Notes under the pieces: model-generated
Told to the model about the DNA's origin: nothing
What the model saw: the letters and a program-made list of their open reading frames with translations, nothing else
Database searches by the model: none
In this document: positions 1 through 64,000 of the stretch, piece after piece
How the letters are laid out: the number at the start of each line of letters is the position of its first letter
Numbering within the stretch: the first letter of the stretch is position 1
Made by a program: the position numbers and the translations under genes
Source of the DNA: Streptomyces bottropensis ATCC 25435
GTDB lineage: Bacteria > Actinomycetota > Actinomycetes > Streptomycetales > Streptomycetaceae
Assembly: GCF_000383595.1 (NCBI RefSeq)
Contig: NZ_KB911581.1
Location: 3,106,265 to 3,170,264, forward strand
DNA length: 64,000 nucleotides
Direction: 5' to 3'

Positions 1-2
1 AG

Positions 3-620
3 CGGCAGCGGCTGACCGTGGAGGCCGTCGCCGACACCTGGCAGCGCCGCCCCTGGCCCACCGACGGACTGCTGGGCTACTTCGTCTACACGGCGGAGGA
101 CGGCTCCGGCCTGCTGCACTACTCCCAGTGGGCCGACGAGCAGGCGTACGAGGCCTTCGCGCGGACGCGCCGGCAGGAGCGCAACGACGCCATCGACACC
201 GCCGTGCCCGGGATCGAGCGGGTGGGGCTCGGGCGCTACCGGCGGTACCGCAGTCTCACGGGGGGCGGCGACCGTGTCGCCCGGACGCCGGGGTGCGTCG
301 TGATCGTCGACGTCGAGTTCGAGGGGCCGGACCCGGCGCGGCAGCGGGCCTGGGTGGACGCCGTCGAAGAGGCTCTGGCGGCCGAGCCGCATCCGCACCC
401 CGGCGGTATCTCCGCCCACTTCCACCTCGCCACCGACGGCACCCGCGTCCTCAACTACGCCGAGTGGGAGAGCGCGCGGCACCACATCGACGCCCTCGCG
501 TCGCCCGGCGACGGAGTCGGCTCGCCCTCGGCGCTCTGGCGGCGCGTGCAGACCTGGCCCGGACTGAGGACCAGCACGGTCAAGCGCTACGAGTACGCCC
601 TCGGCCTCCTCCCGGACTGA
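3..620 (+). CDS. ABM-domain (antibiotic biosynthesis monooxygenase-like) protein, 5' end outside window
   Basis: The reading frame is open to the window edge, and the GTG at 18 lies inside what reads as a continuing N-terminal domain, so the true start is probably upstream. What is visible (about 200 residues) is two successive ferredoxin-like ABM-type halves. The first contains HYSQWADEQAYEAF and the second NYAEWESARHHIDAL, the W/Y-rich signature that closes this fold. Family members are small cofactor-free oxygenases or structural relatives acting on aromatic or quinone substrates, but many tandem-ABM proteins have no known reaction. It ends shortly before an ArsR-like regulator. The specific substrate cannot be inferred. 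Confidence 0.75.
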   Translation, partial: RQRLTVEAVADTWQRRPWPTDGLLGYFVYTAEDGSGLLHYSQWADEQAYEAFARTRRQERNDAIDTAVPGIERVGLGRYRRYRSLTGGGDRVARTPGCVVIVDVEFEGPDPARQRAWVDAVEEALAAEPHPHPGGISAHFHLATDGTRVLNYAEWESARHHIDALASPGDGVGSPSALWRRVQTWPGLRTSTVKRYEYALGLLPD

Positions 621-633
621 CTCCGCCACGCCT

Positions 634-679
634 CTCACCGAACACTCTGATGTCCTGGACAAAAAAAGTTTTCGGTGAG
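634..679. promoter_or_regulatory. Candidate operator: nested dyads upstream of the HTH regulator
   Basis: A 9-bp arm CTCACCGAA at 634-642 is perfectly complemented by TTCGGTGAG at 671-679. In the A/T-rich space between them sits a second dyad, TGTCC-T-GGACA, at 651-661. The block ends 11 bases before the regulator's ATG at 691. Its position and symmetry suggest an autoregulatory operator for the ArsR-like protein. The outer arms could alternatively form a weak terminator hairpin for the upstream gene. Confidence 0.45.
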
Positions 680-690
680 ACGGTGGGGTC

Positions 691-1473
691 ATGTTGGACG
701 TCACCGTGATCGAGGATCCCGAGGCAGCGGCGGTCTCGCTGGATCCGATACGTGCCCGGCTGCTGGCCGAGCTGGCGGCCGGGCCCGCCTCGGCCGCCAT
801 GCTGGCCGGGAAGGTCGGGCTGCCGCGCCAGAAGGTGAACTACCACCTCAAGGCGCTGGAGCGGCACGGTCTGGTCGAGCTTGCGGGGGAGCGCCGCAAG
901 GGCAATGTCACCGAGCGGCTGATGCGGGCGACCGCCGCGTCGTACGTGATCTCACCGCTCGCGCTCGCCGCCGTGCAGCCCGATCCGGACCGCTTCCGGG
1001 ACCAGCTCTCCGCGCGCTGGCTGCTGGCGCTCGGCGCCCGGCTGGTCCGGGACGTCGGATCGCTCGTCACGGGCGCGGCCAGGGCCCGCAAGGGGCTCGC
1101 GACCTACGCGCTCGACGGGGAGGTCACCTTCGCCTCGGCCGCCGACCGGGCCGCGTTCGTCCAGGAGCTGACGGCCGGGGTGAGCGCGCTCCTGCGCAAG
1201 TACGACGCGCCCGACGCCGCGGCCGGCCGGGGGCACCGGATCGTCGTCGCGGTCCACCCGACGCTCAGGCCGCAGGGAGCCGAGGCAGCGGCCCCGCCCG
1301 ACGGGTCCGAGGGGGCCGACCGCCTCGACGACCGGCCTGACCGGCCCGAACCCTTCGACCGGCCCAAGCAGACCGAACTGCCCAAGCAGACCGAACTGCG
1401 CAAGCAGCCCGACCGGACCGAACTGCCCAGCCAGCCCGAACTGCCCGACCGGACCGAACTGCCCGGCCTGTGA
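691..1473 (+). CDS. ArsR-like winged-helix transcriptional regulator with repetitive C-terminal tail
   Basis: A protein of 260 residues. The N-terminal half (about 17-95) is a winged helix in which PRQKVNYHLKALERHGLVEL is the recognition helix and wing entry, as in the ArsR/HTH_20 group that senses metals or small molecules. No Cys pair for metal binding is apparent. The last 45 residues are low complexity: repeated (P/R)KQTEL and PDRTEL units encoded by imperfect 18-27-bp DNA repeats at about 1369-1470. It is followed at 20 bp by an SRPBCC protein, a pairing common in actinobacteria where the regulator controls its partner. The effector is unknown. Confidence 0.85.
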   Translation: MLDVTVIEDPEAAAVSLDPIRARLLAELAAGPASAAMLAGKVGLPRQKVNYHLKALERHGLVELAGERRKGNVTERLMRATAASYVISPLALAAVQPDPDRFRDQLSARWLLALGARLVRDVGSLVTGAARARKGLATYALDGEVTFASAADRAAFVQELTAGVSALLRKYDAPDAAAGRGHRIVVAVHPTLRPQGAEAAAPPDGSEGADRLDDRPDRPEPFDRPKQTELPKQTELRKQPDRTELPSQPELPDRTELPGL

Positions 1474-1493
1474 GACCCGTTGAGGAGCACGTC

Positions 1494-2237
1494 ATGTCCA
1501 AGGAATTCGAGATCGCCCGGGAGTTCGAGGTCGACGCCACCCCCGAGGAGGTGTGGGAGGCCGTCACCGCCGGGACGGGCGGGTGGCTGTGGCCCATGGA
1601 GGCGCCCGAGCCGCGCGTCGGCGGCAGGGGGCCGTTCGGCTCCGAGGTCACCGCCTGGGACCCGCCGCACCGGTACACCAACCGGGTCGAGGACGTCGAG
1701 GGCATCTCCGAACAGACCCGCAACCAGCTGGACTACACGATCGAACCGCGCGACGACGGCAAGCGGGCCTGGGTGCGGTACGTGCACAGCGGCATCTTCG
1801 TCGACGACTGGGACAACCAGTACGACGGCGCCGCCAAGCACACCGGCTTCTACCTGCACACCCTGCGCCAGTATCTGACGCGCTTCAGGGGCCGTACGGT
1901 CACCGCGTTCGCCACCTTCGACGCGCCGGAGACGGCCGGGGCCCCCGACGCGCTCACCACCGTCGGACGGGCGCTCGGTCTCGCGGACGACACGGCCGAG
2001 GAGGCCCGGGTCCAGGTCAAGGGCCCCGACGGGCAGCTCCTCGACGCCGTGGTCGACTACCGCGACCCGTACTTCATCGGCCTGCGCACCGACGACGCCC
2101 TCATCCGCTTCTTCGGCCGCAACCACTGGGGCTACCGGGTGGGCATGAGTGTCCACGACTTCGCGCCGGGCGCCGACGCCGGTACGGACGAGAACGCGTG
2201 GCAGGGCTGGCTGAACGGCGTGTTCAGCCAGCCCTGA
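1494..2237 (+). CDS. SRPBCC/AHSA1-type ligand-binding domain protein
   Basis: A protein of 247 residues. The ATG at 1494 is preferred over an upstream in-frame start at 1470 because a GAGGAG ribosome-binding site lies just before it. Residues 1-140 begin with EFEVDATPEEVWEAVT, the opening beta strand and helix of the START/Bet v1-like SRPBCC fold. WDPPHRYTNRVE and the following strands continue a hydrophobic-cavity sheet. The C-terminal 90 residues resemble a second, degenerate half. Proteins of this type bind hydrophobic ligands or act as Aha1-like accessory proteins. Co-transcription with the regulator at 691 is likely. No catalytic motif is evident. Confidence 0.8.
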   Translation: MSKEFEIAREFEVDATPEEVWEAVTAGTGGWLWPMEAPEPRVGGRGPFGSEVTAWDPPHRYTNRVEDVEGISEQTRNQLDYTIEPRDDGKRAWVRYVHSGIFVDDWDNQYDGAAKHTGFYLHTLRQYLTRFRGRTVTAFATFDAPETAGAPDALTTVGRALGLADDTAEEARVQVKGPDGQLLDAVVDYRDPYFIGLRTDDALIRFFGRNHWGYRVGMSVHDFAPGADAGTDENAWQGWLNGVFSQP

Positions 2238-2250
2238 GCGGCACGGACGG

Positions 2251-2303
2251 CCACGACCGGGTCATGGTCGATCATGAATTGTCATGACCGGTCATGACCG
2301 TGG
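2251..2303. terminator. Possible bidirectional terminator between convergent genes
   Basis: The 74-bp gap between the convergent SRPBCC and nuclease genes contains several overlapping TCATGA palindromes and outer arms CCACG/CGTGG that can fold into an imperfect hairpin. There is no U-tract. Its position between two converging stop codons is the main support. Confidence 0.35.
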
Positions 2304-2311
2304 TGCACGGC

Positions 2312-4135
2312 CTACGGCTCGAACCGCACCACCTGCGGGTCGTGGTCGCTGATCTGGTCGTTGAACTCCGAGTTGATGTGCACACTGTCGTACGTGAACC
2401 CGGTGGCGCGCCGGACCGAGCGGCTGACCAGGATCTGGTCGAGGACCTGGGCGTTGCCCTGGAAGACGTACGAGTAACGCTCCCGCTTCGGCAGCGACTT
2501 GATCGCCGACCACAGGACGCCGTCCTTCTCCAGCAGCTCGGCGGTGTCCGAGAACTCGAAGTCGTTGATGTCGCCGAGGGCGATGACGGAGGCCTTCTTG
2601 TCCTTCGCCAGCACCTGCTTGACGAAGGTGTTCACGGCCGTCGCCTGCAGGTGGCGCTGGGTCTCCGAGCTGCGCTTCGGCGGCTGGAACTCCGAGTGCA
2701 GCGCCTGGTCCCCGCCCTTGGACGCGAAGTGGTTCGCGATCACGAAGACGGGCTTGCCGCGGAAGGAGAACTCGCCGACGAGCGGCTTGCGGCTGTTCGT
2801 CCAGGCGGCGTTCGCCGGGTCGATCCGGCCGGGGGACACCGTCAGCCGCGCCTCGCCGTCCGCCTTCGTCACGCCGGCGGCGGTCGTGGCGTCGCCGCCC
2901 GCGCGGTCGGTGAAGGAGACCCGCGCGGGGTTGAACAGGAAGACCTGGCGGATGTTGCCGCCGGGCTCACCGCCGTCCGCGAGGTTCACCGGGTCGATGG
3001 AGCGCCAGTCGTACGCCGGACCGCCGGCTGCCGTGATCGCGTCGATCAGCTTCTTCACGGTCTTGTCGGCGGCGACCGTACCGTCGTTGGTGGCGCCGTT
3101 GTTGTCCTGGATCTCCTCCAGGGCCAGGATGTCGGGCGACTGCAGGTGGTGCACGATCGCGGCCGCGTGGTCCGCGAAGGAGGCGTCCGAGGGGTCCAGG
3201 TTCTCGACGTTGTACGTCGCCACCGCGAGCTCGCCGCGCGCCTGCTTGGCGGTCGTCTCGCGCTCCAGACCGCCCTGCTTGAGCGTGCCGATGCGGTTGG
3301 CGACGAGCGTGTAGCCGCCGAACTGGTTGTAGTCCAACGGGCCGGCCGTCGTGCCCTTGAGGACGTCACCGACGTTCGCCTTCGGGAAGTCGGCGACCGC
3401 GCCCAGCGACTGGATCTGCAGCCGGCCGGTGTTCTGCGAGGTGTAGGAGTCGTACAGCGCGCCACCACGGCGGTTGTCGTTCTCCCGGGGCTTCACCGTG
3501 ACCCACAGCTCGGTGAACGGGTCGCTGGCGCCGACCACGCGCGTGTCGGCGACCTGGACGTTCATGCCCTCCAGGGACTCGTAGTAGTCCAGGGCGTACG
3601 TGGCCGGGGCGAGCTTGAGGCCCTTGATCGAGCCGGCGGCGGCGGGGTCGCCGGCCGGGGCGTACTTCTTCGGCACGGACTTGGTGTCGATGACCTTCGC
3701 GGCCGGGACGGCGTTGCCCGTGGAGACGACCGTGATCGTCGGGCGGGAGATCTGCGTCACGGACTGGTTTCCGGACGAAGTGCCGCCCGGTATGAACTCG
3801 CCGACCGTGCCGGCGACCGTCACCGCGTCGCCCACCGAGACCGTCGGCCGGGAGCTGGTGAAGACGAAGACGCCCTCGCTCGTGGCGGGGTTGGAGTCCG
3901 CCTCGGGGTCCTGGATCCAGAAGCCGCGCGAGCCGTAGGTGCGCACGCCCGTGACGATGCCCTGGACCCCGGCGACCTGCTGGCCGGTGAGCGGGGACGT
4001 CCGGGTGGTGCCCTGGATGTCGTGGATGCGTAGCGAGTCCGCCTCGGCGGGCGAGGTCAGGACCACGGCGGACACCGTGGAGCAGATGGTGGCGACGGTC
4101 AGCGCGCCGATGCGCGCGGTTCTCTTGCTCGGCAA
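2312..4135 (-). CDS. Secreted ExeM/NucH-type nuclease (endonuclease/exonuclease/phosphatase fold)
   Basis: A protein of 607 residues with a Sec-type signal peptide (basic start, hydrophobic stretch, cleavage near residue 32). Residues about 35-250 form the OB-like and spacer region found in extracellular nucleases of the ExeM/NucH group. Residues about 300-605 form the EEP catalytic domain, with ATYNVENL, LALEEIQD (metal-binding Glu), NHFASKGGD, GDINDFEFSD and a terminal SDHDP, matching the Asn/Glu/Asp/His set of DNase I-like enzymes. It probably degrades extracellular DNA for nucleotides and phosphate, which fits the PhoX-type phosphatase nearby. It is monocistronic on the minus strand. No PHO box was found upstream. 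Confidence 0.9.
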   Translation of the reverse strand: MPSKRTARIGALTVATICSTVSAVVLTSPAEADSLRIHDIQGTTRTSPLTGQQVAGVQGIVTGVRTYGSRGFWIQDPEADSNPATSEGVFVFTSSRPTVSVGDAVTVAGTVGEFIPGGTSSGNQSVTQISRPTITVVSTGNAVPAAKVIDTKSVPKKYAPAGDPAAAGSIKGLKLAPATYALDYYESLEGMNVQVADTRVVGASDPFTELWVTVKPRENDNRRGGALYDSYTSQNTGRLQIQSLGAVADFPKANVGDVLKGTTAGPLDYNQFGGYTLVANRIGTLKQGGLERETTAKQARGELAVATYNVENLDPSDASFADHAAAIVHHLQSPDILALEEIQDNNGATNDGTVAADKTVKKLIDAITAAGGPAYDWRSIDPVNLADGGEPGGNIRQVFLFNPARVSFTDRAGGDATTAAGVTKADGEARLTVSPGRIDPANAAWTNSRKPLVGEFSFRGKPVFVIANHFASKGGDQALHSEFQPPKRSSETQRHLQATAVNTFVKQVLAKDKKASVIALGDINDFEFSDTAELLEKDGVLWSAIKSLPKRERYSYVFQGNAQVLDQILVSRSVRRATGFTYDSVHINSEFNDQISDHDPQVVRFEP

Positions 4136-4353
4136 GGGGATCCCTCCGGGGACGTACGTGGGCGCCGGGACGAGAGTGGACGGGGGTGGCCTGCGACCGG
4201 TGGGGCGGTGCGACGCGCGTAGAACCCGGCGGACCCGATGAACTCCGACGGTCGTGCCTGTGGGAGGCCCCGGAATCGTCCCGGAGCTACCCGCGAGTTT
4301 CTACGCGCGTCAATCTCCTGCTTGCTCAGGTCAGTTGTCAAGGTTTCAGCCAT
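4099..4353 (-). CDS. Possible small protein upstream of the nuclease (uncertain)
   Basis: A minus-strand frame of 84 codons starts at 4353 behind a plausible AGGAG-like site and begins MAETLTTDLSKQEIDARRNS. It overlaps the nuclease start by 37 bases. The first 50 residues look less biased than a random shadow frame, but the C-terminal third is Arg/Pro/Ser-rich as expected from reading GC-rich DNA out of frame. No family is recognised. It may be a leader peptide or simply the nuclease 5' untranslated region. The rest of the 4136-4534 interval shows no other gene. Confidence 0.22.
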   Translation of the reverse strand: MAETLTTDLSKQEIDARRNSRVAPGRFRGLPQARPSEFIGSAGFYARRTAPPVAGHPRPLSSRRPRTSPEGSPCRAREPRASAR

Positions 4354-4534
4354 GTCCAACTCCTGGCAGGTACATGAACCGGGCGGCATGGGTCCAAATC
4401 CGTCTAGGCTGAGCGGCTGCGTAGCCGTACGCGTATCGCCTACGGAAAGCCCCCTCGCCGGGGGCGCCGCATCGCTCGGTAGTAGTTCGTCAGCACCCGT
4501 TCGTCAGCACCCGTTCCCGAGGAGATCCCCACCG

Positions 4535-6100
4535 ATGTCAGACAGCTCGCCACTGCCGCCGGTGCGGCTCCTCCCCGAAGCGGAGCTGGCGCGGGAGGCG
4601 CTCGCCACACCGCTGCTCACGCGTGCCGTGCGGCTCGCCCGCTGGGCCGGGCCCGACACGCGCGTGGGCACCGGGGGCGAACTCGTCGACGAGCAACTGC
4701 CCGCCGCCGCCGAGGCGCTCGGGCTCACCGGGGCGGGCGTCGACGACGGCGACGCGGCGGCCTCGGCCAGTGAGGCCTGGCGGGTGGCCGTGGACACCGG
4801 CCTCGTCGAGATCGTGAACCCCGACGGACCCGACGGACCCGACGGACCCGACGGACCCGACGGACCCGATGGACCCGATGGACCCGACGGACCCGAGGGG
4901 CCGCGGGGAGGGGCGGAGGGGGCGGTCACCGTGGGCGAGGAGCTCGCCCTGCTCACCGGCGGCGGGCCGCAGGACGTGCTCGGCATCTGGCTCACCGCCC
5001 TGGAGACCGTCCTCGCCGACGCGAGCGTGCCCGACCTCGACGGCCTCGTCGACGCGATGGAGACCGGCGGCGCGATCGACTTCTCCGAGCTGGACTGGGA
5101 CCCCGAGGCCGAGGCGGAGTTCCTCGACGGGGTGCTCGGCAACCTGTATCTCCTCACCGTCAGCGAGGACGGCCCCGACGGGCCCGTGCCGCTGCCCGCC
5201 CTCGCCGCCTCGATGATCGTCCCCGACGACATGGGGGAGCCCACCAACGACGTGCTGGAACAGGTCTCGGACGCGATGATGCGGCTGGACGACCAGTTCC
5301 GGGTGCTGGAGCCGATCGGGCTGGTGGAGTACCAGCCGGTCGACGAGGCGCTGATGACGGACGCGGAGGAGGTCGCCGCCGGCGAAGGGCCGGGCGGTGC
5401 GTCCGCCGTCGACGACACCGATGTCACGCGGTACGGCATGGTCCGGCTCACCCCGCTCGGGCTGTACGGGATGCGGGCCCGGCTCCAGGAGGCGGGCGTG
5501 CCGGCTCCCGCGGTCGGGGACCTCGTCGACAAGGGCGCGGACGCGCTGCTCGACGGCACCGCCGGGTTTCCGCCGGCGGCGGCGCAGGCCGAGACCGAGC
5601 AGTGGCTCGCCCGCCGGGAGCCGGCTTCCGCGGCGCGCGAGCTGCTCGCCGCCGCGCGGGGCGCCGACGCCGGCGCGCCGCTGCGGCGGCTGCGCTGTCA
5701 GCAGGCCCTGTCCCTCGTGGGGGGCGTGGCCGAGCCGGCCCTGCGGGAGGTGCTGGACGACCCCGAGCTGGGCGGGCTCGCCCGGGTGTGGCTGACCGAG
5801 AACGGGGCGGTCGACGTGCCCGTGCCGTCCGAGGCGATGGTCTTCTGGCTGACCATCGACACGGTTGCCGCGCAGTTGGCGGCCGAGGGGAACTCCGCGG
5901 AGCTGCGGGCGCTGGTGGAGGGGCTGGCCGCGCAGCACGGTTCGTTCTTCGCGGCGGCGTGGCGGGTTGATCATCCGGCCACGCCCGACGTTCTTGAGGC
6001 GATGGGGCGGATCCATCCCGACAAGAGGGTGGCGAAGGAGGCGCGTAAGGCGGCGTTCAAGGCGCGGTCGCAGATGGGGCCGGGGGCTGGGGCGCAGTAG
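4535..6100 (+). CDS. Actinobacterial protein of unknown function with a Gly-Pro-Asp tandem tract
   Basis: A protein of 521 residues. The ATG at 4535 is chosen for its GAGGAG site at 4518-4523; the longer open frame upstream has no such support. No catalytic motif or membrane segment is visible, and the protein is acidic and helix-rich, so it is probably cytoplasmic. Around residues 95-125 a run of about eleven (Pro-Asp-Gly) triplets is encoded by near-identical 9-bp units (4823-4898), collagen-like in period and probably an expandable disordered linker. The segments either side look like two all-alpha domains. I do not recognise the family. Confidence 0.75.
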   Translation: MSDSSPLPPVRLLPEAELAREALATPLLTRAVRLARWAGPDTRVGTGGELVDEQLPAAAEALGLTGAGVDDGDAAASASEAWRVAVDTGLVEIVNPDGPDGPDGPDGPDGPDGPDGPDGPEGPRGGAEGAVTVGEELALLTGGGPQDVLGIWLTALETVLADASVPDLDGLVDAMETGGAIDFSELDWDPEAEAEFLDGVLGNLYLLTVSEDGPDGPVPLPALAASMIVPDDMGEPTNDVLEQVSDAMMRLDDQFRVLEPIGLVEYQPVDEALMTDAEEVAAGEGPGGASAVDDTDVTRYGMVRLTPLGLYGMRARLQEAGVPAPAVGDLVDKGADALLDGTAGFPPAAAQAETEQWLARREPASAARELLAAARGADAGAPLRRLRCQQALSLVGGVAEPALREVLDDPELGGLARVWLTENGAVDVPVPSEAMVFWLTIDTVAAQLAAEGNSAELRALVEGLAAQHGSFFAAAWRVDHPATPDVLEAMGRIHPDKRVAKEARKAAFKARSQMGPGAGAQ

Positions 6101-6260
6101 TTCGGGGGCGCGTAGCTCGGGGGTGCGGGCGCGTTGGTGGGTGCGGGTGGGTGGGGGCTGGTCGCGCAGTTCCTCGCGCCCCTGAAGGGCAGGGGGTGTG
6201 CCCTGTGCGTGGGTGGGTGCGGCTCCGGTGGGGCTTCTCGCGCAGTTCCCCGCGCCCCTG

Positions 6261-6288
6261 AAAAGCAGGGGCTGCGCCCCGTGCTTTT
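6261..6288 (+). terminator. Hairpin terminator carrying a dispersed GC-rich element
   Basis: AAAAGCA plus GGGGC (6261-6272) pairs with GCCCC, a bulged G and TGCTTTT (6276-6288), giving a 12-bp stem with a three-base loop and a terminal T run. It follows the Gly-Pro-Asp protein. The preceding CGCGCAGTTCCCCGCGCCCC (6239-6258) is one copy of a short element repeated elsewhere in the window, and a variant lies at 6166-6186. Confidence 0.6.
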
Positions 6289-6297
6289 CCCCCTCGC

Positions 6298-6374
6298 GGT
6301 CCCCTCGCGGTCCCCTCGCGGTCCCCTCGCGGTCCCCTCGCGGTCCCCTCGCGGTCCCCTCGCGGTCCCCTCGC
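6298..6374. repeat. 11-bp tandem repeat array, seven units
   Basis: Seven perfect copies of GGTCCCCTCGC run from 6298 to 6374, with a partial copy before them. They lie in a roughly 500-bp intergenic space (6101-6604) that otherwise holds dispersed palindromes and the PHO-box-like repeat. The period is close to one helical turn. The array keeps frames open on both strands, which creates spurious long ORFs through the region. Confidence 0.9.
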
Positions 6375-6526
6375 GGGCGTGGGGGACTGTGCGAGAAGCC
6401 CCGCCGGAGCCGGTAGTCGTCCGTGGGCCGGATGTTCGAGCTGTGAGGCGCGAGCGGGGTGGAGGGGTGCGGACCCTTGGTGGTTCATCGAAGACGGGGG
6501 GCGTCCTTCTCTCCGTGTTCAGGCCG

Positions 6527-6544
6527 TGTTCAGGCGCGGGCGCC
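6527..6544 (+). promoter_or_regulatory. PHO-box-like direct repeat upstream of the PhoX-type phosphatase
   Basis: GTTCAGG occurs at 6527-6533 and again at 6538-6544, exactly 11 bp apart. This is the unit length and phasing of PhoP-binding PHO boxes in Streptomyces, whose conserved 7-mer is close to GTTCACC. An isolated GTTCATC is also present at 6483. The repeat ends 60 bp before the phosphatase ATG, an appropriate place for a phosphate-starvation activator site. Five of seven positions match, so this is a candidate only. Confidence 0.45.
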
Positions 6545-6604
6545 ACCGTGGCGCGACACCTCGGGTCCGCCCCCACGGTCCTCCACCGCCACCCAGGAGA
6601 CAGC

Positions 6605-8062
6605 ATGCCGCTCACCCGCAGGGACTTCGCCAGACGATCCGCGGTCACCGGAGCCGGCGTCGCGCTGGCCGGCAGCGTGGGCGCGCTCGCCACCGCGCCG
6701 AACGCCCTCGCGGCGACCGACACCGACCCGGGCTCGGAGGCCGGCCTCGAAAAATCCGGGAACGGGGCGGACCGACTCGGCTACGGCCCCCTCCTGCCCG
6801 ACCCCCAGGGCATCCTCGCGCTGCCCGCCGGATTCAAGTACCGGATCCTCACGTACAGCGGCAGGACCAAGCTGGAGTCGGGCGAGTTCACCCCCGGCAA
6901 GCACGACGGCACCGCCGCCTTCCCCGGCCCCCGCGGCACCACCCTCCTCGTCAACAACCACGAGCTGAAGGGACCCCGGGCCAACTGGGAGTTCCCGGTG
7001 CCGCTCACCGAAGGGCTCGTGTACGACCCGGCGGCGGCCGGCGGTTGCACGGTGGTGGAGGTGCGGCCCGACGGCCGGGTCGCCGAGTGGGTCGGCATCG
7101 CGGGCACGTCCACCAACTGCGCGGGCGGCAGCACCCCGTGGGGCACCTGGCTCACCTGTGAGGAGAACTCCGACCGGGCCGGCGTCAACGGCATGACCAA
7201 GGACCACGGCTACGTCTTCGAGGTCGACCCCTGCGACCGCCGCGCCAACCGCGCCCCGAAGCCGCTGAAGTTCTTCGGCCGCTACGACCACGAGGCCGTC
7301 GTCATCGACCCCAGGCGCGGCCACGCCTACCTCACCGAGGACGCGGCCTCCCCCAACGGCCTCTTCTTCCGCTGGACCCCGCCCAAGGGATTCGAGTACG
7401 GCCCCGGCAGGTTCCGCACGCTCGCCGACGACGCGGGCGTCCTCCAGGCACCCCGGTGCTACGACTCCGGCGGCCGCTTCGTCGACGACCTGTCCCGCGC
7501 CACGCGCATCGGCACGGTGTACGGCGTCGACTGGGTCGACGTGCCCGACCGGGACGCCAGAACCGTCGCCGTGCGCAAGCAGTTCGCCGACACCGAGATC
7601 ACCCGCGCCCGCAAGCTGGAGGGCATGTGGTGGGGCGACGGCGGCACCTACGTCGTCTCCTCCTACGCCCGTTCGGAGAGCCCCGTCCAGCACGACGGCC
7701 AGGTCTGGTTCTACGACCCCAAGCGCCGCACCCTGACCCTGAAGGTCCTGCTCGGCGTCAACCCCGATCCGTCCGTCGACGGCGCCCTCGACGGCCCCGA
7801 CAACATCACCGTCTCCCCGTACGGCGGCATCGTCCTCGCCGAGGACGGCGAGGGGATCTCGCATCTGTTCGGCGCCACCGACAGCGGCCGTACGTACCCG
7901 ATCGCGCGCAACGACCTGAACATCGGCACCGAGGAGGAGCCGGAGTACAGCGAGTTCGCCGGCGTCACCTTCTCACCCGACGGAAAGACCCTGTACGCCA
8001 ACATCCAGACGCCGGGCATTCTGCTCGCGATCACAGGTCCCTGGAAGCGGCAGAAGCGATAG
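6605..8062 (+). CDS. PhoX-type (DUF839) Tat-secreted phosphatase
   Basis: A protein of 485 residues. The ATG at 6605 follows AGGAGA and starts a twin-arginine signal (LTRRDFARRS, residues 4-13, then an Ala/Gly-rich hydrophobic stretch to about 40). The frame is open further upstream only because of the tandem repeat. The body is a beta-propeller-like PhoX/DUF839 domain with VNNHEL, WLTCEEN (Glu/Asn metal ligands), the YDHEAVVID region and EDGEG near the C-terminus, as expected for Ca/Fe-dependent alkaline phosphatases. It probably releases phosphate from organic esters outside the cell. A PHO-box-like repeat upstream suggests PhoP control. Confidence 0.88.
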   Translation: MPLTRRDFARRSAVTGAGVALAGSVGALATAPNALAATDTDPGSEAGLEKSGNGADRLGYGPLLPDPQGILALPAGFKYRILTYSGRTKLESGEFTPGKHDGTAAFPGPRGTTLLVNNHELKGPRANWEFPVPLTEGLVYDPAAAGGCTVVEVRPDGRVAEWVGIAGTSTNCAGGSTPWGTWLTCEENSDRAGVNGMTKDHGYVFEVDPCDRRANRAPKPLKFFGRYDHEAVVIDPRRGHAYLTEDAASPNGLFFRWTPPKGFEYGPGRFRTLADDAGVLQAPRCYDSGGRFVDDLSRATRIGTVYGVDWVDVPDRDARTVAVRKQFADTEITRARKLEGMWWGDGGTYVVSSYARSESPVQHDGQVWFYDPKRRTLTLKVLLGVNPDPSVDGALDGPDNITVSPYGGIVLAEDGEGISHLFGATDSGRTYPIARNDLNIGTEEEPEYSEFAGVTFSPDGKTLYANIQTPGILLAITGPWKRQKR

Positions 8063-8083
8063 CGGGAAGCGGTGGTTAATTCA

Positions 8084-8114
8084 TTGGCCCGGCCCGTGGT
8101 ACGCCTCCTAGAGT
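8084..8114 (+). promoter_or_regulatory. Promoter of the Y RNA / Ro60 locus
   Basis: TTGGCC at 8084-8089 and TAGAGT at 8109-8114 form -35 and -10 hexamers separated by 19 bp. Initiation about six bases past the -10 would fall at 8119-8121, exactly the first paired base of the first RNA's terminal helix. That coincidence is the main support. No comparable promoter is seen before the second RNA. Confidence 0.55.
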
Positions 8115-8119
8115 GATGC

Positions 8120-8260
8120 TGTCCAGGTGCGAAGGCAGGACCTACTTCCACTCATAATGGGGCGGCCGCGGGTTCGAGTCCCGCCACCGGTACCAACACG
8201 CCGGTGTAGCTCAGGGGTTAGAGCACCTACGTCGGTTCCGCCGGCTTCGATCTCTGGACA
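8120..8260 (+). ncRNA. Y RNA-like RNA 1 (YrlA class) with a permuted tRNA-like module
   Basis: Terminal helix: 8120-8126 pairs with 8254-8260, then a 3x4 internal loop (GTG 8127-8129 / ATCT 8250-8253), then 8130-8134 (CGAAG) pairs with 8245-8249 (CTTCG). Inside lies a tRNA-like module in permuted order. The T-arm at 8168-8184 has a GCGGG/CCCGC stem and a TTCGAGT loop. The acceptor 3' strand CACCGGT (8185-8191) is followed by ACCA (8192-8195). The acceptor 5' strand GCCGGTG (8200-8206) forms 7 bp with it. The D-arm GCTC-AGGGGTTA-GAGC is at 8209-8224. The anticodon-arm position is replaced by the terminal helix. This is the known plan of bacterial Y RNAs, which bind Ro60 through that helix. Confidence 0.85.
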
Positions 8261-8298
8261 CCCAAAGCTTCACGCACCTCCCGGTGCGATCCGATCTC

Positions 8299-8489
8299 GG
8301 GAGGCGCGGCAGATGGTGGGTGCCCGGTGCGCAGGCAGCGGATACTTCGGGAACTGGTGGGGAGAGATCCTCGTGCGGGTTCGAATCCCGTCATCGACTC
8401 CTGGTCGGTGTGGCGGAAGGGAAGACGCGCCAGTTATAAGCACCGCCGCCGACTTCGACCTCGGGCACCCTCCATCTGCCGTGCCTCCC
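8299..8489 (+). ncRNA. Y RNA-like RNA 2 with long terminal helix and permuted tRNA-like module
   Basis: 8299-8326 pairs with 8462-8489 (26 Watson-Crick pairs, one G-U, one T-T mismatch). Next comes a 3x4 loop GTG (8327-8329) / ACCT (8458-8461), then 8330-8334 against 8453-8457 with one mismatch. GGTGCG, AGGCAG and TACTTC repeat those of RNA 1 at exactly 200-bp offset. The T-arm is 8375-8391 (loop TTCGAAT). The acceptor strands 8392-8398 and 8404-8410 pair over 7 bp and are closed by TCCTG. The D-arm at about 8412-8431 resembles a class II (Leu-like) tRNA. The encoded CCA of RNA 1 is not kept. It probably comes from the same transcript as RNA 1 and ends 80 bp before the Ro60 start codon. Confidence 0.85.
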
Positions 8490-8562
8490 CCGAACCAGAA
8501 TTCAGAATTCAGGAACAGGGATTCCACGCACGAAGTGTGATGTGCCGGGGAATTCGGGGGAG
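8485..8562 (+). promoter_or_regulatory. Potential Shine-Dalgarno sequestering helix before the Ro60 gene
   Basis: CTCCCCCGAA at 8485-8494 is a perfect complement of TTCGGGGGAG at 8553-8562, which contains the ribosome-binding site for the ATG at 8569. The first five bases of the upstream arm (8485-8489) also belong to the 3' strand of RNA 2's terminal helix, so the two pairings are mutually exclusive. RNA 2 folding or removal could therefore influence Ro60 translation. The pairing is directly visible; the regulatory role is inferred. Confidence 0.5.
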
Positions 8563-8568
8563 TTCATC

Positions 8569-10155
8569 ATGGCGCGATTCAACACGAAGGCCGGCAAGGC
8601 CCAGCCCACCTCCCGTGTCACCTCCACGGGCCGTGTGCTCCGTACGTACGAGGGCGGTCGCGGACGCGAGCGGGACGAGCGCTCCGAGCTCTTTCTGCTG
8701 TCGATCGCCAACTTCGTCGCGCAGAAGACCTTCTACGAGAGCGGTGAGGACCGGGACGACCGGTTCGCCGCGCTGGTGCGCCGGCTCGCCGTCACCGACC
8801 CGGCGTGGACGGCCGGCCTGCTCGGCTGGCTGCGCGGCGAGGGCAACCTCCGTACGGCCTCCCTCGTGGGCGCCGCCGAGTACGTGAAGGCTCGGCTCGA
8901 CGCGGGCGTCAGCGACGGGCCCACCAACCGCCAGGTGGTCGCCTCCGTGCTGCGGCGCCCCGACGAGCCCGGCGAACTGCTCGCCTACTGGACCTCCCGG
9001 TACGGCCGTACCCTCCCCAAGCCGGTGAAGCGGGGCGTCGCCGACGCCGTACGACGGCTCTACAGCCCCAAGGCGCTGCTGAAGTACGACACCGCGTCCA
9101 AGGGCTACCGCTTCGGCGACATCCTGAACCTGGTGCACGCGGCGCCGGACCCGGACAAGCCGTGGCAGGGGGACCTGTTCCAGTACGCCCTCGACCGGCG
9201 CCACAACCCGGACACGGCCGTCGTGCCCAGGTCGCTGCCCATGCTCGCCGCGCACCGTGACCTCATGGAGCTGCGGCCCGCCAAGCGGCGCAGGGTCGTG
9301 ACCGGGGCGGGCGGTGCCCAGCGTCTCGCGGACGCGGGCATCACCTGGGAGGCGCTGGCGGGCTGGCTGCAGGGGCCGATGGACAAGGCGGCCTGGGAGG
9401 CCGTCATTCCGTCCATGGGCGCCATGGCGCTGACCCGGAACCTGCGCAACTTCGACGAGGCGGGCGTCTCGGACGAGGTCGCGGCCCGGGTGGCGGCTCG
9501 GATCAGCGACCCGGCGGAGGTCGCGCGGTCGCGGCAGTTCCCGTTCCGCTACCTCTCGGCGTACCGCCACGCGCCCTCGCTGCGCTGGGCGTACCCGCTG
9601 GAGCAGGCGCTCGGTCACTCGCTGGCCAACGTGCCCGCGCTGCCCGGCCGGACCCTGGTCCTGGTCGACCGCTCGGGCTCGATGTTCTGCTCCCGGCTGA
9701 CCGACCGCTCGTCGCTCACCTACGCCGACGCGGCCGCGATCTTCGGTACGGCGCTCGCGCTGCGGGCGGCGGACGCGGACCTCGTCGAGTTCGGGAGCAC
9801 GAGCAGGGTGGTGAAGTTCGGCGAGGGCGAGTCCGTGCTGAAGATCATCGGCCGGTTCGGCGACCTCGGCGGCACCGACACCACCGAGGCCGTCCGCCGC
9901 CACTACCGCCGGCACGACCGGGTGCTGATCGTCACCGACGAGCAGGCCGGCTACAGCCACTACGGCGACCCGACCGAGCAGATCCCGGCCCAGGTGCCCG
10001 TCTACACCTGGAACCTCGCCGGGTACCGGGCGGGCCACGGCCCCTCCGGCACGGCGAACCGCCACACCTTCGGCGGCCTCTCCGACGCGGCCTTCCGCAT
10101 GGTGCCGCTGCTGGAGGGGGCCCGGAACGCCGAGTGGCCGTGGGCGGTCGAGTGA
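8569..10155 (+). CDS. rsr: TROVE-domain Ro60 orthologue (Y RNA-binding protein, Rsr-like)
   Basis: A protein of 528 residues. The ATG at 8569 has a GGGGGAG site. Residues about 20-350 are the TROVE HEAT-repeat ring that holds misfolded RNA in its cavity and Y RNA on its outer face; FLLSIANFVAQKTFYESG and PRSLPMLAAHRDLMEL are typical helices. Residues about 355-528 are a von Willebrand factor A domain with an intact MIDAS start (D367-x-S369-x-S371 in VDRSGSM), GGTDTTEA and VTDEQ. In Deinococcus the orthologue works with Y RNA and PNPase in RNA decay and stress survival. Two Y RNA-like genes directly upstream strongly support the call. No rtcA or rtcB RNA-repair gene adjoins it. Confidence 0.95.
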   Translation: MARFNTKAGKAQPTSRVTSTGRVLRTYEGGRGRERDERSELFLLSIANFVAQKTFYESGEDRDDRFAALVRRLAVTDPAWTAGLLGWLRGEGNLRTASLVGAAEYVKARLDAGVSDGPTNRQVVASVLRRPDEPGELLAYWTSRYGRTLPKPVKRGVADAVRRLYSPKALLKYDTASKGYRFGDILNLVHAAPDPDKPWQGDLFQYALDRRHNPDTAVVPRSLPMLAAHRDLMELRPAKRRRVVTGAGGAQRLADAGITWEALAGWLQGPMDKAAWEAVIPSMGAMALTRNLRNFDEAGVSDEVAARVAARISDPAEVARSRQFPFRYLSAYRHAPSLRWAYPLEQALGHSLANVPALPGRTLVLVDRSGSMFCSRLTDRSSLTYADAAAIFGTALALRAADADLVEFGSTSRVVKFGEGESVLKIIGRFGDLGGTDTTEAVRRHYRRHDRVLIVTDEQAGYSHYGDPTEQIPAQVPVYTWNLAGYRAGHGPSGTANRHTFGGLSDAAFRMVPLLEGARNAEWPWAVE

Positions 10156-10194
10156 CGCCGGTCCGCGGACCGGCGGAGCACGAGAACGGGGGGT

Positions 10195-10234
10195 GAGTGT
10201 GGCCCGTGTCCCAGTGGGGACACGGGCCACACTC
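10195..10234 (+). terminator. Strong terminator after the Ro60 gene
   Basis: A perfect 18-bp stem (10195-10212 with 10217-10234) closed by AGTG is followed by TTGTT. A second perfect dyad lies just after the Ro60 stop, at 10156-10164 with 10167-10175. Together they isolate the Ro60 locus from the GntR gene. Confidence 0.85.
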
Positions 10235-10271
10235 TTGTTCGGGGTCGTACTGGCATCTAACATTTCAGTTC

Positions 10272-11144
10272 ATGGAGGCCATACGACCCGTCGCGCGCAC
10301 CCTGCTGAGGGACCGCGCCTACCAAGCCATCCGGGACGCCATCGTGGCCGGAGAGATCGAGCCGGGCGCGGTGGTGCGGGACGCCGAGTTCGCGGAGCTG
10401 CTCGGACTGTCCCGGGCGCCGGTGCGGGAGGCGTTCTCCCGGCTGGTGGACGAAGGGCTGCTGGAGAGCAAGCCGCAGAGCTACACCCGGGTCACGGCCG
10501 TCGTCGCCTCCGATGTGCGGGACGCCGCCGCCGTGGTCGGGGCCATGCACGAGCTGGTCGCCCGGACCGCCGTGCCCCGGCTGTTCGCGGCGGACGTCGA
10601 GATGATGCGCTCGGCCAACGAGCGGTTCGCGGCGGCCGTCCGCACCGGCGACGTCGACGCGGCCCTGGTCGCCGACGACGCACTGCACGACGTGCTCGTC
10701 CGGGTGAGCGGCAACCGCGCGGCCGCCGCCACCGTCGCCCGCTACACCCCGCTCATCCGCCGGCTGGAGCGACGGCGCTTCGGCGAGGGCGGCAACTGCC
10801 GCTCGGCCGGACTGCACGAGCGGCTGATCGCGGCCTGCGCGGCCGGTGACACGGACGAGGCGGTCCGCGTCACGGCGGAGATCTGGCGCGGCCTGGCCGC
10901 ACTCGCCGACGAGCCGGACGCCGAGCCCGATGCCGATCGGGACGCCGGTCGTAGCGCCGAGCCGGAAGAAGAGCCGGTCACGAAGCCGGTCGCGGCGTCG
11001 GGTGAGGGGTCGGGGCCGGAGTCCGCGGAGGGCGCGGGCGGCGCCGCATCCGCGCGCCCGCCCACCCACGAGTCCACCCGCGAGCCCACCCACCAGCCCG
11101 CCCCCGAACCCGGCGACGCGCCCGTGCGCCGAGCGGATCACTGA
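10272..11144 (+). CDS. GntR-family (FadR-like) regulator, probable regulator of ACC deaminase
   Basis: A protein of 290 residues. The ATG at 10272 begins [20 protein letters not shown]; further upstream the frame runs through the terminator and is not coding. Residues 10-75 are a GntR winged helix ([18 protein letters not shown] is the recognition helix). Residues about 85-215 are an all-helical FCD-type effector domain. The last 75 residues are a highly charged Asp/Glu/Pro/Ser tail unusual for the family and probably disordered. It lies 97 bp upstream of, and in the same direction as, the ACC deaminase gene. Control of that gene is inferred from position. Confidence 0.85.
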
Positions 11145-11241
11145 CCCGACCGGTCCCGCCCCACTCAACCCCCACCCCGCCCCACCCCGACGCACCCCGC
11201 CTCGCCCGTCCGGCTCCGCCCCATCCCACCCGGGAGAACCC

Positions 11242-12261
11242 GTGTCCCTCTCGTCCTTCGAGCGCTACCCCCTCCTCTTCGGGCCCTCGCCGGTCCACCC
11301 GCTGGAGCGGCTGACCGCACACCTCGGCGGAGCCTCCGTCTGGGCCAAGCGCGAGGACTGCAACTCCGGCATCGCGTACGGCGGCAACAAGACCCGCAAG
11401 CTGGAGTACCTCGTCGCCGACGCGATCGCCCAGGGCTGCGACACCCTCGTCTCCATCGGCGGCGTGCAGTCCAACCACACCCGCCAGGTCGCCGCCGTCG
11501 CGGCCCGCGCCGGGCTCAAGTGCGTGCTCGTGCAGGAGAGCTGGGTCGACTGGCCGGACGCGGTGTACGACAAGGTCGGCAACATCCTGATCAGCAGGCT
11601 GGCGGGTGCCGACGTACGGCTCGTCCGGGCCGGCTTCGGTATCGGTTTCAAGGAGAGCTGGGAGCTGGCGCTCAGGGAGGTCGAGGAGGGCGGCGGCAAG
11701 CCGTACGCCATCCCGGCCGGTGCCTCCGACCACCCCCTCGGCGGTCTCGGCTTCGCCGGCTGGGCGTACGAAGTCGCCGAGCAGGAGCGGGAGTTGGGCG
11801 TCTTCTTCGACACGGTGATCGTGTGCTCGGTGACCGGCTCGACCCAGGCCGGGATGGTCGCCGGCTTCGCCGCGCTGGAGGAGGCCGGCGCCAGGCCACG
11901 CCGGGTGATCGGCATCGACGCCTCGGCCAAGCCGGAGCCCACGCGGGAGCAGATCGCCCGCATCGCCCAGAACACCGGGAAACTCATCGGCGTCGAGCGG
12001 GAGCTGACCGTCGCCGACGTCGAGCTGGACGAGCGCTACCACGCCGGGATCTACGGGGTCCCGGACGACGCCACCCTCGTCGCCATGCAGCTCGCCGCCC
12101 GCACCGAGGGCATGGTCACCGACCCCGTGTACGAGGGCAAGTCGATGGCCGGCCTGATCGACCTGATCGAACGCGGCGAGATCGACCCGCAGTCCACCGT
12201 GCTGTACGCCCACCTCGGCGGCCAGCCCGCGCTGAACGCGTACAGCGGAGTGATCCAGTAG
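11242..12261 (+). CDS. acdS: 1-aminocyclopropane-1-carboxylate (ACC) deaminase
   Basis: A protein of 339 residues, normal for the enzyme, with a GTG start after GGGAGAA. It is a fold-type II PLP enzyme that converts ACC, the ethylene precursor of plants, to 2-oxobutyrate and ammonia in the cytoplasm. Diagnostic residues are present: PLP lysine K50 in [12 protein letters not shown]77 and N78 in [10 protein letters not shown], and Y297-E298 in VYEGKSM, the pair separating true ACC deaminases from D-cysteine desulfhydrases. [12 protein letters not shown] and [11 protein letters not shown] complete the site. Together with the pectin genes it fits a plant-associated lifestyle. The GntR gene upstream is its likely regulator. 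Confidence 0.95.
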
Positions 12262-12346
12262 GGAACAGGGGCTCGGCCCTGGGCTCGCTCGGTCGGCCGG
12301 GCACCCTTGCCTCGTGCGGGGCGCCCGGCGTCACGTGAGCGGACCC

Positions 12347-13597
12347 TCAGAGGGCCTGCGCCGCCGGCTTCACCATCCCCCTGACCGTGCGGGACTTCAC
12401 GAAGTCGCCCATCGCGGTCATCTCCCACTCGCCGGTGAACTGCTTGATCAGCTTGGCCATCATCACGCCGGTCTGGGCCTCGGCGCTGGTCAGGTCGAAG
12501 CGGACCAGCTCCTCGCCGGTCGCGGCGTCGAGCAGCCGGCAGTAGGCCTTGGCGACCTCCGTGAACTTCTGGCCGGAGAAGGAGTTGACGGTGAAGACCA
12601 GCCCGGTGACGTCCTGGGGAAGCTGTCCGAGGTCGACCACGATGACCTCGTCGTCCCCGCCGCCCTCGCCGGTGAGGTTGTCACCGGAGTGCTTGATCGC
12701 GCCGTTCACGATCGACAGCTTGCCGAAGTAGCAGCTGTCGATGTGGTTGCGCTGCGGGCCGTACGCGATGACGGACGCGTCGAGGTCGATGTCCTTGCCC
12801 CGGTACGCCGGCTCCCAGCCGAGGCCCATCTTGACCTGGGAGAGCAGCGGGCTGCCGCCCTTGACCAGGGAGACCGTCTGGTTCTTCTGGAGGCTGACGC
12901 GGCCCTTGTCCAGGTTGATCTTCCCGGCGCCCGGGGTGGGGGCCGGGGGCGCCGCCGGCGGGGCGGGGGGCACCGGGGGCGCCGTGACCCGCGGGTCCAT
13001 GGCGGGGGCGGGCGGGGCCGCCGGGGGCCGCATCGCCGGGGCGGGCTGAGCGGGGGTCGGCTGAGCGACCGGGGCCGGCCGGGCGGCGGGGGCGGGCTCC
13101 TCCACCGTGACCCCGAAGTCCGTCGCGATGCCCGCGAGACCGTTCGCGTATCCCTGGCCGACCGCGCGGGCCTTCCACGCGCCGTTGCGCAGATAGATCT
13201 CGACGATCACCAGGGCGGTCTCCGTGCCCAGCTGGGGCGGGGTGAACGTGGAGATCACGGAGCCGTTCGCCGCGTCGCGGATCGTCGCCGTCGGTTCGAC
13301 GCCCTGGAAGGACTGGCCCGCCGCGTCCGGGCTGGCCGTGACGACGATCTTCTCGATGCCCGGGGGCACGGCCGAGGTGTCCACCGTGATCGAGTCGGGT
13401 GTCGCGCCGCCGCCGGAGCGGTACGTCACGCCCGGGCCGGACGGCTGGTTGTAGAAGATGAAGTCGTCGTCCGAGCGCACCTTGCCGTCGGCGGTGAGCA
13501 GCAGGCCCGATACGTCGAGCCGCACGGGGGCGGAGACGTCCACCGCGACGCGGGTGACGGGCAGCGGGATGTTCGAGCCGGGGGTCATAGCGGTCAT
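12347..13597 (-). CDS. Tandem TerD-domain protein (tellurium-resistance/stress family)
   Basis: A protein of 416 residues in three parts. Residues 1-170 are one TerD-like domain (SDDDFIFYNQPSGPGV is its Ca-binding signature). Residues about 173-235 are a Pro/Ala-rich linker. Residues about 236-416 are a second TerD-related domain (INLDKGRVSLQKNQTVSLVK, with a modified Ca-site region). TerD proteins are Ca-binding and associated with stress, phage and tellurite phenotypes in actinobacteria. Start codons exist at 13597 and 13588. No other ter genes are adjacent, so it is a free-standing copy. Confidence 0.88.
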   Translation of the reverse strand: MTAMTPGSNIPLPVTRVAVDVSAPVRLDVSGLLLTADGKVRSDDDFIFYNQPSGPGVTYRSGGGATPDSITVDTSAVPPGIEKIVVTASPDAAGQSFQGVEPTATIRDAANGSVISTFTPPQLGTETALVIVEIYLRNGAWKARAVGQGYANGLAGIATDFGVTVEEPAPAARPAPVAQPTPAQPAPAMRPPAAPPAPAMDPRVTAPPVPPAPPAAPPAPTPGAGKINLDKGRVSLQKNQTVSLVKGGSPLLSQVKMGLGWEPAYRGKDIDLDASVIAYGPQRNHIDSCYFGKLSIVNGAIKHSGDNLTGEGGGDDEVIVVDLGQLPQDVTGLVFTVNSFSGQKFTEVAKAYCRLLDAATGEELVRFDLTSAEAQTGVMMAKLIKQFTGEWEMTAMGDFVKSRTVRGMVKPAAQAL

Positions 13598-13662
13598 GCG
13601 TGGTGAACGATTCAGGCCGCTTTACCGTTCCCTTACCCGGGCGCGCCGGGCGGCCGTTCGGG

Positions 13663-13884
13663 TCAGCGGCGGTTGCGGGGGTGCTCCCGGGCCGTGCGTT
13701 CGTTGCCCCGCCGGTAGTTCCCGGTCCAGCGGGCCATGACCAGCTGCGGGTCGCCCGCCGCCACCTCGGCGAGGAACTGGGCAGCTCGGGGGCCGCGCAG
13801 CGTCGTGGCCGCGCGGCCGTGGTGGTCGATCGTCACGGTGCTGTCCGAGTGCTCGGTGTAGGTGAATCCGCTGGGGCGTGGCAT
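13663..13884 (-). CDS. Small conserved streptomycete protein, about 73 aa
   Basis: A 73-residue protein beginning MPRPSGFTYTEHSDSTVTID. The start at 13884 is chosen because the longer frame upstream runs through tandem repeats. It has a beta-rich N-terminus followed by ATTLRGPRAAQFL and a basic Asn/Arg-rich C-terminus (TGNYRRGNERTAREH). Short proteins of this form recur in Streptomyces genomes without assigned function. It is 65 bp upstream of the TerD gene in the same orientation and could be co-transcribed. No membrane segment or signal peptide is seen. Confidence 0.7.
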   Translation of the reverse strand: MPRPSGFTYTEHSDSTVTIDHHGRAATTLRGPRAAQFLAEVAAGDPQLVMARWTGNYRRGNERTAREHPRNRR

Positions 13885-13928
13885 GTCCCGGATGGTAGGC
13901 GCGGGGCCGGCGCCGGCCCAGCGAATTT

Positions 13929-14020
13929 CGGTCGCCCGGCGCTGCGCCCGGCCGCATGCCTCCGGTCGCCCGGCGGTGTGCCCGGCCGCATGCTTCCGGT
14001 CGCCCGGCGCTGCGCCCGCC
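13929..14020. repeat. 34-bp direct repeats, about 2.7 copies
   Basis: Units starting CGGTCGCCCGGCG begin at 13929, 13963 and 13997 (period 34), differing at a few positions, in the spacer between the small protein and the dehydrogenase. Each unit carries CGGCCGCATGC-like palindromic sequence. No coding or regulatory role can be assigned. Confidence 0.85.
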
Positions 14021-14073
14021 ACCCGCCGTCGGCAGCTGCCCCGACCCCTGCCCCCGCTTCCCCGCTCCCCGTA

Positions 14074-15063
14074 CTACGGCACCACGACGATCTTCCGTCC
14101 CACCCCCGACGCGAACTGCTCCAGAGCCTCGGGGTACCGCGCCAACGGCACCCGGTCGCTGATGAAGACCTCCGGGTCCAGGACCCCGCCGGCGAAGAGT
14201 TCCGCCGCCCGTTCGAAGCTGTGCAGCACGGCCATCGACCCGGTGATGGTGATCTCCTGGTTGTAGATCCGGTACGGGTCGATCGTGACCCGGGTCGCGT
14301 AGTCGGCCACCCCGAACTGCAGGAACGTGCCCGCCTTGGCCACCCGCCCCAGGCCGTCCTGGATCGCCGCCGCGTTGCCCGTCGCGTCCACGACGACGTC
14401 CCAGCCCTGGGGCCGCTCCAGCTCGTCGGGGCCGGCGGCGGCTCCCGAGACGCCCAGCCGCCGTGCCGTCTCCAGGCGCGCGGGATTCACGTCCACCATG
14501 TCCACGCTCGCCGCGCCCGTCCGCTTCGCCAGCTCCAGCATCATCAGCCCCATCGTCCCGGAGCCGTAGATGAGGACATGGGCGCCCAGCCGGGCGCGGA
14601 GGACGTCGTAGCCCCGTACCGCGCAGGACAGCGGCTCCACCAGCGCCGCGTCCTCGGTGCGCACGTGCTCCGGCAGCCGGACGCAGTTCGCGACGGGGGC
14701 GACCGCGTACTGCGCCGCACCCCCCGCCGTGGTGACCCCGATCGCGGCCCACCGTTCGCAGAGGTTGTTGTGGCCGGTGCGGCAGTACCGGCACTCGTGG
14801 CAGTACAGGGACGGGTCGACGGCCACCCGGTCGCCGACGGACAGTTCGGTGACCCGGGTGCCCACGCCCACCACCTCGCCCGCGAACTCGTGGCCCGGCA
14901 CGATCGGCAGCCTCGGGGCGAACTCGCCCTGGAGGATGTGCAGATCGGTCCCGCACAGTCCGCACGCGGCGACCTCGACGACCACGTCACGGGGGCCCGG
15001 TGCCGGGTCCGGGACCTCGGTGACGACGGCCTTGCCCACGGACTCGATGACGGCGGCCTTCAT
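14074..15063 (-). CDS. Zinc-dependent medium-chain (polyol/L-threonine-type) dehydrogenase
   Basis: A protein of 329 residues with an ATG overlapping the upstream permease stop (ATGA). It has the MDR architecture: CGLCGTDLH (catalytic zinc Cys), GHEFAGEVVGVG (His/Glu), a structural zinc loop CHECRYCRTGHNNLC, and a Rossmann domain with GSGTMGLMML followed by VDVNPAR, whose Asp favours NAD. Sorbitol, mannitol, arabitol and threonine dehydrogenases share this form. Location at the end of an ABC sugar-import operon makes a polyol the most likely substrate, oxidised to the ketose in the cytoplasm. The exact substrate is not determined by the sequence. Confidence 0.85.
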   Translation of the reverse strand: MKAAVIESVGKAVVTEVPDPAPGPRDVVVEVAACGLCGTDLHILQGEFAPRLPIVPGHEFAGEVVGVGTRVTELSVGDRVAVDPSLYCHECRYCRTGHNNLCERWAAIGVTTAGGAAQYAVAPVANCVRLPEHVRTEDAALVEPLSCAVRGYDVLRARLGAHVLIYGSGTMGLMMLELAKRTGAASVDMVDVNPARLETARRLGVSGAAAGPDELERPQGWDVVVDATGNAAAIQDGLGRVAKAGTFLQFGVADYATRVTIDPYRIYNQEITITGSMAVLHSFERAAELFAGGVLDPEVFISDRVPLARYPEALEQFASGVGRKIVVVP

Positions 15064-15896
15064 TTGACGGCTCCCAGGGAGAGGCCCTGGACGAGTTTGT
15101 CCTGGGCGGCGAACCCCGCGGCGAGCACCGGCAGGGAGATCACGAGCGACGCGGCGCACACCTTGGCCAGGAACAGGCCCTGGCTGGTGATGAAGCCGGT
15201 CAGGAAGACGGGGGCGGTCTCCGCCACCACACCGGTCAGCACCCTCGCGAACAGCAGTTCGTTCCAGCTGAAGATGAAGCAGATCAGGGCCGTGGCGGCG
15301 ATGCCGGGGGCCGCGATCGGCGCCACCACGCGGGCCAGCACGGTCGGCAGCCGGGCGCCGTCCAGGTGCGCGGCCTCGATGACCGCCACCGGGACCTCCG
15401 CCAGGAAGGACTGCATCATCCACACGGCGATCGGCAGGTTCATGGAGGTGTAGAGGAGGACGAGCAGCCAGATGTTGTCCAGCAGGCCCGTGTTCTTCGC
15501 GAAGAGGTAGAGGGGGAGCAGGCCCGCCACCACCGGGAGCATCTTCGTCGACAGGAAGAAGAACAGGACGTCCGTCCACTTCTTCACCGGGCGGATCGAC
15601 AGCGCGTACGCCGCCGGGAAGGCCAGGAGGAGGACGAGCAGCGTCGACGCCAGGGACGCCACCGCCGAGTTGACCAGGGCGGGCCAGGGGCTGGCCCCGC
15701 CGTCCACGCCGAAGAACTCCCGGTAGCCGTCGAGGGTCAGGGAGGCCGCCCAGGACGGGGGATTGGTCGCCGCGTCCGGTTCCGAGTGGAGCGACGTCAG
15801 TGCCATCCAGGCGATCGGCAGGAAGAACAGGACCCCCAGCAGCCAGGCCACCAGGCCCAGGCCGAGTCCCTTGCGTCGCACGGCAGTCGACCTCAT
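15060..15896 (-). CDS. ABC sugar/polyol importer permease (MalG type)
   Basis: A protein of 278 residues, six hydrophobic segments, with the binding-protein-dependent permease EAA loop (EAAHLDGARLPTVLARVVAP) in the C-terminal half that contacts the ATPase. It overlaps the dehydrogenase start by 4 bp and the upstream permease stop by 4 bp, so translation is coupled. It is the second membrane subunit of a carbohydrate uptake transporter. As usual in Streptomyces CUT1 systems no ATPase gene is present; a shared MsiK-type ATPase is presumed. Confidence 0.9.
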   Translation of the reverse strand: MRSTAVRRKGLGLGLVAWLLGVLFFLPIAWMALTSLHSEPDAATNPPSWAASLTLDGYREFFGVDGGASPWPALVNSAVASLASTLLVLLLAFPAAYALSIRPVKKWTDVLFFFLSTKMLPVVAGLLPLYLFAKNTGLLDNIWLLVLLYTSMNLPIAVWMMQSFLAEVPVAVIEAAHLDGARLPTVLARVVAPIAAPGIAATALICFIFSWNELLFARVLTGVVAETAPVFLTGFITSQGLFLAKVCAASLVISLPVLAAGFAAQDKLVQGLSLGAVK

Positions 15897-16831
15897 GACC
15901 GGCCCGCCTCCTCACGGAACAGCGACGAGACCACGCGCAGGGCGAACGTCGCGATGATGATCGAGCCGATGACGACCAGGACCCCGGCGGCCGAGGCGAG
16001 GCCGTTCTCGTGGGCCTGGTAGAAGGTCTGGTAGACGGTGTACGGCAGGTTCGCGGTGCCCAGACCGCCCGAGGTGATCGTGAAGACCGCGTCGAAGTTC
16101 TGGACGATGTAGATCGAGCCCAGCAGCGCGCCCAGTTCGAGGTAGCGGCGCAGGTGCGGGAGCGTGAGATGGCGGAAGATCTGCCAGTCGCTCGCGCCGT
16201 CGACCCGGGCCGCCTCGATCTGCTGGTGGTCCCGGGACTGCAGCCCCGCCAGCAGGATCAGCATCATGAACGGCGTCCACTGCCACACCAGGGAGGCCTC
16301 GACCGCGAGCAGCGGAGTGTCCGAGATCCAGTCCGGCTGCGGGCCGCCGACATAGTGCAACAGGCCGTTGAACAGGCCGTACTCGGGGTTGTAGAGGACG
16401 TGCTTCCACAACAGGGCGGCCGCCACCGGGACCACCAGGAAGGGGGCGATGAGGAGGGTGCGTACGATGCCCCGGCCCCGGAACCTGCGGTCCAGGAGCA
16501 GCGCCAGCAGCAGGCCGAGGACGAGGCTGGCGAGGACCACGGCGACCGTCAGCAGGATGGTCGTCCACACCGAGCGGCGCAGGTCGGGGTCGGTGAGCAC
16601 CTCGCCGTAGTTGGCGAAGCCGGCGAAGCCGCGGGCGTCCGGGTAGAGGGAGTTCCAGTCGAGGAAGGAGATCACCAGCGTGGCCACGAACGGGAGCTGG
16701 GTCACGGTGATCATGAAGATCAGGGCGGGCAGGAGCGGGGCGCGGGTGGCCCAGGCGCGCAGCCGGGTGTTCGGCGGGCTCTGGGTGCGTACGGGGGTCG
16801 CCGCCCTCGGCGCTGTCGTGGTCGCGGTCAT
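15893..16831 (-). CDS. ABC sugar/polyol importer permease (MalF type)
   Basis: A protein of 312 residues. The start at 16831 (MTATTTAPRAATPVRTQSPP) overlaps the binding-protein stop by 4 bp. Hydrophobic segments begin at about residue 33. The EAA motif IEAARVDGASDWQIFRHLTLP precedes the final helices. It pairs with the MalG-type permease downstream and the lipoprotein upstream to form one importer. Cytoplasmic membrane. Confidence 0.9.
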   Translation of the reverse strand: MTATTTAPRAATPVRTQSPPNTRLRAWATRAPLLPALIFMITVTQLPFVATLVISFLDWNSLYPDARGFAGFANYGEVLTDPDLRRSVWTTILLTVAVVLASLVLGLLLALLLDRRFRGRGIVRTLLIAPFLVVPVAAALLWKHVLYNPEYGLFNGLLHYVGGPQPDWISDTPLLAVEASLVWQWTPFMMLILLAGLQSRDHQQIEAARVDGASDWQIFRHLTLPHLRRYLELGALLGSIYIVQNFDAVFTITSGGLGTANLPYTVYQTFYQAHENGLASAAGVLVVIGSIIIATFALRVVSSLFREEAGRS

Positions 16832-18195
16832 CGTCCCTCGTACTCCTCGGAGATCTGCTCGGCGAGCGCCTGTGCCTTCCTCAGGGCCGTCGCGACGGAC
16901 TGGCGTCCGGCGATGGCCGCGCTGATCTCCAGGGACACCTTGGTGCCGAGGTCGGTGAACTCGGGGATGCCGACGAACTGGATGCCCGGCGCGGGACGCG
17001 GCTGCACCCCGGGGTCGGTGGGCCGGGCGCCCTCGATGGCCTCGCGGGTCATCTCCTGGAAGGCGGCGGCCTCTTCGCGGTAGTCCGCGTTCGCGTACGT
17101 CGACTCCCGTTTGCCGGCGGGCACGTTCGACCAGCCGATCTCTTCGCCGACCAGTTCCTCGTACTCCCTGCTCGACGCCCAGGAGACGAACTTCCAGGCC
17201 TTGTCGGGGTTGCGGGAGGCGTGCTGGATGCCCCAGGCCCAGGTGTAGAGCCAGCCCGCGGACTCGGTCCTCTCGACCGGGGCCGGTACGTAGCCGATCT
17301 TCCCCTTCACGGGGGAGTCGTCCGCCTCCAGGGAGCCGGCGGCGGACGTGGCGTCGTACCACATGGCGACCTTGCCCTGGGTCATGTTGTTGAGGCATTC
17401 GGCGAAGCCGGCCTGGGCGGCGCCCGACTCGCCGTGCTCACGCACGAGGTCCACGTAGAACCTGGTCGCCCGTTCGAACTCGGGGGAGTCCAGCCGTGCT
17501 TTCCAGTCCTTGTCGAACCAGGTGCCGCCGAAGGTGTTCACGACCGTCGTCAGGGGTGCCATCACCTCGCCCCAGCCGGGCAGGCCGCGCAGGCAGATGC
17601 CCTTCATGCCCTCCTCGGCCCCGTCCGCCTTCGCGGCGAGGCCGGCGACCTGCCGCCAGGTGGGGTGCTCGGGCATGGTGAGGCCCCGCTCGGCGAAGAC
17701 GTCCTTGCGGTACATCAGGAAGGACGACTCGCCGTAGAAGGGCTGCCCGTAGAGCTTGCCGTCGTCGCCGGTCAGGGACTGGCGCATGGGTTCGAGAATG
17801 TCCTGCTGGTCGAAGCCCGGGTCCTTCGCGACGTGACGGTCCAGCTCCTCCAGCCAGCCGTTGCGGGCGTAGATCGGTATCTCGTAGTTGCTGAGGGTGG
17901 CCACGTCGTACTGGCCCGCCTGGTTGGCGAAGTCCTGGCTGATCTTGTCGCGGACGTCGTTCTCCGGCAGCACGGTGAAGTTCACCTCGATGCCGGTCTC
18001 CTTGGTGAAGTGCGCGGCCGTGAGCTTCTGCAGTTCCTGCATCTGGGGGTTGTTGACCATCAGCACGTTGATGGCGTCGCCGCCGGATCCCGCCCCGCCC
18101 GCTCCGGTCCAGCAGCCGGAGAGAAGCGGGGCGAGCAGCGTCCCTGCGGCGACCGCGGCGAGTGCGCGCGGCCTCCGTCGGCTCGGGATTCGCAT
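16828..18195 (-). CDS. Extracellular solute-binding lipoprotein (sugar/polyol)
   Basis: A protein of 455 residues with a lipoprotein signal peptide (LLSGC, lipidated Cys at 28). The mature part has the two-lobe binding-protein fold: INVLMVNNPQMQELQKL at the start of lobe 1, YGQPFYGESSFLMYRKDVF at the hinge, and AWGIQHASRNPDKAWKFVSW near the C-terminus. It belongs to cluster-1 carbohydrate binding proteins, the branch often serving sorbitol/mannitol systems. It is first gene of the operon with two permeases and a dehydrogenase, and the DeoR-type regulator lies 95 bp upstream in the same direction. Confidence 0.9.
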   Translation of the reverse strand: MRIPSRRRPRALAAVAAGTLLAPLLSGCWTGAGGAGSGGDAINVLMVNNPQMQELQKLTAAHFTKETGIEVNFTVLPENDVRDKISQDFANQAGQYDVATLSNYEIPIYARNGWLEELDRHVAKDPGFDQQDILEPMRQSLTGDDGKLYGQPFYGESSFLMYRKDVFAERGLTMPEHPTWRQVAGLAAKADGAEEGMKGICLRGLPGWGEVMAPLTTVVNTFGGTWFDKDWKARLDSPEFERATRFYVDLVREHGESGAAQAGFAECLNNMTQGKVAMWYDATSAAGSLEADDSPVKGKIGYVPAPVERTESAGWLYTWAWGIQHASRNPDKAWKFVSWASSREYEELVGEEIGWSNVPAGKRESTYANADYREEAAAFQEMTREAIEGARPTDPGVQPRPAPGIQFVGIPEFTDLGTKVSLEISAAIAGRQSVATALRKAQALAEQISEEYEGR

Positions 18196-18290
18196 GGATC
18201 GCTCCTGGACGTATGGGGGATAGCGGGAGATAAGGGGTGGAGCAGGGCGCGGAGGGGGTACGGAAGGGGTCGGTGGGGTGGGTGGGGTGG

Positions 18291-19061
18291 TCAGACTCGG
18301 GTGACCTGGGGGCCCAGCAGCGAGTAGCGGTGGGCCTCCGAGGCCGGGAGCAGGGTGCTCGTGACGATCGCGTCCAGGTCGCCCACCCCGGCAAACCGGC
18401 AGAAACTGGCCGCGCCGAACTTGGTGTGGACGCCCGCGAAGACCGTGCGCCGGGAGGCGCGGATCGCCTGGGCCTTGACCTCGCTGACGGCCGGGTCGGG
18501 GGTGGTGAGGCCGTGGTCGCGGGTGATGCCGTTGGCGCCGATGTACGCCAGGTCGATGACGAAGCCGGCCAGCATCTTCGTCGTCCAGTGGTCGACGGTG
18601 GCGAGGGTGCCGGGGCGCACCCGGCCGCCGAGCAGCAGCACGGTGGTGTTGCCGGCCTCCGCGAGCGCCCCGGCGGTGGCGAGGGACGCGGTGACCACGG
18701 TCAGCGGCCGGTCCCGGGGCAGCGCCTCGGCGATGAGCTGCGGGGTGAAGCCCTCGTCGACGAAGACCGTCTCCGCGTCGCCCAGCAACTCGGCCGCCGC
18801 GGTGGCGATCCGGCGTTTCTCGGGCACATGGCTGGTGGCGCGGAAGGCGAGCGTCGTCTCGAACCCGGCGCTCTCCACGGGGTACGCCCCGCCGTGTGTG
18901 CGGCGGACCAGGCCGTGGTCCTCCAGGGCGCGCAGATCACGCCGTACGGTCTCCTTGGCCACACCCAGCGCGACGGCGAGTTCACCGACGTCGACCGCGC
19001 CCGTGCGGCGGGCGGCCCGGACGATCTCGCGTTGCCTTTCCTCCGCGCTCATGGCCGACAC
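18291..19061 (-). CDS. DeoR-family transcriptional regulator of the polyol cluster
   Basis: A protein of 256 residues. Residues about 8-60 are a DeoR HTH (VAKETVRRDLRALEDHGLVRRTHGGA, with the family's RRTHGG wing). Residues about 75-250 are the sugar-phosphate-binding DeoRC domain, with VFVDEGFT, VVTASLATA, LLGGRV and IGANGI. Members are usually repressors released by a phosphorylated sugar. It heads the cluster containing the polyol importer and dehydrogenase and probably controls it. Start codons at 19061 and 19052 are both possible. Confidence 0.9.
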   Translation of the reverse strand: MSAMSAEERQREIVRAARRTGAVDVGELAVALGVAKETVRRDLRALEDHGLVRRTHGGAYPVESAGFETTLAFRATSHVPEKRRIATAAAELLGDAETVFVDEGFTPQLIAEALPRDRPLTVVTASLATAGALAEAGNTTVLLLGGRVRPGTLATVDHWTTKMLAGFVIDLAYIGANGITRDHGLTTPDPAVSEVKAQAIRASRRTVFAGVHTKFGAASFCRFAGVGDLDAIVTSTLLPASEAHRYSLLGPQVTRV

Positions 19062-19254
19062 CCGCTCTCCCTCGCCGTAGTGCTGCCCGTTCGGGCCCGG
19101 TGCGGGCCCTGGGGGAAGTTCTACAGCCGGTGCGCGGCGCCGACCAGGCCTGTTGCGCGACCGATGCTGCCCGTCCCTGACCGTTTGACGGCACCTCGGC
19201 CCGTCACGGACCTGGGGCGGGCGTGGGATCGGGCACCGGGCGTGCCCGCATGGG

Positions 19255-19289
19255 GGAGCGGGCGGGCCCGTTCGGTGCCCGCCCGCTCC
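19255..19289. terminator. Hairpin downstream of uronate dehydrogenase
   Basis: A perfect 13-bp stem (19255-19267 with 19277-19289) with a nine-base loop lies in the 294-bp gap between the DeoR and uronate dehydrogenase genes, just past the latter's stop. There is no U-tract on either strand. The rest of the gap shows no gene and must hold the DeoR promoter. Confidence 0.5.
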
Positions 19290-19355
19290 TTCCGCACGGC
19301 GTACGGCCCTCGTTTCCCGTACGGCGCGCGAACTCCTGGGTCCGCGCCGGTGTGG

Positions 19356-20165
19356 TCAGTACGGCCAGATCGGCGGGTCGCTGACGAAGTGGCCGCCGAG
19401 GTGGGCGTGGGCCACGTTCTCGGGGTCCAGTTCGCCCTGCTCGGCGATCAGCTTCTCGGCGTACGGCTCGGAGTCGTCCCTCGGCTCGTAGCCGAGATCG
19501 CGGGCGGTGGACAGGTCCCACCACAGGCGGGTGTTGGCGGAGGAGCCGTAGACGACGGTGTGGCCGACGTGCTCGGCGGTCAGGGCCGCGTGGAAGAGGC
19601 GGGCGCCGTCGGCCGGGCTCATCCACAGCGAGAGCATCCGGACGCTGGTGGGCTCGGGGAAGCAGGAGCCGATGCGCACGGAGACCGTCTCCAGGCCGTA
19701 CTTGTCCCAGTACAGCTGCGCCAGGTCCTCGCCGAAGGACTTGGACAGGCCGTAGAAGGTGTCGGGGCGGTGCGGGGTGTCGATGGGGATCAGCGGGTCC
19801 TCGCCCAGCGGGCGGGGGGTGAAGCCCACCGCGTGGTTGGAGGACGCGAAGACGATACGGGGCACACCCTCCGCGCGGGCGGCCTCGTACAGGTTGTACG
19901 TCCCCTCGATGTTCGCCTTCAGGATCTTCTCGAAGGAGGCTTCCAGGGAGATGCCCGCGAGGTGGATGATCGCGTCGACGCCCCGGACGGCCTCGCGCAG
20001 GGCGTCCTTGTCGGCGAGGTCGGCCGTGATCGCGTCCGGCGCGCCCTCGACGGGGAGCAGGTCCATCAGGCGAAGCTCGTAGCCGTGGGCCGGGAGCAGG
20101 TCCCGCATCAGGGTGCCGAGCCCACCGGCGGCGCCGGTGAGCAGAACGGTCCGGGGAGCGGGCAT
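19356..20165 (-). CDS. udh: NAD-dependent uronate dehydrogenase
   Basis: A protein of 269 residues, the family's usual length. The ATG at 20165 has an AAGGAGA site; an upstream in-frame ATG does not. It is a short-chain-type Rossmann enzyme with G11-x-x-G14-x-x-G17, FASSNHAVG (catalytic Ser), Y138-x-x-x-K142 (YGLSK) and VRIGSCFPEPTSVRMLS, the segment distinguishing uronate dehydrogenases. It oxidises D-galacturonate or D-glucuronate at C1 to the aldaro-lactone, the first step of the oxidative uronate pathway. It is divergent from kdgD, which acts two steps later, and complements the pectinases of the window. Confidence 0.88.
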   Translation of the reverse strand: MPAPRTVLLTGAAGGLGTLMRDLLPAHGYELRLMDLLPVEGAPDAITADLADKDALREAVRGVDAIIHLAGISLEASFEKILKANIEGTYNLYEAARAEGVPRIVFASSNHAVGFTPRPLGEDPLIPIDTPHRPDTFYGLSKSFGEDLAQLYWDKYGLETVSVRIGSCFPEPTSVRMLSLWMSPADGARLFHAALTAEHVGHTVVYGSSANTRLWWDLSTARDLGYEPRDDSEPYAEKLIAEQGELDPENVAHAHLGGHFVSDPPIWPY

Positions 20166-20226
20166 CCGGGGATCTCCTTGCATCGCCAGCCGTGCACATG
20201 GGCGTCCGACATTCACATTCATGGAC

Positions 20227-20255
20227 ACGCTAGGGAGTGCGGTCCCGTGCGTCAA
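20227..20255 (-). promoter_or_regulatory. Promoter of uronate dehydrogenase
   Basis: On the minus strand TTGACG (20255-20250) and TAGCGT (20232-20227) are separated by exactly 17 bp, a near-consensus housekeeping promoter. Transcription would start near 20220, about 55 bases before the start codon at 20165. Confidence 0.75.
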
Positions 20256-20303
20256 GTGGGGCGCGGAGGCGCGAAATCGCTGGTGCGGCGCGGGTTGTCC
20301 GGC

Positions 20304-20333
20304 TTGACCGCCCGCGAGGAGGCGCCTTAGCGT
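20304..20333 (+). promoter_or_regulatory. Promoter of kdgD
   Basis: TTGACC (20304-20309) and TAGCGT (20328-20333) are separated by 18 bp, with the same -10 as the divergent udh promoter. The predicted start, near 20340, lies immediately upstream of the CACTGATCAGTG palindrome. Confidence 0.7.
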
Positions 20334-20354
20334 GCTGTTGTTCAGAAATGTAAA

Positions 20355-20366
20355 CACTGATCAGTG
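20355..20366. promoter_or_regulatory. 12-bp palindrome, candidate operator for kdgD
   Basis: CACTGATCAGTG is a perfect palindrome 20 bases upstream of the kdgD GTG and just downstream of its promoter, where a bound repressor would block transcription. An imperfect TGTTCAGAAATGTAAACA lies immediately before it. The cognate regulator is not identified. Confidence 0.5.
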
Positions 20367-20385
20367 ACCTGGACTGGGAGAGCCC

Positions 20386-21360
20386 GTGGACTTGGGACAG
20401 CCCGTGACGTCAGCCCCGCTCGCCGCCCGGCTCAGGGTCCCCAGCGGACCGCTGTTCTTCCCCGTCACGGCCTACGGCCCGGACGGCGCGGTCGATCCGG
20501 ACGTCTATCGCGCGCACGTCCGCCAGGGCGTCGAGGCCGGGGCCGCCGCGGTCTTCGCCTGCTGTGGCACCGGCGAGTTCCACGCGCTCACGCCCGAGGA
20601 GTTCCAGCGCTGCGTACGGGCCGCCGTCGCCGAGACGGCCGGCCGGGTGCCGGTGGTGGCCGGCGTGGGCTACGGCACCGCCCTCGCCGTGCGCTACGCA
20701 CGTCTCGCCGAGGAGGCCGGGGCCGACGGCCTCCTCGCCATGCCGCCCTACCTGGTCGTGGCCGCCCAGGAAGGGCTGCTCCGCCACTACCGGGAACTCG
20801 CCGCGGCGACCTCCCTCCCCGTCGTCGTCTACCAGCGCGACAACGCCGTGTTCACGCCGGAGACGGTGGTCGAACTGGCCCGCACGGAGGGGATCGTCGG
20901 CCTCAAGGACGGCCTCGGCGACCTGGACCTGATGACGCGGATCGTGAGCGCCGTACGCGGCGAGGTCTCCGGCCCCAACGACTTCCTCTACTTCAACGGC
21001 CTGCCGACCGCCGAGCTGACCCAGCCCGCGTACCGGGCCGTCGGGGTCCCCCTGTACTCGTCGGCCGTCTTCTGCTTCGTCCCGGAGATCGCCCTCGCGT
21101 TTCACAGGGCGCTGGCCGCTGGGGACGATGCGATCGTGGAGCGGCTGATCGACGGGTTCTACCGCCCCTTCGTCGAACTCCGCGCCCGGGGACGCGGCTA
21201 TGCGGTGTCACTGGTCAAGGCCGGGGTACGGCTACGGGGACTGGACGTCGGAGAGGTGCGGCCACCCCTGCACGAACCGGCCGAGGAACACGTCAAGCAG
21301 CTGAGCCAGTTGATCGAGCGCGGCCACGCGCTGCTGGAAGAGTGCCAGGAGGACAAGTGA
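20386..21360 (+). CDS. kdgD: 5-dehydro-4-deoxyglucarate dehydratase
   Basis: A protein of 324 residues (GTG start, alternative GTG at 20404). It is a class I aldolase-fold member of the DHDPS superfamily, with GTGEFHALTPEEF as phosphate-loop equivalent, Y149 in VVVYQRDNAV and Schiff-base lysine K174 in GLKDG. It dehydrates and decarboxylates 5-keto-4-deoxyglucarate to alpha-ketoglutarate semialdehyde and carbon dioxide in the cytoplasm. The FFPVTAY and RDNAVF elements distinguish KdgD from DapA. It is divergent from udh, and the next enzyme of the pathway is probably the aldehyde dehydrogenase at 55.5 kb. Confidence 0.92.
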   Translation: MDLGQPVTSAPLAARLRVPSGPLFFPVTAYGPDGAVDPDVYRAHVRQGVEAGAAAVFACCGTGEFHALTPEEFQRCVRAAVAETAGRVPVVAGVGYGTALAVRYARLAEEAGADGLLAMPPYLVVAAQEGLLRHYRELAAATSLPVVVYQRDNAVFTPETVVELARTEGIVGLKDGLGDLDLMTRIVSAVRGEVSGPNDFLYFNGLPTAELTQPAYRAVGVPLYSSAVFCFVPEIALAFHRALAAGDDAIVERLIDGFYRPFVELRARGRGYAVSLVKAGVRLRGLDVGEVRPPLHEPAEEHVKQLSQLIERGHALLEECQEDK

Positions 21361-22523
21361 AGGCGTCGACGTTCGTCTACCCGTGGGACGTCAACGGGGA
21401 TCCGGCCGCCGCCGAACGCATCGCGGGGCTCGGGGTACGGCAGGCGACGCTCGCCTCCGCCTACCACTCCACCCGCGCGCTCACCCCCCGCCACCCCCGG
21501 CAGCGCATCGTCACCGCCGAACACGCGGCCGTGCTGTACCCGCCGGGTGCGCGGTGGGAGGGCCGTACGCTGCGGCCGTACGCGGCAGGGGACTGGGCGT
21601 TCGGCGACGCGTTCGGCGAGGCGGCCACCGCGCTCGCGCACGCCGGACTCGAAGTGCACACCTGGGTGGTCCTGGCGCACAACTCCCGCCTGGGCGCCGA
21701 GCATCCCTCGACCTCCGTGGTCAACGCCTACGGGGACCGGTATCCGTGGGCCCCCTGTGTCGCGCAGCCGGACACCCGGGAGTACCTGGTCGATCTGGCG
21801 GTGGAGGCGGCGGTCCGGCCCGGCGCGCGCGGCACCGAGCTGGAGTCGCTCGGCTGGTACGGCCTCGCCCACCTCCACGCCCACGACAAGACGGGCGGGG
21901 TCGGCCTCGGCGACGCCGGCCAGTACCTGATGTCGCTGTGCTTCTGCGGCACCTGCCGCGACGGGTACGCCGGCGCCGGAGAGGACCCCGACGAGCTGGC
22001 GGCGGCCGTACGCGCGGCGCTGGAACCGCTGTGGCGGGGCGAGACCGTCGACGAGGGCTGGCCGGCGGTGGAGAAACTCCTCGGGACCGAGAAGGCGACG
22101 GCCACGCGGGTGTGGCGCGACGCGACCTCCCGCTCGCTCCAGGAGGAGGCCGTCGGGGCCGTACGGGCCGCCGCGCCCGCCGGGTTCCAGGTGCTGCTGC
22201 ACGCGGACCCGGTGACGTACCACTGCGGGGCGAACCCCGGGGTGGACCCCGAGCACATCCTCGGCGTGGCCGACGGTGTCGTCGTGCCCTGCGCGGGCGG
22301 GCCGGGGCTGCTGCCGGCGTTCGCGAAGGCCGGGGCGGGCGGGGCCGTGCTGGCCGCCAACTTCGGCATCGTGTCGGGCATGGGCGGCAGTCCGGTGACC
22401 CTGGCCGAGGACGCGGGGCGGGCGGTGGAGCTGGGGGCGACCGAACTCCGGCTCTACCACGCGGGGTTGGCCTCGGACCAGGATCTGGCGGCGGTACGGG
22501 AGGCGTTGACGGCGGTGGGGTGA
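21357..22523 (+). CDS. Unrecognised, glycosidase-like TIM-barrel protein co-transcribed with kdgD
   Basis: A protein of 388 residues starting at a GTG that overlaps the kdgD stop, so translation is coupled. There is no signal peptide, so it should be cytoplasmic. Segments such as HTWVVLAHNSRLG, NAYGDRYPWAPC, DTREYLVDLAVEA and LMSLCFCGTCRDGYAG recall the barrel strands of hypothetical glycosyl-hydrolase-like families, in which a Cys-x-x-Cys patch follows the strand-4 acid. I cannot name the family or assign catalytic residues. Its operon position suggests action on a uronide or aldarate-related compound, which is inference only. Confidence 0.7.
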   Translation: MKASTFVYPWDVNGDPAAAERIAGLGVRQATLASAYHSTRALTPRHPRQRIVTAEHAAVLYPPGARWEGRTLRPYAAGDWAFGDAFGEAATALAHAGLEVHTWVVLAHNSRLGAEHPSTSVVNAYGDRYPWAPCVAQPDTREYLVDLAVEAAVRPGARGTELESLGWYGLAHLHAHDKTGGVGLGDAGQYLMSLCFCGTCRDGYAGAGEDPDELAAAVRAALEPLWRGETVDEGWPAVEKLLGTEKATATRVWRDATSRSLQEEAVGAVRAAAPAGFQVLLHADPVTYHCGANPGVDPEHILGVADGVVVPCAGGPGLLPAFAKAGAGGAVLAANFGIVSGMGGSPVTLAEDAGRAVELGATELRLYHAGLASDQDLAAVREALTAVG

Positions 22524-22583
22524 ACCGCCCCGTCCACCCCACCGCGCACGGACCGGCCGCGCCGGGCCGCGCCGGGCGTCGGC

Positions 22584-23042
22584 TCAGCAGGCGATGACGT
22601 ACCAGACCGGGGTCCAGAACACGTCGTTCTTGAGGGGAGCGTCGAGGGAGAACATCCAGGCGCCGTTCACGTCGTAGAAGTTCGCCCGGGTGCCCGGCGT
22701 CTGGTTGTTGTGGAGGGAGCCCCAGCCCACGAGGTCGGGCAGCGTGTACGTCACGCCGCACGTGGTGTAGTCGAATCTGTTGCCGTTGCCGCCCTTGCCG
22801 CACACGTAGTAGTACGCGCAGTTCAGCGGGGCGGCGGCGGCCGAGCCGGACCTGGCCGCCCGGGGCACGACGGCGTTCTTCATCTGGTCCGCCGTCAGCG
22901 ACGGCTGCCGGACCTCCTCGGACGTGCGCACGCCGGTGCCGGCGTCGGCGCCCGCCGTGTGGGCGGCGGCGGGACCGGCCGACCCGACCGTCGAGATCGC
23001 CGCTGCCGCGAACAGGGCCGCGGCCGTCCTGCGCAGTGCCAT
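22584..23042 (-). CDS. Small secreted protein, possible peptidase inhibitor I36 family
   Basis: A protein of 152 residues. The ATG at 23042 follows GGAGGGGA and begins a Sec signal peptide (MALRRTAAALFAAAAI, Ala-x-Ala near residue 28). The mature C-terminal 80 residues contain four cysteines and the sequence NCAYYYVCGKGGNGNRFDYT, followed by Gly/Trp/Asn-rich strands, compatible with a beta-gamma-crystallin-like I36 (SMI-type) inhibitor. A propeptide-like linker (residues about 30-75) separates signal and domain. The C-terminal Cys is the last residue. Inhibitory activity is an inference from the fold. Confidence 0.65.
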   Translation of the reverse strand: MALRRTAAALFAAAAISTVGSAGPAAAHTAGADAGTGVRTSEEVRQPSLTADQMKNAVVPRAARSGSAAAAPLNCAYYYVCGKGGNGNRFDYTTCGVTYTLPDLVGWGSLHNNQTPGTRANFYDVNGAWMFSLDAPLKNDVFWTPVWYVIAC

Positions 23043-23100
23043 GAGAAATCCCCTCCCGATGCCACCAACTCCCGCTCGGCACGCGGAAGTCGGCGGTTCC

Positions 23101-23736
23101 TCACTCTCGGGCACCGGGGTCCGGCAGGCAACCCGTCACGCGGTAGGTCACGTGGGTCACGAGGCTCGTCGGACGTGCGGACAGCTGTTCCAGTCGCAGG
23201 GGCGGGACGCCCTCGAAGAGACGGGTGCCGGAGCCGAGGGTGAAGGGGGCGATGTGCAGGCGCAGTTCGTCGATCAGCCCGGCGCAGAGGTACTGGTTGA
23301 CGGTCGTCGCGCCGCCGAGGACGGTGACATCGCCGTCACCGGCCGCCGCGCGGGCCTGTGCCAGTGCGGCGGCGATACCGTCCGTGACGAAGTGGTACGT
23401 GGTGCCCCCGTCCATCGGCCGGGGCTCACGCGCGTGGTGGGTGAGCACGAACACCGGTGCGTGGAACGGCGGATCGTCACCCCACCAGCCGTTCCACGGG
23501 CGGTCCCACGCGCCGCGCACCGGGCCGAACATGTTGCGCCCCATGACGAAGGCCCCGGCCGTGCTCAGCCGGTCGATCTCTTCCCGGTTCTCGTCGGGAG
23601 TCTCGAACATCCAGGCGTGCAGCAAGGCGCCCGAACCGTCACCGCCGTCGTCGCCGAACGGGCGTTCCTCCGTCTGGTCGAGCCCGGCCGCGTAACCGTC
23701 GACCGAGACCGTGATGTCGCAGATCACTGTGCTCAT
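23101..23736 (-). CDS. Dihydrofolate-reductase-fold (RibD C-terminal domain) protein
   Basis: A protein of 211 residues. It begins MSTVICDITVSVDGYAAG, the first strand and loop of RibD_C reductases, then GAFVMGRNMFG (pyrophosphate-binding segment) and DGDVTVLGGATTVNQYL (NADPH-binding Gly-Gly), ending with the ELRLHIAPFTLGSGTRLFE hairpin. Such free-standing actinobacterial homologues are NADPH-dependent reductases of unknown substrate rather than folate or riboflavin enzymes. It is close to the MFS gene upstream in the same direction. Confidence 0.88.
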   Translation of the reverse strand: MSTVICDITVSVDGYAAGLDQTEERPFGDDGGDGSGALLHAWMFETPDENREEIDRLSTAGAFVMGRNMFGPVRGAWDRPWNGWWGDDPPFHAPVFVLTHHAREPRPMDGGTTYHFVTDGIAAALAQARAAAGDGDVTVLGGATTVNQYLCAGLIDELRLHIAPFTLGSGTRLFEGVPPLRLEQLSARPTSLVTHVTYRVTGCLPDPGARE

Positions 23737-23757
23737 GCGTCCAGCGTCCCGTACGGG

Positions 23758-24975
23758 TCAGCGACGGCACAGCAGCCAGGCCGCTGTCAGGAGGAGAAGT
23801 GTGCCGACGGCCGGCAGCAGCACCGGGAGACCGGCCACGTCCACCAGGCCGGCGCCGATCGCCGTGCCCACCGCTGTCGGGGCGAAGAGGAGGGTGTGGG
23901 CGGTGGCCGTGGTGCGGCCCAGCCGGTCGGGCGGGGTCTCGCGCTGGACCGCGGTGAGCGCCGCGGTCAGGACGCAGGGGAGGCCGATGCCGATCGCCGC
24001 GCCGCAGGCCAGGGCGGCGATGTCGCTCGGGACGGTGCGGGCCGCCACCGCCGTCCCCGTCAGGGCGATGCCGTAGGCCGCGAAGGGGAGTTCGCCGAGG
24101 CGCCGCAGGAGGGGGCCCGTGGCCAGGCCGACGGCGATCGAACCGGTGCCCTGGGCGACGAAGAGGAGGCCGGTGTACGCCGGGGAGTGGCCCAGGGACT
24201 CGACCACCGCGTAGATCAGGGCGCCGTTCACCCCGGAGAGCAGCATCGTCGTGCCGCCGGCCAGGACCAGGGGGCGCATGCGCTCGTGGGTGAGGAGGTG
24301 GCGGGCGCCTTCGGCCGTGCGGGCGTACAGGCCGGGGGCGGGTCCTTCGCCGCGGCCGGGCGGGCGCGGCGTTCGCCTGCGCACCAGTCCGTACAGCCCC
24401 GCCGCCGCGACGAACGTCACCGCGTCCAGCAGGGCCACCGTCGCTCCGCCGTACGCCGCGTACAGACCGGCTCCCGCCGACGGGGCCACCAGTTTCATGC
24501 TCTCGTTGGCCGTCATGCGCAGGCCGTTGAAGTCGCCGAGGAGGGCAGGGTCGACGGCGGTGGCGACGAGGGCCGACTCGGCCGCGTCGTGGACGACGCC
24601 TGCCGCGCCGTAGACGAGGAGGACCGCGTAGAGGAGCCACAGGTCGCCCGGGGAGTCGACGGCGAAGAGGGTGAGCAGGAGGGCGGCCAGGCCCAGGTCG
24701 GTTGTGACGAGGAGGGCGCGGCGGCGGGGGCGGTCCGCGAGGGTGCCCAGGAGGGGGCCGGCGAGGAGCGGGGCCCACAGGGCGAGCGTGCACAGCGCCG
24801 CCAGCGCGTCCGAGCCCGTGAGGTCCTTGACCCAGATGCCCGCGACCAGCCACATCGCCGACGAGCCGAGGCCCGAGACCACCACGGCGGCGAGATACGG
24901 CCCCGCGTTCCGGTCCCCGAGGACACGCCTGGTGGCCCGGGCGGACGTCGATGTCGTCGATTTCATGGATGTCAT
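23758..24975 (-). CDS. MFS transporter (probable drug/metabolite efflux)
   Basis: A protein of 405 residues with many hydrophobic segments consistent with a 10-12 helix major facilitator. The loop after helix 2 reads GTLADRPRRRALLV, the family's conserved DRxGRR-like motif A. VHDAAESALVATAVDP and GLRMTANESMKLVAPSAG match the enterobactin-exporter/macrolide-efflux type MFS branch. The substrate is unknown. It is divergent from the DinB-like gene at 25162 and co-directional with the reductase gene 21 bp downstream, so those two may form an operon. Confidence 0.88.
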   Translation of the reverse strand: MTSMKSTTSTSARATRRVLGDRNAGPYLAAVVVSGLGSSAMWLVAGIWVKDLTGSDALAALCTLALWAPLLAGPLLGTLADRPRRRALLVTTDLGLAALLLTLFAVDSPGDLWLLYAVLLVYGAAGVVHDAAESALVATAVDPALLGDFNGLRMTANESMKLVAPSAGAGLYAAYGGATVALLDAVTFVAAAGLYGLVRRRTPRPPGRGEGPAPGLYARTAEGARHLLTHERMRPLVLAGGTTMLLSGVNGALIYAVVESLGHSPAYTGLLFVAQGTGSIAVGLATGPLLRRLGELPFAAYGIALTGTAVAARTVPSDIAALACGAAIGIGLPCVLTAALTAVQRETPPDRLGRTTATAHTLLFAPTAVGTAIGAGLVDVAGLPVLLPAVGTLLLLTAAWLLCRR

Positions 24976-25161
24976 GGCTGGTGATCGTGGTGCTGAGAAC
25001 CCGCCGCACGGATCGGGCAGATGCCCTAGGAATCGTCGCCGGGAGGAACGAGTGCGGGGCGAGCGATGAGTTCCCGGGACGCCGGGGGTCTACCGACATG
25101 ACGACAGAGAACACGGGCGCACCACCCCGACGCGCCTTCGAGACGTACCCAGGAGCTCCGC

Positions 25162-25755
25162 ATGACCGACCAGGCCCCGGCCCCCCTCGACCTCGCCCCG
25201 CAGGCCCGCGCCGTCGCCCGCCTCGCCCGGGGCGTCCGCGACGATCAGCTCTCCGACCCCACTCCGTGCCCGGAGTACGCCGTGCGCCACATCCTCGGTC
25301 ATCTGCTCGGGCTGGCCGCCGCCTTCCGTGACGCGGGCCGGAAGGATCTGGGGCCCACGACGGACACCAACCCGCAGGCGGCGCTGCCCGACATCGGGCC
25401 GGACTGGCGCGAGGCCCTGCCGCGAGTCCTCGACGAACTCGCCGAGGCCTGGCAGGACCCGGCCGCGTGGGTGGGCGAGACCCGGGCGGGCGGGGTGTCC
25501 CTGCCGGGGGAGATCGCCGGCGCGGTGGCCGCGGACGAGCTGGTCGTGCACGGCTGGGACCTCGCACGGGCGACCGGCCAGGCGTACGACCCCGATCCGG
25601 CGGCTCTCACCGCGACCCACGCCTTCCTCGCCGCCTCGGCCGACGACCCGGCGCGCGGCGAGATCTTCGGCCCCGTACAGCCCGTACCGGACGACGCGCC
25701 GCTGCTGGACCGGGCGATCGGCCTGAGCGGCCGCGACCCGCTCTGGAAGCGGTAG
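25162..25755 (+). CDS. DinB-like / TIGR03086-type metal-binding protein (mycothiol-linked superfamily)
   Basis: A protein of 197 residues forming a four-helix bundle: LSDPTPCPEYAVRHILGHLLG carries the first metal-ligand His region, and ADELVVHGWDLARATGQ carries the second His and the family's HxWDLA signature. Members of the MDMPI/DinB superfamily in actinobacteria bind zinc and often use mycothiol; most are not characterised. It is monocistronic, divergent from the MFS gene. Confidence 0.82.
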   Translation: MTDQAPAPLDLAPQARAVARLARGVRDDQLSDPTPCPEYAVRHILGHLLGLAAAFRDAGRKDLGPTTDTNPQAALPDIGPDWREALPRVLDELAEAWQDPAAWVGETRAGGVSLPGEIAGAVAADELVVHGWDLARATGQAYDPDPAALTATHAFLAASADDPARGEIFGPVQPVPDDAPLLDRAIGLSGRDPLWKR

Positions 25756-26440
25756 GCCGCGCGGCGGAGGGCGGAGGGCGGAGGGCGGAGGGGAGCGCCC
25801 ATCAGGCGGGCGGGAGGGCTGTGTGTGGGTGCGGGCGGACCGGCGTGGTGGGGGCCCGCGACGGTGTGAGGGTGAGGACGACGCGACGGCCACCAGGGCG
25901 CGATGGTGGAGACAGCAGGCGGACCGCCGAAACCGGCGGTCCGGAGAGGCCGGGCGACCACAGCAGCGACGGTCGTGGCGGCGGTCATGGCAGGGAGGGC
26001 GACAGGGGCGGGCGCGCCGGCGCGGGCGGGCTGCTCCCGGGACGGGGTGCGGCCGGCCGTACGCACGGGCACGGCGGGCTCACCGGGGGCTCCCGGCGCG
26101 TCGGCTCCAGCGGTCGGCGCCGCTAGCTGCCCGCAACGCCGTGGCGGCGATCACGGCGGGCGGGCCGCGGCCGCGGGCGCACGGGCGCACGCGCGCACCG
26201 GCGCGGGCATGCACAGGCGAGGGCACGCCGGCGGTCGTCCGGGGCGGCGTGACGGCGGGCGGGACGACCCCGGGCCGGGCCGAGCCCCGCCGGGTCACGC
26301 CCCAACCGCATCCCGTCCGCCCGCCCCGCACCCCACCCGAGCAACAGTCCCCACCCGCCCCGCACCCCCCGTAGACGCATCCAGGACAGAACCTGCGAAA
26401 CGCGGCGCGCACCCTCCTCCCGCTCCGTACGCTCCCGGGC
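25756..26440. other. 685-bp GC-rich interval with no convincing gene
   Basis: This gap contains a GGCGGAG microrepeat at about 25763-25794 and extremely G/C-skewed sequence that keeps several frames open on both strands. None of the translations shows a fold, a credible start with ribosome-binding site, or non-random composition; they are Arg/Gly/Pro/Ala-rich throughout. I see no RNA gene or insertion element in it. Confidence 0.55.
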
Positions 26441-27190
26441 ATGCCCCTGAGTCTCACCGTCCTCGGCACCGCCTCTCCGTACCCCCGCCCGGGCCGGCCC
26501 GCCTCCGGGTATCTGCTGCGCGGCGGGGGCGCCGAGATATGGGTGGACGCGGGGTTCGGGACGTTCGCCGAGTTGCAGCGGCACACGGATCCCACCCGGC
26601 TCACGGCGATCTGGATCTCCCATCTGCACGCGGACCACAGCGCGGACCTGGTGGCCGCGATGTACGGCTTCGCGTACGGCGGCCTCACCCTGCCCGCGCC
26701 GCTGCCCGTGTACGCGCCCGACGGCTGCGCGGAGCGCCTCGCCGGATTCTTCGGGAGGCCGGACACGACCTTCCTGAACAGCGTCTTCGACTTCCGGACC
26801 CTCTACGACGGCCACACGGTCCGGCACTGGAACCTCACTCTCACCGCCCATGCCGTCGTCCACGACGTGGAGTCGTACGGGCTGCGCGCCGAGTGCCAGG
26901 GCCGCGTCTTCGCGTACTCGGGGGACAGCGGCCCGTGCGACGCGCTGAGCCGGCTCGCCGGCAGCGCGGACCTGTTCCTGTGCGAGGCGGACATCGACGT
27001 GCGTCGCGAAGGTGAACCCCACGTGCACCTCACGCCGGAGGAGGCCGGGACCTACGCGAAGAGTGCGAGCCGGCTGCTGATCACCCATGTGGGTCCCACG
27101 CTCACCCCGGAGGGGGCGACCGGCCGGGCGGCCGTCGTCTTCGGCGGGCCCACCGAGAGCGCGCGCGAGGGCGACACCCAGACCGTGTGA
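26441..27190 (+). CDS. MBL-fold metallo-hydrolase (RNase Z-like)
   Basis: A protein of 249 residues. Metal motif H61-x-H63-x-D65-H66 (SHLHADHSADL), AYSGDSGPC (Asp bridge) and LITHVGPT (C-terminal His) match the RNase Z/phosphodiesterase branch of metallo-beta-lactamases. The exosite arm of genuine RNase Z is not evident and the protein is shorter, so a phosphodiesterase or general hydrolase role is more likely than tRNA 3' processing. Cytoplasmic. Upstream is a long apparently non-coding gap. Confidence 0.85.
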   Translation: MPLSLTVLGTASPYPRPGRPASGYLLRGGGAEIWVDAGFGTFAELQRHTDPTRLTAIWISHLHADHSADLVAAMYGFAYGGLTLPAPLPVYAPDGCAERLAGFFGRPDTTFLNSVFDFRTLYDGHTVRHWNLTLTAHAVVHDVESYGLRAECQGRVFAYSGDSGPCDALSRLAGSADLFLCEADIDVRREGEPHVHLTPEEAGTYAKSASRLLITHVGPTLTPEGATGRAAVVFGGPTESAREGDTQTV

Positions 27191-27236
27191 TCTCAAGATC
27201 ATGTGATGGTCGGCACATCTTCTTCTGTCAGAAGCA

Positions 27237-27265
27237 TTGACGAAACATCACGCCCCTCCTACCTT
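27237..27265 (+). promoter_or_regulatory. Promoter of the pectin-island GntR gene
   Basis: TTGACG (27237-27242) and TACCTT (27260-27265) are spaced by exactly 17 bp. Initiation near 27272 places the four iterons at 27290-27340 in the 5' untranslated region, consistent with a downstream repressor block. Confidence 0.75.
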
Positions 27266-27289
27266 CAACGCGTCGTACTTCGTACGTCA

Positions 27290-27340
27290 TATATGAGACG
27301 CGATACGTGAGATCTCCTACCTGAGATCTCATACGTGAGA
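27290..27340 (+). promoter_or_regulatory. Four 14-bp iterons, candidate GntR operators
   Basis: TATATGAGA (27290), TACGTGAGA (27304), TACCTGAGA (27318) and TACGTGAGA (27332) recur at an exact 14-bp period. GAGATCTC palindromes at 27309-27316 and 27323-27330 overlap the middle copies. The block lies between the promoter and the GntR start codon at 27355. Arrays of this kind fit cooperative binding of a dimeric regulator controlling its own synthesis. Confidence 0.65.
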
Positions 27341-27354
27341 ACCGAGAGGCGCGC

Positions 27355-28038
27355 ATGACCTCTGTGCCCACGCCGATCCCCTCCCGCACGCAGTTCGTGC
27401 TGGAAGGGATCAAGCACCGCATCCTCACCGGGCAGTTGACGCCCGGTCAGGCGCTGGTCGAGACCGAGCTGGCCGCGCAGTTCGGGGTGTCCAAGACCCC
27501 CGTGCGCGAGGCGCTCAAGACGCTGGCCGGGACCGGCCTCGTCGTGATGAGCCAGTACAAGGGCGTCACGGTGCGCATGGTGGACGCGGACATGGCGCGC
27601 GAGGTCTATGACGTGCGGCTGCTCCTGGAGCCGGAGGCCCTGCGGCGCTCGGTGCGGCGCGGCGCCCCCTGGGACGCGGCCGCCGACGCGCTGACCCGGG
27701 CCGACGAGGCCACCGACACCGCCGAACGGTCTCTGGCCAACCGGGAGTTCCACCGCGCCCTGTACGTGCCGTGCGGCAACCCGCTGCTCGGCCGGATGCT
27801 CGACGAGGTGCGCGACCAGGCCGCCCTGGTGTCGGCCGTGGCGTGGGCCGCCGACCCTTCCTGGGAACGGGAGGCCGCCGAGCACCGGGAGATCCTGCGG
27901 CTCGCCCTCGACGGCGACGCCGACGGCGCTGCCGCCGCCCTGCACGCGCACATCGCCTCGTTCGTCGAACGGGCCTTCCCCGGGGCGCGGGAGGACGAGC
28001 AGGCCTCAGTGCCCCGGCGGCCCCGGCAGAACCGGTAA
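27355..28038 (+). CDS. GntR-family regulator (FCD type) heading the pectin island
   Basis: A protein of 227 residues. Residues 10-75 are a GntR winged helix (AAQFGVSKTPVREALKTLAGTG). Residues about 85-210 are an FCD domain, with YDVRLLLEPEALR and FHRALYVPCGNPLL supplying the metal-ligand and acid-sensing helices typical of regulators that bind carboxylated sugars. It is first in a long plus-strand series of sugar-acid and pectin genes, so a uronate or aldonate effector is likely. Four iterons overlap its 5' untranslated region, suggesting autoregulation. Confidence 0.9.
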   Translation: MTSVPTPIPSRTQFVLEGIKHRILTGQLTPGQALVETELAAQFGVSKTPVREALKTLAGTGLVVMSQYKGVTVRMVDADMAREVYDVRLLLEPEALRRSVRRGAPWDAAADALTRADEATDTAERSLANREFHRALYVPCGNPLLGRMLDEVRDQAALVSAVAWAADPSWEREAAEHREILRLALDGDADGAAAALHAHIASFVERAFPGAREDEQASVPRRPRQNR

Positions 28039-28134
28039 GCCCCTGTGTCCACGAGGCACGGCGCACCCGCACGGCACCGCGGACCGCCGGCCTCCGTAGT
28101 CCTCCAAGAGCTTTTTCGCAGAGGAAGGTCATCC

Positions 28135-29046
28135 ATGAGCAGCGTGACGTTCGAGACCCAACGGGCGGCCCTGGCCGACGTGGTGGCGATCCCGGTGACT
28201 CCGTTCGCCGAGGACGGCACCGTCGACCAGGGTGCCCACCGGGCCCTGTTGCGCCGGCTGCTCGACGGAGGGATCACCACCCTCACCCCCAACGGAAACA
28301 CCGGCGAGTTCTACGCCCTCACCCCCGAAGAGCGGCGCCTGGTCAACGAGCTGACGATGGACGAGGCCGGCGACCGGGCCGTGATCCTGGTCGGGGTCGG
28401 CCACGACGTACCCACCGCCGTGGCCTCCGCCGAGCACGCCCGTGAGATCGGGGCGCAGATGGTGATGGTCCATCAGCCGGTGCACCCGTACGTGTCGCAG
28501 GACGGCTGGGTCGACTACCACCGGGCGATCGCGGAGGCCGTGCCCGAACTGGGCGTCGTGCCCTACATCCGCAACGCGCAGCTCACCGGCGAACGGCTCG
28601 CCCGGCTCGCCGACACCTGTCCCAACGTGGTCGGGGTCAAGTACGCCGTGCCGGACGCCGCGCGCTTCGCGGCCTTCGCCCGCGACGCCGGCCTGGAGCG
28701 CTTCGTCTGGGTGGCGGGGCTCGCCGAGCCGTACGCACCCTCCTACTTCTCGGCCGGAGCCACCGGCTTCACGTCGGGCCTGGTGAACGTCGCCCCGGCC
28801 GTCTCGCTGAACATGATCGAAGCGCTGCGCTCGGGTGACTTCCCGGGCGCCATGAAGATCTGGGAGCAGATCCGCCGCTTCGAGGAGCTGCGCGCCGCCA
28901 ACGGCTCCGCCAACAACGTCACCGTCGTCAAGGAGGCCCTCGCCTCCCTCGGCCTGTGCCGCCGCGACGTCCGGGCCCCCAGCAGGCACCTGCCCGAGGA
29001 CGAACGCGCCGAGGTCGCCGCCATCGCCGCCGGGTGGTCGATATGA
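28135..29046 (+). CDS. DHDPS-family aldolase/dehydratase for a keto-deoxy sugar acid
   Basis: A protein of 303 residues with ATG at 28135. It is a TIM-barrel class I aldolase-type enzyme with TPNGNTGEFYALTPEE, Y144 in VVPYIRN and Schiff-base lysine K169 in GVKYA. It overlaps the following dehydratase by 4 bp. An IlvD/Edd dehydratase next to a DHDPS-type enzyme is the arrangement of the oxidative pentose (L-arabonate) pathway, where this enzyme would convert 2-keto-3-deoxy-arabonate to alpha-ketoglutarate semialdehyde. A retro-aldol activity on a hexonate is the alternative. Confidence 0.85.
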   Translation: MSSVTFETQRAALADVVAIPVTPFAEDGTVDQGAHRALLRRLLDGGITTLTPNGNTGEFYALTPEERRLVNELTMDEAGDRAVILVGVGHDVPTAVASAEHAREIGAQMVMVHQPVHPYVSQDGWVDYHRAIAEAVPELGVVPYIRNAQLTGERLARLADTCPNVVGVKYAVPDAARFAAFARDAGLERFVWVAGLAEPYAPSYFSAGATGFTSGLVNVAPAVSLNMIEALRSGDFPGAMKIWEQIRRFEELRAANGSANNVTVVKEALASLGLCRRDVRAPSRHLPEDERAEVAAIAAGWSI

Positions 29047-30782
29047 AGCAGGAGCAGCACACGAAGAGGCCGCAGGAACTCCGGAGCCACCAGTGGTACG
29101 GCACGGACGGGCTGCGCTCCTTCAGCCACCGCGCCCGCACCCGTCAGCTCGGCTACCTCCCCGAGGAGCACCTCGGCAAGCCGGTCATCGCGATCCTCAA
29201 CACCTGGTCCGACATCAACCCCTGTCATGTGCACCTCCGGGAGCGCGCCCAGGCGGTCAAGCGGGGCGTGTGGCAGGCGGGCGGCTTCCCGCTGGAGTTC
29301 CCGGTCTCGACCCTCTCCGAGACCTTCCAGAAGCCGACCCCCATGCTCTACCGCAACATGCTCGCGATGGAGACCGAGGAACTGCTCCGCTCCTACCCGG
29401 TCGACGGGGCCGTGCTGATGGGCGGCTGCGACAAGTCGACCCCCGCGCTGCTGATGGGCGCGGCGAGTGTCGACCTCCCCGCCGTCTTCGTACCCGCCGG
29501 GCCGATGCTGCCGGGCCACTGGCGCAACGAGGTCCTCGGCTCCGGCACCGACATGTGGAAGTACTGGGACGACAAGCGCGCCGGGCTCATCGGCGACTGC
29601 GAGATGACCGAGCTGGAGTCCGGTCTCGCGCGCTCCCCGGGCCACTGCATGACGATGGGTACGGCCTCCACGCTCACCGCCGCCGCCGAGGCGCTCGGTG
29701 TCACGGTGCCGGGCGCGTCCAGCATCCCGGCCGTCGACTCGGGCCACGACCGCATGGCGGCCGCCGCCGGCCTCCGGATCGTCGAACTGGTCCACAAGGA
29801 CCGCAAGCTGAACGACATCCTCACCGCCGACGCCTTCGAGGACGCCGTCACCACCGTCCTCGGACTCGGCGGCTCCACCAACGCCGTCATCCACCTGATC
29901 GCGATGGCCGGCCGGGCGGGCGTCAAGCTCACCCTCGACGACTTCGACCGCGTCGCCCGTACCGTCCCGGTGCTCGCCAACGTCCGGCCCGGGGGCCGGC
30001 AGTACCTGATGGAGGACTTCCACTTCGCGGGCGGCCTCCCCGGGTTCCTCTCCCGGATCACCGACCTGCTGCATCTGGACCGGCCGACCGTCTCCTTCGA
30101 CACGATGCGCGAACAGCTCGACGGCGCGCGCGTGCACGACGACGACGTGATCCGCACCCGCGACAACCCGGTCGCCACCGAAGGCGGCGTGGCCGTCCTG
30201 CGCGGCAACCTGTGTCCGGACGGCGCGGTCATCAAGCACATCTCCGCCGAACCGCACCTGCTCAAGCACACCGGCCCGGCGGTCGTCTTCGACGACTACC
30301 GCACGATGCAGCGCACGATCAACGACCCGTCCCTCGGCATCACCGCCGACAGCGTGCTGGTGCTGCGCAACTCCGGGCCCAAGGGCGGACCGGGCATGCC
30401 CGAGTACGGGATGCTGCCCATCCCCGACCACCTGCTGAAGCAGGGCGTACGGGACATGGTGCGGATCTCCGACGCCCGGATGAGCGGCACGAGCTACGGC
30501 GCCTGCGCCCTGCACGTGGCACCGGAGTCGTACGTCGGCGGGCCCCTCGCCCTCGTGCGCACCGGCGACTCGATCACCCTGGACGTCGAGGCACGGGCTC
30601 TGCGACTCAACGTGGACGACGAGGAGTTGGAGCGCCGTCGAGCGGACTGGACGCCACCGCCCACCCGTTACGAACGCGGCTACGGCGCCCTCTACAACGA
30701 CCAGATCACCCAAGCGGACACCGGCTGCGACTTCGAGTTCCTGGCCAGACCGGGCAAGGTCCCGGACCCGTACGCGGGCTGA
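29043..30782 (+). CDS. IlvD/Edd-family sugar-acid dehydratase (L-arabonate/galactonate type)
   Basis: A protein of 579 residues. Fe-S ligand cysteines C61 (DINPCHVH), C129 (GGCDKSTPA) and C202 (GHCMTMGTAS) are in place, as are the ISDARMSGTS and GLGGSTNAV motifs. The length and C-terminal ERGYGALYNDQI fit the sugar-acid branch rather than true dihydroxy-acid dehydratase of branched-chain amino-acid synthesis. It would dehydrate an aldonate to a 2-keto-3-deoxy acid, which the overlapping DHDPS-type gene then uses. Substrate is undetermined; L-arabonate from pectic arabinan side chains is plausible. Confidence 0.85.
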   Translation: MKQEQHTKRPQELRSHQWYGTDGLRSFSHRARTRQLGYLPEEHLGKPVIAILNTWSDINPCHVHLRERAQAVKRGVWQAGGFPLEFPVSTLSETFQKPTPMLYRNMLAMETEELLRSYPVDGAVLMGGCDKSTPALLMGAASVDLPAVFVPAGPMLPGHWRNEVLGSGTDMWKYWDDKRAGLIGDCEMTELESGLARSPGHCMTMGTASTLTAAAEALGVTVPGASSIPAVDSGHDRMAAAAGLRIVELVHKDRKLNDILTADAFEDAVTTVLGLGGSTNAVIHLIAMAGRAGVKLTLDDFDRVARTVPVLANVRPGGRQYLMEDFHFAGGLPGFLSRITDLLHLDRPTVSFDTMREQLDGARVHDDDVIRTRDNPVATEGGVAVLRGNLCPDGAVIKHISAEPHLLKHTGPAVVFDDYRTMQRTINDPSLGITADSVLVLRNSGPKGGPGMPEYGMLPIPDHLLKQGVRDMVRISDARMSGTSYGACALHVAPESYVGGPLALVRTGDSITLDVEARALRLNVDDEELERRRADWTPPPTRYERGYGALYNDQITQADTGCDFEFLARPGKVPDPYAG

Positions 30783-30921
30783 GCACCCTGTAGGGGCGCG
30801 GGGCTGTATCGAACATGCGGCTCCGCCGCGTGGGCGCGACCAGCCACAACGCACCCGCACCCGCCGACGCACCACATGTGGCATCCCGTACCGCGCGATC
30901 AAGCACATCCATGCACAGCGA

Positions 30922-30933
30922 GAAAGCGCTTCC
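30922..30933 (+). promoter_or_regulatory. LacI-type operator-like palindrome before the importer genes
   Basis: GAAAGCGCTTCC contains a perfect AAGCGCTT core and matches a palindrome at 10 of 12 positions, 56 bp before the first permease. LacI-family regulators bind such CG-centred sites. The 206-bp gap (30783-30988) also begins with a copy of the window's dispersed GGGGCGCGGGG element. No LacI gene lies in the window. Confidence 0.4.
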
Positions 30934-30988
30934 TGCACCACGACGCACCAAGACGCACCACGACGTACCCAGAAACGGAGCCCCAGTC

Positions 30989-31933
30989 ATGGCCCAAGCC
31001 GCAGCCGTGGCGAAACCGCCCGCGCCACCCCGGCGGAGCCGTGCGCGCCGTGCCTCCGCGACACCGCGCAGGCTGCCCTACCTGCTGATCGCCCCGGCCG
31101 CCCTGCTCATGCTGGGCTTCATCGCCTACCCGGTCATCAGCGTCTTCTACTACAGCCTGCAGCACTACAACCCCACCAAGCCCTGGCGGAACGGCTTCGC
31201 CGGCTTCGACAACTTCGTCCACGCCTTCACCGAGGACCCCCTCTTCTGGGACACCCTCGTCTTCAGCGCCAAGTGGGTGGTCGTCGAGGTCTCGCTGCAG
31301 CTGCTGTTCGGCCTGGCACTCGCGCTCATCGTCAACCAGACCTTCGTCGGCCGGGCCGTCGGCCGGGCGCTGGTCTTCTCGCCCTGGGCCGTCTCCGGCG
31401 TGCTGACCTCCGCGATCTGGGTGCTCCTCTACAACTCCCAGACGGGCATCACCCGTTACCTCGCGGACATGGGCATCGGCGAGTACGGCACCAGCTGGCT
31501 CTCCGACACCTCCACCGTCTTCTCGGCGGCGGTCGTCGCCGACCTGTGGCGCGGTGTCCCCTTCTTCGCGATCCTCATCCTCGCCGACCTCCAGTCCGTC
31601 TCGAAGGACCTGTACGAGGCCGCCGAGGTCGACGGCGCCGGCCGGGTCCGGCAGTTCCTGCACATCACGCTGCCGCACCTGAAGGACGCGATCATCCTCT
31701 CCACGCTGCTGCGCGCGGTGTGGGAGTTCAACAACGTCGACCTCCTCTACACCCTGACCGGCGGCGGACCGGCGGGGGAGACCACGACGCTCCCCCTCTA
31801 CATCGCCAACACCTCGGTCGACGCCCACAACTTCGGTTACGCGTCCGCCCTGACCACGGTCGCGTTCGTGATCCTGCTCTTCTGCTCGATGGTCTATCTG
31901 CGGCTCAGCAAGTTCGGAGGCGAGTCCAAGTGA
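30989..31933 (+). CDS. ABC sugar importer permease (MalF type), pectin island
   Basis: A protein of 314 residues, with ATG at 30989. A basic N-terminus is followed by about six hydrophobic segments from residue 30. The EAA loop YEAAEVDGAGRVRQFLHITLP lies before the last helices. Its stop overlaps the next permease's GTG. The flanking pectinases and the binding protein at 39904 suggest uptake of pectin-derived oligo-uronides or rhamnogalacturonan fragments. Membrane protein; the ATPase is encoded elsewhere. Confidence 0.9.
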   Translation: MAQAAAVAKPPAPPRRSRARRASATPRRLPYLLIAPAALLMLGFIAYPVISVFYYSLQHYNPTKPWRNGFAGFDNFVHAFTEDPLFWDTLVFSAKWVVVEVSLQLLFGLALALIVNQTFVGRAVGRALVFSPWAVSGVLTSAIWVLLYNSQTGITRYLADMGIGEYGTSWLSDTSTVFSAAVVADLWRGVPFFAILILADLQSVSKDLYEAAEVDGAGRVRQFLHITLPHLKDAIILSTLLRAVWEFNNVDLLYTLTGGGPAGETTTLPLYIANTSVDAHNFGYASALTTVAFVILLFCSMVYLRLSKFGGESK

Positions 31934-32832
31934 TCACCAAGGACGCCGAGAGGACCGTACCGGTGACGTCCGCGCCCGCGGCCGAGGAGCCCCCGCAGCG
32001 CCCGCACAAGGTCCGCCGCGCCTGGGACGAGGTGCCGCGCTGGCAGATCTACCTGCCGCTGGGGATCTACCTGGTCTTCACCCTCGTCCCCTTCTACTGG
32101 ATCCTGCTCTTCGCGCTGCGCAAGCCCGGCTCGACCTCGCTCGTGCCGTGGCCGGTGACGTTCGAGCACTTCGAGAAGGTGTGGAACGAGCGCAGCTTCG
32201 GGGTCTACTTCCAGAACAGCGTGCTCGTCGGTGTCGTCACCCTGCTGATGACCACGCTCGTCGCCCTGGCCGGCGGCTACGCCCTCGCCCGCTTCGACTT
32301 CAAGATCAAGCGCGGGTTCATGCTGGCGCTGCTGTGCTCCCAGTTCGTCCCGGGCGCACTGCTCCTCGTCCCGCTGTTCCAGATCTTCGCCGAGCTGCGG
32401 ATGATCAACTCGCTGTTCAGTGTCATCCTCGCCGAGACGGTCTTCCAGCTGCCGCTGTCGATCATCCTGATCAGCAACTTCATCAAGAACGTGCCGTACA
32501 CGCTGGAGGAAGCGGCCTGGGTGGACGGCTGCAACCGGTTCACCGCGTTCCGGGTGGTCGTGCTGCCGCTGCTGCGGCCCGGCCTGATCGCCGTCGGCTC
32601 CTTCGCCTTCGTGCACTCCTGGAACCACTTCCTGTTCGCCCTGATGTTCCTCAGCAACCAGGACAAGCAGACGATCCCGGTCGGCCTCAACACCCTGCTC
32701 AGCGCGGACAGCGTGGACCTCGGCGCGCTGGCGGCCGGCGGCATCATCGCCGCCGTGCCCGTGGTCATCGTCTTCGCCTTCATCCAGAAGTGGCTGATCA
32801 CGGGCTTCAGCGCCGGGGCGGTGAAGGGATGA
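31930..32832 (+). CDS. ABC sugar importer permease (MalG type), pectin island
   Basis: A protein of 300 residues with a GTG start overlapping the previous stop (GTGA) and a stop overlapping the next gene's ATG. The membrane domain starts at about residue 40. The EAA loop EEAAWVDGCNRFTAFRVVVLP and the C-terminal WLITGFSAGAVKG are characteristic of CUT1 second permeases. It forms the membrane channel with the permease at 30989. Direct translational coupling to a secreted pectate lyase ties the importer to pectin breakdown. Confidence 0.9.
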   Translation: MITKDAERTVPVTSAPAAEEPPQRPHKVRRAWDEVPRWQIYLPLGIYLVFTLVPFYWILLFALRKPGSTSLVPWPVTFEHFEKVWNERSFGVYFQNSVLVGVVTLLMTTLVALAGGYALARFDFKIKRGFMLALLCSQFVPGALLLVPLFQIFAELRMINSLFSVILAETVFQLPLSIILISNFIKNVPYTLEEAAWVDGCNRFTAFRVVVLPLLRPGLIAVGSFAFVHSWNHFLFALMFLSNQDKQTIPVGLNTLLSADSVDLGALAAGGIIAAVPVVIVFAFIQKWLITGFSAGAVKG

Positions 32833-34133
32833 CCGCACGCCGCAGAGCGGCGCAGCTCCTCGCCCTCGCCGGGGTGCTGGGTGCCACGCTCACCACCCCG
32901 GCCGGGGCCGAGGCCCGGGACATCGGCCGCGACACGCTCGCGACGGACGACGGCTGGGCGGCCGCCGACGGTGGTACCACGGGAGGTTCCACCGCAGACG
33001 CCGCCCACGTCTTCACCGTCCGGACCCGGAGCGAGCTGGTCCGCGCCCTGGACGGCGGCAGCGCCGCCCCGAAGATCATCCGGATCGCGGGGACCGTCGA
33101 CGCCAACACCTCCGACGACGGGGACCGGCTCGACTGCGCCGACTACGCGACCGACGGTTACGACCTGAGGAAGTACCTGGCCGCGTACGACCCGCGCACC
33201 TGGGGCTCCGCCAAGCCCGCCGGCCCCCAGGAGGAGGCCCGTCAGGCGTCGGCGGCGAAGCAGGCCGAACGGGTCGAGCTGGCCGTCGGCCCCAACACCA
33301 CCCTCGTCGGCCTCAAGGGCGCCGTCCTGAAGGGCGCGAGCCTCCAGCTCAGGGGCGTGGACAACGTCATCGTCCGCGACCTCGAACTGCGCGACGCCTA
33401 CGACTGCTTCCCCGTCTGGCAGCCCAACACCGGCGGACTCGGCGACTGGAAGGCGGCGTACGACAACATCTGGGTGCGCGGCTCCCGCCATGTCTGGATC
33501 GACCACGTCACGATCTCCGACAAGGGACACCCCGACGAGGACGAGCCCACCCACTTCGGCCGCAACCATCTCCGCCACGACGGCCTGCTCGACATCACCA
33601 ACGCCTCCGACCTGGTCACCGTGTCCTGGAGCCGCTTCGCCGACCACGACAAGGCCATCCTGATCGGCAACGGGGACACCGCCACCGGTGACCGGGGCAG
33701 GCTGCGGGTGACGCTGCACCACAACGAGTTCGAGAACGTCGTGCAGCGCGCGCCGCGCGTCCGCTTCGGCCAGGTGCACCTCTACAACAACCGCTACGTC
33801 GTCCCGGCCGGCGCCCACGACTTCCGGTACTCCCTGGGCGTCTCCACCGAGTCCGCCGTGTACGCCGAGAACAACGCCTTCACCACCCCCGGCCACATCG
33901 AGGCCGCCGACCTGGTCAAGAGCTGGAACGGCACCGCCCTGCACCAGACGGGCACCCTCTTCAACGGCTATCCGGTGGATCTCCTGGCCATCCACAACGC
34001 CTACAACTCCGGCAGCGAGCGTGATCTCACGGCCGACGTCGGCTGGACGCCTACCCTGCACCAAAAGATCGACAGCGCCGGGAGGGCCGACCGAGAGGTG
34101 GCCCGCGGCGCGGGCGCAGGGAGGATCCGATGA
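32829..34133 (+). CDS. Secreted pectate lyase, PL1 family
   Basis: A protein of 434 residues with a Sec signal peptide (cleavage near residue 29, after AGAEA). Parallel beta-helix lyase: DGGTTGG marks the N-terminal coil, HVWIDH at about 221-226 is the vWiDH motif, and QRAPRVRFG at about 306-314 carries the catalytic and substrate-binding arginines; NNRYV follows. It would cleave polygalacturonate by Ca-dependent beta-elimination outside the cell. It is unusual in lying inside the importer operon with 4-bp overlaps on both sides. A paralogue lies at 42234. Confidence 0.92.
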   Translation: MTARRRAAQLLALAGVLGATLTTPAGAEARDIGRDTLATDDGWAAADGGTTGGSTADAAHVFTVRTRSELVRALDGGSAAPKIIRIAGTVDANTSDDGDRLDCADYATDGYDLRKYLAAYDPRTWGSAKPAGPQEEARQASAAKQAERVELAVGPNTTLVGLKGAVLKGASLQLRGVDNVIVRDLELRDAYDCFPVWQPNTGGLGDWKAAYDNIWVRGSRHVWIDHVTISDKGHPDEDEPTHFGRNHLRHDGLLDITNASDLVTVSWSRFADHDKAILIGNGDTATGDRGRLRVTLHHNEFENVVQRAPRVRFGQVHLYNNRYVVPAGAHDFRYSLGVSTESAVYAENNAFTTPGHIEAADLVKSWNGTALHQTGTLFNGYPVDLLAIHNAYNSGSERDLTADVGWTPTLHQKIDSAGRADREVARGAGAGRIR

Positions 34134-35320
34134 CCCCGATGAACCGTGAGACCACCGCCTACGACACCCCGCTGCCGCTCGTCCTCGCAGGCGCCCGCGG
34201 CCACGGCCGCTGGCACCTGGAGAACATCCGGCGGCTGCAGGACAAGGGGATCGTCCGGCTCGCCGGGATCTGCGAGCTGACCCCGCTGGGCGCGGACGAG
34301 ATCCCGGACGGTCTCGGCACGCCCGAGCAGTCCGCCGACCTCGGGGCGCTCCTCGACGCGACGGGCGCCGCGATCGCGGTGATCTGCACCCCGATCCCGA
34401 CCCACACCGACCTGGCCCTGACGGCGGCCCGGCGGGGCGTGCACGTGCTGCTGGAGAAGCCGCCGGCGCCGTCGTACGCCGAGTTCCGCCGCATGGCGGA
34501 CGGGGTCGCGGACGCCGGCACGGTCTGCCAGATCGGCTTCCAGTCGCTGGGCTCGCACGCCCTGCCCGCCATCCGGACGATGGTGGCGGACGGCCTGATC
34601 GGCGAGGTCGTCGGCATCGGCGGAGCCGGCGCCTGGGCGCGCGCCGAGGCGTACTACCGGCGGGCGCCCTGGGCCGGCAAGCGGCGCCTGAACGGCGTGG
34701 ACGTGATCGACGGGGCGCTCACCAACCCCCTCGCGCACGCCGTCGCCACCGGGCTCGCCCTCGCCGGCGCGGGCCGCGCCGAGGACGTCACGGCCATCGA
34801 GACCGAGCTGCTGCGCGCCAACGACATCGAGTCCGACGACACCTCGTGCGTGCGGGTCACCACCGTCGACGGCGGCCGGATCACCGTCGCCGCCACCCTG
34901 TGCGCGCAGGACCCGGACGAGCCGTACAACGTCGTCCACGGCACCAGCGGCCGGATCACCTTCTGGTACAAGCAGGACCGCGTGCTGGTCCAGCGGGCCG
35001 GGCACGGCCCGGAGGAGATCGAGTACGACCGCACGGACCTGCTGGAGAACCTCGTCGACCACCTCGTCGACGGCACCGAGCTGCTGGTCCCGCCGGCGGT
35101 GACCGGCGCGTTCATGAAGGTCGTCGAGGCGATCCGACTCGCCCCGGACCCGGTCGCGCTCCCGGCCGGCGCCTGGCACCGGCTGCCCGACGAGGAGCGC
35201 CGCGTCGTCGACGGCATCGACGGCCTGGTCGCGGCCGCCGCCGACAACCTCGCCCTCTACTCCGAACTCGGCGCCTCCTGGGCGCTGCCCGAAGCACCGG
35301 CGAAAGAGGTGAGCACATGA
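34130..35320 (+). CDS. Gfo/Idh/MocA-family oxidoreductase
   Basis: A protein of 396 residues. It has an N-terminal Rossmann domain (PLVLAGARGHGRWHLENIRR), the EKPPAPS motif (EKP lysine of the family) and a C-terminal alpha/beta domain with WAGKRRLNGVDVIDGALTN and HAVA near the substrate site. These NAD(P)-dependent enzymes oxidise or reduce sugars and inositols. It overlaps the pectate lyase stop and the next gene's start, so it belongs to the same operon. It shares with the neighbouring PmoA-like gene a pairing often seen in hemicellulose/pectin clusters. Substrate unknown. Confidence 0.85.
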   Translation: MTPMNRETTAYDTPLPLVLAGARGHGRWHLENIRRLQDKGIVRLAGICELTPLGADEIPDGLGTPEQSADLGALLDATGAAIAVICTPIPTHTDLALTAARRGVHVLLEKPPAPSYAEFRRMADGVADAGTVCQIGFQSLGSHALPAIRTMVADGLIGEVVGIGGAGAWARAEAYYRRAPWAGKRRLNGVDVIDGALTNPLAHAVATGLALAGAGRAEDVTAIETELLRANDIESDDTSCVRVTTVDGGRITVAATLCAQDPDEPYNVVHGTSGRITFWYKQDRVLVQRAGHGPEEIEYDRTDLLENLVDHLVDGTELLVPPAVTGAFMKVVEAIRLAPDPVALPAGAWHRLPDEERRVVDGIDGLVAAAADNLALYSELGASWALPEAPAKEVST

Positions 35321-36162
35321 TGACCGACGCATCCCTCGTCCTGCGGGTGGCGGGCCGTCCGGTGGGCCGCTACCTCACCCGGCCCGAACTGCCGGAACGG
35401 CACTCGCCCCGCCCCTATCTGCACCCCGTCACCACCCTGTCCGGTACGGCGGTCACCGAACTGAGCCCCGCCGACCACACCCACCACCTCGGCGTCGGTG
35501 TCGCCGTTCCCGACGTCGAGGGGCACAACTTCTGGGGCGGACGCACCTACGTCCGCGACCGGGGCCCGACCGAACTCGCCAACCACGGCTCCCAGCGCCA
35601 CACCGCCTTCCAGCTGCGGGACCCCGACGGTTTCGTCGAGGAGCTGCGCTGGGTGGCGTCCCCCGGAGAGCTGCTGCGTGAGCGCCGTACGGTCGCGGCC
35701 ACCGAACTCACCGAATCCTCCTGGGCGCTGGACTTCACCTTCTCCCTCACCAACACCACCGACGCCCCGGTCTCGATCGGCAGCCCCGCCACCAACGGCC
35801 GCCCCGGCGCCGCGTACGGCGGCTTCTTCTGGCGGGCCCGCAAGGAGGCCGCCGCACCCCGCGTCTTCACCGCCGACGCGGAGGGCGAGTCGGCGGTCCA
35901 CGGGCAGCGCGCCGACTGGCTCGCCCTGGCCGGCGGCACGTGGACGCTCGTCTTCGCGGGGGCCACCGCCGCCACCCGCCGCGACCCGTGGTTCGTGCGC
36001 GCCGAGGAGTACCCGGGAGTCGGCTCCTCCCTCGCCCACAGCGAGCGCCTTCCGATCGGGCCGGGCGAGACCGCCGTACGCCGTGTCGTCACCGTCGTCG
36101 CCGACGGCGTCCTCGACCGGGGCGAGGCCGCCGCCCTCGCGCGGAAGGCGGTGAGCGCATGA
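35317..36162 (+). CDS. PmoA-like (DUF6807) protein
   Basis: A protein of 281 residues, predicted cytoplasmic. DHTHHLGVGVAVPDVEGHNFWGG is the histidine-rich signature of this family, followed by beta strands and a C-terminal VRRVVTVVADG. The name derives from a resemblance to a methane monooxygenase gene label and does not imply that function. The fold is a beta sandwich related to carbohydrate-active proteins. It is translationally coupled to the MocA-type and GH43 genes. The function is unknown; its repeated association with Gfo/Idh/MocA enzymes suggests a shared sugar substrate. Confidence 0.75.
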   Translation: MMTDASLVLRVAGRPVGRYLTRPELPERHSPRPYLHPVTTLSGTAVTELSPADHTHHLGVGVAVPDVEGHNFWGGRTYVRDRGPTELANHGSQRHTAFQLRDPDGFVEELRWVASPGELLRERRTVAATELTESSWALDFTFSLTNTTDAPVSIGSPATNGRPGAAYGGFFWRARKEAAAPRVFTADAEGESAVHGQRADWLALAGGTWTLVFAGATAATRRDPWFVRAEEYPGVGSSLAHSERLPIGPGETAVRRVVTVVADGVLDRGEAAALARKAVSA

Positions 36163-37796
36163 GCGGCCTGTCCGCCGCCACGACCGGTGCCGGCGCCGTC
36201 ACCGCGTCCGCAGGCACCGCGTCCGCAGGCACCGTGTCCGCCGTCACCGCGCCCGCCTTCTGCGCCGACCAGGGCGACGGCACCTACCGCAACCCGGTCC
36301 TCGACGCCGACTGGTCCGACCCCGACGTCCTGTGCGTGGGCGACGACTTCTATCTGACGGCCTCCAGCTTCGGCCGGGCTCCGGGTCTTCCCCTGCTCCA
36401 CTCCCGGGACCTGGTCAACTGGACGCTCGTCGGCCACGCGCTCGAACTCCTGGAACCGGCGGCCGAGTTCAGGGTCCCGCGCCACGACTGCGGGGTGTGG
36501 GCGCCCTCGCTGCGGCACTTCGACGACCGGTTCTGGATCTTCTGGGGCGACCCCGACCACGGCGTCTTCCAGGTCAACGCCCCCGGAATCAGGGGCCCCT
36601 GGACCCGCCCGCACCTGGTCAAGGAGGGCAAGGGACTCATCGACCCCTGCCCGCTGTGGGACGAGGAGACCGGCGAGGCGTACCTCGTGCACGCCTGGGC
36701 CAGGTCCCGCTCCGGGATCAAGAACCGGCTCACCGGGCACCGTATGCGGCCCGACGGCACCGGACTGCTCGACGAGGGCAAGGTCGTCGTCGACGCGGAC
36801 CGGCTCCCCGGCTGGTTCACCCTGGAGGGCCCCAAGCTCTACCGCCACGACGGCTGGTACTGGATCTTCGCTCCCGCCGGGGGTGTGGAGACCGGCTGGC
36901 AGGGCGTCTTCCGCTCCCGCGAGTTCTTCGGCCCGTACGAGGAACACATCGCCCTGGAGCAGAAGGACACCGAGGTCAACGGGCCCCACCAGGGCGGCTG
37001 GGTGCGCACGGCGGCCGGCGAGGACTGGTTCCTGCACTTCCAGCAGCGCGGCGCGTACGGCAGGGTCGTCCACCTCCAGCCGATGCGCTGGGACACCGCG
37101 GGCGGCTGGCCGGTGATCGGCGACGACGGCGCACCGGTCGCCGTCCATCGCAAGCCGGCGCTCCCGGCACAGCCGCCGGCCGCGCCCGCGACCGACGACG
37201 ACTTCCCCGGCGGCCGCTTCGGACGCCAGTGGCAGTGGACCGCGAACCCCCAGGACGGCTGGGCCACCCAGCACTCCGGGGACGGGCTGCGGCTCACGTG
37301 CGTGCGCTCCGTGCACGCGCACGACCTGCGGAAACTGGCGAATGTGCTCACACAGCGGCTGCCGGGGATCCCGGCCGTGATCGAGGTGGAGCTGAGCCTC
37401 GACAGCGAGGAACCGGGGGCGCGGGCGGGGCTCGCCGTGCTCGGGGACGCGTTCCGCTGGATCGGACTCCAGCGGGGGGCCGACGGGACCGTGCATCTCG
37501 TCCACCGGTTCGCCGAGACCGTGGCGGACCGGGAACGGGACGCCGGCCATCCCCGCCCGGCGCCGGAGGGACGGGCCCGGCTGCGGATCGAGACCGCCGC
37601 CGGGGCCCGCTGTCGCTTCTCCTACGACGTGGGGGAGGGGTGGCGGTCCTCGGGACAGGTCTTCGCCGCGACCCCCTGGCGCTGGGTCGGCGCCCTGCTC
37701 GGCCTCTTCGCGGTCGCGCCCACCGGCGGCGGACACGCCGGAGCGGCCACGTTCACCCAGTTCCGGATCACCGCCACACGCGCCACGACCGCCTGA
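36159..37796 (+). CDS. Glycoside hydrolase family 43 with C-terminal beta-sandwich
   Basis: A protein of 545 residues. Residues about 35-340 form the five-bladed propeller: YRNPVLDADWSDPDV (catalytic base Asp at about 54), a mid Asp in HDCGVWAPSLR, and general acid E223 in LEGPKLYRHDGWYW. Residues about 355-545 are a GH43_C2-type beta-sandwich. There is no signal peptide (the N-terminus is a Thr/Ala repeat from duplicated DNA), so it should act on imported oligosaccharides. Likely activities are beta-xylosidase, alpha-L-arabinofuranosidase or beta-galactosidase, the last two fitting pectin side chains. Confidence 0.88.
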   Translation: MSGLSAATTGAGAVTASAGTASAGTVSAVTAPAFCADQGDGTYRNPVLDADWSDPDVLCVGDDFYLTASSFGRAPGLPLLHSRDLVNWTLVGHALELLEPAAEFRVPRHDCGVWAPSLRHFDDRFWIFWGDPDHGVFQVNAPGIRGPWTRPHLVKEGKGLIDPCPLWDEETGEAYLVHAWARSRSGIKNRLTGHRMRPDGTGLLDEGKVVVDADRLPGWFTLEGPKLYRHDGWYWIFAPAGGVETGWQGVFRSREFFGPYEEHIALEQKDTEVNGPHQGGWVRTAAGEDWFLHFQQRGAYGRVVHLQPMRWDTAGGWPVIGDDGAPVAVHRKPALPAQPPAAPATDDDFPGGRFGRQWQWTANPQDGWATQHSGDGLRLTCVRSVHAHDLRKLANVLTQRLPGIPAVIEVELSLDSEEPGARAGLAVLGDAFRWIGLQRGADGTVHLVHRFAETVADRERDAGHPRPAPEGRARLRIETAAGARCRFSYDVGEGWRSSGQVFAATPWRWVGALLGLFAVAPTGGGHAGAATFTQFRITATRATTA

Positions 37797-37828
37797 CCCC
37801 AGACTTCGTACGCCTGTTGGGAGCCGCA

Positions 37829-39832
37829 ATGACGCACCTCCGTAGCAAGCGCTTGCCGCATCGAGGGAGAGCCTTAACCGCCGTCACCGCCCTGCTCGCC
37901 TCGTTCCTGGCCGGCGCGCTCACCCCGGCCGAGGCCGCACAGCCCGCCGAGGCCGCCGAGGCCGCCACCACGGTGAAACCCCGCTGGAGCGACCGGCCGC
38001 ACGGCTTCGCCTCCCTCGACGGCGGTACCACGGGGGGCGCCGGCGGCAAGGTCGTGACCGTCACCGACCAGGCCTCGCTGGTGCGGTACGCCTCCGCCGA
38101 GGAGCCCTACGTCATCCGCGTGGCCGGGGCGATCGACGTGGCGCCCTTCGGCTCGGACATCGCCGTGACCTCGCACAAGACGATCATCGGCGTCGGCGAC
38201 ACCGGCGAGATCGTCCACGGCGAGTTGCACCTCGGCCCCGGGACCAGCAACGTCGTCATCCGCAACCTGACGATCCGGGACTCCTACGTCGAGGGCGACT
38301 GGGACGGCAAGACCACCGACTTCGACGCGATCCAGATGGACACCGTCGACCACGTCTGGATCGACCACAACCGCTTCGAGCACATGGGCGACGGACTGCT
38401 CGACATCCGCAAGGACAGCCGGTACATCACCGTCTCCCACAACCAGTTCAGGAACCACAACAAGGCCCTCGGTATCGGCTGGACCACCAACGTCCGGACC
38501 GAGATCACCATCGACCACAACTGGTTCACCGGCACCAAACAGCGCAACCCCTCCGCCGACAACTGCGCCTACGCGCACCTCTACAACAACTACCTCTCGG
38601 CGCAGGTGGCCGACGGCGACCCCGTGTGGACGTACGGGAACTGGTCGCGCGGCCGGACGAAGATGGTCATCGAGAACAGCTACTACGACGGCGTCCAGCA
38701 CCCCTACCAGGCCGACGCCACCGCCGAGCTGGTGCAGCGCGGGTCGATCCTGAAGAACGTCGGCGGACGGCAGGACGCCTGGGGCGACGCCTTCGACCCC
38801 CGGGACTTCTACCGCTACCGGCTCGACCCGGCCGCCGCCGTCCCCGCGCTGGTCACCCGGTTCTCCGGCCCGCAGAAGACGCTCGGCACCGACACCGTGC
38901 TGAACGTCCCCGCCGACCACGCGACCGTGCAGGCGGCCGTCGACGCCGTGCCCGCCGGCAACGACGGCACCCTCACGATCCGCATCGCGCCCGGCACCTA
39001 CCGGGCCAAGGTCCTGATCCCCGCGAACAAGCCGAACCTGGTGCTGCGGGGGACTGGACAGGATCGCTCGGACACCGTCATCGTCTTCGACACGCCCGCC
39101 GCGAACGGCGGCTCCAACGGCAGCGCCACCGTGCGGATCCTCGCCAGTGACGTCACCGCCCGCAACCTCACCTTCAGCAACGACTTCGACGAGGCCGCAA
39201 GCGAGGTGAACGGCGAGCAGGCGCTCGCGATGAAGACCACCGGCGACCGGATCGTCTTCGAGAACACGGCCTTCCTGGGCAACCAGGACACGCTGATGAC
39301 GGACAGTCCCAGGCTCGACGTCGTCAGCCGGGTCTACATCCGCGACTCGTACATCGAGGGCGATGTCGACTTCATCTACGGCCGGGCCACGACGGTGATC
39401 GAGCGTTCCCTGATCAAGGCGCTCAGCCGGGGCTCGGACAGCAACAACGGGTACATCACGGCCGCCTCCACCTGGAAGGGCAACCCCTACGGCTTCCTGA
39501 TCACCCGGTCGAAGGTCGTCAGTGACGCGCCCGCCGGGACCTACCACCTCGGCCGGCCCTGGCACCCGGGCGGTGAGCCGGACGCCGTCGCCCAGGTGCT
39601 CTTCCGCGACACGGAACTGCCCGCCGCGATCAAGTCGTCGCCGTGGACCGACATGAGCGGCTTCTCGTGGAAGGACGCCCGGTTCACGGAATACCGGACG
39701 TACGGGCCCGGGGCCGGCGTCAGCGCCGACCGGCCGCAGCTCGACGCCTCACGGGCGTCGGCCCACACGGTCACCACGTACCTCGCGGGGACGGACGGCT
39801 GGGCGCCGCACAGCCGGCGCGCCGGCCACTGA
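37829..39832 (+). CDS. Secreted bifunctional pectate lyase (PL1) - pectin methylesterase (CE8) fusion
   Basis: A protein of 667 residues with a signal peptide to about residue 36. Residues about 50-350 are a PL1 beta helix (HVWIDH at 175-180). The later motif reads QRNPSADNCAYAHLYNN, so the first Arg is kept but the second half of the usual QRxPRxRxG is replaced. Residues about 360-660 are a CE8 esterase with QDTL at about 486, GDVDFIYG at about 511 and LGRPW at about 574. De-esterification by CE8 would create substrate for the linked lyase. It probably belongs to the preceding operon (32-bp gap). Confidence 0.9.
   Translation: MTHLRSKRLPHRGRALTAVTALLASFLAGALTPAEAAQPAEAAEAATTVKPRWSDRPHGFASLDGGTTGGAGGKVVTVTDQASLVRYASAEEPYVIRVAGAIDVAPFGSDIAVTSHKTIIGVGDTGEIVHGELHLGPGTSNVVIRNLTIRDSYVEGDWDGKTTDFDAIQMDTVDHVWIDHNRFEHMGDGLLDIRKDSRYITVSHNQFRNHNKALGIGWTTNVRTEITIDHNWFTGTKQRNPSADNCAYAHLYNNYLSAQVADGDPVWTYGNWSRGRTKMVIENSYYDGVQHPYQADATAELVQRGSILKNVGGRQDAWGDAFDPRDFYRYRLDPAAAVPALVTRFSGPQKTLGTDTVLNVPADHATVQAAVDAVPAGNDGTLTIRIAPGTYRAKVLIPANKPNLVLRGTGQDRSDTVIVFDTPAANGGSNGSATVRILASDVTARNLTFSNDFDEAASEVNGEQALAMKTTGDRIVFENTAFLGNQDTLMTDSPRLDVVSRVYIRDSYIEGDVDFIYGRATTVIERSLIKALSRGSDSNNGYITAASTWKGNPYGFLITRSKVVSDAPAGTYHLGRPWHPGGEPDAVAQVLFRDTELPAAIKSSPWTDMSGFSWKDARFTEYRTYGPGAGVSADRPQLDASRASAHTVTTYLAGTDGWAPHSRRAGH
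37845..37856 (+). promoter_or_regulatory. Perfect GCAAGCGCTTGC palindrome within the PL1-CE8 start region
   Basis: A 12-bp perfect palindrome lies 16 bp inside the coding sequence, sharing the AAGCGCTT core with the site at 30922-30933. It may be an intragenic operator of a LacI-family regulator for the downstream pectinase genes, or a coincidence of codon usage (Ser-Lys-Arg-Leu). Confidence 0.35.
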
Positions 39833-39903
39833 GTCCGCTCCCGGAGACAGCACAGACCCCCACAACTTCATCACCCTCGTATCCAGCAGAAGAGAGCCGT
39901 TCC

Positions 39904-41250
39904 ATGAAGATCAGCAACCGCAGAAGCAGGCGCGCCGCCGTGGCCGTCGCCCTGGGATCCGTCCTCGCGCTGACCGCCACCGCCTGCGGTGACGACGGCA
40001 GCGGTGCGGGCGGCGACAAGGGCTCCGAGGGCAGCGGCAAGGGCAAGGTCCTCTTCTGGGACAACAACGGCGGTGTCCGCACCGACATCTGGAAGGAGAT
40101 CATCGCCGACTTCGAGAAGGCCAACCCGGACATCGAGGTCGAGTACGTCGGGATCGCCTCCACCGAGTACCAGTCCAAGGTCGACACCGCCATCCAGGGC
40201 GGCGGCCTGCCGGACGTCGGCGGGGTCGGCGCGGCCATGGCCGCCGGGTTCGCGGCCCAGAACACCCTGGAGCCGCTCGACGACCGGCTCGCCAAGTCCT
40301 CCCTGAACGGCAAGCTCAACGAGGCGATGGTCGAGTCGCTGAAGTCCGCCGGCGGCGGCGACGCCCTCTACTCGATCCCGACCTCCGCCAACAACGGTGT
40401 CCTCTACTACCGCACCGACCTGTTCGAGAAGGCGGGCCTGGACGCGCCGACCGACTGGGACAAGTTCTACGCGGCCGCCGAGAAGCTCACGAACAAGGGA
40501 AAGAACGAGTTCGGCTACACCATCCGCGGTGGCGCCGGCTCCATCGCGCAGGCCCTGGACGCGATGTACGGGCAGTCCGGGATCACCTCGTTCTGGGACG
40601 CGAGCGGTGAGAAGACCACCGTCAACGACCCGAAGAACGTCAAGGCGTTGGAGAAGTACGTCGGCCTCTACAAGAAGGTCACGCCGGCCGCCGACCTCAA
40701 CAACGACTTCACCAAGATGGTCGCCCAGTTCGACTCCGGCACCATCGGCATGCTCAACCACAACCTGGGCTCCTACCAGGACCACGTGAAGGCGTTCGGC
40801 GTCGACAAGTTCCGGGGCATCCCGCAGCCGACCGGCTCCGACGGCAAGCGGGTCCAGGTCTCCAACCCGGTCGACGGGCTCGGGCTGTTCAAGAGCTCGA
40901 AGAACAAGGAAGCCGCCTGGAAGTTCATCGAGTTCGCCACCTCGCACGAGGAGAACTCCAAGTTCAACAAGTCGGCGGGGCAGGTGCCGTCGAACAACGA
41001 CGCGGCCAAGGACGGCTGGATCTCCGAGGCCGAGCCGACCAAGCTCGCCGCCGCCGCGCTGACCGACGGATCCACCACCATCGTGCAGCTGCCGTACTAC
41101 CTGCCCGACTGGAACACGATCTCCAAGACCGACAACGAGCCGGCCTTCCAGAAGGTGATGGACGGCCAGACCAGCGCGAAGGAGTTCCTGGACGCCCTGG
41201 CCGACCAGTTGAACAAGGCGCAGGCCGAATGGAACGAGCAGAAGGGCTGA
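39904..41250 (+). CDS. ABC importer solute-binding lipoprotein, pectin island
   Basis: A protein of 448 residues with lipobox TATAC and lipidated C28. The mature protein begins after a Gly/Ser linker with VLFWDNNGGVRTDIWKEIIA and has the periplasmic-binding fold of CUT1 sugar binders, with ALYSIPTSANNGVLYYRTDLF at the hinge. It is 72 bp after the PL1-CE8 gene and about 7 kb from the two permeases (30989, 31930), which lack a nearer binding protein; it is their probable partner. Two hairpins follow its stop. Predicted ligand: oligogalacturonides or related pectic fragments. Confidence 0.88.
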   Translation: MKISNRRSRRAAVAVALGSVLALTATACGDDGSGAGGDKGSEGSGKGKVLFWDNNGGVRTDIWKEIIADFEKANPDIEVEYVGIASTEYQSKVDTAIQGGGLPDVGGVGAAMAAGFAAQNTLEPLDDRLAKSSLNGKLNEAMVESLKSAGGGDALYSIPTSANNGVLYYRTDLFEKAGLDAPTDWDKFYAAAEKLTNKGKNEFGYTIRGGAGSIAQALDAMYGQSGITSFWDASGEKTTVNDPKNVKALEKYVGLYKKVTPAADLNNDFTKMVAQFDSGTIGMLNHNLGSYQDHVKAFGVDKFRGIPQPTGSDGKRVQVSNPVDGLGLFKSSKNKEAAWKFIEFATSHEENSKFNKSAGQVPSNNDAAKDGWISEAEPTKLAAAALTDGSTTIVQLPYYLPDWNTISKTDNEPAFQKVMDGQTSAKEFLDALADQLNKAQAEWNEQKG

Positions 41251-41257
41251 CCCTTTG

Positions 41258-41285
41258 CCGGTAGGCCGGGTCTCCCGGCCACCGG
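41258..41285 (+). terminator. Terminator after the binding-protein gene
   Basis: CCGGT (41258-41262) plus GGCCGGG (41264-41270) pairs with CCCGGCC (41274-41280) plus ACCGG, with one bulged A and a three-base loop, just past the stop codon and followed by TTCGT. It would separate the highly expressed binding-protein message from the esterase genes. Confidence 0.7.
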
Positions 41286-41311
41286 TTCGTCACTCGGCCG
41301 GTCGCGCAGTT

Positions 41312-41338
41312 CCCCGCGCCCCGATCTGGGGCGCGGGG
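41312..41338. repeat. Dispersed GC-rich palindrome before the CE12 gene
   Basis: CCCCGCGCCCC (41312-41322) and GGGGCGCGGGG (41328-41338) form a perfect 11-bp stem around GATCT, preceded by CGCGCAGTT. Variants occur at 6166, 6239, 30788 (half copy) and about 57080. It is a recurrent streptomycete intergenic element and may act as an attenuator here. Confidence 0.65.
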
Positions 41339-41360
41339 CCTACTGGAAAGGCACCCGCAC

Positions 41361-42167
41361 GTGTCACTCACCCGTAGACAGGTCACCACCGCGGCGCTCG
41401 CCGCCGTTCCGCTCGCCGTCGCCGCCACGGGGCCCGCGTCCGCCGCGCCGGCGCCACGCGGGGCCCGTCGGGAACGCACCCTCTACATCGCCGGCGACTC
41501 CACCGCCGCGCAGAAGTACGCCGACGCCGCCCCCGAAACGGGCTGGGGCATGGCGCTTGCGTTCTTCCTCCGCTCGGGGCTGAAGGTCTCCAACCACGCG
41601 GTGAACGGCCGTAGTTCGAAGAGTTTCATCGACGAGGGGCGCCTGGACGTCATCCTCGACGCCATCGGCCACGGGGACCTGCTCGTCATCCAGTTCGGAC
41701 ACAACGACTCCAAGATCGCGGACCCCACGCGCTACACCGAGCCGTGGACGACCTACCAGGACCATCTGCGCCAGTACATCGACGGCGCACGGGCCCGGGG
41801 GGCCCGGCCGGTGCTCGCGACCTCCGTCGAGCGCAGGAAGTTCGACGCGGCGGGCACCGCGCTGCCCACCCACGGCGCGTATCCGGCGGCGGCGATCGCG
41901 CTCGCCGCGCAGGAGGGCGTTCCGCTCCTCGACATCCAGGCGCTGTCCATCGCGCTGTGGCAGAGGCTCGGCGTCGAGGAGACCAAGAAGTACTTCAACT
42001 GGACCGCGACCGAGCAGGACAACACCCACTTCAACCCGCCGGGAGCCATCGCCGTGGCGCGGCTGGTCGCCTCCGAGCTGCTGCGGCGCCGGGTCCTCTC
42101 GCGGCTCGACGTGCGCCGGCTGACCGAGGAGATCCCCGACTCCTGGATCACCTGGCCCGAGGCGTAG
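41361..42167 (+). CDS. Secreted SGNH esterase, rhamnogalacturonan acetylesterase type (CE12)
   Basis: A protein of 268 residues with a GTG start and a signal peptide of Tat-like form (LTRRQVTTAALAAVP, Ala-rich to about 29). SGNH blocks: nucleophile S47 in YIAGDSTAA, oxyanion Gly in NGRSSKSFIDEG, Asn in FGHND, and a C-terminal Asp-His pair in QDNTHFNPPG. This matches rhamnogalacturonan acetylesterases, which remove acetyl groups from the pectin backbone so lyases can act. It is the first gene after the terminators of the binding-protein gene. Acetylxylan activity is the main alternative. Confidence 0.88.
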   Translation: MSLTRRQVTTAALAAVPLAVAATGPASAAPAPRGARRERTLYIAGDSTAAQKYADAAPETGWGMALAFFLRSGLKVSNHAVNGRSSKSFIDEGRLDVILDAIGHGDLLVIQFGHNDSKIADPTRYTEPWTTYQDHLRQYIDGARARGARPVLATSVERRKFDAAGTALPTHGAYPAAAIALAAQEGVPLLDIQALSIALWQRLGVEETKKYFNWTATEQDNTHFNPPGAIAVARLVASELLRRRVLSRLDVRRLTEEIPDSWITWPEA

Positions 42168-42233
42168 CTCCCCGCGCGCGGCTTTCGCGTGCCCCCCAAG
42201 AACTCCCCCTTTGCTTCGAAAGGAACCACCTCC

Positions 42234-43541
42234 ATGCGTCCTCATATCTGGCATGCTCACGCCATAACCGCCGTCATCGGCTGCACCGCCCTCGTCCTCG
42301 GCGTCACGGGCACCGGTGTCGCCCAGGCCCAGGGACGCGACCTCGGCCGGCAGGTGCTCGGCGCCGGTGACGGCTGGGGCTCGGCCGAAGGCGGAACCAC
42401 CGGTGGCTCGACGGCAGACGCCGACCACGTCTACACCGTCACCACCTGGGCCGAGTTCAAGGCCGCGCTGCGGGACGGCGGTGACGCGCCGAAGATCATC
42501 AAGGTCAAGGGCATGATCGACGCCGTCTCCGAGGGGTGCGAGGCCTTCGTCGCAGGCGGCTACGACCTCCAGCAGTACCTCAAGGACTACGACCCGGCCG
42601 TGTACGGCAACGACGAGGTCGCCAAGGGCCCGCAGGAGGACGCGCGGGTCGCCTCCGCCGCCCGGCAGGACTCGGAGATCAAGGCCAACATCCCGAGCAA
42701 CACCACCATCGTCGGCGTCGGCAAGCACTCCGGCATCCTCGGCGGCAGCATCCAGATCAAGGGCGTCTCCAACGTCATCATGCGCAACCTCACCATCGAG
42801 GCGCCGCTCGACTGCTTCCCCAAGTGGGACCCCACCGACGACAACAACACCGGCAACTGGAACTCCGAGTACGACGCCGTCGTCGTCTACGGCACCGACC
42901 ACGTGTGGCTCGACCACAACACGTTCACCGACGGGCGCTACCCCGACAGCGAGCGGCCGGTCTACTTCGGCAAGGTCTTCCAGCAGCACGACGGGCTGAC
43001 GGACATCGTGCGCGGCGCCAACCACGTGACCGTGTCCTGGAACCGCTTCCAGGACCACGACAAGAACATGCTGATCGGCAACAGCGACAGCACCGCCACC
43101 ATCGACTCCGGCAAGCTCAAGGTCACCATGCACCACAACCGCTTCGACGGGATCCTCCAGCGCTCCCCGCGCGTGCGGTTCGGCCAGGTCGACGTCTACA
43201 ACAACCACTACGTCGTCGGCGAGGCGCAGAAGTCCGACTACTACATCTTCGGCGTCGGCATCCGCTCGCAGCTCCACGCCAGCGACAACGCGATCACGCT
43301 GCCGGCGGGCGCGAGCGTCGGCAAGGCCCTGAAGAAGTGGAACGAGTCCCCGCTCACGGCCCGGAACAACTACGTCAACGGCAAGCCGACGGACCTGATC
43401 GCGGTCCACAACGCCGAGATCCCCACGGAGATCCTGCAGTCCGGCGCCGGGTGGACGCCCACCCTGCGCACGAAGGTCGACTCCCCGCGTGCCGTGCCGG
43501 GCATCGTCGGGAACGGCGCGGGTGCCGGGAAGGTGTGCTGA
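42234..43541 (+). CDS. Secreted pectate lyase, PL1 family (second copy)
   Basis: A protein of 435 residues. The ATG at 42234 follows CGAAAGGAAC, a ribosome-binding site sequence shared with the later lyase genes. Signal peptide to about residue 33. HVWLDH at about 223-228 and QRSPRVRFG at about 309-317 are intact, and EGGTTGGSTADADH mirrors the paralogue at 32829 closely over the full length. Secreted Ca-dependent polygalacturonate cleavage is expected. Its stop overlaps the CE8 gene start, so lyase and methylesterase are co-translated. Confidence 0.92.
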   Translation: MRPHIWHAHAITAVIGCTALVLGVTGTGVAQAQGRDLGRQVLGAGDGWGSAEGGTTGGSTADADHVYTVTTWAEFKAALRDGGDAPKIIKVKGMIDAVSEGCEAFVAGGYDLQQYLKDYDPAVYGNDEVAKGPQEDARVASAARQDSEIKANIPSNTTIVGVGKHSGILGGSIQIKGVSNVIMRNLTIEAPLDCFPKWDPTDDNNTGNWNSEYDAVVVYGTDHVWLDHNTFTDGRYPDSERPVYFGKVFQQHDGLTDIVRGANHVTVSWNRFQDHDKNMLIGNSDSTATIDSGKLKVTMHHNRFDGILQRSPRVRFGQVDVYNNHYVVGEAQKSDYYIFGVGIRSQLHASDNAITLPAGASVGKALKKWNESPLTARNNYVNGKPTDLIAVHNAEIPTEILQSGAGWTPTLRTKVDSPRAVPGIVGNGAGAGKVC

Positions 43542-44689
43542 TGGGGGGCTCCGGCCGCGGGGTCGGCAGACGGTCCCTCCTGACCGCCGCCCTCGGCACC
43601 ACCCTCGCCCTCACCCTCACAGCCCCCGCCCGAGCCGCCCACGGTCGCCGCGTCTTCGGCCGGTACGGATCGCCCGCCGCCCGGCTCGACGCGCGGACCC
43701 TGTACGTGGACGCCGCCGGTGCCGGTGACTTCACCACCGTCCAGGCCGCGGTGGCTGCCGCTGGGGGTACCTCCCCGGCGGTCAGCACTGGGGGAGGCAG
43801 CGGGTACACGCTGGTCATCGCACCGGGCGTGTACCGCGAGACCGTCGCCGTCAGCGTCGCCCGTACCGGGATGACCTGGATCGGGGCCTCCGACAACGCC
43901 CGGGACGTGGTGGTCGTGTACGACAACGCGGCCGGTACGCCGAAGCCGGGCGGCGGCACCTACGGCACCACCGGGTCCGCCACGACCCTGGTGCAGGCCG
44001 ACGGGTTCACCGCGCGGGACATCACCTTCGCCAACGACTGGCTGCGCGCCGACCACCCGGAGATCAGCGGCACGCAGGCCGTCGCGATCAAGGTGCAGGG
44101 CGACCGGGCGGCGTTCCTGCGGTGCCGGTTCCTCGGGCATCAGGACACGCTGTACGCCGACTCGATGGCCCTCGGCACCTTCGCCCGGCAGTACTTCCGC
44201 GACTGCTACGCCGAAGGGGACGTGGACTTCGTCTTCGGCCGGGCCACGGCCGTGTTCGAGCGCTGCCGCTTCCACACGCTGACCAGGACCGATCTGGGGT
44301 CCGCCCCGTACGGGTTCGTGTTCGCGCCCTCCACCGCGGGCGCCAACCCGCGCGGCTACCTCGTCACCGGCGGGCGGATCACCAGCGAGGCCCCGGACGC
44401 CTCCTACAAGCTGGCCCGCCCCTGGGTGCCCAGTTCGGACACCACCGCCCGGCCCATGCTCACCGTGCGCGAGAGTCACCTCGGGCGGGGGATCGACGCG
44501 GTCGCCCCGTACACGAACATGTCGGCCGGCTTCCCCTGGCAGGACCAGCGGTTCGCCGAGTACCGGAACATCGGGCCGGGCGCCGTCGTCTCCGTCCCCG
44601 AGAACCGGCCCCAGCTCACGCGCGCGGAAGCCGCGTCGGCGACCCGCGAGGCGTATCTCGGCGCCTGGACCCCGTGGGAGAGGTGCTGA
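43541..44689 (+). CDS. Secreted pectin methylesterase, CE8 family (copy A)
   Basis: A protein of 382 residues with a Tat-like signal (GVGRRSLLTAALGTTLAL). CE8 motifs: GVYRETV, QDTLYAD (about 201-207, first catalytic Asp), GDVDFVFGRA (about 226, second catalytic Asp) and LARPWVPS (Arg, about 292). The beta helix opens with TLYVDAAGAGDFTTVQAAV. An in-frame insertion of about 12 residues (GGTSPAVSTGGG) before the YTLVIAPG strand comes from a dispersed GC palindrome. It removes methyl groups from pectin extracellularly. A paralogue follows directly. Confidence 0.9.
   Translation: MGGSGRGVGRRSLLTAALGTTLALTLTAPARAAHGRRVFGRYGSPAARLDARTLYVDAAGAGDFTTVQAAVAAAGGTSPAVSTGGGSGYTLVIAPGVYRETVAVSVARTGMTWIGASDNARDVVVVYDNAAGTPKPGGGTYGTTGSATTLVQADGFTARDITFANDWLRADHPEISGTQAVAIKVQGDRAAFLRCRFLGHQDTLYADSMALGTFARQYFRDCYAEGDVDFVFGRATAVFERCRFHTLTRTDLGSAPYGFVFAPSTAGANPRGYLVTGGRITSEAPDASYKLARPWVPSSDTTARPMLTVRESHLGRGIDAVAPYTNMSAGFPWQDQRFAEYRNIGPGAVVSVPENRPQLTRAEAASATREAYLGAWTPWERC
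43760..43798. repeat. Small dispersed palindromic element inserted in the CE8 coding sequence
   Basis: CTGGGGGTACCTCCCC at 43761-43776 and GGGGAG at 43791-43796 give overlapping inverted repeats of a kind common between streptomycete genes, here read through in frame. It encodes a Gly/Ser/Thr-rich loop missing from the neighbouring CE8 paralogue at the same position. Confidence 0.6.
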
Positions 44690-44690
44690 C

Positions 44691-45725
44691 ATGCGCCGGC
44701 GCACCCTGCTCACCGGGCTCGCCGGTGGCCTGGCGGCCGTCGGCACCACCCCCGCCCTCGCCCACGGCCATGCCCGCAGGGTCCTGCACGTGCGGCCCGG
44801 CGGGTCCGTCCAGGCCGCCGTCGACGCCGTCACCGGCCCCGGGTGGACCGTCGTCGTCCACCCGGGGACCTACCGCGAGGTCGTCAACATCCCCGCAGAG
44901 AAAGGGGAGTTGATTCTGCGCGGCGCGTCCCGCGACCCCCGCGCCGCCGTCGTCGTCTTCGACCGGGCGGGCGGCACCCCGAGGCCCGAGGGCGGCACCT
45001 ACGGCACCGCGGGCTCCGCCACCTTCACCTCGGCGGCGGCCGGGCTGACCGTACGCGACCTGACCCTCGCCAACGACTGGCTGCGCGCGGACCATCCGGA
45101 CTACACGGGGACCCAGGCGGTCGCCGCGTACGTCACGGGGGACCGCTCGCACTTCGAGAACGTCCGGTTCCTCGCGCACCAGGACACCCTCTTCGCGGAC
45201 ACCACCGCGCTCGACGCCTTCGACCGGCAGTACTACCGGCACTGCCACATCGAGGGTGACGTCGACTTCGTGTTCGGGCGGGCCAGGGCCGTCTTCGACG
45301 CCTGCCACTTCCGCACGCTCCAGCGGGACGTGTCCTTCACCCCCAAGGGCATGGTCTTCGCCCCGGCCACCGCCCGCGCCAACCCCTACGGCTTCCTCGC
45401 CCTGCGCGGTCGGATCACCTCCGGGGCCGAGGACGCCGCGTACAAGATCGCCCGGCCCTGGGTGCCCTCGTACGAGACGACCGCCTGGCCCTCGCTGGTC
45501 GTGCGGGACACCTGGATCGGGCCCGGGATCGACGCGGTCGCCCCGTACACCAACATGCGGGAGGCCTACCCCTGGCAGACCATGCGCTTCGGGGAGCACG
45601 CCAACTCCGGTCCGGGCGCGGTGGTCGCGGTGCCGGAGAACCGGCCGCAACTGACGGACGCCGAAGCCGCGACGCACACGCGGCGGACGTACCTGGGGGA
45701 CTGGCGGCCCTATGGCCACCGGTGA
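44691..45725 (+). CDS. Secreted pectin methylesterase, CE8 family (copy B)
   Basis: A protein of 344 residues, starting directly after copy A's stop. Tat-like signal MRRRTLLTGLAGGLAAVG. CE8 residues are conserved: GTYREVV, HQDTLFAD (Q164), GDVDFVFGRARAV and IARPWVPS; APYTNM and PENRPQL near the C-terminus are shared with copy A. The two form a tandem duplication that has diverged but kept catalytic sites. Its last codons overlap the following esterase start by 14 bases. Confidence 0.9.
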   Translation: MRRRTLLTGLAGGLAAVGTTPALAHGHARRVLHVRPGGSVQAAVDAVTGPGWTVVVHPGTYREVVNIPAEKGELILRGASRDPRAAVVVFDRAGGTPRPEGGTYGTAGSATFTSAAAGLTVRDLTLANDWLRADHPDYTGTQAVAAYVTGDRSHFENVRFLAHQDTLFADTTALDAFDRQYYRHCHIEGDVDFVFGRARAVFDACHFRTLQRDVSFTPKGMVFAPATARANPYGFLALRGRITSGAEDAAYKIARPWVPSYETTAWPSLVVRDTWIGPGIDAVAPYTNMREAYPWQTMRFGEHANSGPGAVVAVPENRPQLTDAEAATHTRRTYLGDWRPYGHR

Positions 45726-46869
45726 ACCGGTGGGGCGGCGCGCTTTCGTGGCGGGCGCGGGAGCCGCCGCCCTCTTCGCGGGCGCCGGACCCGCCGAGGC
45801 CGCGGCACCCCTGGAAGGCACCCTCCCTGACTTCCATCCCCTCCTCAAGGACGAGCTCCGCTTCCCGCTCGCCTGGGGAACCTCGCCCATCCGTGACTTC
45901 CGCGCCTGGCGGCGGGCGGCACGGGCGAAGGTCGAGGAGCACCTGTTCGTCGCCCGGGACGACACCCCGTACGCCCCGGAGTTCGGCGAGCGGAGCACCC
46001 AAGGGGAGGGCTTCACAAGGGAGTTGGTCACCTTCTCCCTCAGCCGCTACGGCCGTGTCCGGGGTGCCCTGCTCACCCCGCACGGAACCGGGCCCTTCCC
46101 CGCCGTCCTCCTCCTGCACGACCACGGCGCCAGGTTCGACATCGGCAAGGAGAAACTGGTCCGGCCCTGGTCCGACGGGAGCCGGCTGCCCTCGGCGCAG
46201 GCCTGGGCCGACCGGTACTTCGACGGGCGGTTCGTCGGCGACGAACTGGCCCGGCGCGGCTACGTCGTCCTCGCCGTCGACGCGCTCGGCTGGGGCGACC
46301 GGGGCCCGGTCGCCTACGAGGAACAGCAGGCGCTGGCCGCCAACCTCTACCACCTGGGTTCGTCGCTTGCCGGACTCATGGCCAGGGAGGACGTGCGCGC
46401 GGCGGGCTTCCTGGCCGGTCTCGACCGGGTGGACCGGCGCCGGGTGGCCGCCCTCGGCTTCTCGATGGGCGCGTTCCGGGCCTGGCAGACGGCCGCGCTC
46501 AGCGACGACATCGCGGCCACCGTGAGCGTCTGCTGGATGACCGGGCTCAAGGAGGTCATGGTCCCCGGCAACAACATCCTGCGCGGCCAGTCCTCCTACT
46601 ACATGCTCCACCCCGGGCTCGCCCGGCACCTCGACTTCCCCGACGTGGCGAGCATCGGCGCCCCCAAGCCGATGTTCTTCCTGAACGGCGGCCTCGATCC
46701 GCTGTTCCCCGCCGACGGCGTCCGCGTGGCCCACGACAAGCTGCGCGCCGTCTGGCGGTCCCGCCGCGCCGAGGAGCGGCTGCGGCTGAGGACCTGGCCG
46801 GACCTCGGTCATGTCTTCACCGCGCCCCAGCAGGACGAGGTCTTCGACTGGCTCGACTCCGTCCTGTGA
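45712..46869 (+). CDS. Secreted alpha/beta-hydrolase, acetylesterase-like
   Basis: A protein of 385 residues with a twin-arginine-style signal (VGRRAFVAGAGAAALFAGAG). Alpha/beta-hydrolase elements: LLLHDHGARFD (oxyanion region), nucleophile Ser in LGFSMGAFRAW, Asp in FFLNGGLDPLFPADG and His in WPDLGHVF. It resembles acetylxylan/dienelactone-type esterases of the Abhydrolase_7 kind. Coupled to the CE8 pair, it probably removes acetyl or feruloyl groups from pectin or its side chains. The precise ester is not determined. Confidence 0.82.
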   Translation: MATGEPVGRRAFVAGAGAAALFAGAGPAEAAAPLEGTLPDFHPLLKDELRFPLAWGTSPIRDFRAWRRAARAKVEEHLFVARDDTPYAPEFGERSTQGEGFTRELVTFSLSRYGRVRGALLTPHGTGPFPAVLLLHDHGARFDIGKEKLVRPWSDGSRLPSAQAWADRYFDGRFVGDELARRGYVVLAVDALGWGDRGPVAYEEQQALAANLYHLGSSLAGLMAREDVRAAGFLAGLDRVDRRRVAALGFSMGAFRAWQTAALSDDIAATVSVCWMTGLKEVMVPGNNILRGQSSYYMLHPGLARHLDFPDVASIGAPKPMFFLNGGLDPLFPADGVRVAHDKLRAVWRSRRAEERLRLRTWPDLGHVFTAPQQDEVFDWLDSVL

Positions 46870-46904
46870 GCGACCCCACCCGCACGAGAAAGGAACCGCT
46901 CTCC

Positions 46905-48017
46905 ATGTCTCGTCGTACCACTCTCGCCCTGGGCACCGCCCTCGCCATCGGCGCCGGCCTGGCCGTGCTCCCCACCCAGGCGCACGCCGCCACGGTCGTC
47001 GTCGGCAACACCACCGACCTCTCCAACGCCATCAAGAACGCCACCGCCGGCACCACCATCCAGGTGCGCGGCGGCACGTACTACCCGACGGCGACCCTCC
47101 AGTCGACGGCCAACGGCAGTTCCTCCAGCCGGATACGCCTCCAGCCGTACGGCTCCGAGACCGTGAAGATCGACGGCTCGAACCTTCCCGCCGGCGGCTG
47201 GATCTTCAAGCTGACCGCCGACTACTGGACCGTCTCCGGGATCACCTTCCAGAACTCCCCGGACAGCGCGGTCGTCTGCCAGTCCTGCGCCTCCACGGTC
47301 TGGGACAACATCAGGACCATCAACGGCGGCGACTCCGGCTTCACGCTCACCGGGGACAGCACCACCGACAACACCGTCCGCAACATCGACTCCTACGGCC
47401 ACTACGACGCGGCCAACCACGGGGAGAACGCCGACGGCATCGCGGTCAAGTTCGGATCCGGCTCCGGCAACCTCATCACCGGTGCCCGCCTCTACAACAA
47501 CGCGGACGACGGCCTGGACTTCTGGTCCTTCTCCTCGCCCGTCACCGTCGAGCACACCTGGGCGATGGGCAACGGCAGGAACCGCTGGGGCGACTCCGCG
47601 TTCGCCGGCGACGGCAACGGCTACAAGCTGGGCGGCGACGGCGAGACCGTCGCCCATGTCATCAACAACTCGGCCGCCTGGGACAACGCGGGCAACGGTT
47701 TCACCGAGAACAGCAACAAGGGCGCCATCGTCATCAACCGCACCACCGCCTACGCCAACGCCAAGTGGGGCTACTACTTCGCCACCGGCGCGGCCCGTCT
47801 CGGCAAGAACCTGGCGGTGAGCAACAGCGGCGGCTCGGTCAACAAGGGCTCGTCGGTCGCGTCGTCCGGCAACAACTGGGACTCGGGCGTGTCGACCCCG
47901 GCCTTCCGCTCGACCAGCGCCTCGACGACGTTCAACGCCCGCTCGTCCAGCGGCACCCTGCCCGCGACCACCTTCCTGACCACGGGCAGCACCACCATCG
48001 GCGCGACCATGAACTGA
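46905..48017 (+). CDS. Secreted PL9-like pectate lyase (copy A)
   Basis: A protein of 370 residues. The ATG at 46905 follows GAAAGGAACC. Signal peptide to about residue 27 (QAHAA). Right-handed beta helix of PL9 type: GTTIQVRGGTYYPT starts the helix, NADGIAVKFGSGSGN carries the probable general-base lysine (K182) and DDGLDFWSFSSPVTVEHTW the Ca-binding acidic patch. Such enzymes cleave polygalacturonate or rhamnogalacturonan by beta-elimination. A paralogue with the same GTTIQVRGGTY and terminal TTFLTTGSTTIGATM follows after a strong terminator. Confidence 0.88.
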   Translation: MSRRTTLALGTALAIGAGLAVLPTQAHAATVVVGNTTDLSNAIKNATAGTTIQVRGGTYYPTATLQSTANGSSSSRIRLQPYGSETVKIDGSNLPAGGWIFKLTADYWTVSGITFQNSPDSAVVCQSCASTVWDNIRTINGGDSGFTLTGDSTTDNTVRNIDSYGHYDAANHGENADGIAVKFGSGSGNLITGARLYNNADDGLDFWSFSSPVTVEHTWAMGNGRNRWGDSAFAGDGNGYKLGGDGETVAHVINNSAAWDNAGNGFTENSNKGAIVINRTTAYANAKWGYYFATGAARLGKNLAVSNSGGSVNKGSSVASSGNNWDSGVSTPAFRSTSASTTFNARSSSGTLPATTFLTTGSTTIGATMN

Positions 48018-48085
48018 ACTGGGCCGCGAAACTTTCGAACAGTTTCGCGGGCGCGCGGCAACCCTTTCGCGCCGGGCGGCGACCA

Positions 48086-48133
48086 GGGGAACGAAGCGGG
48101 CCGGAGCGGCCCCTCCGGCCCGCTTCGTTCCCC
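48086..48133 (+). terminator. Strong terminator between the two PL9 genes
   Basis: A perfect 21-bp stem (48086-48106 with 48113-48133) closed by CGGCCC lies in the 152-bp gap. There is no U-run, but the stem is exceptionally stable. It implies the second PL9 gene has its own promoter or is expressed at a lower level. Confidence 0.8.
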
Positions 48134-48169
48134 GTCTCCCCGAGACGCGTCGCCTGCGAAAGGAACACC

Positions 48170-49330
48170 GTGCGTCACAGCCACGGACGCCATCGAAGAG
48201 CGCGAACCCTGTCGATCGCCGCCGCCGTGTCCGTCGCGGCGGGCGCGGGCGGCGTCCACCTCGGCCTCGCGCACGACGACGCCCGGGCCGCGGCCGCCAC
48301 GGTCACGGTCACCGTCTCCGACACCGCGTCGCTGGAGTCGGCCGTCGCACACGCCGTCGCCGGTACGACGATCCAGGTGCGCGGTGGCACCTACCGGCCG
48401 GCACACACCCTGAGATCCACGGCGAACGGCACCGCCTCGGCCCGGATCACGCTCACCGCGTACGGCGACGAGAAGGTCAGGATCGACGGGTCCGGCCTGG
48501 CCGCCGGCTCCTGGCTCGCCGGGATCCACGGTGACTACTGGACGGTCTGCGGCCTCACCTTCCAGAACTCCCCGGCGCAGGGCTTCGTGGCCACGTCGTC
48601 GACCGGCGGGATCTTCGAGAACCTCGTCACCGCGGACAACGGCGACACCGGGTTCACCCTGCGCGGCGACGGCACCACCGACAACCTCGTGGCGAACCTG
48701 GACAGCCACGGCAACGACGACGCCGCCGGCCACGGCCGCAACGCCGACGGCATCGCGGTGAAGTTCGGCTCCGGCACCGGCAACAGGATCACCGGCGCCC
48801 GCCTGTACGGCAACGCCGACGACGGGCTCGACCTCTGGCAGTTCTCCTCGCCGGTCACCGTCGAGCACTCCTGGGCCTTCGGTAACGGCAGGGACCACCG
48901 GCCCGGCCCCGCGTCCGAGGGCCGGGGCAACGGGTTCGAGCTGGGCGGGGGAGGGGCGACGGCCGCGCACGCGGTCGACTCCAACGCGGCCTGGGACAAC
49001 GCGCTCCACGGGTTCACCCGGGACTCCAACACCGGCGCGATCCGGCTGGACCGCAACACGGCCTACGCCAACGGGGAGAGCGGGTTCTCCTTCGCGGCGG
49101 GCACGGCCCGTCTGGCCCGCAACCTGGCGGTGGACAACGGGGCGGGCGGGGCCGAGCTGGGCCCGTCCACGATGTCCACCGCGAACAACTGGGACAGCGG
49201 CGTGAGCGCGCCGGCCTTCAGGTCGACGACCCCGACCACCGTGTACGGCGCGCGGCGGGCGGACGGGTCGCTGCCCGCCACCACGTTCCTGACCACGGGC
49301 TCCACCACCATCGGAGCGACGATGCGCTGA
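48170..49330 (+). CDS. Secreted PL9-like pectate lyase (copy B)
   Basis: A protein of 386 residues with GTG start after GCGAAAGGAACACC. Basic signal peptide to about residue 41. It aligns with copy A along the entire mature length; K198 in NADGIAVKFGSG and DDGLDLWQFSSPVTVEHSW are conserved. Differences concentrate in surface turns, such as the ASEGRGNGFELGGGG loop. It is the last gene of the pectin island and is followed by a terminator. Duplication of copy A is the simplest origin. Confidence 0.86.
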   Translation: MRHSHGRHRRARTLSIAAAVSVAAGAGGVHLGLAHDDARAAAATVTVTVSDTASLESAVAHAVAGTTIQVRGGTYRPAHTLRSTANGTASARITLTAYGDEKVRIDGSGLAAGSWLAGIHGDYWTVCGLTFQNSPAQGFVATSSTGGIFENLVTADNGDTGFTLRGDGTTDNLVANLDSHGNDDAAGHGRNADGIAVKFGSGTGNRITGARLYGNADDGLDLWQFSSPVTVEHSWAFGNGRDHRPGPASEGRGNGFELGGGGATAAHAVDSNAAWDNALHGFTRDSNTGAIRLDRNTAYANGESGFSFAAGTARLARNLAVDNGAGGAELGPSTMSTANNWDSGVSAPAFRSTTPTTVYGARRADGSLPATTFLTTGSTTIGATMR

Positions 49331-49353
49331 ACCGCCGCACCACGCGCGCGAAG

Positions 49354-49387
49354 GCGCCCCCCGCCGGTCGTCACCGGCGGGGGGCGC
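49354..49387 (+). terminator. Terminator at the end of the pectin island
   Basis: A perfect 15-bp G/C stem (49354-49368 with 49373-49387), loop CGTC and TGTTCGT after it, 24 bp past the second PL9 stop. Confidence 0.8.
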
Positions 49388-49725
49388 TGTTCGTGCCGAC
49401 CCCGAGGGGGGCTCCGGTCGGCACCGCCGCCGGCCGAGGGGGGCTCGGGCCGGCAGGTCCCCACGGGCGGACACCAGGCCCGGACCGAGGACGTCGTACT
49501 GACTGGTGTTCGAATGCCCTGCACCGACAAGGACGCCGTACGCGCACGTGTGGTTGTTCCCCCGGTCGTACGGGGATACCCGCGGCCGATCGCGCACGAA
49601 CGCGTCCGTGACCCCGGTCCGTTCCGCAGCTGCGGTCATGCGCCCGATCCCCCGCTGGTGGTGACGACTGTGCCGCCTCCTGGTCGCCACCGGTGGGGAA
49701 AGGGTTGCCGCCGCCGCGGATCTTC
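49388..49725. other. 338-bp intergenic spacer with no recognised feature
   Basis: The interval between the island terminator and the membrane-protein gene contains two near-copies of a CCGAGGGGGGCTC motif (about 49402 and 49436). Nothing in it reads as a gene, tRNA or operator. A weak frame at about 49514 lacks credible composition. Confidence 0.5.
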
Positions 49726-50610
49726 CTACGAGTCGTCCTCGTCCTTGTCCTCGTCCGAGGAGCCCTTGTCGTCGTGGGCCTCGAAGTCGCCCGCCACCGC
49801 GAGGTCGTCGCCGCCCGCCTTCGCCGTCATCGCGTAGCGGTCGCCGCCCGCGTCCCGGCCGCCGCGCTCGTGGTTGTACTGCCCGGCGAAGACGAACTCG
49901 CCCTTGGGGACCGTACGGCCGTCCTTGAGCACCCAGGTGTAGACCAGGAACCCGTCGTCGGTGGCGACCGTGAGGTCGAAGTCCTGCTCCGGCAGCGAGC
50001 GCCAGGCGCCGGACGAGGTGACCCCGCCGGTCCGGGCGATCCGCAGCTGCACGGTCAGCTCGGTGAGCTGCTCGCTCGTCCTCAGGGTGAGATTGCTCTG
50101 CGCCCAGAACTCGTTGCTGTGCGGGTCGACCGAGCCGTCCGACCAGAGCGGACCGTCCGTCTCGTCCCCCGAGGAGGGCAGCGTCGGCGCGGTCGTCTCC
50201 TTGGCCGACGGGCTCTGCGACGGGGTCGAGCGGGGCTTCGTCCCCTGCTTCCCGCCGGCGCTCGGGCTCGGTCGGTCGGGAGGGATCGGGGCCCGGCTCG
50301 TCGCGGCCGGGGAGTCGACCGGGGTCGGGGAGACCACGACGGTCCCCCGGTCGGCCGGCGCCGTCTCCTCGCCCTTCACCGCGGAGGCGACCGCGTAGCC
50401 GCCCACCGCGAGCACACTCGCGACACCGGCGGTCGCCGTGACCACCCGCACCCAGCCCCACAGTGGCGGCCGGGTCACCTTGCGGCTCCGGCGCTCCTCG
50501 GGGGCCGCCATACCGCGCTCGATCCGGGCCAGGATGCGGGCGCGGTCGGGCTCGTGCGCCTCGGCCGACTCACGCAGCCGGGCGCGCAGATCCTCGTGCA
50601 CGTCCCTCAT
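49726..50610 (-). CDS. Single-pass membrane protein, putative partner of the SigE-family sigma factor
   Basis: A protein of 294 residues. The ATG at 50610 overlaps the sigma-factor stop by 4 bp, so the two are co-translated. Residues 1-50 are charged and helical (RARLRESAEAHEPDRARILARIERG), with a single hydrophobic segment at about 54-78. A Pro/Ser/Thr-rich spacer (about 80-150) and an extracellular domain (about 155-270) follow, and the end is very acidic (KGSSDEDKDEDDS). There is no zinc-finger motif. Topology and linkage suggest an anti-sigma or signal-sensing role, inferred from context. Confidence 0.75.
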   Translation of the reverse strand: MRDVHEDLRARLRESAEAHEPDRARILARIERGMAAPEERRSRKVTRPPLWGWVRVVTATAGVASVLAVGGYAVASAVKGEETAPADRGTVVVSPTPVDSPAATSRAPIPPDRPSPSAGGKQGTKPRSTPSQSPSAKETTAPTLPSSGDETDGPLWSDGSVDPHSNEFWAQSNLTLRTSEQLTELTVQLRIARTGGVTSSGAWRSLPEQDFDLTVATDDGFLVYTWVLKDGRTVPKGEFVFAGQYNHERGGRDAGGDRYAMTAKAGGDDLAVAGDFEAHDDKGSSDEDKDEDDS

Positions 50611-51209
50611 CGGTCCCTTCCTCCACTGCCCGGCGCGCCCGCACCGGTCACACTCGCGCCCCTTGCGCCCCCGCCCGTGATGCCGGCGTGCATACGCCGT
50701 GGCGCGTTCTCGGTGCCGAGCAGCTTCTGCAGTTCGGCCATCCCCTTGGACGTCTGACTCTTCACGGTACCGACCGAGACACCGAGGGCCAGAGCCGTGT
50801 CCTTCTCCGAGAGGTCGAAAGCATGCCGCAGCACCACACACGCCCGCTTGCGGAAGGGCAGTCTGCGCAGCGCCGACTGGACGTCGACCACGCCGGGCAC
50901 ATCGGGATTCTCGGTCTTCTCCTCGCGCTGCGACCAGAACAGCGTGATCCTGCGGCGCTCGCGGACCGCACTGCGGATCCGGGTGCGGGCCAGGTTGGCG
51001 ACGACGCCACGGGCGTACGCCACCGGATGGTCCGCCGCGCGGACCCGGTCCCAGCGGTGCCACATCGCGAGCAACGCGTCCGCGGCCAGATCGTCGGCGG
51101 CGTCCGCCTCACCCGTCAACAGGTGCGCGAGGCGGGAGAGTTCGGCATAGTGCCGTTCGAAGAAGGCGTGGAACTCCACGGAGGCTGCGTCGTCGACGAC
51201 AGTGCCCAC
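50607..51209 (-). CDS. SigE-family ECF RNA polymerase sigma factor
   Basis: A protein of 200 residues with a GTG start (51209) and AGAGGT upstream. Region 2 reads FHAFFERHYAELSRLAHLLTGEADAADDLAADALLAMWHRW, the family's -10 binding helix arrangement. Region 4 reads LRRLPFRKRACVVLRHAFDLSEKDTALALGVSVGTVKSQTSKGM, with its -35 helix-turn-helix. The C-terminal 30 residues are a Gly-rich tail. It is coupled to the membrane protein at 49726 and divergent from a purine permease. Targets unknown. Confidence 0.9.
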   Translation of the reverse strand: MGTVVDDAASVEFHAFFERHYAELSRLAHLLTGEADAADDLAADALLAMWHRWDRVRAADHPVAYARGVVANLARTRIRSAVRERRRITLFWSQREEKTENPDVPGVVDVQSALRRLPFRKRACVVLRHAFDLSEKDTALALGVSVGTVKSQTSKGMAELQKLLGTENAPRRMHAGITGGGARGASVTGAGAPGSGGRDR

Positions 51210-51263
51210 GGGACCTCTCTTCTCGCTGCGGCCACGGCAGCCCGTCCGGCTGCCTGTGCGAGT

Positions 51264-51415
51264 CATGTGAATGACATGTGATCGTCCGAGGCCGACCCCC
51301 GACGAGATCCGGAAGAGTAGCAGTGATCGTGAACGAGGTTCGTACGCGGCTTCGAACGCCGTCTTGCAGGGAGAACTCCGTTTTCGTAACACGGAGAAAA
51401 CCTGAACCAGGTTCA
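51264..51415. promoter_or_regulatory. Divergent control region with three dyads
   Basis: Between the sigma-factor gene and the purine permease lie CATGT-N5-ACATG (51264-51278), CTCCGT/ACGGAG (51376-51381 and 51391-51396) and a 13-bp TGAACC-A-GGTTCA palindrome (51403-51415). The last two sit 60-100 bp before the permease ATG. I found no confident -35/-10 pair. They are candidate operators for purine or sigma-factor control. Confidence 0.4.
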
Positions 51416-51477
51416 ACGGGGAAACAATCCAGCCAGCATCCGCGCGTAGTCCACGCATGTCACTAGGAGCACCGTTC

Positions 51478-52929
51478 ATGTCCGACGCACAGAAGGTGGC
51501 CGACCGGCCCGCAGCCGGACCACCCGGGGCGAACAGCGTCGATCGCTTCTTCAAGATCAGCGCCCGAGGGTCCACCTTCACCCGCGAGATACGCGGCGGC
51601 CTCGCCACGTTCTTCACGATGGCGTACATCCTTGTCCTGAATCCCATCATCCTCGGCAACGCCAAGGACAAGTTCGGCCACACCCTCGACGGCGCCGAAC
51701 TCGTCACCGCCACCGCCCTCGTGGCCGCGGTGATGACGATCATCATGGGCGTCGGCGGCAACCTGCCCCTCGCCCTCGCCGCCGGCCTCGGACTCAACGC
51801 GGTCGTCGCCTTCCAGATAGCCCCGCTGATGAGCTGGCCCGACGCGATGGGCCTGGTCGTCCTCGAAGGCCTGCTGATCTGCGTCCTGGTGGCCACGGGC
51901 CTGCGCGAGGCCGTCATGCACGCCATCCCGCAACCGCTCAAGCAGGCGATCAGCGTCGGCATCGGCCTGTTCATCGCCTTCATCGGTTTCGTCGACGCCG
52001 GTTTCGTCAGCCGCATACCCGACATCGCCGGCACCACCGTGCCGGTCCAACTCGGCGCCGGCGGCGCGCTGTCCGGCTGGCCCATCCTGGTGTTCTGCCT
52101 CGGCGTCCTGCTGACCGTCGCCCTGCTCGCCCGCAAGGTGCGGGGCGCGATCCTCATCAGCATCCTGACGATGACGGTCGTTGCGATCGTGATCAACTCG
52201 GTGGCCGACATCAAGAGCTGGGGCCTCACCACCCCGAAGGTCCCGGCCGACCTCGTCGCCGCCCCCGAGTTCGGACTGATCGGTGACTTCAGCCTGTTCG
52301 GCTCGTTCGGCGAGACCACCGTCATCACGGTCGTCCTGCTGATCTTCACGCTGCTGCTGTCGGACTTCTTCGACACCATGGGCACGGTCGTCGGCATCAC
52401 CGCCGAGGCGGGCCTGCTGGACGAGGAGGGCAAGGTCCCGAACCTCGGCCGGGTCCTCCTTATCGACGGCGCCGCGGCCGTCGCGGGCGGCGCCGCCTCC
52501 TCGTCCTCCGCGACCTCCTACATCGAGTCCGCGGCCGGCGTCGGCGAGGGTGCGCGCACCGGCTTCTCCAACCTGGTCACCGGTGGCCTCTTCGCGGTGG
52601 CGCTCTTCCTGACCCCGCTGCTGACCATCGTCCCCATGCAGGCCGCCGCGCCCGCGCTCGTCGCCGTCGGCTTCCTGATGATGACCCAGGTCAAGCACAT
52701 CGACTGGGACAAGTACGAGATAGCCATCCCGGCGTTCCTCACCATCGCCGTCATGCCGTTCACCTACTCCATCACCAACGGCATCGGCGCCGGCTTCCTC
52801 GCCTTCGTCCTCATCAAGACGGTCCTCGGCAGGGCGAAGGAGATCCACTGGCTGCTGTGGGCCACCTCGGCCCTGTTCCTCGTCTACTTCGCGATCAACC
52901 CGATCCAGCAGCTGTTCGGGGTGAAGTGA
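51478..52929 (+). CDS. NCS2-family purine (guanine/hypoxanthine, AzgA-like) permease
   Basis: A protein of 483 residues with many hydrophobic segments. TREIRGGLATFFTMAYILVLNP is the N-terminal signature of the AzgA branch, and LSDFFDTMGTVVGITAEAGL and SSSSATSYIESAAGVGEGARTG are its conserved substrate/proton-coupling segments. It imports guanine, hypoxanthine or adenine across the cytoplasmic membrane. The ATG at 51478 has an AGGAG site. It is monocistronic with a terminator after it. Confidence 0.92.
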   Translation: MSDAQKVADRPAAGPPGANSVDRFFKISARGSTFTREIRGGLATFFTMAYILVLNPIILGNAKDKFGHTLDGAELVTATALVAAVMTIIMGVGGNLPLALAAGLGLNAVVAFQIAPLMSWPDAMGLVVLEGLLICVLVATGLREAVMHAIPQPLKQAISVGIGLFIAFIGFVDAGFVSRIPDIAGTTVPVQLGAGGALSGWPILVFCLGVLLTVALLARKVRGAILISILTMTVVAIVINSVADIKSWGLTTPKVPADLVAAPEFGLIGDFSLFGSFGETTVITVVLLIFTLLLSDFFDTMGTVVGITAEAGLLDEEGKVPNLGRVLLIDGAAAVAGGAASSSSATSYIESAAGVGEGARTGFSNLVTGGLFAVALFLTPLLTIVPMQAAAPALVAVGFLMMTQVKHIDWDKYEIAIPAFLTIAVMPFTYSITNGIGAGFLAFVLIKTVLGRAKEIHWLLWATSALFLVYFAINPIQQLFGVK

Positions 52930-52952
52930 CCCCGTTCGCCCGCTGACGGCGA

Positions 52953-52992
52953 AGGGCCGCTCTCCGGGGGGAGTGAGGGCGGCCCTCCTTTT
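52953..52992 (+). terminator. Terminator after the purine permease
   Basis: AGGGCCGC (52953-52960) pairs with GCGGCCCT (52979-52986) around a G-rich loop and is followed by CCTTTT, a typical intrinsic terminator. The next gene is convergent. Confidence 0.75.
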
Positions 52993-53011
52993 CGGATGGT
53001 TCAGGGGTGCC

Positions 53012-54463
53012 TCAGTTCTTCAGCGCGGCCTCCATGACCGCCTTGGCCACCGGCGCCGCCAGCCCGTTGCCGCTGACCTCCGACCGGGCCGCGTTCGACT
53101 GCTCCACCACGACCGCGACGGCGACCTCCTTGCCGTCGGCCTTCGCGTACGACGTGAACCAGGCGTACGGCGTCTTGCTGTTGTTCTCGCCGTGCTGGGC
53201 CGTACCGGTCTTGCCGCCCACCCTCGCCCCGCTGATCCGCGCGTTCGTGCCCGTGCCGTCCTCGACGACCGTCCGCATCGCCGACTGCAACTGCTCCGCG
53301 GTGTCGGCGCTCATGATCTCCTTCGTGTCCGCGTCGGCGTCGTAGTCCTCCAGGACGTCGCCACCGCCGTCGGTGATCTGGGCCACCATGTGCGGCGAGA
53401 CCAGCTCGCCGCCGTTCGCGATCGCCGCCGACACCATCGCCATCTGCAGCGGCGTCGCGGTGACGTCGTACTGGCCGATGCCCGTCAGGGCTGTGGAGGA
53501 TTCGTCCATGTCCGAGGGGTAGACGCTCTCGTACGCCCGTACCGGCACGTCCTGCGTCCTGTCGTCGAAGCCGAACCTCTCGGCCATCGCCCGCACCTTG
53601 TCCTGCCCGAGCTTGACGGCCATCCTCGCGAAGACGTTGTTGCACGAGTACTGCAGCGCCGTACGGATGGTGGCGTTCGTGCAGGGCGCGCTCGGGTTCT
53701 CGTTCGACAACTCCGTGCGCGTGCCCGGCAGGGTGTACGGGTCCGGGCTGTCGGTCCTGGTGTCCACCGACGCGTACAGCCCGTCCTCCAGCGCGGCGGC
53801 CGCCACGACCAGCTTGAACGTCGACCCCGGCGGCAGCGGCTGGCGCAGCGCCCGGTTGGTCAGCGGCTTGTCCGGGTCTGCGTTCAGCTTCTTCCAGGCC
53901 GTACCGGCGGTGCCCGCGTCCGTGAGCGAGGACGGGTCGTACGACGGCGTCGACACCACCGCGAGGATCCGCCCGGTGGCCGGGTCGATCGCCACGGCCG
54001 CGCCCAACTTGTCGCCGAGGGCGTCGAACGCGGCCTTCTGCACGGCCGGTTCGATCGTGGTGATCACGTTGCCCGGCTCGGCCCGCTCACCGGTGACCGT
54101 GTCCATCACGGTCTTCAGCCGCAGGTCGGTGCCGTCGAGCAGGTCCTTGTAGACGCCCTCCAGCTGCGTCGGCGCGTAGGCCTGCGAGGCGTAGCCCGTG
54201 ACCGCCGCGTACAGCTCGCCGTCCTTGTACGTGCGCTTGTACGCGAGGTCGCTGTCCTTCGTCCGGCCCGAACCGGTGACCGAGTCGCCCGCCACGACGA
54301 TGTTCCCCAGCGGGGCCGCGTACATCTCGATCGCGTTGCGCCGGTTGTTCTGGTCGTCCGCGAGCGCCGTGCCTTCGTAGAACTGCACCCAGGTCGCCCT
54401 CCCCAGCAGGGCGAGCACGAGCAGCAGGATGAAGACCGCGGAGCGTCTGATCGTCTTGTTCAT
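53012..54463 (-). CDS. Class B penicillin-binding protein (PBP2/PbpA-like transpeptidase)
   Basis: A protein of 483 residues. The start at 54463 (MNKTIRRSAVFILLLVLALL) gives one membrane anchor. Residues about 30-150 are the PBP dimerisation module, and 155-483 the transpeptidase with S214-x-x-K217 (PGSTFK), S273-C-N275 and KTGTAQ at about 415. It cross-links peptidoglycan on the outer face of the membrane. It resembles the PbpA partnered with RodA/FtsW genes in Streptomyces but stands alone here, so it is probably an additional paralogue used in a particular growth or developmental stage. Confidence 0.92.
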   Translation of the reverse strand: MNKTIRRSAVFILLLVLALLGRATWVQFYEGTALADDQNNRRNAIEMYAAPLGNIVVAGDSVTGSGRTKDSDLAYKRTYKDGELYAAVTGYASQAYAPTQLEGVYKDLLDGTDLRLKTVMDTVTGERAEPGNVITTIEPAVQKAAFDALGDKLGAAVAIDPATGRILAVVSTPSYDPSSLTDAGTAGTAWKKLNADPDKPLTNRALRQPLPPGSTFKLVVAAAALEDGLYASVDTRTDSPDPYTLPGTRTELSNENPSAPCTNATIRTALQYSCNNVFARMAVKLGQDKVRAMAERFGFDDRTQDVPVRAYESVYPSDMDESSTALTGIGQYDVTATPLQMAMVSAAIANGGELVSPHMVAQITDGGGDVLEDYDADADTKEIMSADTAEQLQSAMRTVVEDGTGTNARISGARVGGKTGTAQHGENNSKTPYAWFTSYAKADGKEVAVAVVVEQSNAARSEVSGNGLAAPVAKAVMEAALKN

Positions 54464-54580
54464 GGCACCCGGAAGGACGGCCGGGCGCGATCGCGCGTTC
54501 CCTCCGCCCGGTGTTCTCATGGACTCCTCATGAGACCGGGCTCGCGCCCGGGGCCGGGTCCGGGGCCGTGCCCGGGCGGC

Positions 54581-55354
54581 TCAGAGCCGCCGCGTCGCCA
54601 GTGTCAGCCGGTCCCGTGCGTCGAAGAGGGCGTCCTTGACCAGCTGCTCGTGGGCGGGCGTCAGCCGGGCCACGGGGACCGAGCAGCTGATGGCGTCACG
54701 GGCGGGCGTGCGGTACGGGATCGCCACGCCGAAGCAGCGCAGCCCGAGCGTGTTCTCCTCGCGGTCCACGGAGAAGCCCTGGTCGCGGATCTGGCGCAGC
54801 TCCTCGATGAGCCGCTCCCGGTCGGTGATCGTGTGCTCGGTCAGCGCGGGCAGGGTCTCCGGGAGCATCTTGCGGACCTGCTCGTCGGTGTGCGTGGCCA
54901 GCAGCGCCTTGCCGAGCGAGGTGGAGTGGGCGGGCAGCCGGCGGCCGACCCGGGTGAAGGGGCGCAGATAGTGCTGCGACTGCCGGGTGGCCAGGTAGAC
55001 GACGTTCGTGCCGTCGAGGCGGGCCAGGTGGATCGTCTCGGTGGTGTCGTCCGACAGCCGGTCCAGCGTCGGCCGGGCCAGCGCCACCACCTCGTCGCCG
55101 TCGATGTAGGACGTGCCCACGAGCAGTGCCCGCACCCCGATGCCGTACCGGGTGCCCGTCGCGTCCGTCTCGACCCAGCCCAGCTCCACCAGGGTGCGGA
55201 GCAACATGTAGAGACTGGATTTGGGGTAACCGACGGCTTCCTGGACGGCCGCCAGGGAGTGCATTCCGGGGCGCCCGGCGAAGTATTCGAGCAGCTCAAC
55301 GGTCCTCACCGCCGACTTGACCTGCGCTCCGCCGCCCGTCTCGACTGCCGACAT
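54581..55354 (-). CDS. IclR-family regulator, divergent from alpha-ketoglutarate semialdehyde dehydrogenase
   Basis: A protein of 257 residues (start 55354; an alternative upstream ATG at 55408 lacks a site). The N-terminal winged helix includes HSLAAVQEAVGYPKSSLYMLLRTL. The C-terminal GAF-like effector domain contains LPAHSTSLGKALLA and REENTLGLRCFGVAIPY, IclR hallmarks. It is divergent from the aldehyde dehydrogenase at 55500 with 24-bp-spaced direct repeats between them, so control of that gene is likely. The probable effector is a sugar-acid intermediate. Confidence 0.9.
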   Translation of the reverse strand: MSAVETGGGAQVKSAVRTVELLEYFAGRPGMHSLAAVQEAVGYPKSSLYMLLRTLVELGWVETDATGTRYGIGVRALLVGTSYIDGDEVVALARPTLDRLSDDTTETIHLARLDGTNVVYLATRQSQHYLRPFTRVGRRLPAHSTSLGKALLATHTDEQVRKMLPETLPALTEHTITDRERLIEELRQIRDQGFSVDREENTLGLRCFGVAIPYRTPARDAISCSVPVARLTPAHEQLVKDALFDARDRLTLATRRL

Positions 55355-55446
55355 CGCCCTTGACCCCTTCGTTGGACGGGAAATAGTCTCCGAGTGAGTA
55401 TTCATCATCAGAGACAGCGTTCAGCATATCGAACGACCCTGGTGAA

Positions 55447-55484
55447 TGACCCAGAAATACCCCTGGGAATTGACCCAGATATAC
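55447..55484. promoter_or_regulatory. Direct repeat in the IclR/dehydrogenase divergent region
   Basis: TGACCCAGAAATAC at 55447-55460 and TGACCCAGATATAC at 55471-55484 differ at one base and are spaced 24 bp. CCCAG/CTGGG also forms an inverted repeat across the first copy. The block ends 15 bases before the dehydrogenase GTG. It is a candidate binding site for the IclR-type protein. Confidence 0.5.
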
Positions 55485-55499
55485 GTGGAGGAACCCGCG

Positions 55500-57029
55500 G
55501 TGGCAGCAGCACCAGTCTGGAGTGTCGACCCCCGAACCGGGAAGCAGCGCGAGCAGGTTGCGGTGGAGGCCACAGCCCAGGAGGTGGACGCCGCAGTCCG
55601 CGCGGCGCACGCCGCCCGGGCCTCACTGGCCGACCGCGCGGTCCGCGCGGCCTTCCTGCGCTCCGCCGCCGACCAGCTCCAGGCGGCCAAGGACCAGCTC
55701 GTCGAGGTCGCCGACGCCGAGACGGCGCTCGGCCCGGTCCGGCTCACCGGTGAACTCGCCCGCACCTGCTACCAGCTGCGGGCCTTCGCCGACATCGTGG
55801 ACGAGGGCGCCTTCCTCGACGTGGTGATCAACCACCCCGACGACACCGCCACCCCGCCCATCCCGGACCTGCGCCGCTACAAGGTCCCCCTCGGCGTCGT
55901 CGCCGTCTACTCGGCGTCCAACTTCCCCTTCGCGTTCTCCGTCCCCGGCGGCGACACCGCGAGCGCGCTGGCCGCCGGCTGCCCGGTGGTCGTCAAGGCC
56001 CACCCCGACCACCCGGCGCTGTCCGAGCTGGTCGCGATCGTGCTGCGCCGGGCCGCCGCCGAGCACGGCATCCCCGAGGGCGTCCTCGGCCTCGTGCACG
56101 GCTTCGAGGCGGGCGTCGAGCTGGTCAAGCACCCGCTCGTCACCGCCGCCGGCTTCACCGGTTCGGTACGCGGCGGCCGGGCCCTGTTCGACGCGGCCGC
56201 CGCCCGGCCCGTGCCGATCCCGTTCCACGGCGAGCTGGGCTCCCTGAACCCCGTGCTCATCACCGAGGCCGCCGCCGCCGAGCGCGCCGAGGCGATCGGC
56301 GCCGGGCTCGCCGGGTCGATGACCCTCGGCGTCGGCCAGTTCTGCGTGAAGCCCGGCCTGGTGCTGGCGCCCGCCGGTGACGCCGGTGACCGCCTGCTCA
56401 AGTCCCTCACCGACGCGGTCAGCGACGTCGGCTCCGGCGTCCTGCTGGACCACCGGATGCGCGACAACTTCCTCGCCGGTGTCGCCGAGCGCGCCGAACT
56501 GCCCGAGGTGGAGTCGCCGGTGACCGCCGGCGCGGGCGGCGACCACACCGTCAGCCCCGGATTCCTGACCGTCCCCGCGGAGAAGCTGGCGGCCGAGGGC
56601 GAGCACGACCTGCTCCTGGAGGAGTGCTTCGGGCCGCTCACGGTCGTGGCGCGCTACACGGACGAGGACGAGGCCAAGTCCGTGCTGTCCCGGCTGCCGG
56701 GCAACCTCACCGCGACCGTGCACGTGTCCGGTGAGGAGGCCGCCGAGGGCGGGCGCGGACCGGAGCTGCTGGCCGAGCTGACGCCGCTGGCGGGCCGCGT
56801 GCTCGTGAACGGCTGGCCGACGGGCGTGGCCGTGGCCGCCGCCCAGCACCACGGCGGGCCCTACCCGGCGACGACCTCCACGTCCACGTCGGTGGGCGGA
56901 ACCGCGATCGAGCGGTGGCTGCGGCCGGTCGCCTACCAGGGGGCGCCCGAGGCGCTGCTCCCGCCGGAGCTGCGCGACGACAACCCGCTGGGGCTGCCGC
57001 GGCGCTTCGACGGCCGCCTGGAGCGCTAG
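55500..57029 (+). CDS. Alpha-ketoglutaric semialdehyde dehydrogenase (NADP-type aldehyde dehydrogenase)
   Basis: A protein of 509 residues. The GTG at 55500 follows GGAGGAA at 55487-55493. Aldehyde dehydrogenase fold with VYSASNFPFAFSVPGGDTASALAAG (cofactor site), catalytic E245 (HGELGSLNP), nucleophile C282 (GQFCVKPG) and LLEECFGPLTVVA. The GELGSxNP and GQFCxxPG forms are those of alpha-ketoglutaric semialdehyde dehydrogenases. It converts the product of KdgD or of the DHDPS-family enzyme at 28135 to 2-oxoglutarate, linking oxidative uronate and pentose routes to the TCA cycle. It is 34 kb from kdgD, so the pathway is scattered. Confidence 0.9.
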   Translation: MAAAPVWSVDPRTGKQREQVAVEATAQEVDAAVRAAHAARASLADRAVRAAFLRSAADQLQAAKDQLVEVADAETALGPVRLTGELARTCYQLRAFADIVDEGAFLDVVINHPDDTATPPIPDLRRYKVPLGVVAVYSASNFPFAFSVPGGDTASALAAGCPVVVKAHPDHPALSELVAIVLRRAAAEHGIPEGVLGLVHGFEAGVELVKHPLVTAAGFTGSVRGGRALFDAAAARPVPIPFHGELGSLNPVLITEAAAAERAEAIGAGLAGSMTLGVGQFCVKPGLVLAPAGDAGDRLLKSLTDAVSDVGSGVLLDHRMRDNFLAGVAERAELPEVESPVTAGAGGDHTVSPGFLTVPAEKLAAEGEHDLLLEECFGPLTVVARYTDEDEAKSVLSRLPGNLTATVHVSGEEAAEGGRGPELLAELTPLAGRVLVNGWPTGVAVAAAQHHGGPYPATTSTSTSVGGTAIERWLRPVAYQGAPEALLPPELRDDNPLGLPRRFDGRLER

Positions 57030-57038
57030 CGGCGCAGG

Positions 57039-57063
57039 CGCTCGGCCCGCTCCGGGCCGAGCG
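57039..57063 (+). terminator. Terminator after the semialdehyde dehydrogenase
   Basis: A perfect 11-bp stem (57039-57049 with 57053-57063) and three-base loop lies just past the stop. A further GCAGCT...AGCTGC dyad at 57077-57127, containing a dispersed-element variant, runs up to the next start codon. Confidence 0.75.
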
Positions 57064-57142
57064 TCGGACACGGTGGTTCACGCAGCTTCCCGCGCCCCCG
57101 AAAGGCCCACTGCCGTGGGCCGGGAGCTGCGAGAATCCCCCC

Positions 57143-57751
57143 ATGGACGTCGACATACCCGAACTCCCGTTCCCGCTCCGTACGTACGGTCCCGATGGGC
57201 ACTGGTCCTATGAGGACGGGGTGCTCACCGGGTGGGCCGGTGCCCGGCAGGACCGGTTCGTGCCGCCCACGGACGAGGGGCTCGACCCGAAATCGGACGC
57301 GCCCCGGCTGCTGGGGTCGCCGGAAGGGGACTTCCAGCTGATCGCGCGGGTCACGGTCGGTTTCGGCGCCGGATTCGACGCGGGCGTGCTGTACGTGCAC
57401 GTGGGGGAGCGGGCCTGGGCGAAGCTCTGCCTGGAGTACTCGCCGGACGTGCCGACCGTGTGCACGGTGGTCACCCGGGGCCACTCTGACGATGCCAACT
57501 CCTTCACCGTGGAGGGCAGTTCGGTGTGGCTGCGGGTCAGCCGCACCGGCCGCGCCTTCGCCTTCCACGCCTCGCGCGACGGCAAGCACTGGACCTTCGT
57601 CCGCCTCTTCACCCTCGCCGGCGAACACGAGAGCGGCGCCGCCCTCGTCGGTTTCATGACCCAGTCCCCGATGGGCGAGGGCTGCGTGGTCACCTACGAC
57701 GAGATCGAGTTCCGCCCGAACTGGCCCGAGGACCTGAGAAACGGCAGCTGA
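57143..57751 (+). CDS. DUF1349 family protein
   Basis: A protein of 202 residues. A beta-sandwich with DFQLIARVTVGFGAGFDAGVLYVH, WAKLCLEYSPD, SVWLRVSRTGRAFAFHASRDGKHW and GFMTQSPMGEGC matches the DUF1349 (concanavalin-like, regulation-of-enolase) family. It is soluble, with no signal peptide. Such proteins are thought to bind carbohydrate, without a defined role. It begins after the dehydrogenase terminator, so it probably has its own promoter. Confidence 0.82.
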   Translation: MDVDIPELPFPLRTYGPDGHWSYEDGVLTGWAGARQDRFVPPTDEGLDPKSDAPRLLGSPEGDFQLIARVTVGFGAGFDAGVLYVHVGERAWAKLCLEYSPDVPTVCTVVTRGHSDDANSFTVEGSSVWLRVSRTGRAFAFHASRDGKHWTFVRLFTLAGEHESGAALVGFMTQSPMGEGCVVTYDEIEFRPNWPEDLRNGS

Positions 57752-57880
57752 GGCGCTCCTCGGGCCCTCACGGTGACCGGAGACGGGCGTGGCCGGGAAT
57801 GGGCCGAGCTGCTTGAACGTTCACCAATCGTGGAGGCGGGGGCCGTCTCCGTGCCCGCAGACCTGGAGAGAGCTGACACC

Positions 57881-58597
57881 ATGCGCGTCGAGATCTGGAG
57901 CGACATCGCCTGCCCCTGGTGCTATGTGGGCAAGGCCCGCTTCGAGAAGGCGCTCGCTGCCTTCCCGCACCGCGACGGCGTCGAGGTGGTGCACCGCTCC
58001 TTCGAGCTCGACCCGGGCCGCGCCAAGGACGACATCCAGCCGGTCCTCACCATGCTGAGCAAGAAGTACGGGATGAGCGAGGCACAGGCCCAGGCCGGCG
58101 AGCACAACCTGCGCGAGCAGGCCGGCGCCGAGGGTCTCGCCTACCGGGCCGAGGGCCGCGACCACGGCAGCACCTTCGACATGCACCGCCTGCTGCACCT
58201 CGCCAAGGAGCAGGGACGCCAGAGCGAGCTGCTCCAGGCCTTCTACCGGGCGAACTTCGCCGAGGAGCGGTCCGTGTACGCCGACGCGGACGAGTACCTG
58301 GTCGAGCTGGCCGTGGCGGCGGGGCTGGAGGAGAGCGCGGTCCGCACGGTGCTCGCCGACTCCGGCGCGTACGCCGACGCCGTCCGCGCGGACGAGCGCG
58401 AGGCGGCGGAGCTGGGGGCGAACGGGGTGCCGTTCTTCGTGCTCGACCGCACGTACGGGGTGTCCGGCGCTCAGCCCGCCGAGGTGTTCGAGCGGGCGCT
58501 CACGCAGGCGTGGGGCAAGCGGCCCGCGCCCCTGAAGGTCGTCGCGGCCGGGGGCGCGGACGCCTGCGGACCCGACGGATGTGCCGTGCCGCAGTAG
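57881..58597 (+). CDS. DsbA-family oxidoreductase, FrnE-like
   Basis: A protein of 238 residues. Thioredoxin-fold start MRVEIWSDIACPWCYVG with C11-P-W-C14, a long helical insertion (about 65-150), and GVPFFVLDRTYGVSGAQP carrying the cis-Pro loop and the family's GAQ motif. No signal peptide, so it is a cytoplasmic FrnE-type isomerase/oxidoreductase as in polyketide-related or stress proteins. A C-terminal CGPDGC motif is a second Cys pair that could exchange electrons with the active site. Confidence 0.88.
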   Translation: MRVEIWSDIACPWCYVGKARFEKALAAFPHRDGVEVVHRSFELDPGRAKDDIQPVLTMLSKKYGMSEAQAQAGEHNLREQAGAEGLAYRAEGRDHGSTFDMHRLLHLAKEQGRQSELLQAFYRANFAEERSVYADADEYLVELAVAAGLEESAVRTVLADSGAYADAVRADEREAAELGANGVPFFVLDRTYGVSGAQPAEVFERALTQAWGKRPAPLKVVAAGGADACGPDGCAVPQ

Positions 58598-58708
58598 CCG
58601 CGGTGAGGACTGCGGCGCAGGTCAGCGGCCATCCATAAGCATCGCTTGGGGAAATCGCGCAGAACCTCTCCATGGACGTGGGATGCGCGGGGGCCCCAAA
58701 GTGGAGCC

Positions 58709-59758
58709 ATGGAGACCTTCGAGAGCCTGGTCCGGACCGAGTTCGCCCCGAAGAACACCTATCTGAACACCGCGAGTACGGGACTGCTGCCGGCCCGTAC
58801 GGTCGACGCGATGAAGGCCGGCGTGGACTCGGTCGCGGCCGGGCGGCCGCAGGACATGTTCGCCGACGTGGAGGCCGCGCGGGCGGCCTTCGGGCGGATC
58901 GTCGGGGTGCCGGACAGCCGTGTGGCGGCCGGCGCCTCGGTCGCCGTCTACAGCGGACTGGTCGCCGCCTCGCTGCCCGAGGGCGCCGAGGTGCTGACCG
59001 CCGAGTCCGACTTCACCTCCCTCGTGAACCCCTTCCACGTGCGCGGCGACCTCAAGGTGCGCCAGGTCCCGCTGGAGCGCGTCGCCGAGTCGGTGCGCCC
59101 CGGCACGGCGCTCGTCGCGGTCAGCGCCGCCCAGTCCGCCGACGGCCGGATCGCCGACCTGGCCGCGATCCGGGAGGCCGCGCTGACCCACGGCGCGCGT
59201 ACGTACGTCGACGCGTCGCAGTCCGCCGGCTGGCTCCCGATCGAGGCGGACGCGTACGACTACGTCGTCTCCGTCGCCTTCAAATGGCTCCTCTGCCCGC
59301 GCGGAGTGACCTTCCTGGTCGTTCCGGAGGACCTCGGCGGCCTGACCCCCCTCTTCGCCGGCTGGGTCGCGGGACAGGAACCGTGGGACAGCTGCTACGG
59401 CCCGGTCGAGGAACTCGCCCGCTCCGCCCGCCGGTTCGACGAGAGCCCGAGCCTGTTCTCGTACGCCGGCGCACGCCGGTCTCTGGCGCTGATCGAGGAA
59501 CTGGGCGTCTCGCGCGTGCGGGACCACGACCTGGCGCTGGCCGACCGGTTCCGCGCGGGCGTGGCCGGCCTCGGCCACGAGCCCGTTCCGGCGCCCGGAT
59601 CGGCGATCGTCTCGGTGCCCGGACTCGGCCACCGGCAGGCGGAACTGAGCCACGCGGGCGTCGAGGTCTCCGATCGCGCGGGCCATCTGCGGGCCGCCTT
59701 CCACCTGTACAACACGCCCACGGATGTCGACCGCGTCCTGGACGTCCTGTCCGGCTGA
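58709..59758 (+). CDS. Class V aminotransferase-fold PLP protein
   Basis: A protein of 349 residues. A short fold-type I PLP enzyme: YLNTASTGLLPARTVDAM at the N-terminus, DASQSAGWLPIEAD (Asp binding pyridine nitrogen) and PLP lysine in SVAFKWLLCPRG. It is smaller than cysteine desulfurases and lacks their catalytic Cys loop, so kynureninase-like, aminotransferase or isopenicillin-epimerase-like activity is possible. No pathway partner is adjacent. A dispersed-element fragment lies in the preceding gap. Confidence 0.85.
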   Translation: METFESLVRTEFAPKNTYLNTASTGLLPARTVDAMKAGVDSVAAGRPQDMFADVEAARAAFGRIVGVPDSRVAAGASVAVYSGLVAASLPEGAEVLTAESDFTSLVNPFHVRGDLKVRQVPLERVAESVRPGTALVAVSAAQSADGRIADLAAIREAALTHGARTYVDASQSAGWLPIEADAYDYVVSVAFKWLLCPRGVTFLVVPEDLGGLTPLFAGWVAGQEPWDSCYGPVEELARSARRFDESPSLFSYAGARRSLALIEELGVSRVRDHDLALADRFRAGVAGLGHEPVPAPGSAIVSVPGLGHRQAELSHAGVEVSDRAGHLRAAFHLYNTPTDVDRVLDVLSG

Positions 59759-59814
59759 GTTCACGAGACCCACTGGCGCGGGACCGGGCGAGGGCGCTAG
59801 GAAGGCTTCACGAG

Positions 59815-60423
59815 GTGGTGGTGCCGGTGGAGCCGACGCTCGAACAGCCGTCCATCGATGTGGAGTTGCATCGGCGGCTGGTGTACGGGGACGAGTCCGC
59901 GCTGCGTGAGGCGTACGCGGTGTACGGGGGACTCGTCCGGCGGGTGGCCGCACGGGTCACCCGCAGCCCGGCGGCCGCCGAGGACGTGGCGCAGGAGGTC
60001 TTCGCCCAGCTGTGGAGCAGGCCGTACGGCTTCGACGCGCGCCGGGGCTCGCTGCGCACCTGGCTCTCCATGCTCGCCCACCGGCGGGCCGTGGACTGGG
60101 TGCGCGACGAGGCCCGGCACCGCAGGGACGCCCGCGCGGACGACTCCGCGCTGCACGCCGTCCCCGACCCCCGGCCCGGCCCGGACGAGGCGGTCGTCGA
60201 CCGCGAGCGCTCCCTGCTGCTGCACACCGCCCTCGCCGGACTCCCGCGCCCCCAGCGGGAGGTGGTCCACCTCGCCTACTTCGCGGGCCGCACCTACCGT
60301 CAGGCCGCCGTCGAACTGGGCATACCCGAGGGCACCGCGAAGACCCGGCTCCGCTCGGCCCTGCGCACCCTGGCCCGTTCCCTCGCGGACCCACCGGACC
60401 CGGCGGCGGTGAGGGGCGCGTGA
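59815..60423 (+). CDS. ECF sigma factor paired with a zinc-finger/MDMPI protein
   Basis: A protein of 202 residues. GTG codons at 59815, 59818 and 59821 follow AGGAAGG; the first is given. Region 2 is AVYGGLVRRVAARVTRSPAAAEDVAQEVFAQLWSRP and region 4 LPRPQREVVHLAYFAGRTYRQAAVELGIPEGTAKTRLRSALRTL, both canonical. It is followed after 76 bp by a protein with an N-terminal HxxxCxxC zinc finger, the usual form of a redox or ligand-released anti-sigma factor. Their pairing suggests a thiol-stress regulon. Confidence 0.9.
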   Translation: MVVPVEPTLEQPSIDVELHRRLVYGDESALREAYAVYGGLVRRVAARVTRSPAAAEDVAQEVFAQLWSRPYGFDARRGSLRTWLSMLAHRRAVDWVRDEARHRRDARADDSALHAVPDPRPGPDEAVVDRERSLLLHTALAGLPRPQREVVHLAYFAGRTYRQAAVELGIPEGTAKTRLRSALRTLARSLADPPDPAAVRGA

Positions 60424-60499
60424 TGGGGGCGTACGTGACCGCCGGGACCGCGCCGGTCGTGCGTATCGTGGACGGGGCAGGGCGAAAGGGCGGCGCGCG

Positions 60500-61525
60500 A
60501 TGACCAACGACCACGACGGGGTGCGGGAGCTGCTGGCCGCCTGGGCGGTCGGCGCGCTGCCCCCCGGCGACCGGCGGGCGGTCCCCCTGCACCTGGCCGG
60601 CTGCGAGTCGTGCGCGGCGGAGGCCGAACGGCTCCGCGACACCGTACGCCTGCTGGACGGCGGGCCGGTCCCCGCCCGTGACGGTGCCGACGCCCCGGAC
60701 ACCGGTGCCGACGGCGTCCTCGCGCCCGCCCTGCGCTCCCGCCGCCCCCGCGCCGCCGAGATCGCCCACCACGCCGCCCCCTACGCCGCCGCCGTGGCCG
60801 GACTCCAGGCGCTGGTACCGGAGGTGGACGGCCGCTGGGGCACGCCGGTGGTGCACGACTGGGACGCGCACGCCACGGTCGCGCACCTCGTCGCCGCCGA
60901 CGAGCACCTCGCCGTACGCCTCGGCCTGGACTCGCCCCTGCCCGCCTCGCACATTCCGGAGGGGATGCCCGCCGGGGAGGCCTGGGCCCGGCGCACCGCC
61001 GACGTCATCGCCCACGAGCACGGGCGCACCCCCCAGGAGACGGTCGCCACCTGGGCCGCACAGGCCGCCGCGCTGCTGGCCACCCCCGAGGCCGCCGACC
61101 CCGAACTCGCCGCCCGCCCCGTCTCGGTGATGGGCCTGCGGCTGCCGGTCGCCGACCACTTCGTGGTCCGCGCCTTCGAGGCATGGATCCACACGGACGA
61201 CATCGGCCGCGCGCTCGGTCTCCCCGTCCCCCCGCCCCCGGACGAACACCTCTGGTCCCTGGTCCGCCTTGCCGTCCGCATCCTCGGCCTGGCCCTCCAC
61301 GACGCGGCCCCCGTCCTCCTGGAGGTCACCGGCCCCACCGGCACCAGCTGGATCCTCGGTGACGACACCGGTCCCGTACGGGCCGAACTCACCCTGGCCC
61401 CGGTGGACTTCTGCCTCCTGGTCGGTGGCCGTCACACCCCGGGGGGCGTCCCCAGAGGCATCACGGGCGACGAGGCCGCCGCCCGGAACGTGCTGGACAG
61501 GGCGGCGTCACTGGCCTGGCTGTGA
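60500..61525 (+). CDS. Zinc-finger anti-sigma domain fused to a mycothiol-dependent maleylpyruvate-isomerase-like domain
   Basis: A protein of 341 residues. Residues 1-55 are a zf-HC2 anti-sigma module with H31-x-x-x-C35-x-x-C38 (HLAGCESC). Residues about 80-341 are an MDMPI/DinB-like four-helix bundle plus C-terminal domain, with HDWDAHATVAHLVAADEHLA (metal His region) and FEAWIHTDDIGRALG (second ligand). There is no membrane segment, so it is a soluble anti-sigma. The fusion suggests the sigma factor at 59815 is released when zinc is lost or when mycothiol or a mycothiol-linked substrate binds. That mechanism is inferred. Confidence 0.85.
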   Translation: MTNDHDGVRELLAAWAVGALPPGDRRAVPLHLAGCESCAAEAERLRDTVRLLDGGPVPARDGADAPDTGADGVLAPALRSRRPRAAEIAHHAAPYAAAVAGLQALVPEVDGRWGTPVVHDWDAHATVAHLVAADEHLAVRLGLDSPLPASHIPEGMPAGEAWARRTADVIAHEHGRTPQETVATWAAQAAALLATPEAADPELAARPVSVMGLRLPVADHFVVRAFEAWIHTDDIGRALGLPVPPPPDEHLWSLVRLAVRILGLALHDAAPVLLEVTGPTGTSWILGDDTGPVRAELTLAPVDFCLLVGGRHTPGGVPRGITGDEAAARNVLDRAASLAWL

Positions 61526-61535
61526 ACGCGCGAAA

Positions 61536-61574
61536 GGGCCGGGCGGCCGCTCAGGGGCAGCGGCCGCCCGGCCC
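61536..61574. terminator. Bidirectional terminator between the MDMPI and ectD genes
   Basis: A perfect 15-bp stem (61536-61550 with 61560-61574) with a nine-base loop in the 94-bp gap separating the convergent genes. It can serve both strands. A run of A residues (61533-61535) would give the minus-strand transcript a short U tail. Confidence 0.8.
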
Positions 61575-61619
61575 GGCCCGGGTGACGGTGAGGTCACCGC
61601 ACGGGCCCGGATCCGGTGC

Positions 61620-62534
61620 TCAGCGCACCGGGGTGAAGTCTCGCGCGCCGATGAACTCGGGCCGCCGTACCGGCGCCGAGAACGGCTCGACCGCCGTGTT
61701 CTCCACGCTGTTGAAGACGATGAAGACGTTGCTGCGCGGGAACGGCGTGATGTTGTCGCCGGAGCCGTGCATGCAGTTGCAGTCGAACCAGGTCGCCGAA
61801 CCGGCCTTGCCCGTGAACAGCTTGATGCCGTACTCCGAGGCCATGGCCGTCAGCGCCTCGTCGGACGGGGTGCCGGCGTCCTGCATCTGCAGCGACTTCT
61901 TGTAGTTGTCCTTCGGGGTGGCCCCCGCACAGCCGAGGAACGTCCGGTGCGACCCCGGCATGATCATCAGGCCGCCGTTGGTGTCGTGATTCTCGGTCAG
62001 GGCGATCGAGACGGACACCGTCCGCATGTTCGGCAGACCGTCCTCGGCGTGCCAGGTCTCGAAGTCGGAGTGCCAGTAGAAGCCGGAGGCACCGAACCCC
62101 GGCTTGACGTTGATCCGCGACTGGTGGACGTAGACGTCCGAGCCGAGGATCTGCCGGGCCCGTCCGACGACCCGCTCGTCGCGCACGAGCCGGGCGAAGA
62201 TCTCGCTGATCCGGTGCACCTCGAAGACCGACCGGATCTCCTGCGACTGCGGCTCGACGATCGAGCGCTCGTCGGCGCGGATGGCGGGATCGGCGACGAG
62301 CCGCTCCAGCTCCTGCCGGTAGACGGCGACCTCGTCCGGCGCGATGAGCTGCTCGACGGGCAGGAAGCCGTCGCGCTCGTAGGCCTGGAGTTCGGCGAGG
62401 GAGACCGGGCCGGGCGTGGCCGGGGAGCCCCAGACGACCGGGTCCTGACGCGGGACCGACACCTCGGTGGCCCCACGGCTGGGGTAGAGGTCGGGCAGGG
62501 TGGTGGCAGTGTTCATCGTGGTGGTCGTGGTCAT
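61620..62534 (-). CDS. ectD: Ectoine hydroxylase
   Basis: A protein of 304 residues (start 62534, or ATG at 62516). An Fe(II)/2-oxoglutarate dioxygenase with HSDFETWHAEDG (first His and Asp of the metal triad), NCMHGSGDN (second His) and an Arg downstream binding 2-oxoglutarate; QSRINVKPGF and MPGSHRTF are EctD signatures. It converts ectoine to 5-hydroxyectoine, an osmo- and heat-protectant. It is the last gene of the minus-strand ect operon, 7 bp after ectC. Confidence 0.95.
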   Translation of the reverse strand: MTTTTTMNTATTLPDLYPSRGATEVSVPRQDPVVWGSPATPGPVSLAELQAYERDGFLPVEQLIAPDEVAVYRQELERLVADPAIRADERSIVEPQSQEIRSVFEVHRISEIFARLVRDERVVGRARQILGSDVYVHQSRINVKPGFGASGFYWHSDFETWHAEDGLPNMRTVSVSIALTENHDTNGGLMIMPGSHRTFLGCAGATPKDNYKKSLQMQDAGTPSDEALTAMASEYGIKLFTGKAGSATWFDCNCMHGSGDNITPFPRSNVFIVFNSVENTAVEPFSAPVRRPEFIGARDFTPVR

Positions 62535-62541
62535 GGTGATG

Positions 62542-62946
62542 TCACACCTCCTCGGGCTCGGTGAGCAGCGGGTAGACGCCGTTCTCGTCGTGGTCCTCCC
62601 GGCCGGTCACGGGCGGGTTGAACACGCAGATGCAGCGGAAGTCCTCCTTCACCCGCAGCGTGTGCCGCTCGTGCCCGTCGAGGAGGTACATGGTGCCGGG
62701 CGTGATCGTGTAACTCCGCCCGTTCTCCTGGTCGGTGAGCTCGGCCTCGCCCTCGACGCACACGACGGCCTCGACGTGGTTCGCGTACCACATCGACGTC
62801 TCGGTCCCCGCGTACAGGACCGTCTCGTGGAGGGAGAAGCCGACCCGCTCCCGGGCGAGCACGATCCGCTTGCTCTCCCAGGTGCCGGACGCCGACTTCA
62901 CATGCCGGTCGGTTCCTTCGATGTCCTTGAACGAACGGACGATCAC
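62542..62946 (-). CDS. ectC: Ectoine synthase
   Basis: A protein of 134 residues, the family's standard size. Cupin fold: [20 protein letters not shown] starts the enzyme; [19 protein letters not shown] and [17 protein letters not shown] supply the metal and substrate residues of EctC. It cyclises N-gamma-acetyl-2,4-diaminobutyrate to ectoine. It lies between ectB and ectD in the canonical ectABCD order on the minus strand. Confidence 0.96.
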
Positions 62947-63013
62947 GGTGTTGCGATGCCTCCTAGTTAGGTGCTTCAGGTGCTTCAGGTGCTCGGGGTG
63001 GTCCGGTGCGGTC

Positions 63014-64000
63014 TCAGACCGTCTCCCGCACGGCCCGGGCGAGGACGCGCAGCCCCTCGTCCAGTTCCTCGGGGGTGATGGTGAGAGCGGGCAGCAGTTT
63101 GACGACCTCGCTCTCCGGGCCGGACGTCTCGATCAGCAGCCCCAGCTCGAAGGCCCGGTGGGCGACCCGTCCCGCGCGGGCCTTGTCGTGGAACTCCAGG
63201 CCCCACACCAGGCCGCGGCCCCGGTACTCCTTCACGTCGGCGAGGTTCTCCTCGGTGATCGAGATCAGCGCCTCCTCGACCTGCTCACCGCGCGCCCGGG
63301 TCTGCTTCTCCATGGCGGAACCGTCCGCCCAGTACGCCTCCAGGGCGGCCGTCGCCGTCACGAACGCCGGGTTGTTGCCGCGGAAGGTGCCGTTGTGCTC
63401 GCCCGGCTCCCAGATGTCCAGCTCCGGCTTGAACAGGCACAGCGACATCGGCAGCCCGTAGCCGCTGATGGACTTGGAGACGGTCACGATGTCGGGGGTG
63501 ATGCCCGACTCCTCGAACGAGAAGAAGGCACCCGTGCGACCGCAGCCCATCTGGATGTCGTCGACGATCAGCAGCATGTCCTGCCGCTCGCACAGCGCGG
63601 CCAGCGCCCGCAGCCACTCCGGGCGGGCGACGTTGATGCCGCCCTCGCCCTGCACGGTCTCCACGATCACCGCGGCGGGCTTGTTCAGCCCGGAGCCCTG
63701 GTCCTCCAGCAGTCGCTCGAACCACAGGAAGTCCTCGACCGTGCCGTCGAAGTAGTTGTCGAAGGGCATCGGGGTGCCGTGCACCAGCGGGATGCCCGCC
63801 CCGGCCCGCTTGAAGGCGTTGCCGGTCACGGCCAGCGAGCCGAGCGACATGCCGTGGAAGGCGTTCGTGAACGACACGACCGACTCCCGGCCCTTCACCT
63901 TCCGCGCCAGCTTCAGCGCCGACTCCACCGCGTTGGTGCCCGTCGGACCCGGGAACATCACCTTGTACGGCAGGTCGCGCGGTCGCAGCACCAGGTTCTG
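63014..64000 (-). CDS. ectB: Diaminobutyrate-2-oxoglutarate aminotransferase, N-terminus outside window
   Basis: About 329 residues of the C-terminal portion are present, and the frame runs to the window edge. The GTG at 63991 is internal. Class III aminotransferase with [20 protein letters not shown] (PLP phosphate site), [37 protein letters not shown] (Asp on the pyridine ring) and PLP lysine in [13 protein letters not shown]. It transfers an amino group from glutamate to aspartate semialdehyde to give 2,4-diaminobutyrate. ectA is expected just beyond the window. Confidence 0.95.

What the first reader, a model, noticed from the sequence alone, without database searches (positions are those of the whole stretch)
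8120..10155. Two Y RNA-like genes precede a Ro60 (TROVE) gene: a complete Ro ribonucleoprotein locus
Seen: two consecutive RNAs, each with a terminal helix and a tRNA-like core, then a TROVE-vWA gene with intact MIDAS, all on one strand and closed by a strong terminator. Known: bacterial Ro60 (Rsr) binds Y RNAs, and YrlA-class Y RNAs carry tRNA-like modules. Inference: this is a streptomycete Ro RNP with two divergent guide or gating RNAs in one transcript. Two different Y RNAs per Ro gene raises the question of distinct partners or substrates.
Basis: partly seen in the sequence, partly recalled or inferred. Interest (0 to 1): 0.92.

Follow-up and report, generated by a model that had tools for sequence, protein, structure and literature searches.

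The report
Ro locus with swappable tRNA-mimic RNAs
A Streptomyces gene for the RNA-binding ring protein Ro60 is preceded by two small RNAs that imitate rearranged tRNAs, and across relatives the imitation tRNA part of one of them is exchanged like a cartridge while the holder and the neighbouring genes stay put.

Summary
At 8121-8480 lie two YrlA-like Y RNAs with circularly permuted tRNA heads, followed by a Ro60/Rsr gene (8569-10155) whose model matches Ro60 structures end to end. They are not tRNA genes, and neither reaches Rfam's YrlA cut-off.

(1) Most relatives carry a third, headless Y RNA between the two; here it survives as a 35-nt hairpin (8273-8307). (2) The second RNA's head is a permuted class II tRNA with a long variable arm and a Leu-like D-arm half; many relatives carry a class I head on the same stem. 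Class flips at least 14 times on a tree of the flanking genes. In 22 close pairs of different class the head diverges most (65% identity, against 89% in same-class pairs). (3) Some Streptomyces carry unlinked Y RNAs with Glu-like or Ser-like heads; one rsr-linked RNA bears the Glu-like head, another the first RNA's head.

Hits of the Y RNA model and TROVE genes co-occur: both in 136, one alone in 17, neither in 142 of 295 genomes.

Best reading: Ro RNP scaffold RNAs with interchangeable tRNA-mimic adaptors. Binding, processing and partner are untested.

The parts
8109..8114 (+). -10-like TAGAGT; a start about 7 nt on would fall at the first base of the Y1 stem (8121)
   Evidence: TANNNT at one fixed distance within each group: 62 of 64 Y1-first loci, 13 of 16 Y2-first, 9 of 11 stand-alone and 4 of 4 metK-priA Y RNAs; no consensus sigma-70 promoter found by the scan
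8121..8259 (+). Y1: YrlA-like Y RNA. Lower stem 8121-8126/8254-8259, core GGTGCGAAGGC, upper stem 8134-8142/8234-8242, TACTTC 8143-8148, then permuted class I tRNA head: T arm 8168-8184, acceptor 8185-8191/8200-8206, D arm 8209-8224
8192..8199 (+). loop ACCAACAC that joins the two acceptor strands of Y1 (an encoded ACCA here and in a few relatives; many others read ACAACG)
8273..8307 (+). remnant of the middle Y RNA (Y2): lower stem kept as a hairpin, upper stem and TACTTC loop gone
   Evidence: R1 39.0 bits; full Y2 in 66 of 81 loci, remnant in 15
8308..8480 (+). Y3: Y RNA with permuted class II tRNA head. Outer stem 8308-8314/8474-8480, lower 8318-8326/8462-8470, upper 8334-8341/8443-8450, TACTTC 8343-8348
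   Evidence: (116.6 bits to R2, which this RNA helped to build)
8352..8435 (+). Y3 head in tRNA terms: anticodon stem 8352-8357/8430-8435 (loop opened into the Y stem), variable arm 8359-8372, T arm 8376-8390, acceptor 8392-8398/8404-8410 capped by TCCTG, D arm 8413-8428
8569..10155 (+). rsr: Ro60 orthologue, TROVE plus vWA, 528 aa
10195..10234 (+). 18-bp hairpin after rsr, terminator-like with a weak T-run

Best explanation
The locus encodes a Ro ribonucleoprotein. SHOWN by sequence: a Ro60-fold protein (predicted) preceded by RNAs with a common stem and core (GGTGCGNAGGC ... TACTTC ... closing stem) topped by a tRNA rebuilt in permuted order: T arm, acceptor closed by a short loop, D arm, with the anticodon loop opened into the Y stem. 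INFERRED: the array starts at a promoter whose -10 is 8109-8114 and runs into rsr; nucleases free the Y RNAs; the common stem and core is gripped by the Rsr ring, as the lower stem is in Deinococcus, Salmonella and Mycobacterium smegmatis; the tRNA-like head is an adaptor that docks a tRNA-recognising partner or a nuclease such as PNPase and gates what reaches it. SHOWN: the 5' side of stem and core is nearly invariant while the Y3 head is replaced between neighbouring lineages (class I or class II; in two more distant loci a Glu-like head or a Y1-type head), so the unit exchanged is the head. INFERRED: different heads bring different partners or substrates to the same Ro protein.
For: Ro60 fold: model pLDDT 81.5; top matches are all Ro60/TROVE, including 9kop Z 27.4, human Ro60 9nen Z 22.9 and D. 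radiodurans Rsr 2nvo Z 22.5, 433-446 residues aligned in ranks 1-4. Y3 pairs: class II 17 of 49 pairs with double changes, 87 cells against 29.1 shuffled; class I 7 of 37 pairs, 16 cells against 4.3; 0 of 500 shuffles as high on these two measures. Acceptor 7 of 7 pairs in 197 of 207 parsed heads, the loop length being chosen for best pairing. Co-occurrence in 295 Streptomyces genomes: both 136, model hit only 6, TROVE only 11, neither 142. Among 396 actinobacterial genomes no non-Streptomyces hit exceeds 40.9 bits, against 86 or more in each of the 8 TROVE-holding Streptomyces and none in 4 Streptomyces without TROVE. Constraint: Y1 mean identity 0.909 against 0.746 at rsr third positions, higher in all 1069 pairs counted, of 1830 possible. 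Head exchange: fewest class changes 16 on the joined-flank tree, at least 14 forced by starred branches; 22 close pairs of different class: left 0.917, head 0.650, right 0.827; 89 same-class pairs 0.946, 0.892, 0.840 (pairs share members).
Against: No RNA or binding data. Y1 alone shows almost no covariation and folds only slightly better than shuffles. Y2 covariation is weak: 4 pairs with double changes (0 of 500 shuffles), but 12 cells against 9.1 with 88 of 500 as high. Class I: a slide of +1 gives 15 double-change cells against 16, and the anticodon stem pairs in only 52.9% of cells. The Y3 outer stem pairs in only 68.6% of cells. The Leu likeness of the window's Y3 rests on its 5' (D-arm) half, 23.0 against 14.2 for the best non-Leu; its 3' half is nearer Ser(tga) 20.2 and Asp 18.2 than Leu(gag) 13.8, so the head is a mosaic or has drifted. 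Six genomes have a model hit and no TROVE match: pieces of rsr remain in G513, G557 and G572; in G668 I see only the last residues of Rsr by eye, which tblastn did not report; in G581 and G547 none was found. Eleven TROVE genomes have no hit (stricter filters were in force). The co-occurrence p-value ignores phylogeny. No partner was examined.
Confidence: 0.8

Rival explanations
1. The RNAs act in cis: a structured 5' leader through which Rsr, or a tRNA-binding factor, controls rsr expression, with no trans-acting role.
For: They lie directly upstream of rsr on the same strand with a promoter-like element before the first; no terminator-like site was found in 8000-10300. Lower stems persist as hairpins where heads or cores are lost (Y2 remnant in 15 of 81 loci; Y3 reduced in L019 and L068).
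Against: The same kind of RNA occurs alone with its own -10-like element away from rsr, and between metK and priA. Y3 remains in G668 next to what looks, by eye, like the last residues of a deleted rsr.
Confidence: 0.12
2. They are broken or permuted tRNA genes (relics of a tRNA array, or genes that still make a tRNA).
For: In Y3 all tRNA helices are present and only the anticodon loop is missing; Y3's D-arm half is nearest tRNA-Leu(gag); adjacent tRNA pairs can mimic the order and probably account for most hits of about 26-40 bits in other genomes.
Against: No tRNA gene called here. The anticodon loop is opened into a conserved 8-9 bp stem, the acceptor is closed by a short loop, the order is kept in 207 parsed heads, pairs covary, and the RNAs track TROVE.
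Confidence: 0.04
3. Ro RNP RNAs as in the best explanation (so not exclusive of it), but the head exchange is neutral: any tRNA-like fold will do, and recombination between the near-invariant stems shuffles heads at no benefit.
For: 5' stem and core columns are 0.987-0.998 conserved, good ground for homologous exchange; the heads keep the same fold.
Against: Y1's head hardly varies in type (80 of 80 RNAs recognised as Y1 have a GTAGCTC-type D arm) though its stem is at least as conserved; only Y3 varies.
Confidence: 0.4

Closest known systems
YrlA (Rfam RF02553; Salmonella rsr-yrlBA-rtcBA; PDB 6CU1)
   Same: Y stem that carries a tRNA-like domain with D, T and acceptor arms, circularly permuted relative to tRNA (PMC8394870 and PMC11472068, passages seen); encoded beside rsr; two Y RNAs per rsr (PMC7790460, passages). 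Y1 matches model positions 24-84 at E 4.3e-5.
   Different: Y1 scores 32.6 against a gathering score of 69 and Y3 gets no YrlA match up to E 10. The neighbours identified here are PhoX and GntR-family genes; rtcBA was not searched for. Y3 adds a long variable arm and a 6-bp anticodon stem; heads are exchanged among relatives.
Deinococcus radiodurans Y RNA, Rsr and PNPase (RYPER)
   Same: Ro60-fold protein (2nvo Z 22.5) with adjacent Y RNAs.
   Different: Whether the Streptomyces RNAs tether PNPase is unknown; the D. radiodurans Y RNA sequence was not compared here.
Mycobacterium smegmatis Yrl RNA and Rsr
   Same: Actinobacterial; Rsr binds the lower stem of Yrl RNA (review PMC4726728, passage seen).
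   Different: No mycobacterial rsr locus was aligned here; mycobacteriophage Whirlwind has a gene annotated as RNA-binding, vWF-like, followed by a YrlA-like RNA (38.3 bits, below gathering).

Membership tests
Ro60/Rsr (TROVE) protein family | TROVE domain over the curated Pfam cut-off | tested here: met
   PF05731 48.6 bits, cut-off 23; only profile positions 290-351 of 442 align in the best stretch
Ro60/Rsr (TROVE) protein family | Ro60 fold: helical-repeat ring closed by a vWA domain | tested here: met
   Predicted model aligned over 433-446 residues to 9kop, 9l5y, 9nen and 2nvo at Z 22.5-27.4; Foldseek E 3.8e-18 to 8.4e-14 for ranks 1-7, all Ro60/TROVE
Ro60/Rsr (TROVE) protein family | vWA MIDAS residues DxSxS ... 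T ... D | tested here: met
   D367, S369, S371, D457 invariant and T436 nearly invariant in 16 rows, two at 25-26% identity
Ro60/Rsr (TROVE) protein family | binds Y RNA | not testable with these tools
   needs pull-down or a structure
YrlA (Rfam RF02553) | score at or above the gathering threshold (69 bits) | tested here: not met
   Y1 32.6 bits; Y3 none up to E 10. Not filed as an Rfam YrlA member, only as YrlA-like
YrlA (Rfam RF02553) | order Y stem, T arm, acceptor, D arm, Y stem (permuted tRNA) | tested here: met
   permutation relative to tRNA known from 6CU1 (PMC11472068, passages)
YrlA (Rfam RF02553) | encoded next to rsr | tested here: met
   all 80 fetched loci and the window have at least one such RNA upstream of rsr; stand-alone copies also exist
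YrlA (Rfam RF02553) | tRNA-type modifications (D by DusA, pseudouridine by TruB) | not testable with these tools
   needs RNA; T-loop TTCGA and D-arm sequences are present
transfer RNA | recognised by a tRNA gene finder, contiguous anticodon arm | tested here: not met
   ARAGORN reports only tRNA-Arg at 21539 in the window; Rfam tRNA match 19.6 bits, cut-off 29

The most novel reading that the evidence does not exclude
Streptomyces Ro RNPs use cartridge-like Y RNAs: one Ro-binding stem on which tRNA mimics of different likeness (Leu-like, Glu-like, Ser-like D arms, class I types; Y1 nearest Met on its 3' half) are repeatedly exchanged and kept as coexisting alleles. This could be because the heads act as decoys or sensors for tRNA-targeting nucleases, toxins or phage, or because each head recruits a different tRNA-processing enzyme to the Ro ring. 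Which tRNA is mimicked would then be a selected trait of a non-coding RNA that takes no part in decoding.
Probability: 0.2. Interest if true: 0.88.

Novelty: new variant of a known kind. Interest (0 to 1): 0.72.

Why it matters
What bacterial Y RNA heads do beyond the Deinococcus case is open. A natural series of close lineages that differ chiefly in the tRNA-mimic head gives direct comparisons: nearly the same Ro protein and stem with a different head. If the head decides which RNAs or enzymes join the Ro ring, partners can be read off by pull-down in laboratory streptomycetes. The stand-alone and metK-priA copies, which no Rfam family matched in the eight loci scanned, widen the set of Y RNA genes to look for. 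My ten searches of the held open-access library showed nothing on Streptomyces Y RNAs or on exchange of heads in the rows listed (some lists were partial: one search showed 15 of 110 papers); the search for Y RNA, Ro60, bacteria and Streptomyces together found 0 papers. The key primary papers and reviews (PMC4201824, PMC6047535, PMC6281776, PMC10870794) are not held, so part of this may already be in print.

Tried and rejected
Plain tRNA genes: rejected. Rfam membership in YrlA: tested, not reached. Y RNAs in the own genome besides Y1 and Y3: none convincing (one 25.1-bit hit beside a tRNA gene); the metK-priA interval of the own genome has no Y core. R2 hits outside Streptomyces (40.9 bits or less): many cover only model positions 26-114, which fits two adjacent tRNA genes, though I did not inspect them one by one; the 40.9-bit hit in G050 lies just upstream of its TROVE gene. 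A plasmid match in Mycolicibacterium proved to be a tRNA array whose copy at 2972-3044 resembles the Y1 head. First structure model of Rsr, from near-identical sequences, was poor (pLDDT 55.6); a wider alignment gave 81.5. Consensus promoter and terminator scans found nothing.

Sample limits: loci L001-L080 are the best 80 of 269 relatives found, so biased towards near kin of this Rsr. Rows left out of alignments: A1 holds 45 of 48 class II Y3 (without L007, L028, L053), A3 61 of 64 Y1 (without L007, L063, L072), A4 61 of 66 Y2 (without L007, L008, L063, L064, L072), A2 all 31. L051 ends 293 nt upstream of rsr, so its lack of Y1 is not evidence. L068 was classed by eye, and L053 (GTGGCGAAA) was counted as class II by eye. 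In one search pairs with rsr identity under 0.78 by position were skipped (1069 of 1830 Y1, 1137 of 1830 Y2, 532 of 990 class II and 335 of 465 class I pairs remained). In one search the pattern labels L195 and L200 'Leu' though their nearest D arm is Ser; isotype there uses positions 8-29 only. In one search one of 31 class I heads was not parsed. The pattern has a chance level: read backwards it matches in 29 of 295 genomes (my count of the control columns) against 139. The 30 flanks read were my choice among its hits. R2 also catches some headless Y RNAs (L218). The first Y3 parsers failed or mis-parsed and were replaced.
Full report
WHAT IS THERE. The window lies in a Streptomyces genome (G000, 8.96 Mb, one contig); on the rsr tree its nearest row is S. 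scabiei 87.22 (L059). A Ro60/Rsr gene, ATG 8569 to 10155, has a TROVE hit of 48.6 bits. A predicted model (pLDDT 81.5, pTM 0.74) matches solved Ro60 proteins over most of its length (433-446 of 528 residues in ranks 1-4): a TROVE crystal structure (9kop, Z 27.4), the phage phiLo Ro60 (Z 24.7), human Ro60 (9nen, Z 22.9) and Deinococcus Rsr (2nvo, Z 22.5); below the Ro60 rows come vWA domains alone at Z 12.8 and less. It is the only TROVE match of the genome at E up to 0.001.

THE TWO RNAS. Y1 (8121-8259) and Y3 (8308-8480) share one plan: lower stem, the core GGTGCGNAGGC, an 8-9 bp upper stem with one mismatch that is never paired in Y1 or class II Y3, TACTTC, then a tRNA in permuted order (T arm, acceptor, short loop, acceptor, D arm), and back down. 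In Y3 the head has canonical tRNA spacing: 6-bp anticodon stem, 5-bp variable arm, T arm, 7-bp acceptor directly on the T arm, two bases, D arm, one base, anticodon stem. The acceptor is closed by five bases and the anticodon loop is opened into the Y stem. Neither RNA is called as a tRNA. Rfam's YrlA model hits Y1 at 32.6 bits (gathering score 69) and not Y3. Circular permutation relative to tRNA is published for Salmonella YrlA, 6CU1 (PMC11472068, passages). Against the host's own tRNAs, the window's Y3 is mixed: its 5' half (acceptor, D arm) is nearest Leu(gag) at 23.0 (best non-Leu 14.2), its 3' half nearest Ser(tga) at 20.2, with Leu(gag) at 13.8; Y1's 5' half is nearest Val, Arg and His (20.0-20.5), its 3' half Met(cat) at 22.8.

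COMPARATIVE TEST. For 80 relatives (best 80 of 269) plus the window I parsed the upstream region. Y1 is present in 64 of 81, a full middle RNA Y2 (77-82 nt, no tRNA head) in 66, a Y2 reduced to a hairpin in 15 (the window among them, 8273-8307), Y3 in 79, and a reduced Y3 in 2; 47 of 81 hold all three in full. So the 'two RNAs' of this window are most simply a three-RNA array that has lost most of its middle member. Covariation is strong in Y3 class II (17 of 49 pairs with double changes; cells 87 against 29.1 shuffled, 0 of 500; best slid control 24) and present in class I (7 of 37 pairs, 16 cells against 4.3, 0 of 500; but a +1 slide also gives 15 cells). It is weak in Y2 and almost untestable in the near-invariant Y1. 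Y1 is more conserved than rsr third positions in all 1069 pairs counted (of 1830); Y2 in 1070 of 1137, Y3 class II in 402 of 532 and class I in 304 of 335.

HEAD EXCHANGE. Y3 carries a class I head in 31 loci, a class II head in 48 and none in 2. All 47 class II heads so labelled by pattern, and L053, have a D arm nearest tRNA-Leu among the host tRNAs fetched (D-arm region only). On the rsr tree the class needs at least 16 changes (79 classed rows); on trees of the upstream DNA, of rsr and of both joined (75 classed rows) 17, 17 and 16. Starred branches of the joined tree force at least 14 changes for class I and 15 for class II; these are quick trees without bootstraps, and one row, L056, has a long branch there. 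The exchange is local: 22 pairs with rsr identity above 0.90 and different class have mean identity 0.917 left of the head, 0.650 in it and 0.827 right of it; 89 same-class pairs have 0.946, 0.892, 0.840 (pairs share members, so they are not independent). The clearest case is L015 and L020: rsr 97.0%, left 97.6%, right 92.6%, head 68.5%. Some same-class pairs also have divergent heads (L028 and L038, 58.2%).

OUTSIDE THE LOCUS. The core pattern GGTGCGNNGGYN6TACTTC occurs in 139 of 295 Streptomyces genomes, the pattern read backwards in 29. Besides rsr-linked arrays, 30 flanks that I chose among the hits showed two further kinds. One (12 of the 30 stretches) is a stand-alone RNA with a tRNA-Glu-like head: nearest D arm Glu in 11 of 12 distinct heads of this type, one of these being the rsr-linked L219. 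It has TANNNT before the stem and, by eye, a GC-rich inverted repeat after it. The other (7 of the 30) lies between metK and priA, a headless RNA, one with a Ser-like or, in L197, Leu-like class II head, or both. No Rfam family matched these RNAs in the eight loci scanned at E up to 0.01, while the known Streptomyces-metK RNA was found in five of them. Two rsr-linked Y3 RNAs have borrowed heads: L219's is 0.904 identical to a stand-alone Glu-like head and at most 0.705 to the Y1 and Y3 heads compared; L220's is 0.847 to Y1 heads and at most 0.756 to Y3 heads.

LINK TO RO. A covariance model of tRNA-headed Y RNAs (R2; it also catches some headless ones) hits 142 of 295 Streptomyces genomes at E up to 1e-6, and TROVE hits 147; both 136, R2 only 6, TROVE only 11, neither 142 (odds ratio 293, Fisher p 7e-62, not corrected for kinship). 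Of the six R2-only genomes, G513, G557 and G572 keep decayed or cut-down rsr pieces; in G668 the DNA just after Y3 reads like the last residues of Rsr by eye, though tblastn reported nothing; none was found in G581 (whole-genome search) or near the G547 RNA. In 396 actinobacterial genomes the 8 Streptomyces with TROVE all have hits of 86 bits or more, the 4 Streptomyces without TROVE have none, and outside Streptomyces nothing exceeds 40.9 bits.

HOW IT MOST LIKELY WORKS. Established knowledge: bacterial Rsr binds the lower stem of Y RNAs, and in Deinococcus the Y RNA tethers Rsr to PNPase and gates its substrates (PMC4726728 and PMC7790460, passages). By anatomy the constant stem and core should be the Ro side and the tRNA mimic the partner side. 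Inference: a start at about 8121, one leader into rsr, processing of Y1 and Y3, Rsr loading on the core, head as adaptor. [quoted passage not shown] Heads that change their tRNA likeness fit a decoy, a sensor or an adaptor with changing partners, but neutral exchange between conserved stems explains the same data, and I give it 0.4.

VERDICT. A real Ro RNP locus, a new variant of the YrlA kind rather than an Rfam member. RNA-level proof is missing.

Noticed in passing
L194, L195, L197, L198, L200, L207, L216 (metK-priA interval of other Streptomyces): Y RNAs between metK and priA: a headless one, one with a Ser-like or Leu-like class II head, or both; absent in this window's genome.
   Followed up: partly
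L188-L193, L196, L212-L215, L217: Stand-alone Y RNA genes with tRNA-Glu-like heads, a -10-like element and, by eye, a GC-rich inverted repeat just downstream; no rsr match within the 5.5-kb stretches.
   Followed up: partly
L194, L198, L216 downstream of the Y RNAs: The stretch before priA reads TGTCAGTGG-N7-TAAGAAT or similar, which resembles the RecA-NDp/PafBC DNA-damage promoter motif as I recall it (no call names the motif).
   Followed up: no
L211 (G513), L285 (G572), L288 (G557), L281 (G668, by eye): rsr decayed or cut down while Y RNAs remain (in G557 the Y RNA hit is at another place).
   Followed up: partly
L290 2498-2562 (mycobacteriophage Whirlwind): YrlA-like RNA (38.3 bits, below gathering) just after a phage gene annotated as RNA-binding, von Willebrand factor-like.
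   Followed up: partly
window 8192-8199: The Y1 acceptor loop begins with an encoded ACCA here and in a few relatives, as a tRNA 3' end would; many relatives have ACAACG.
   Followed up: no
window 6134-8062: PhoX-family gene upstream on the same strand (327.5 bits).
   Followed up: no
L084/L093 (G023) and other genomes with two TROVE matches: Some Streptomyces carry a second TROVE gene elsewhere.
   Followed up: no
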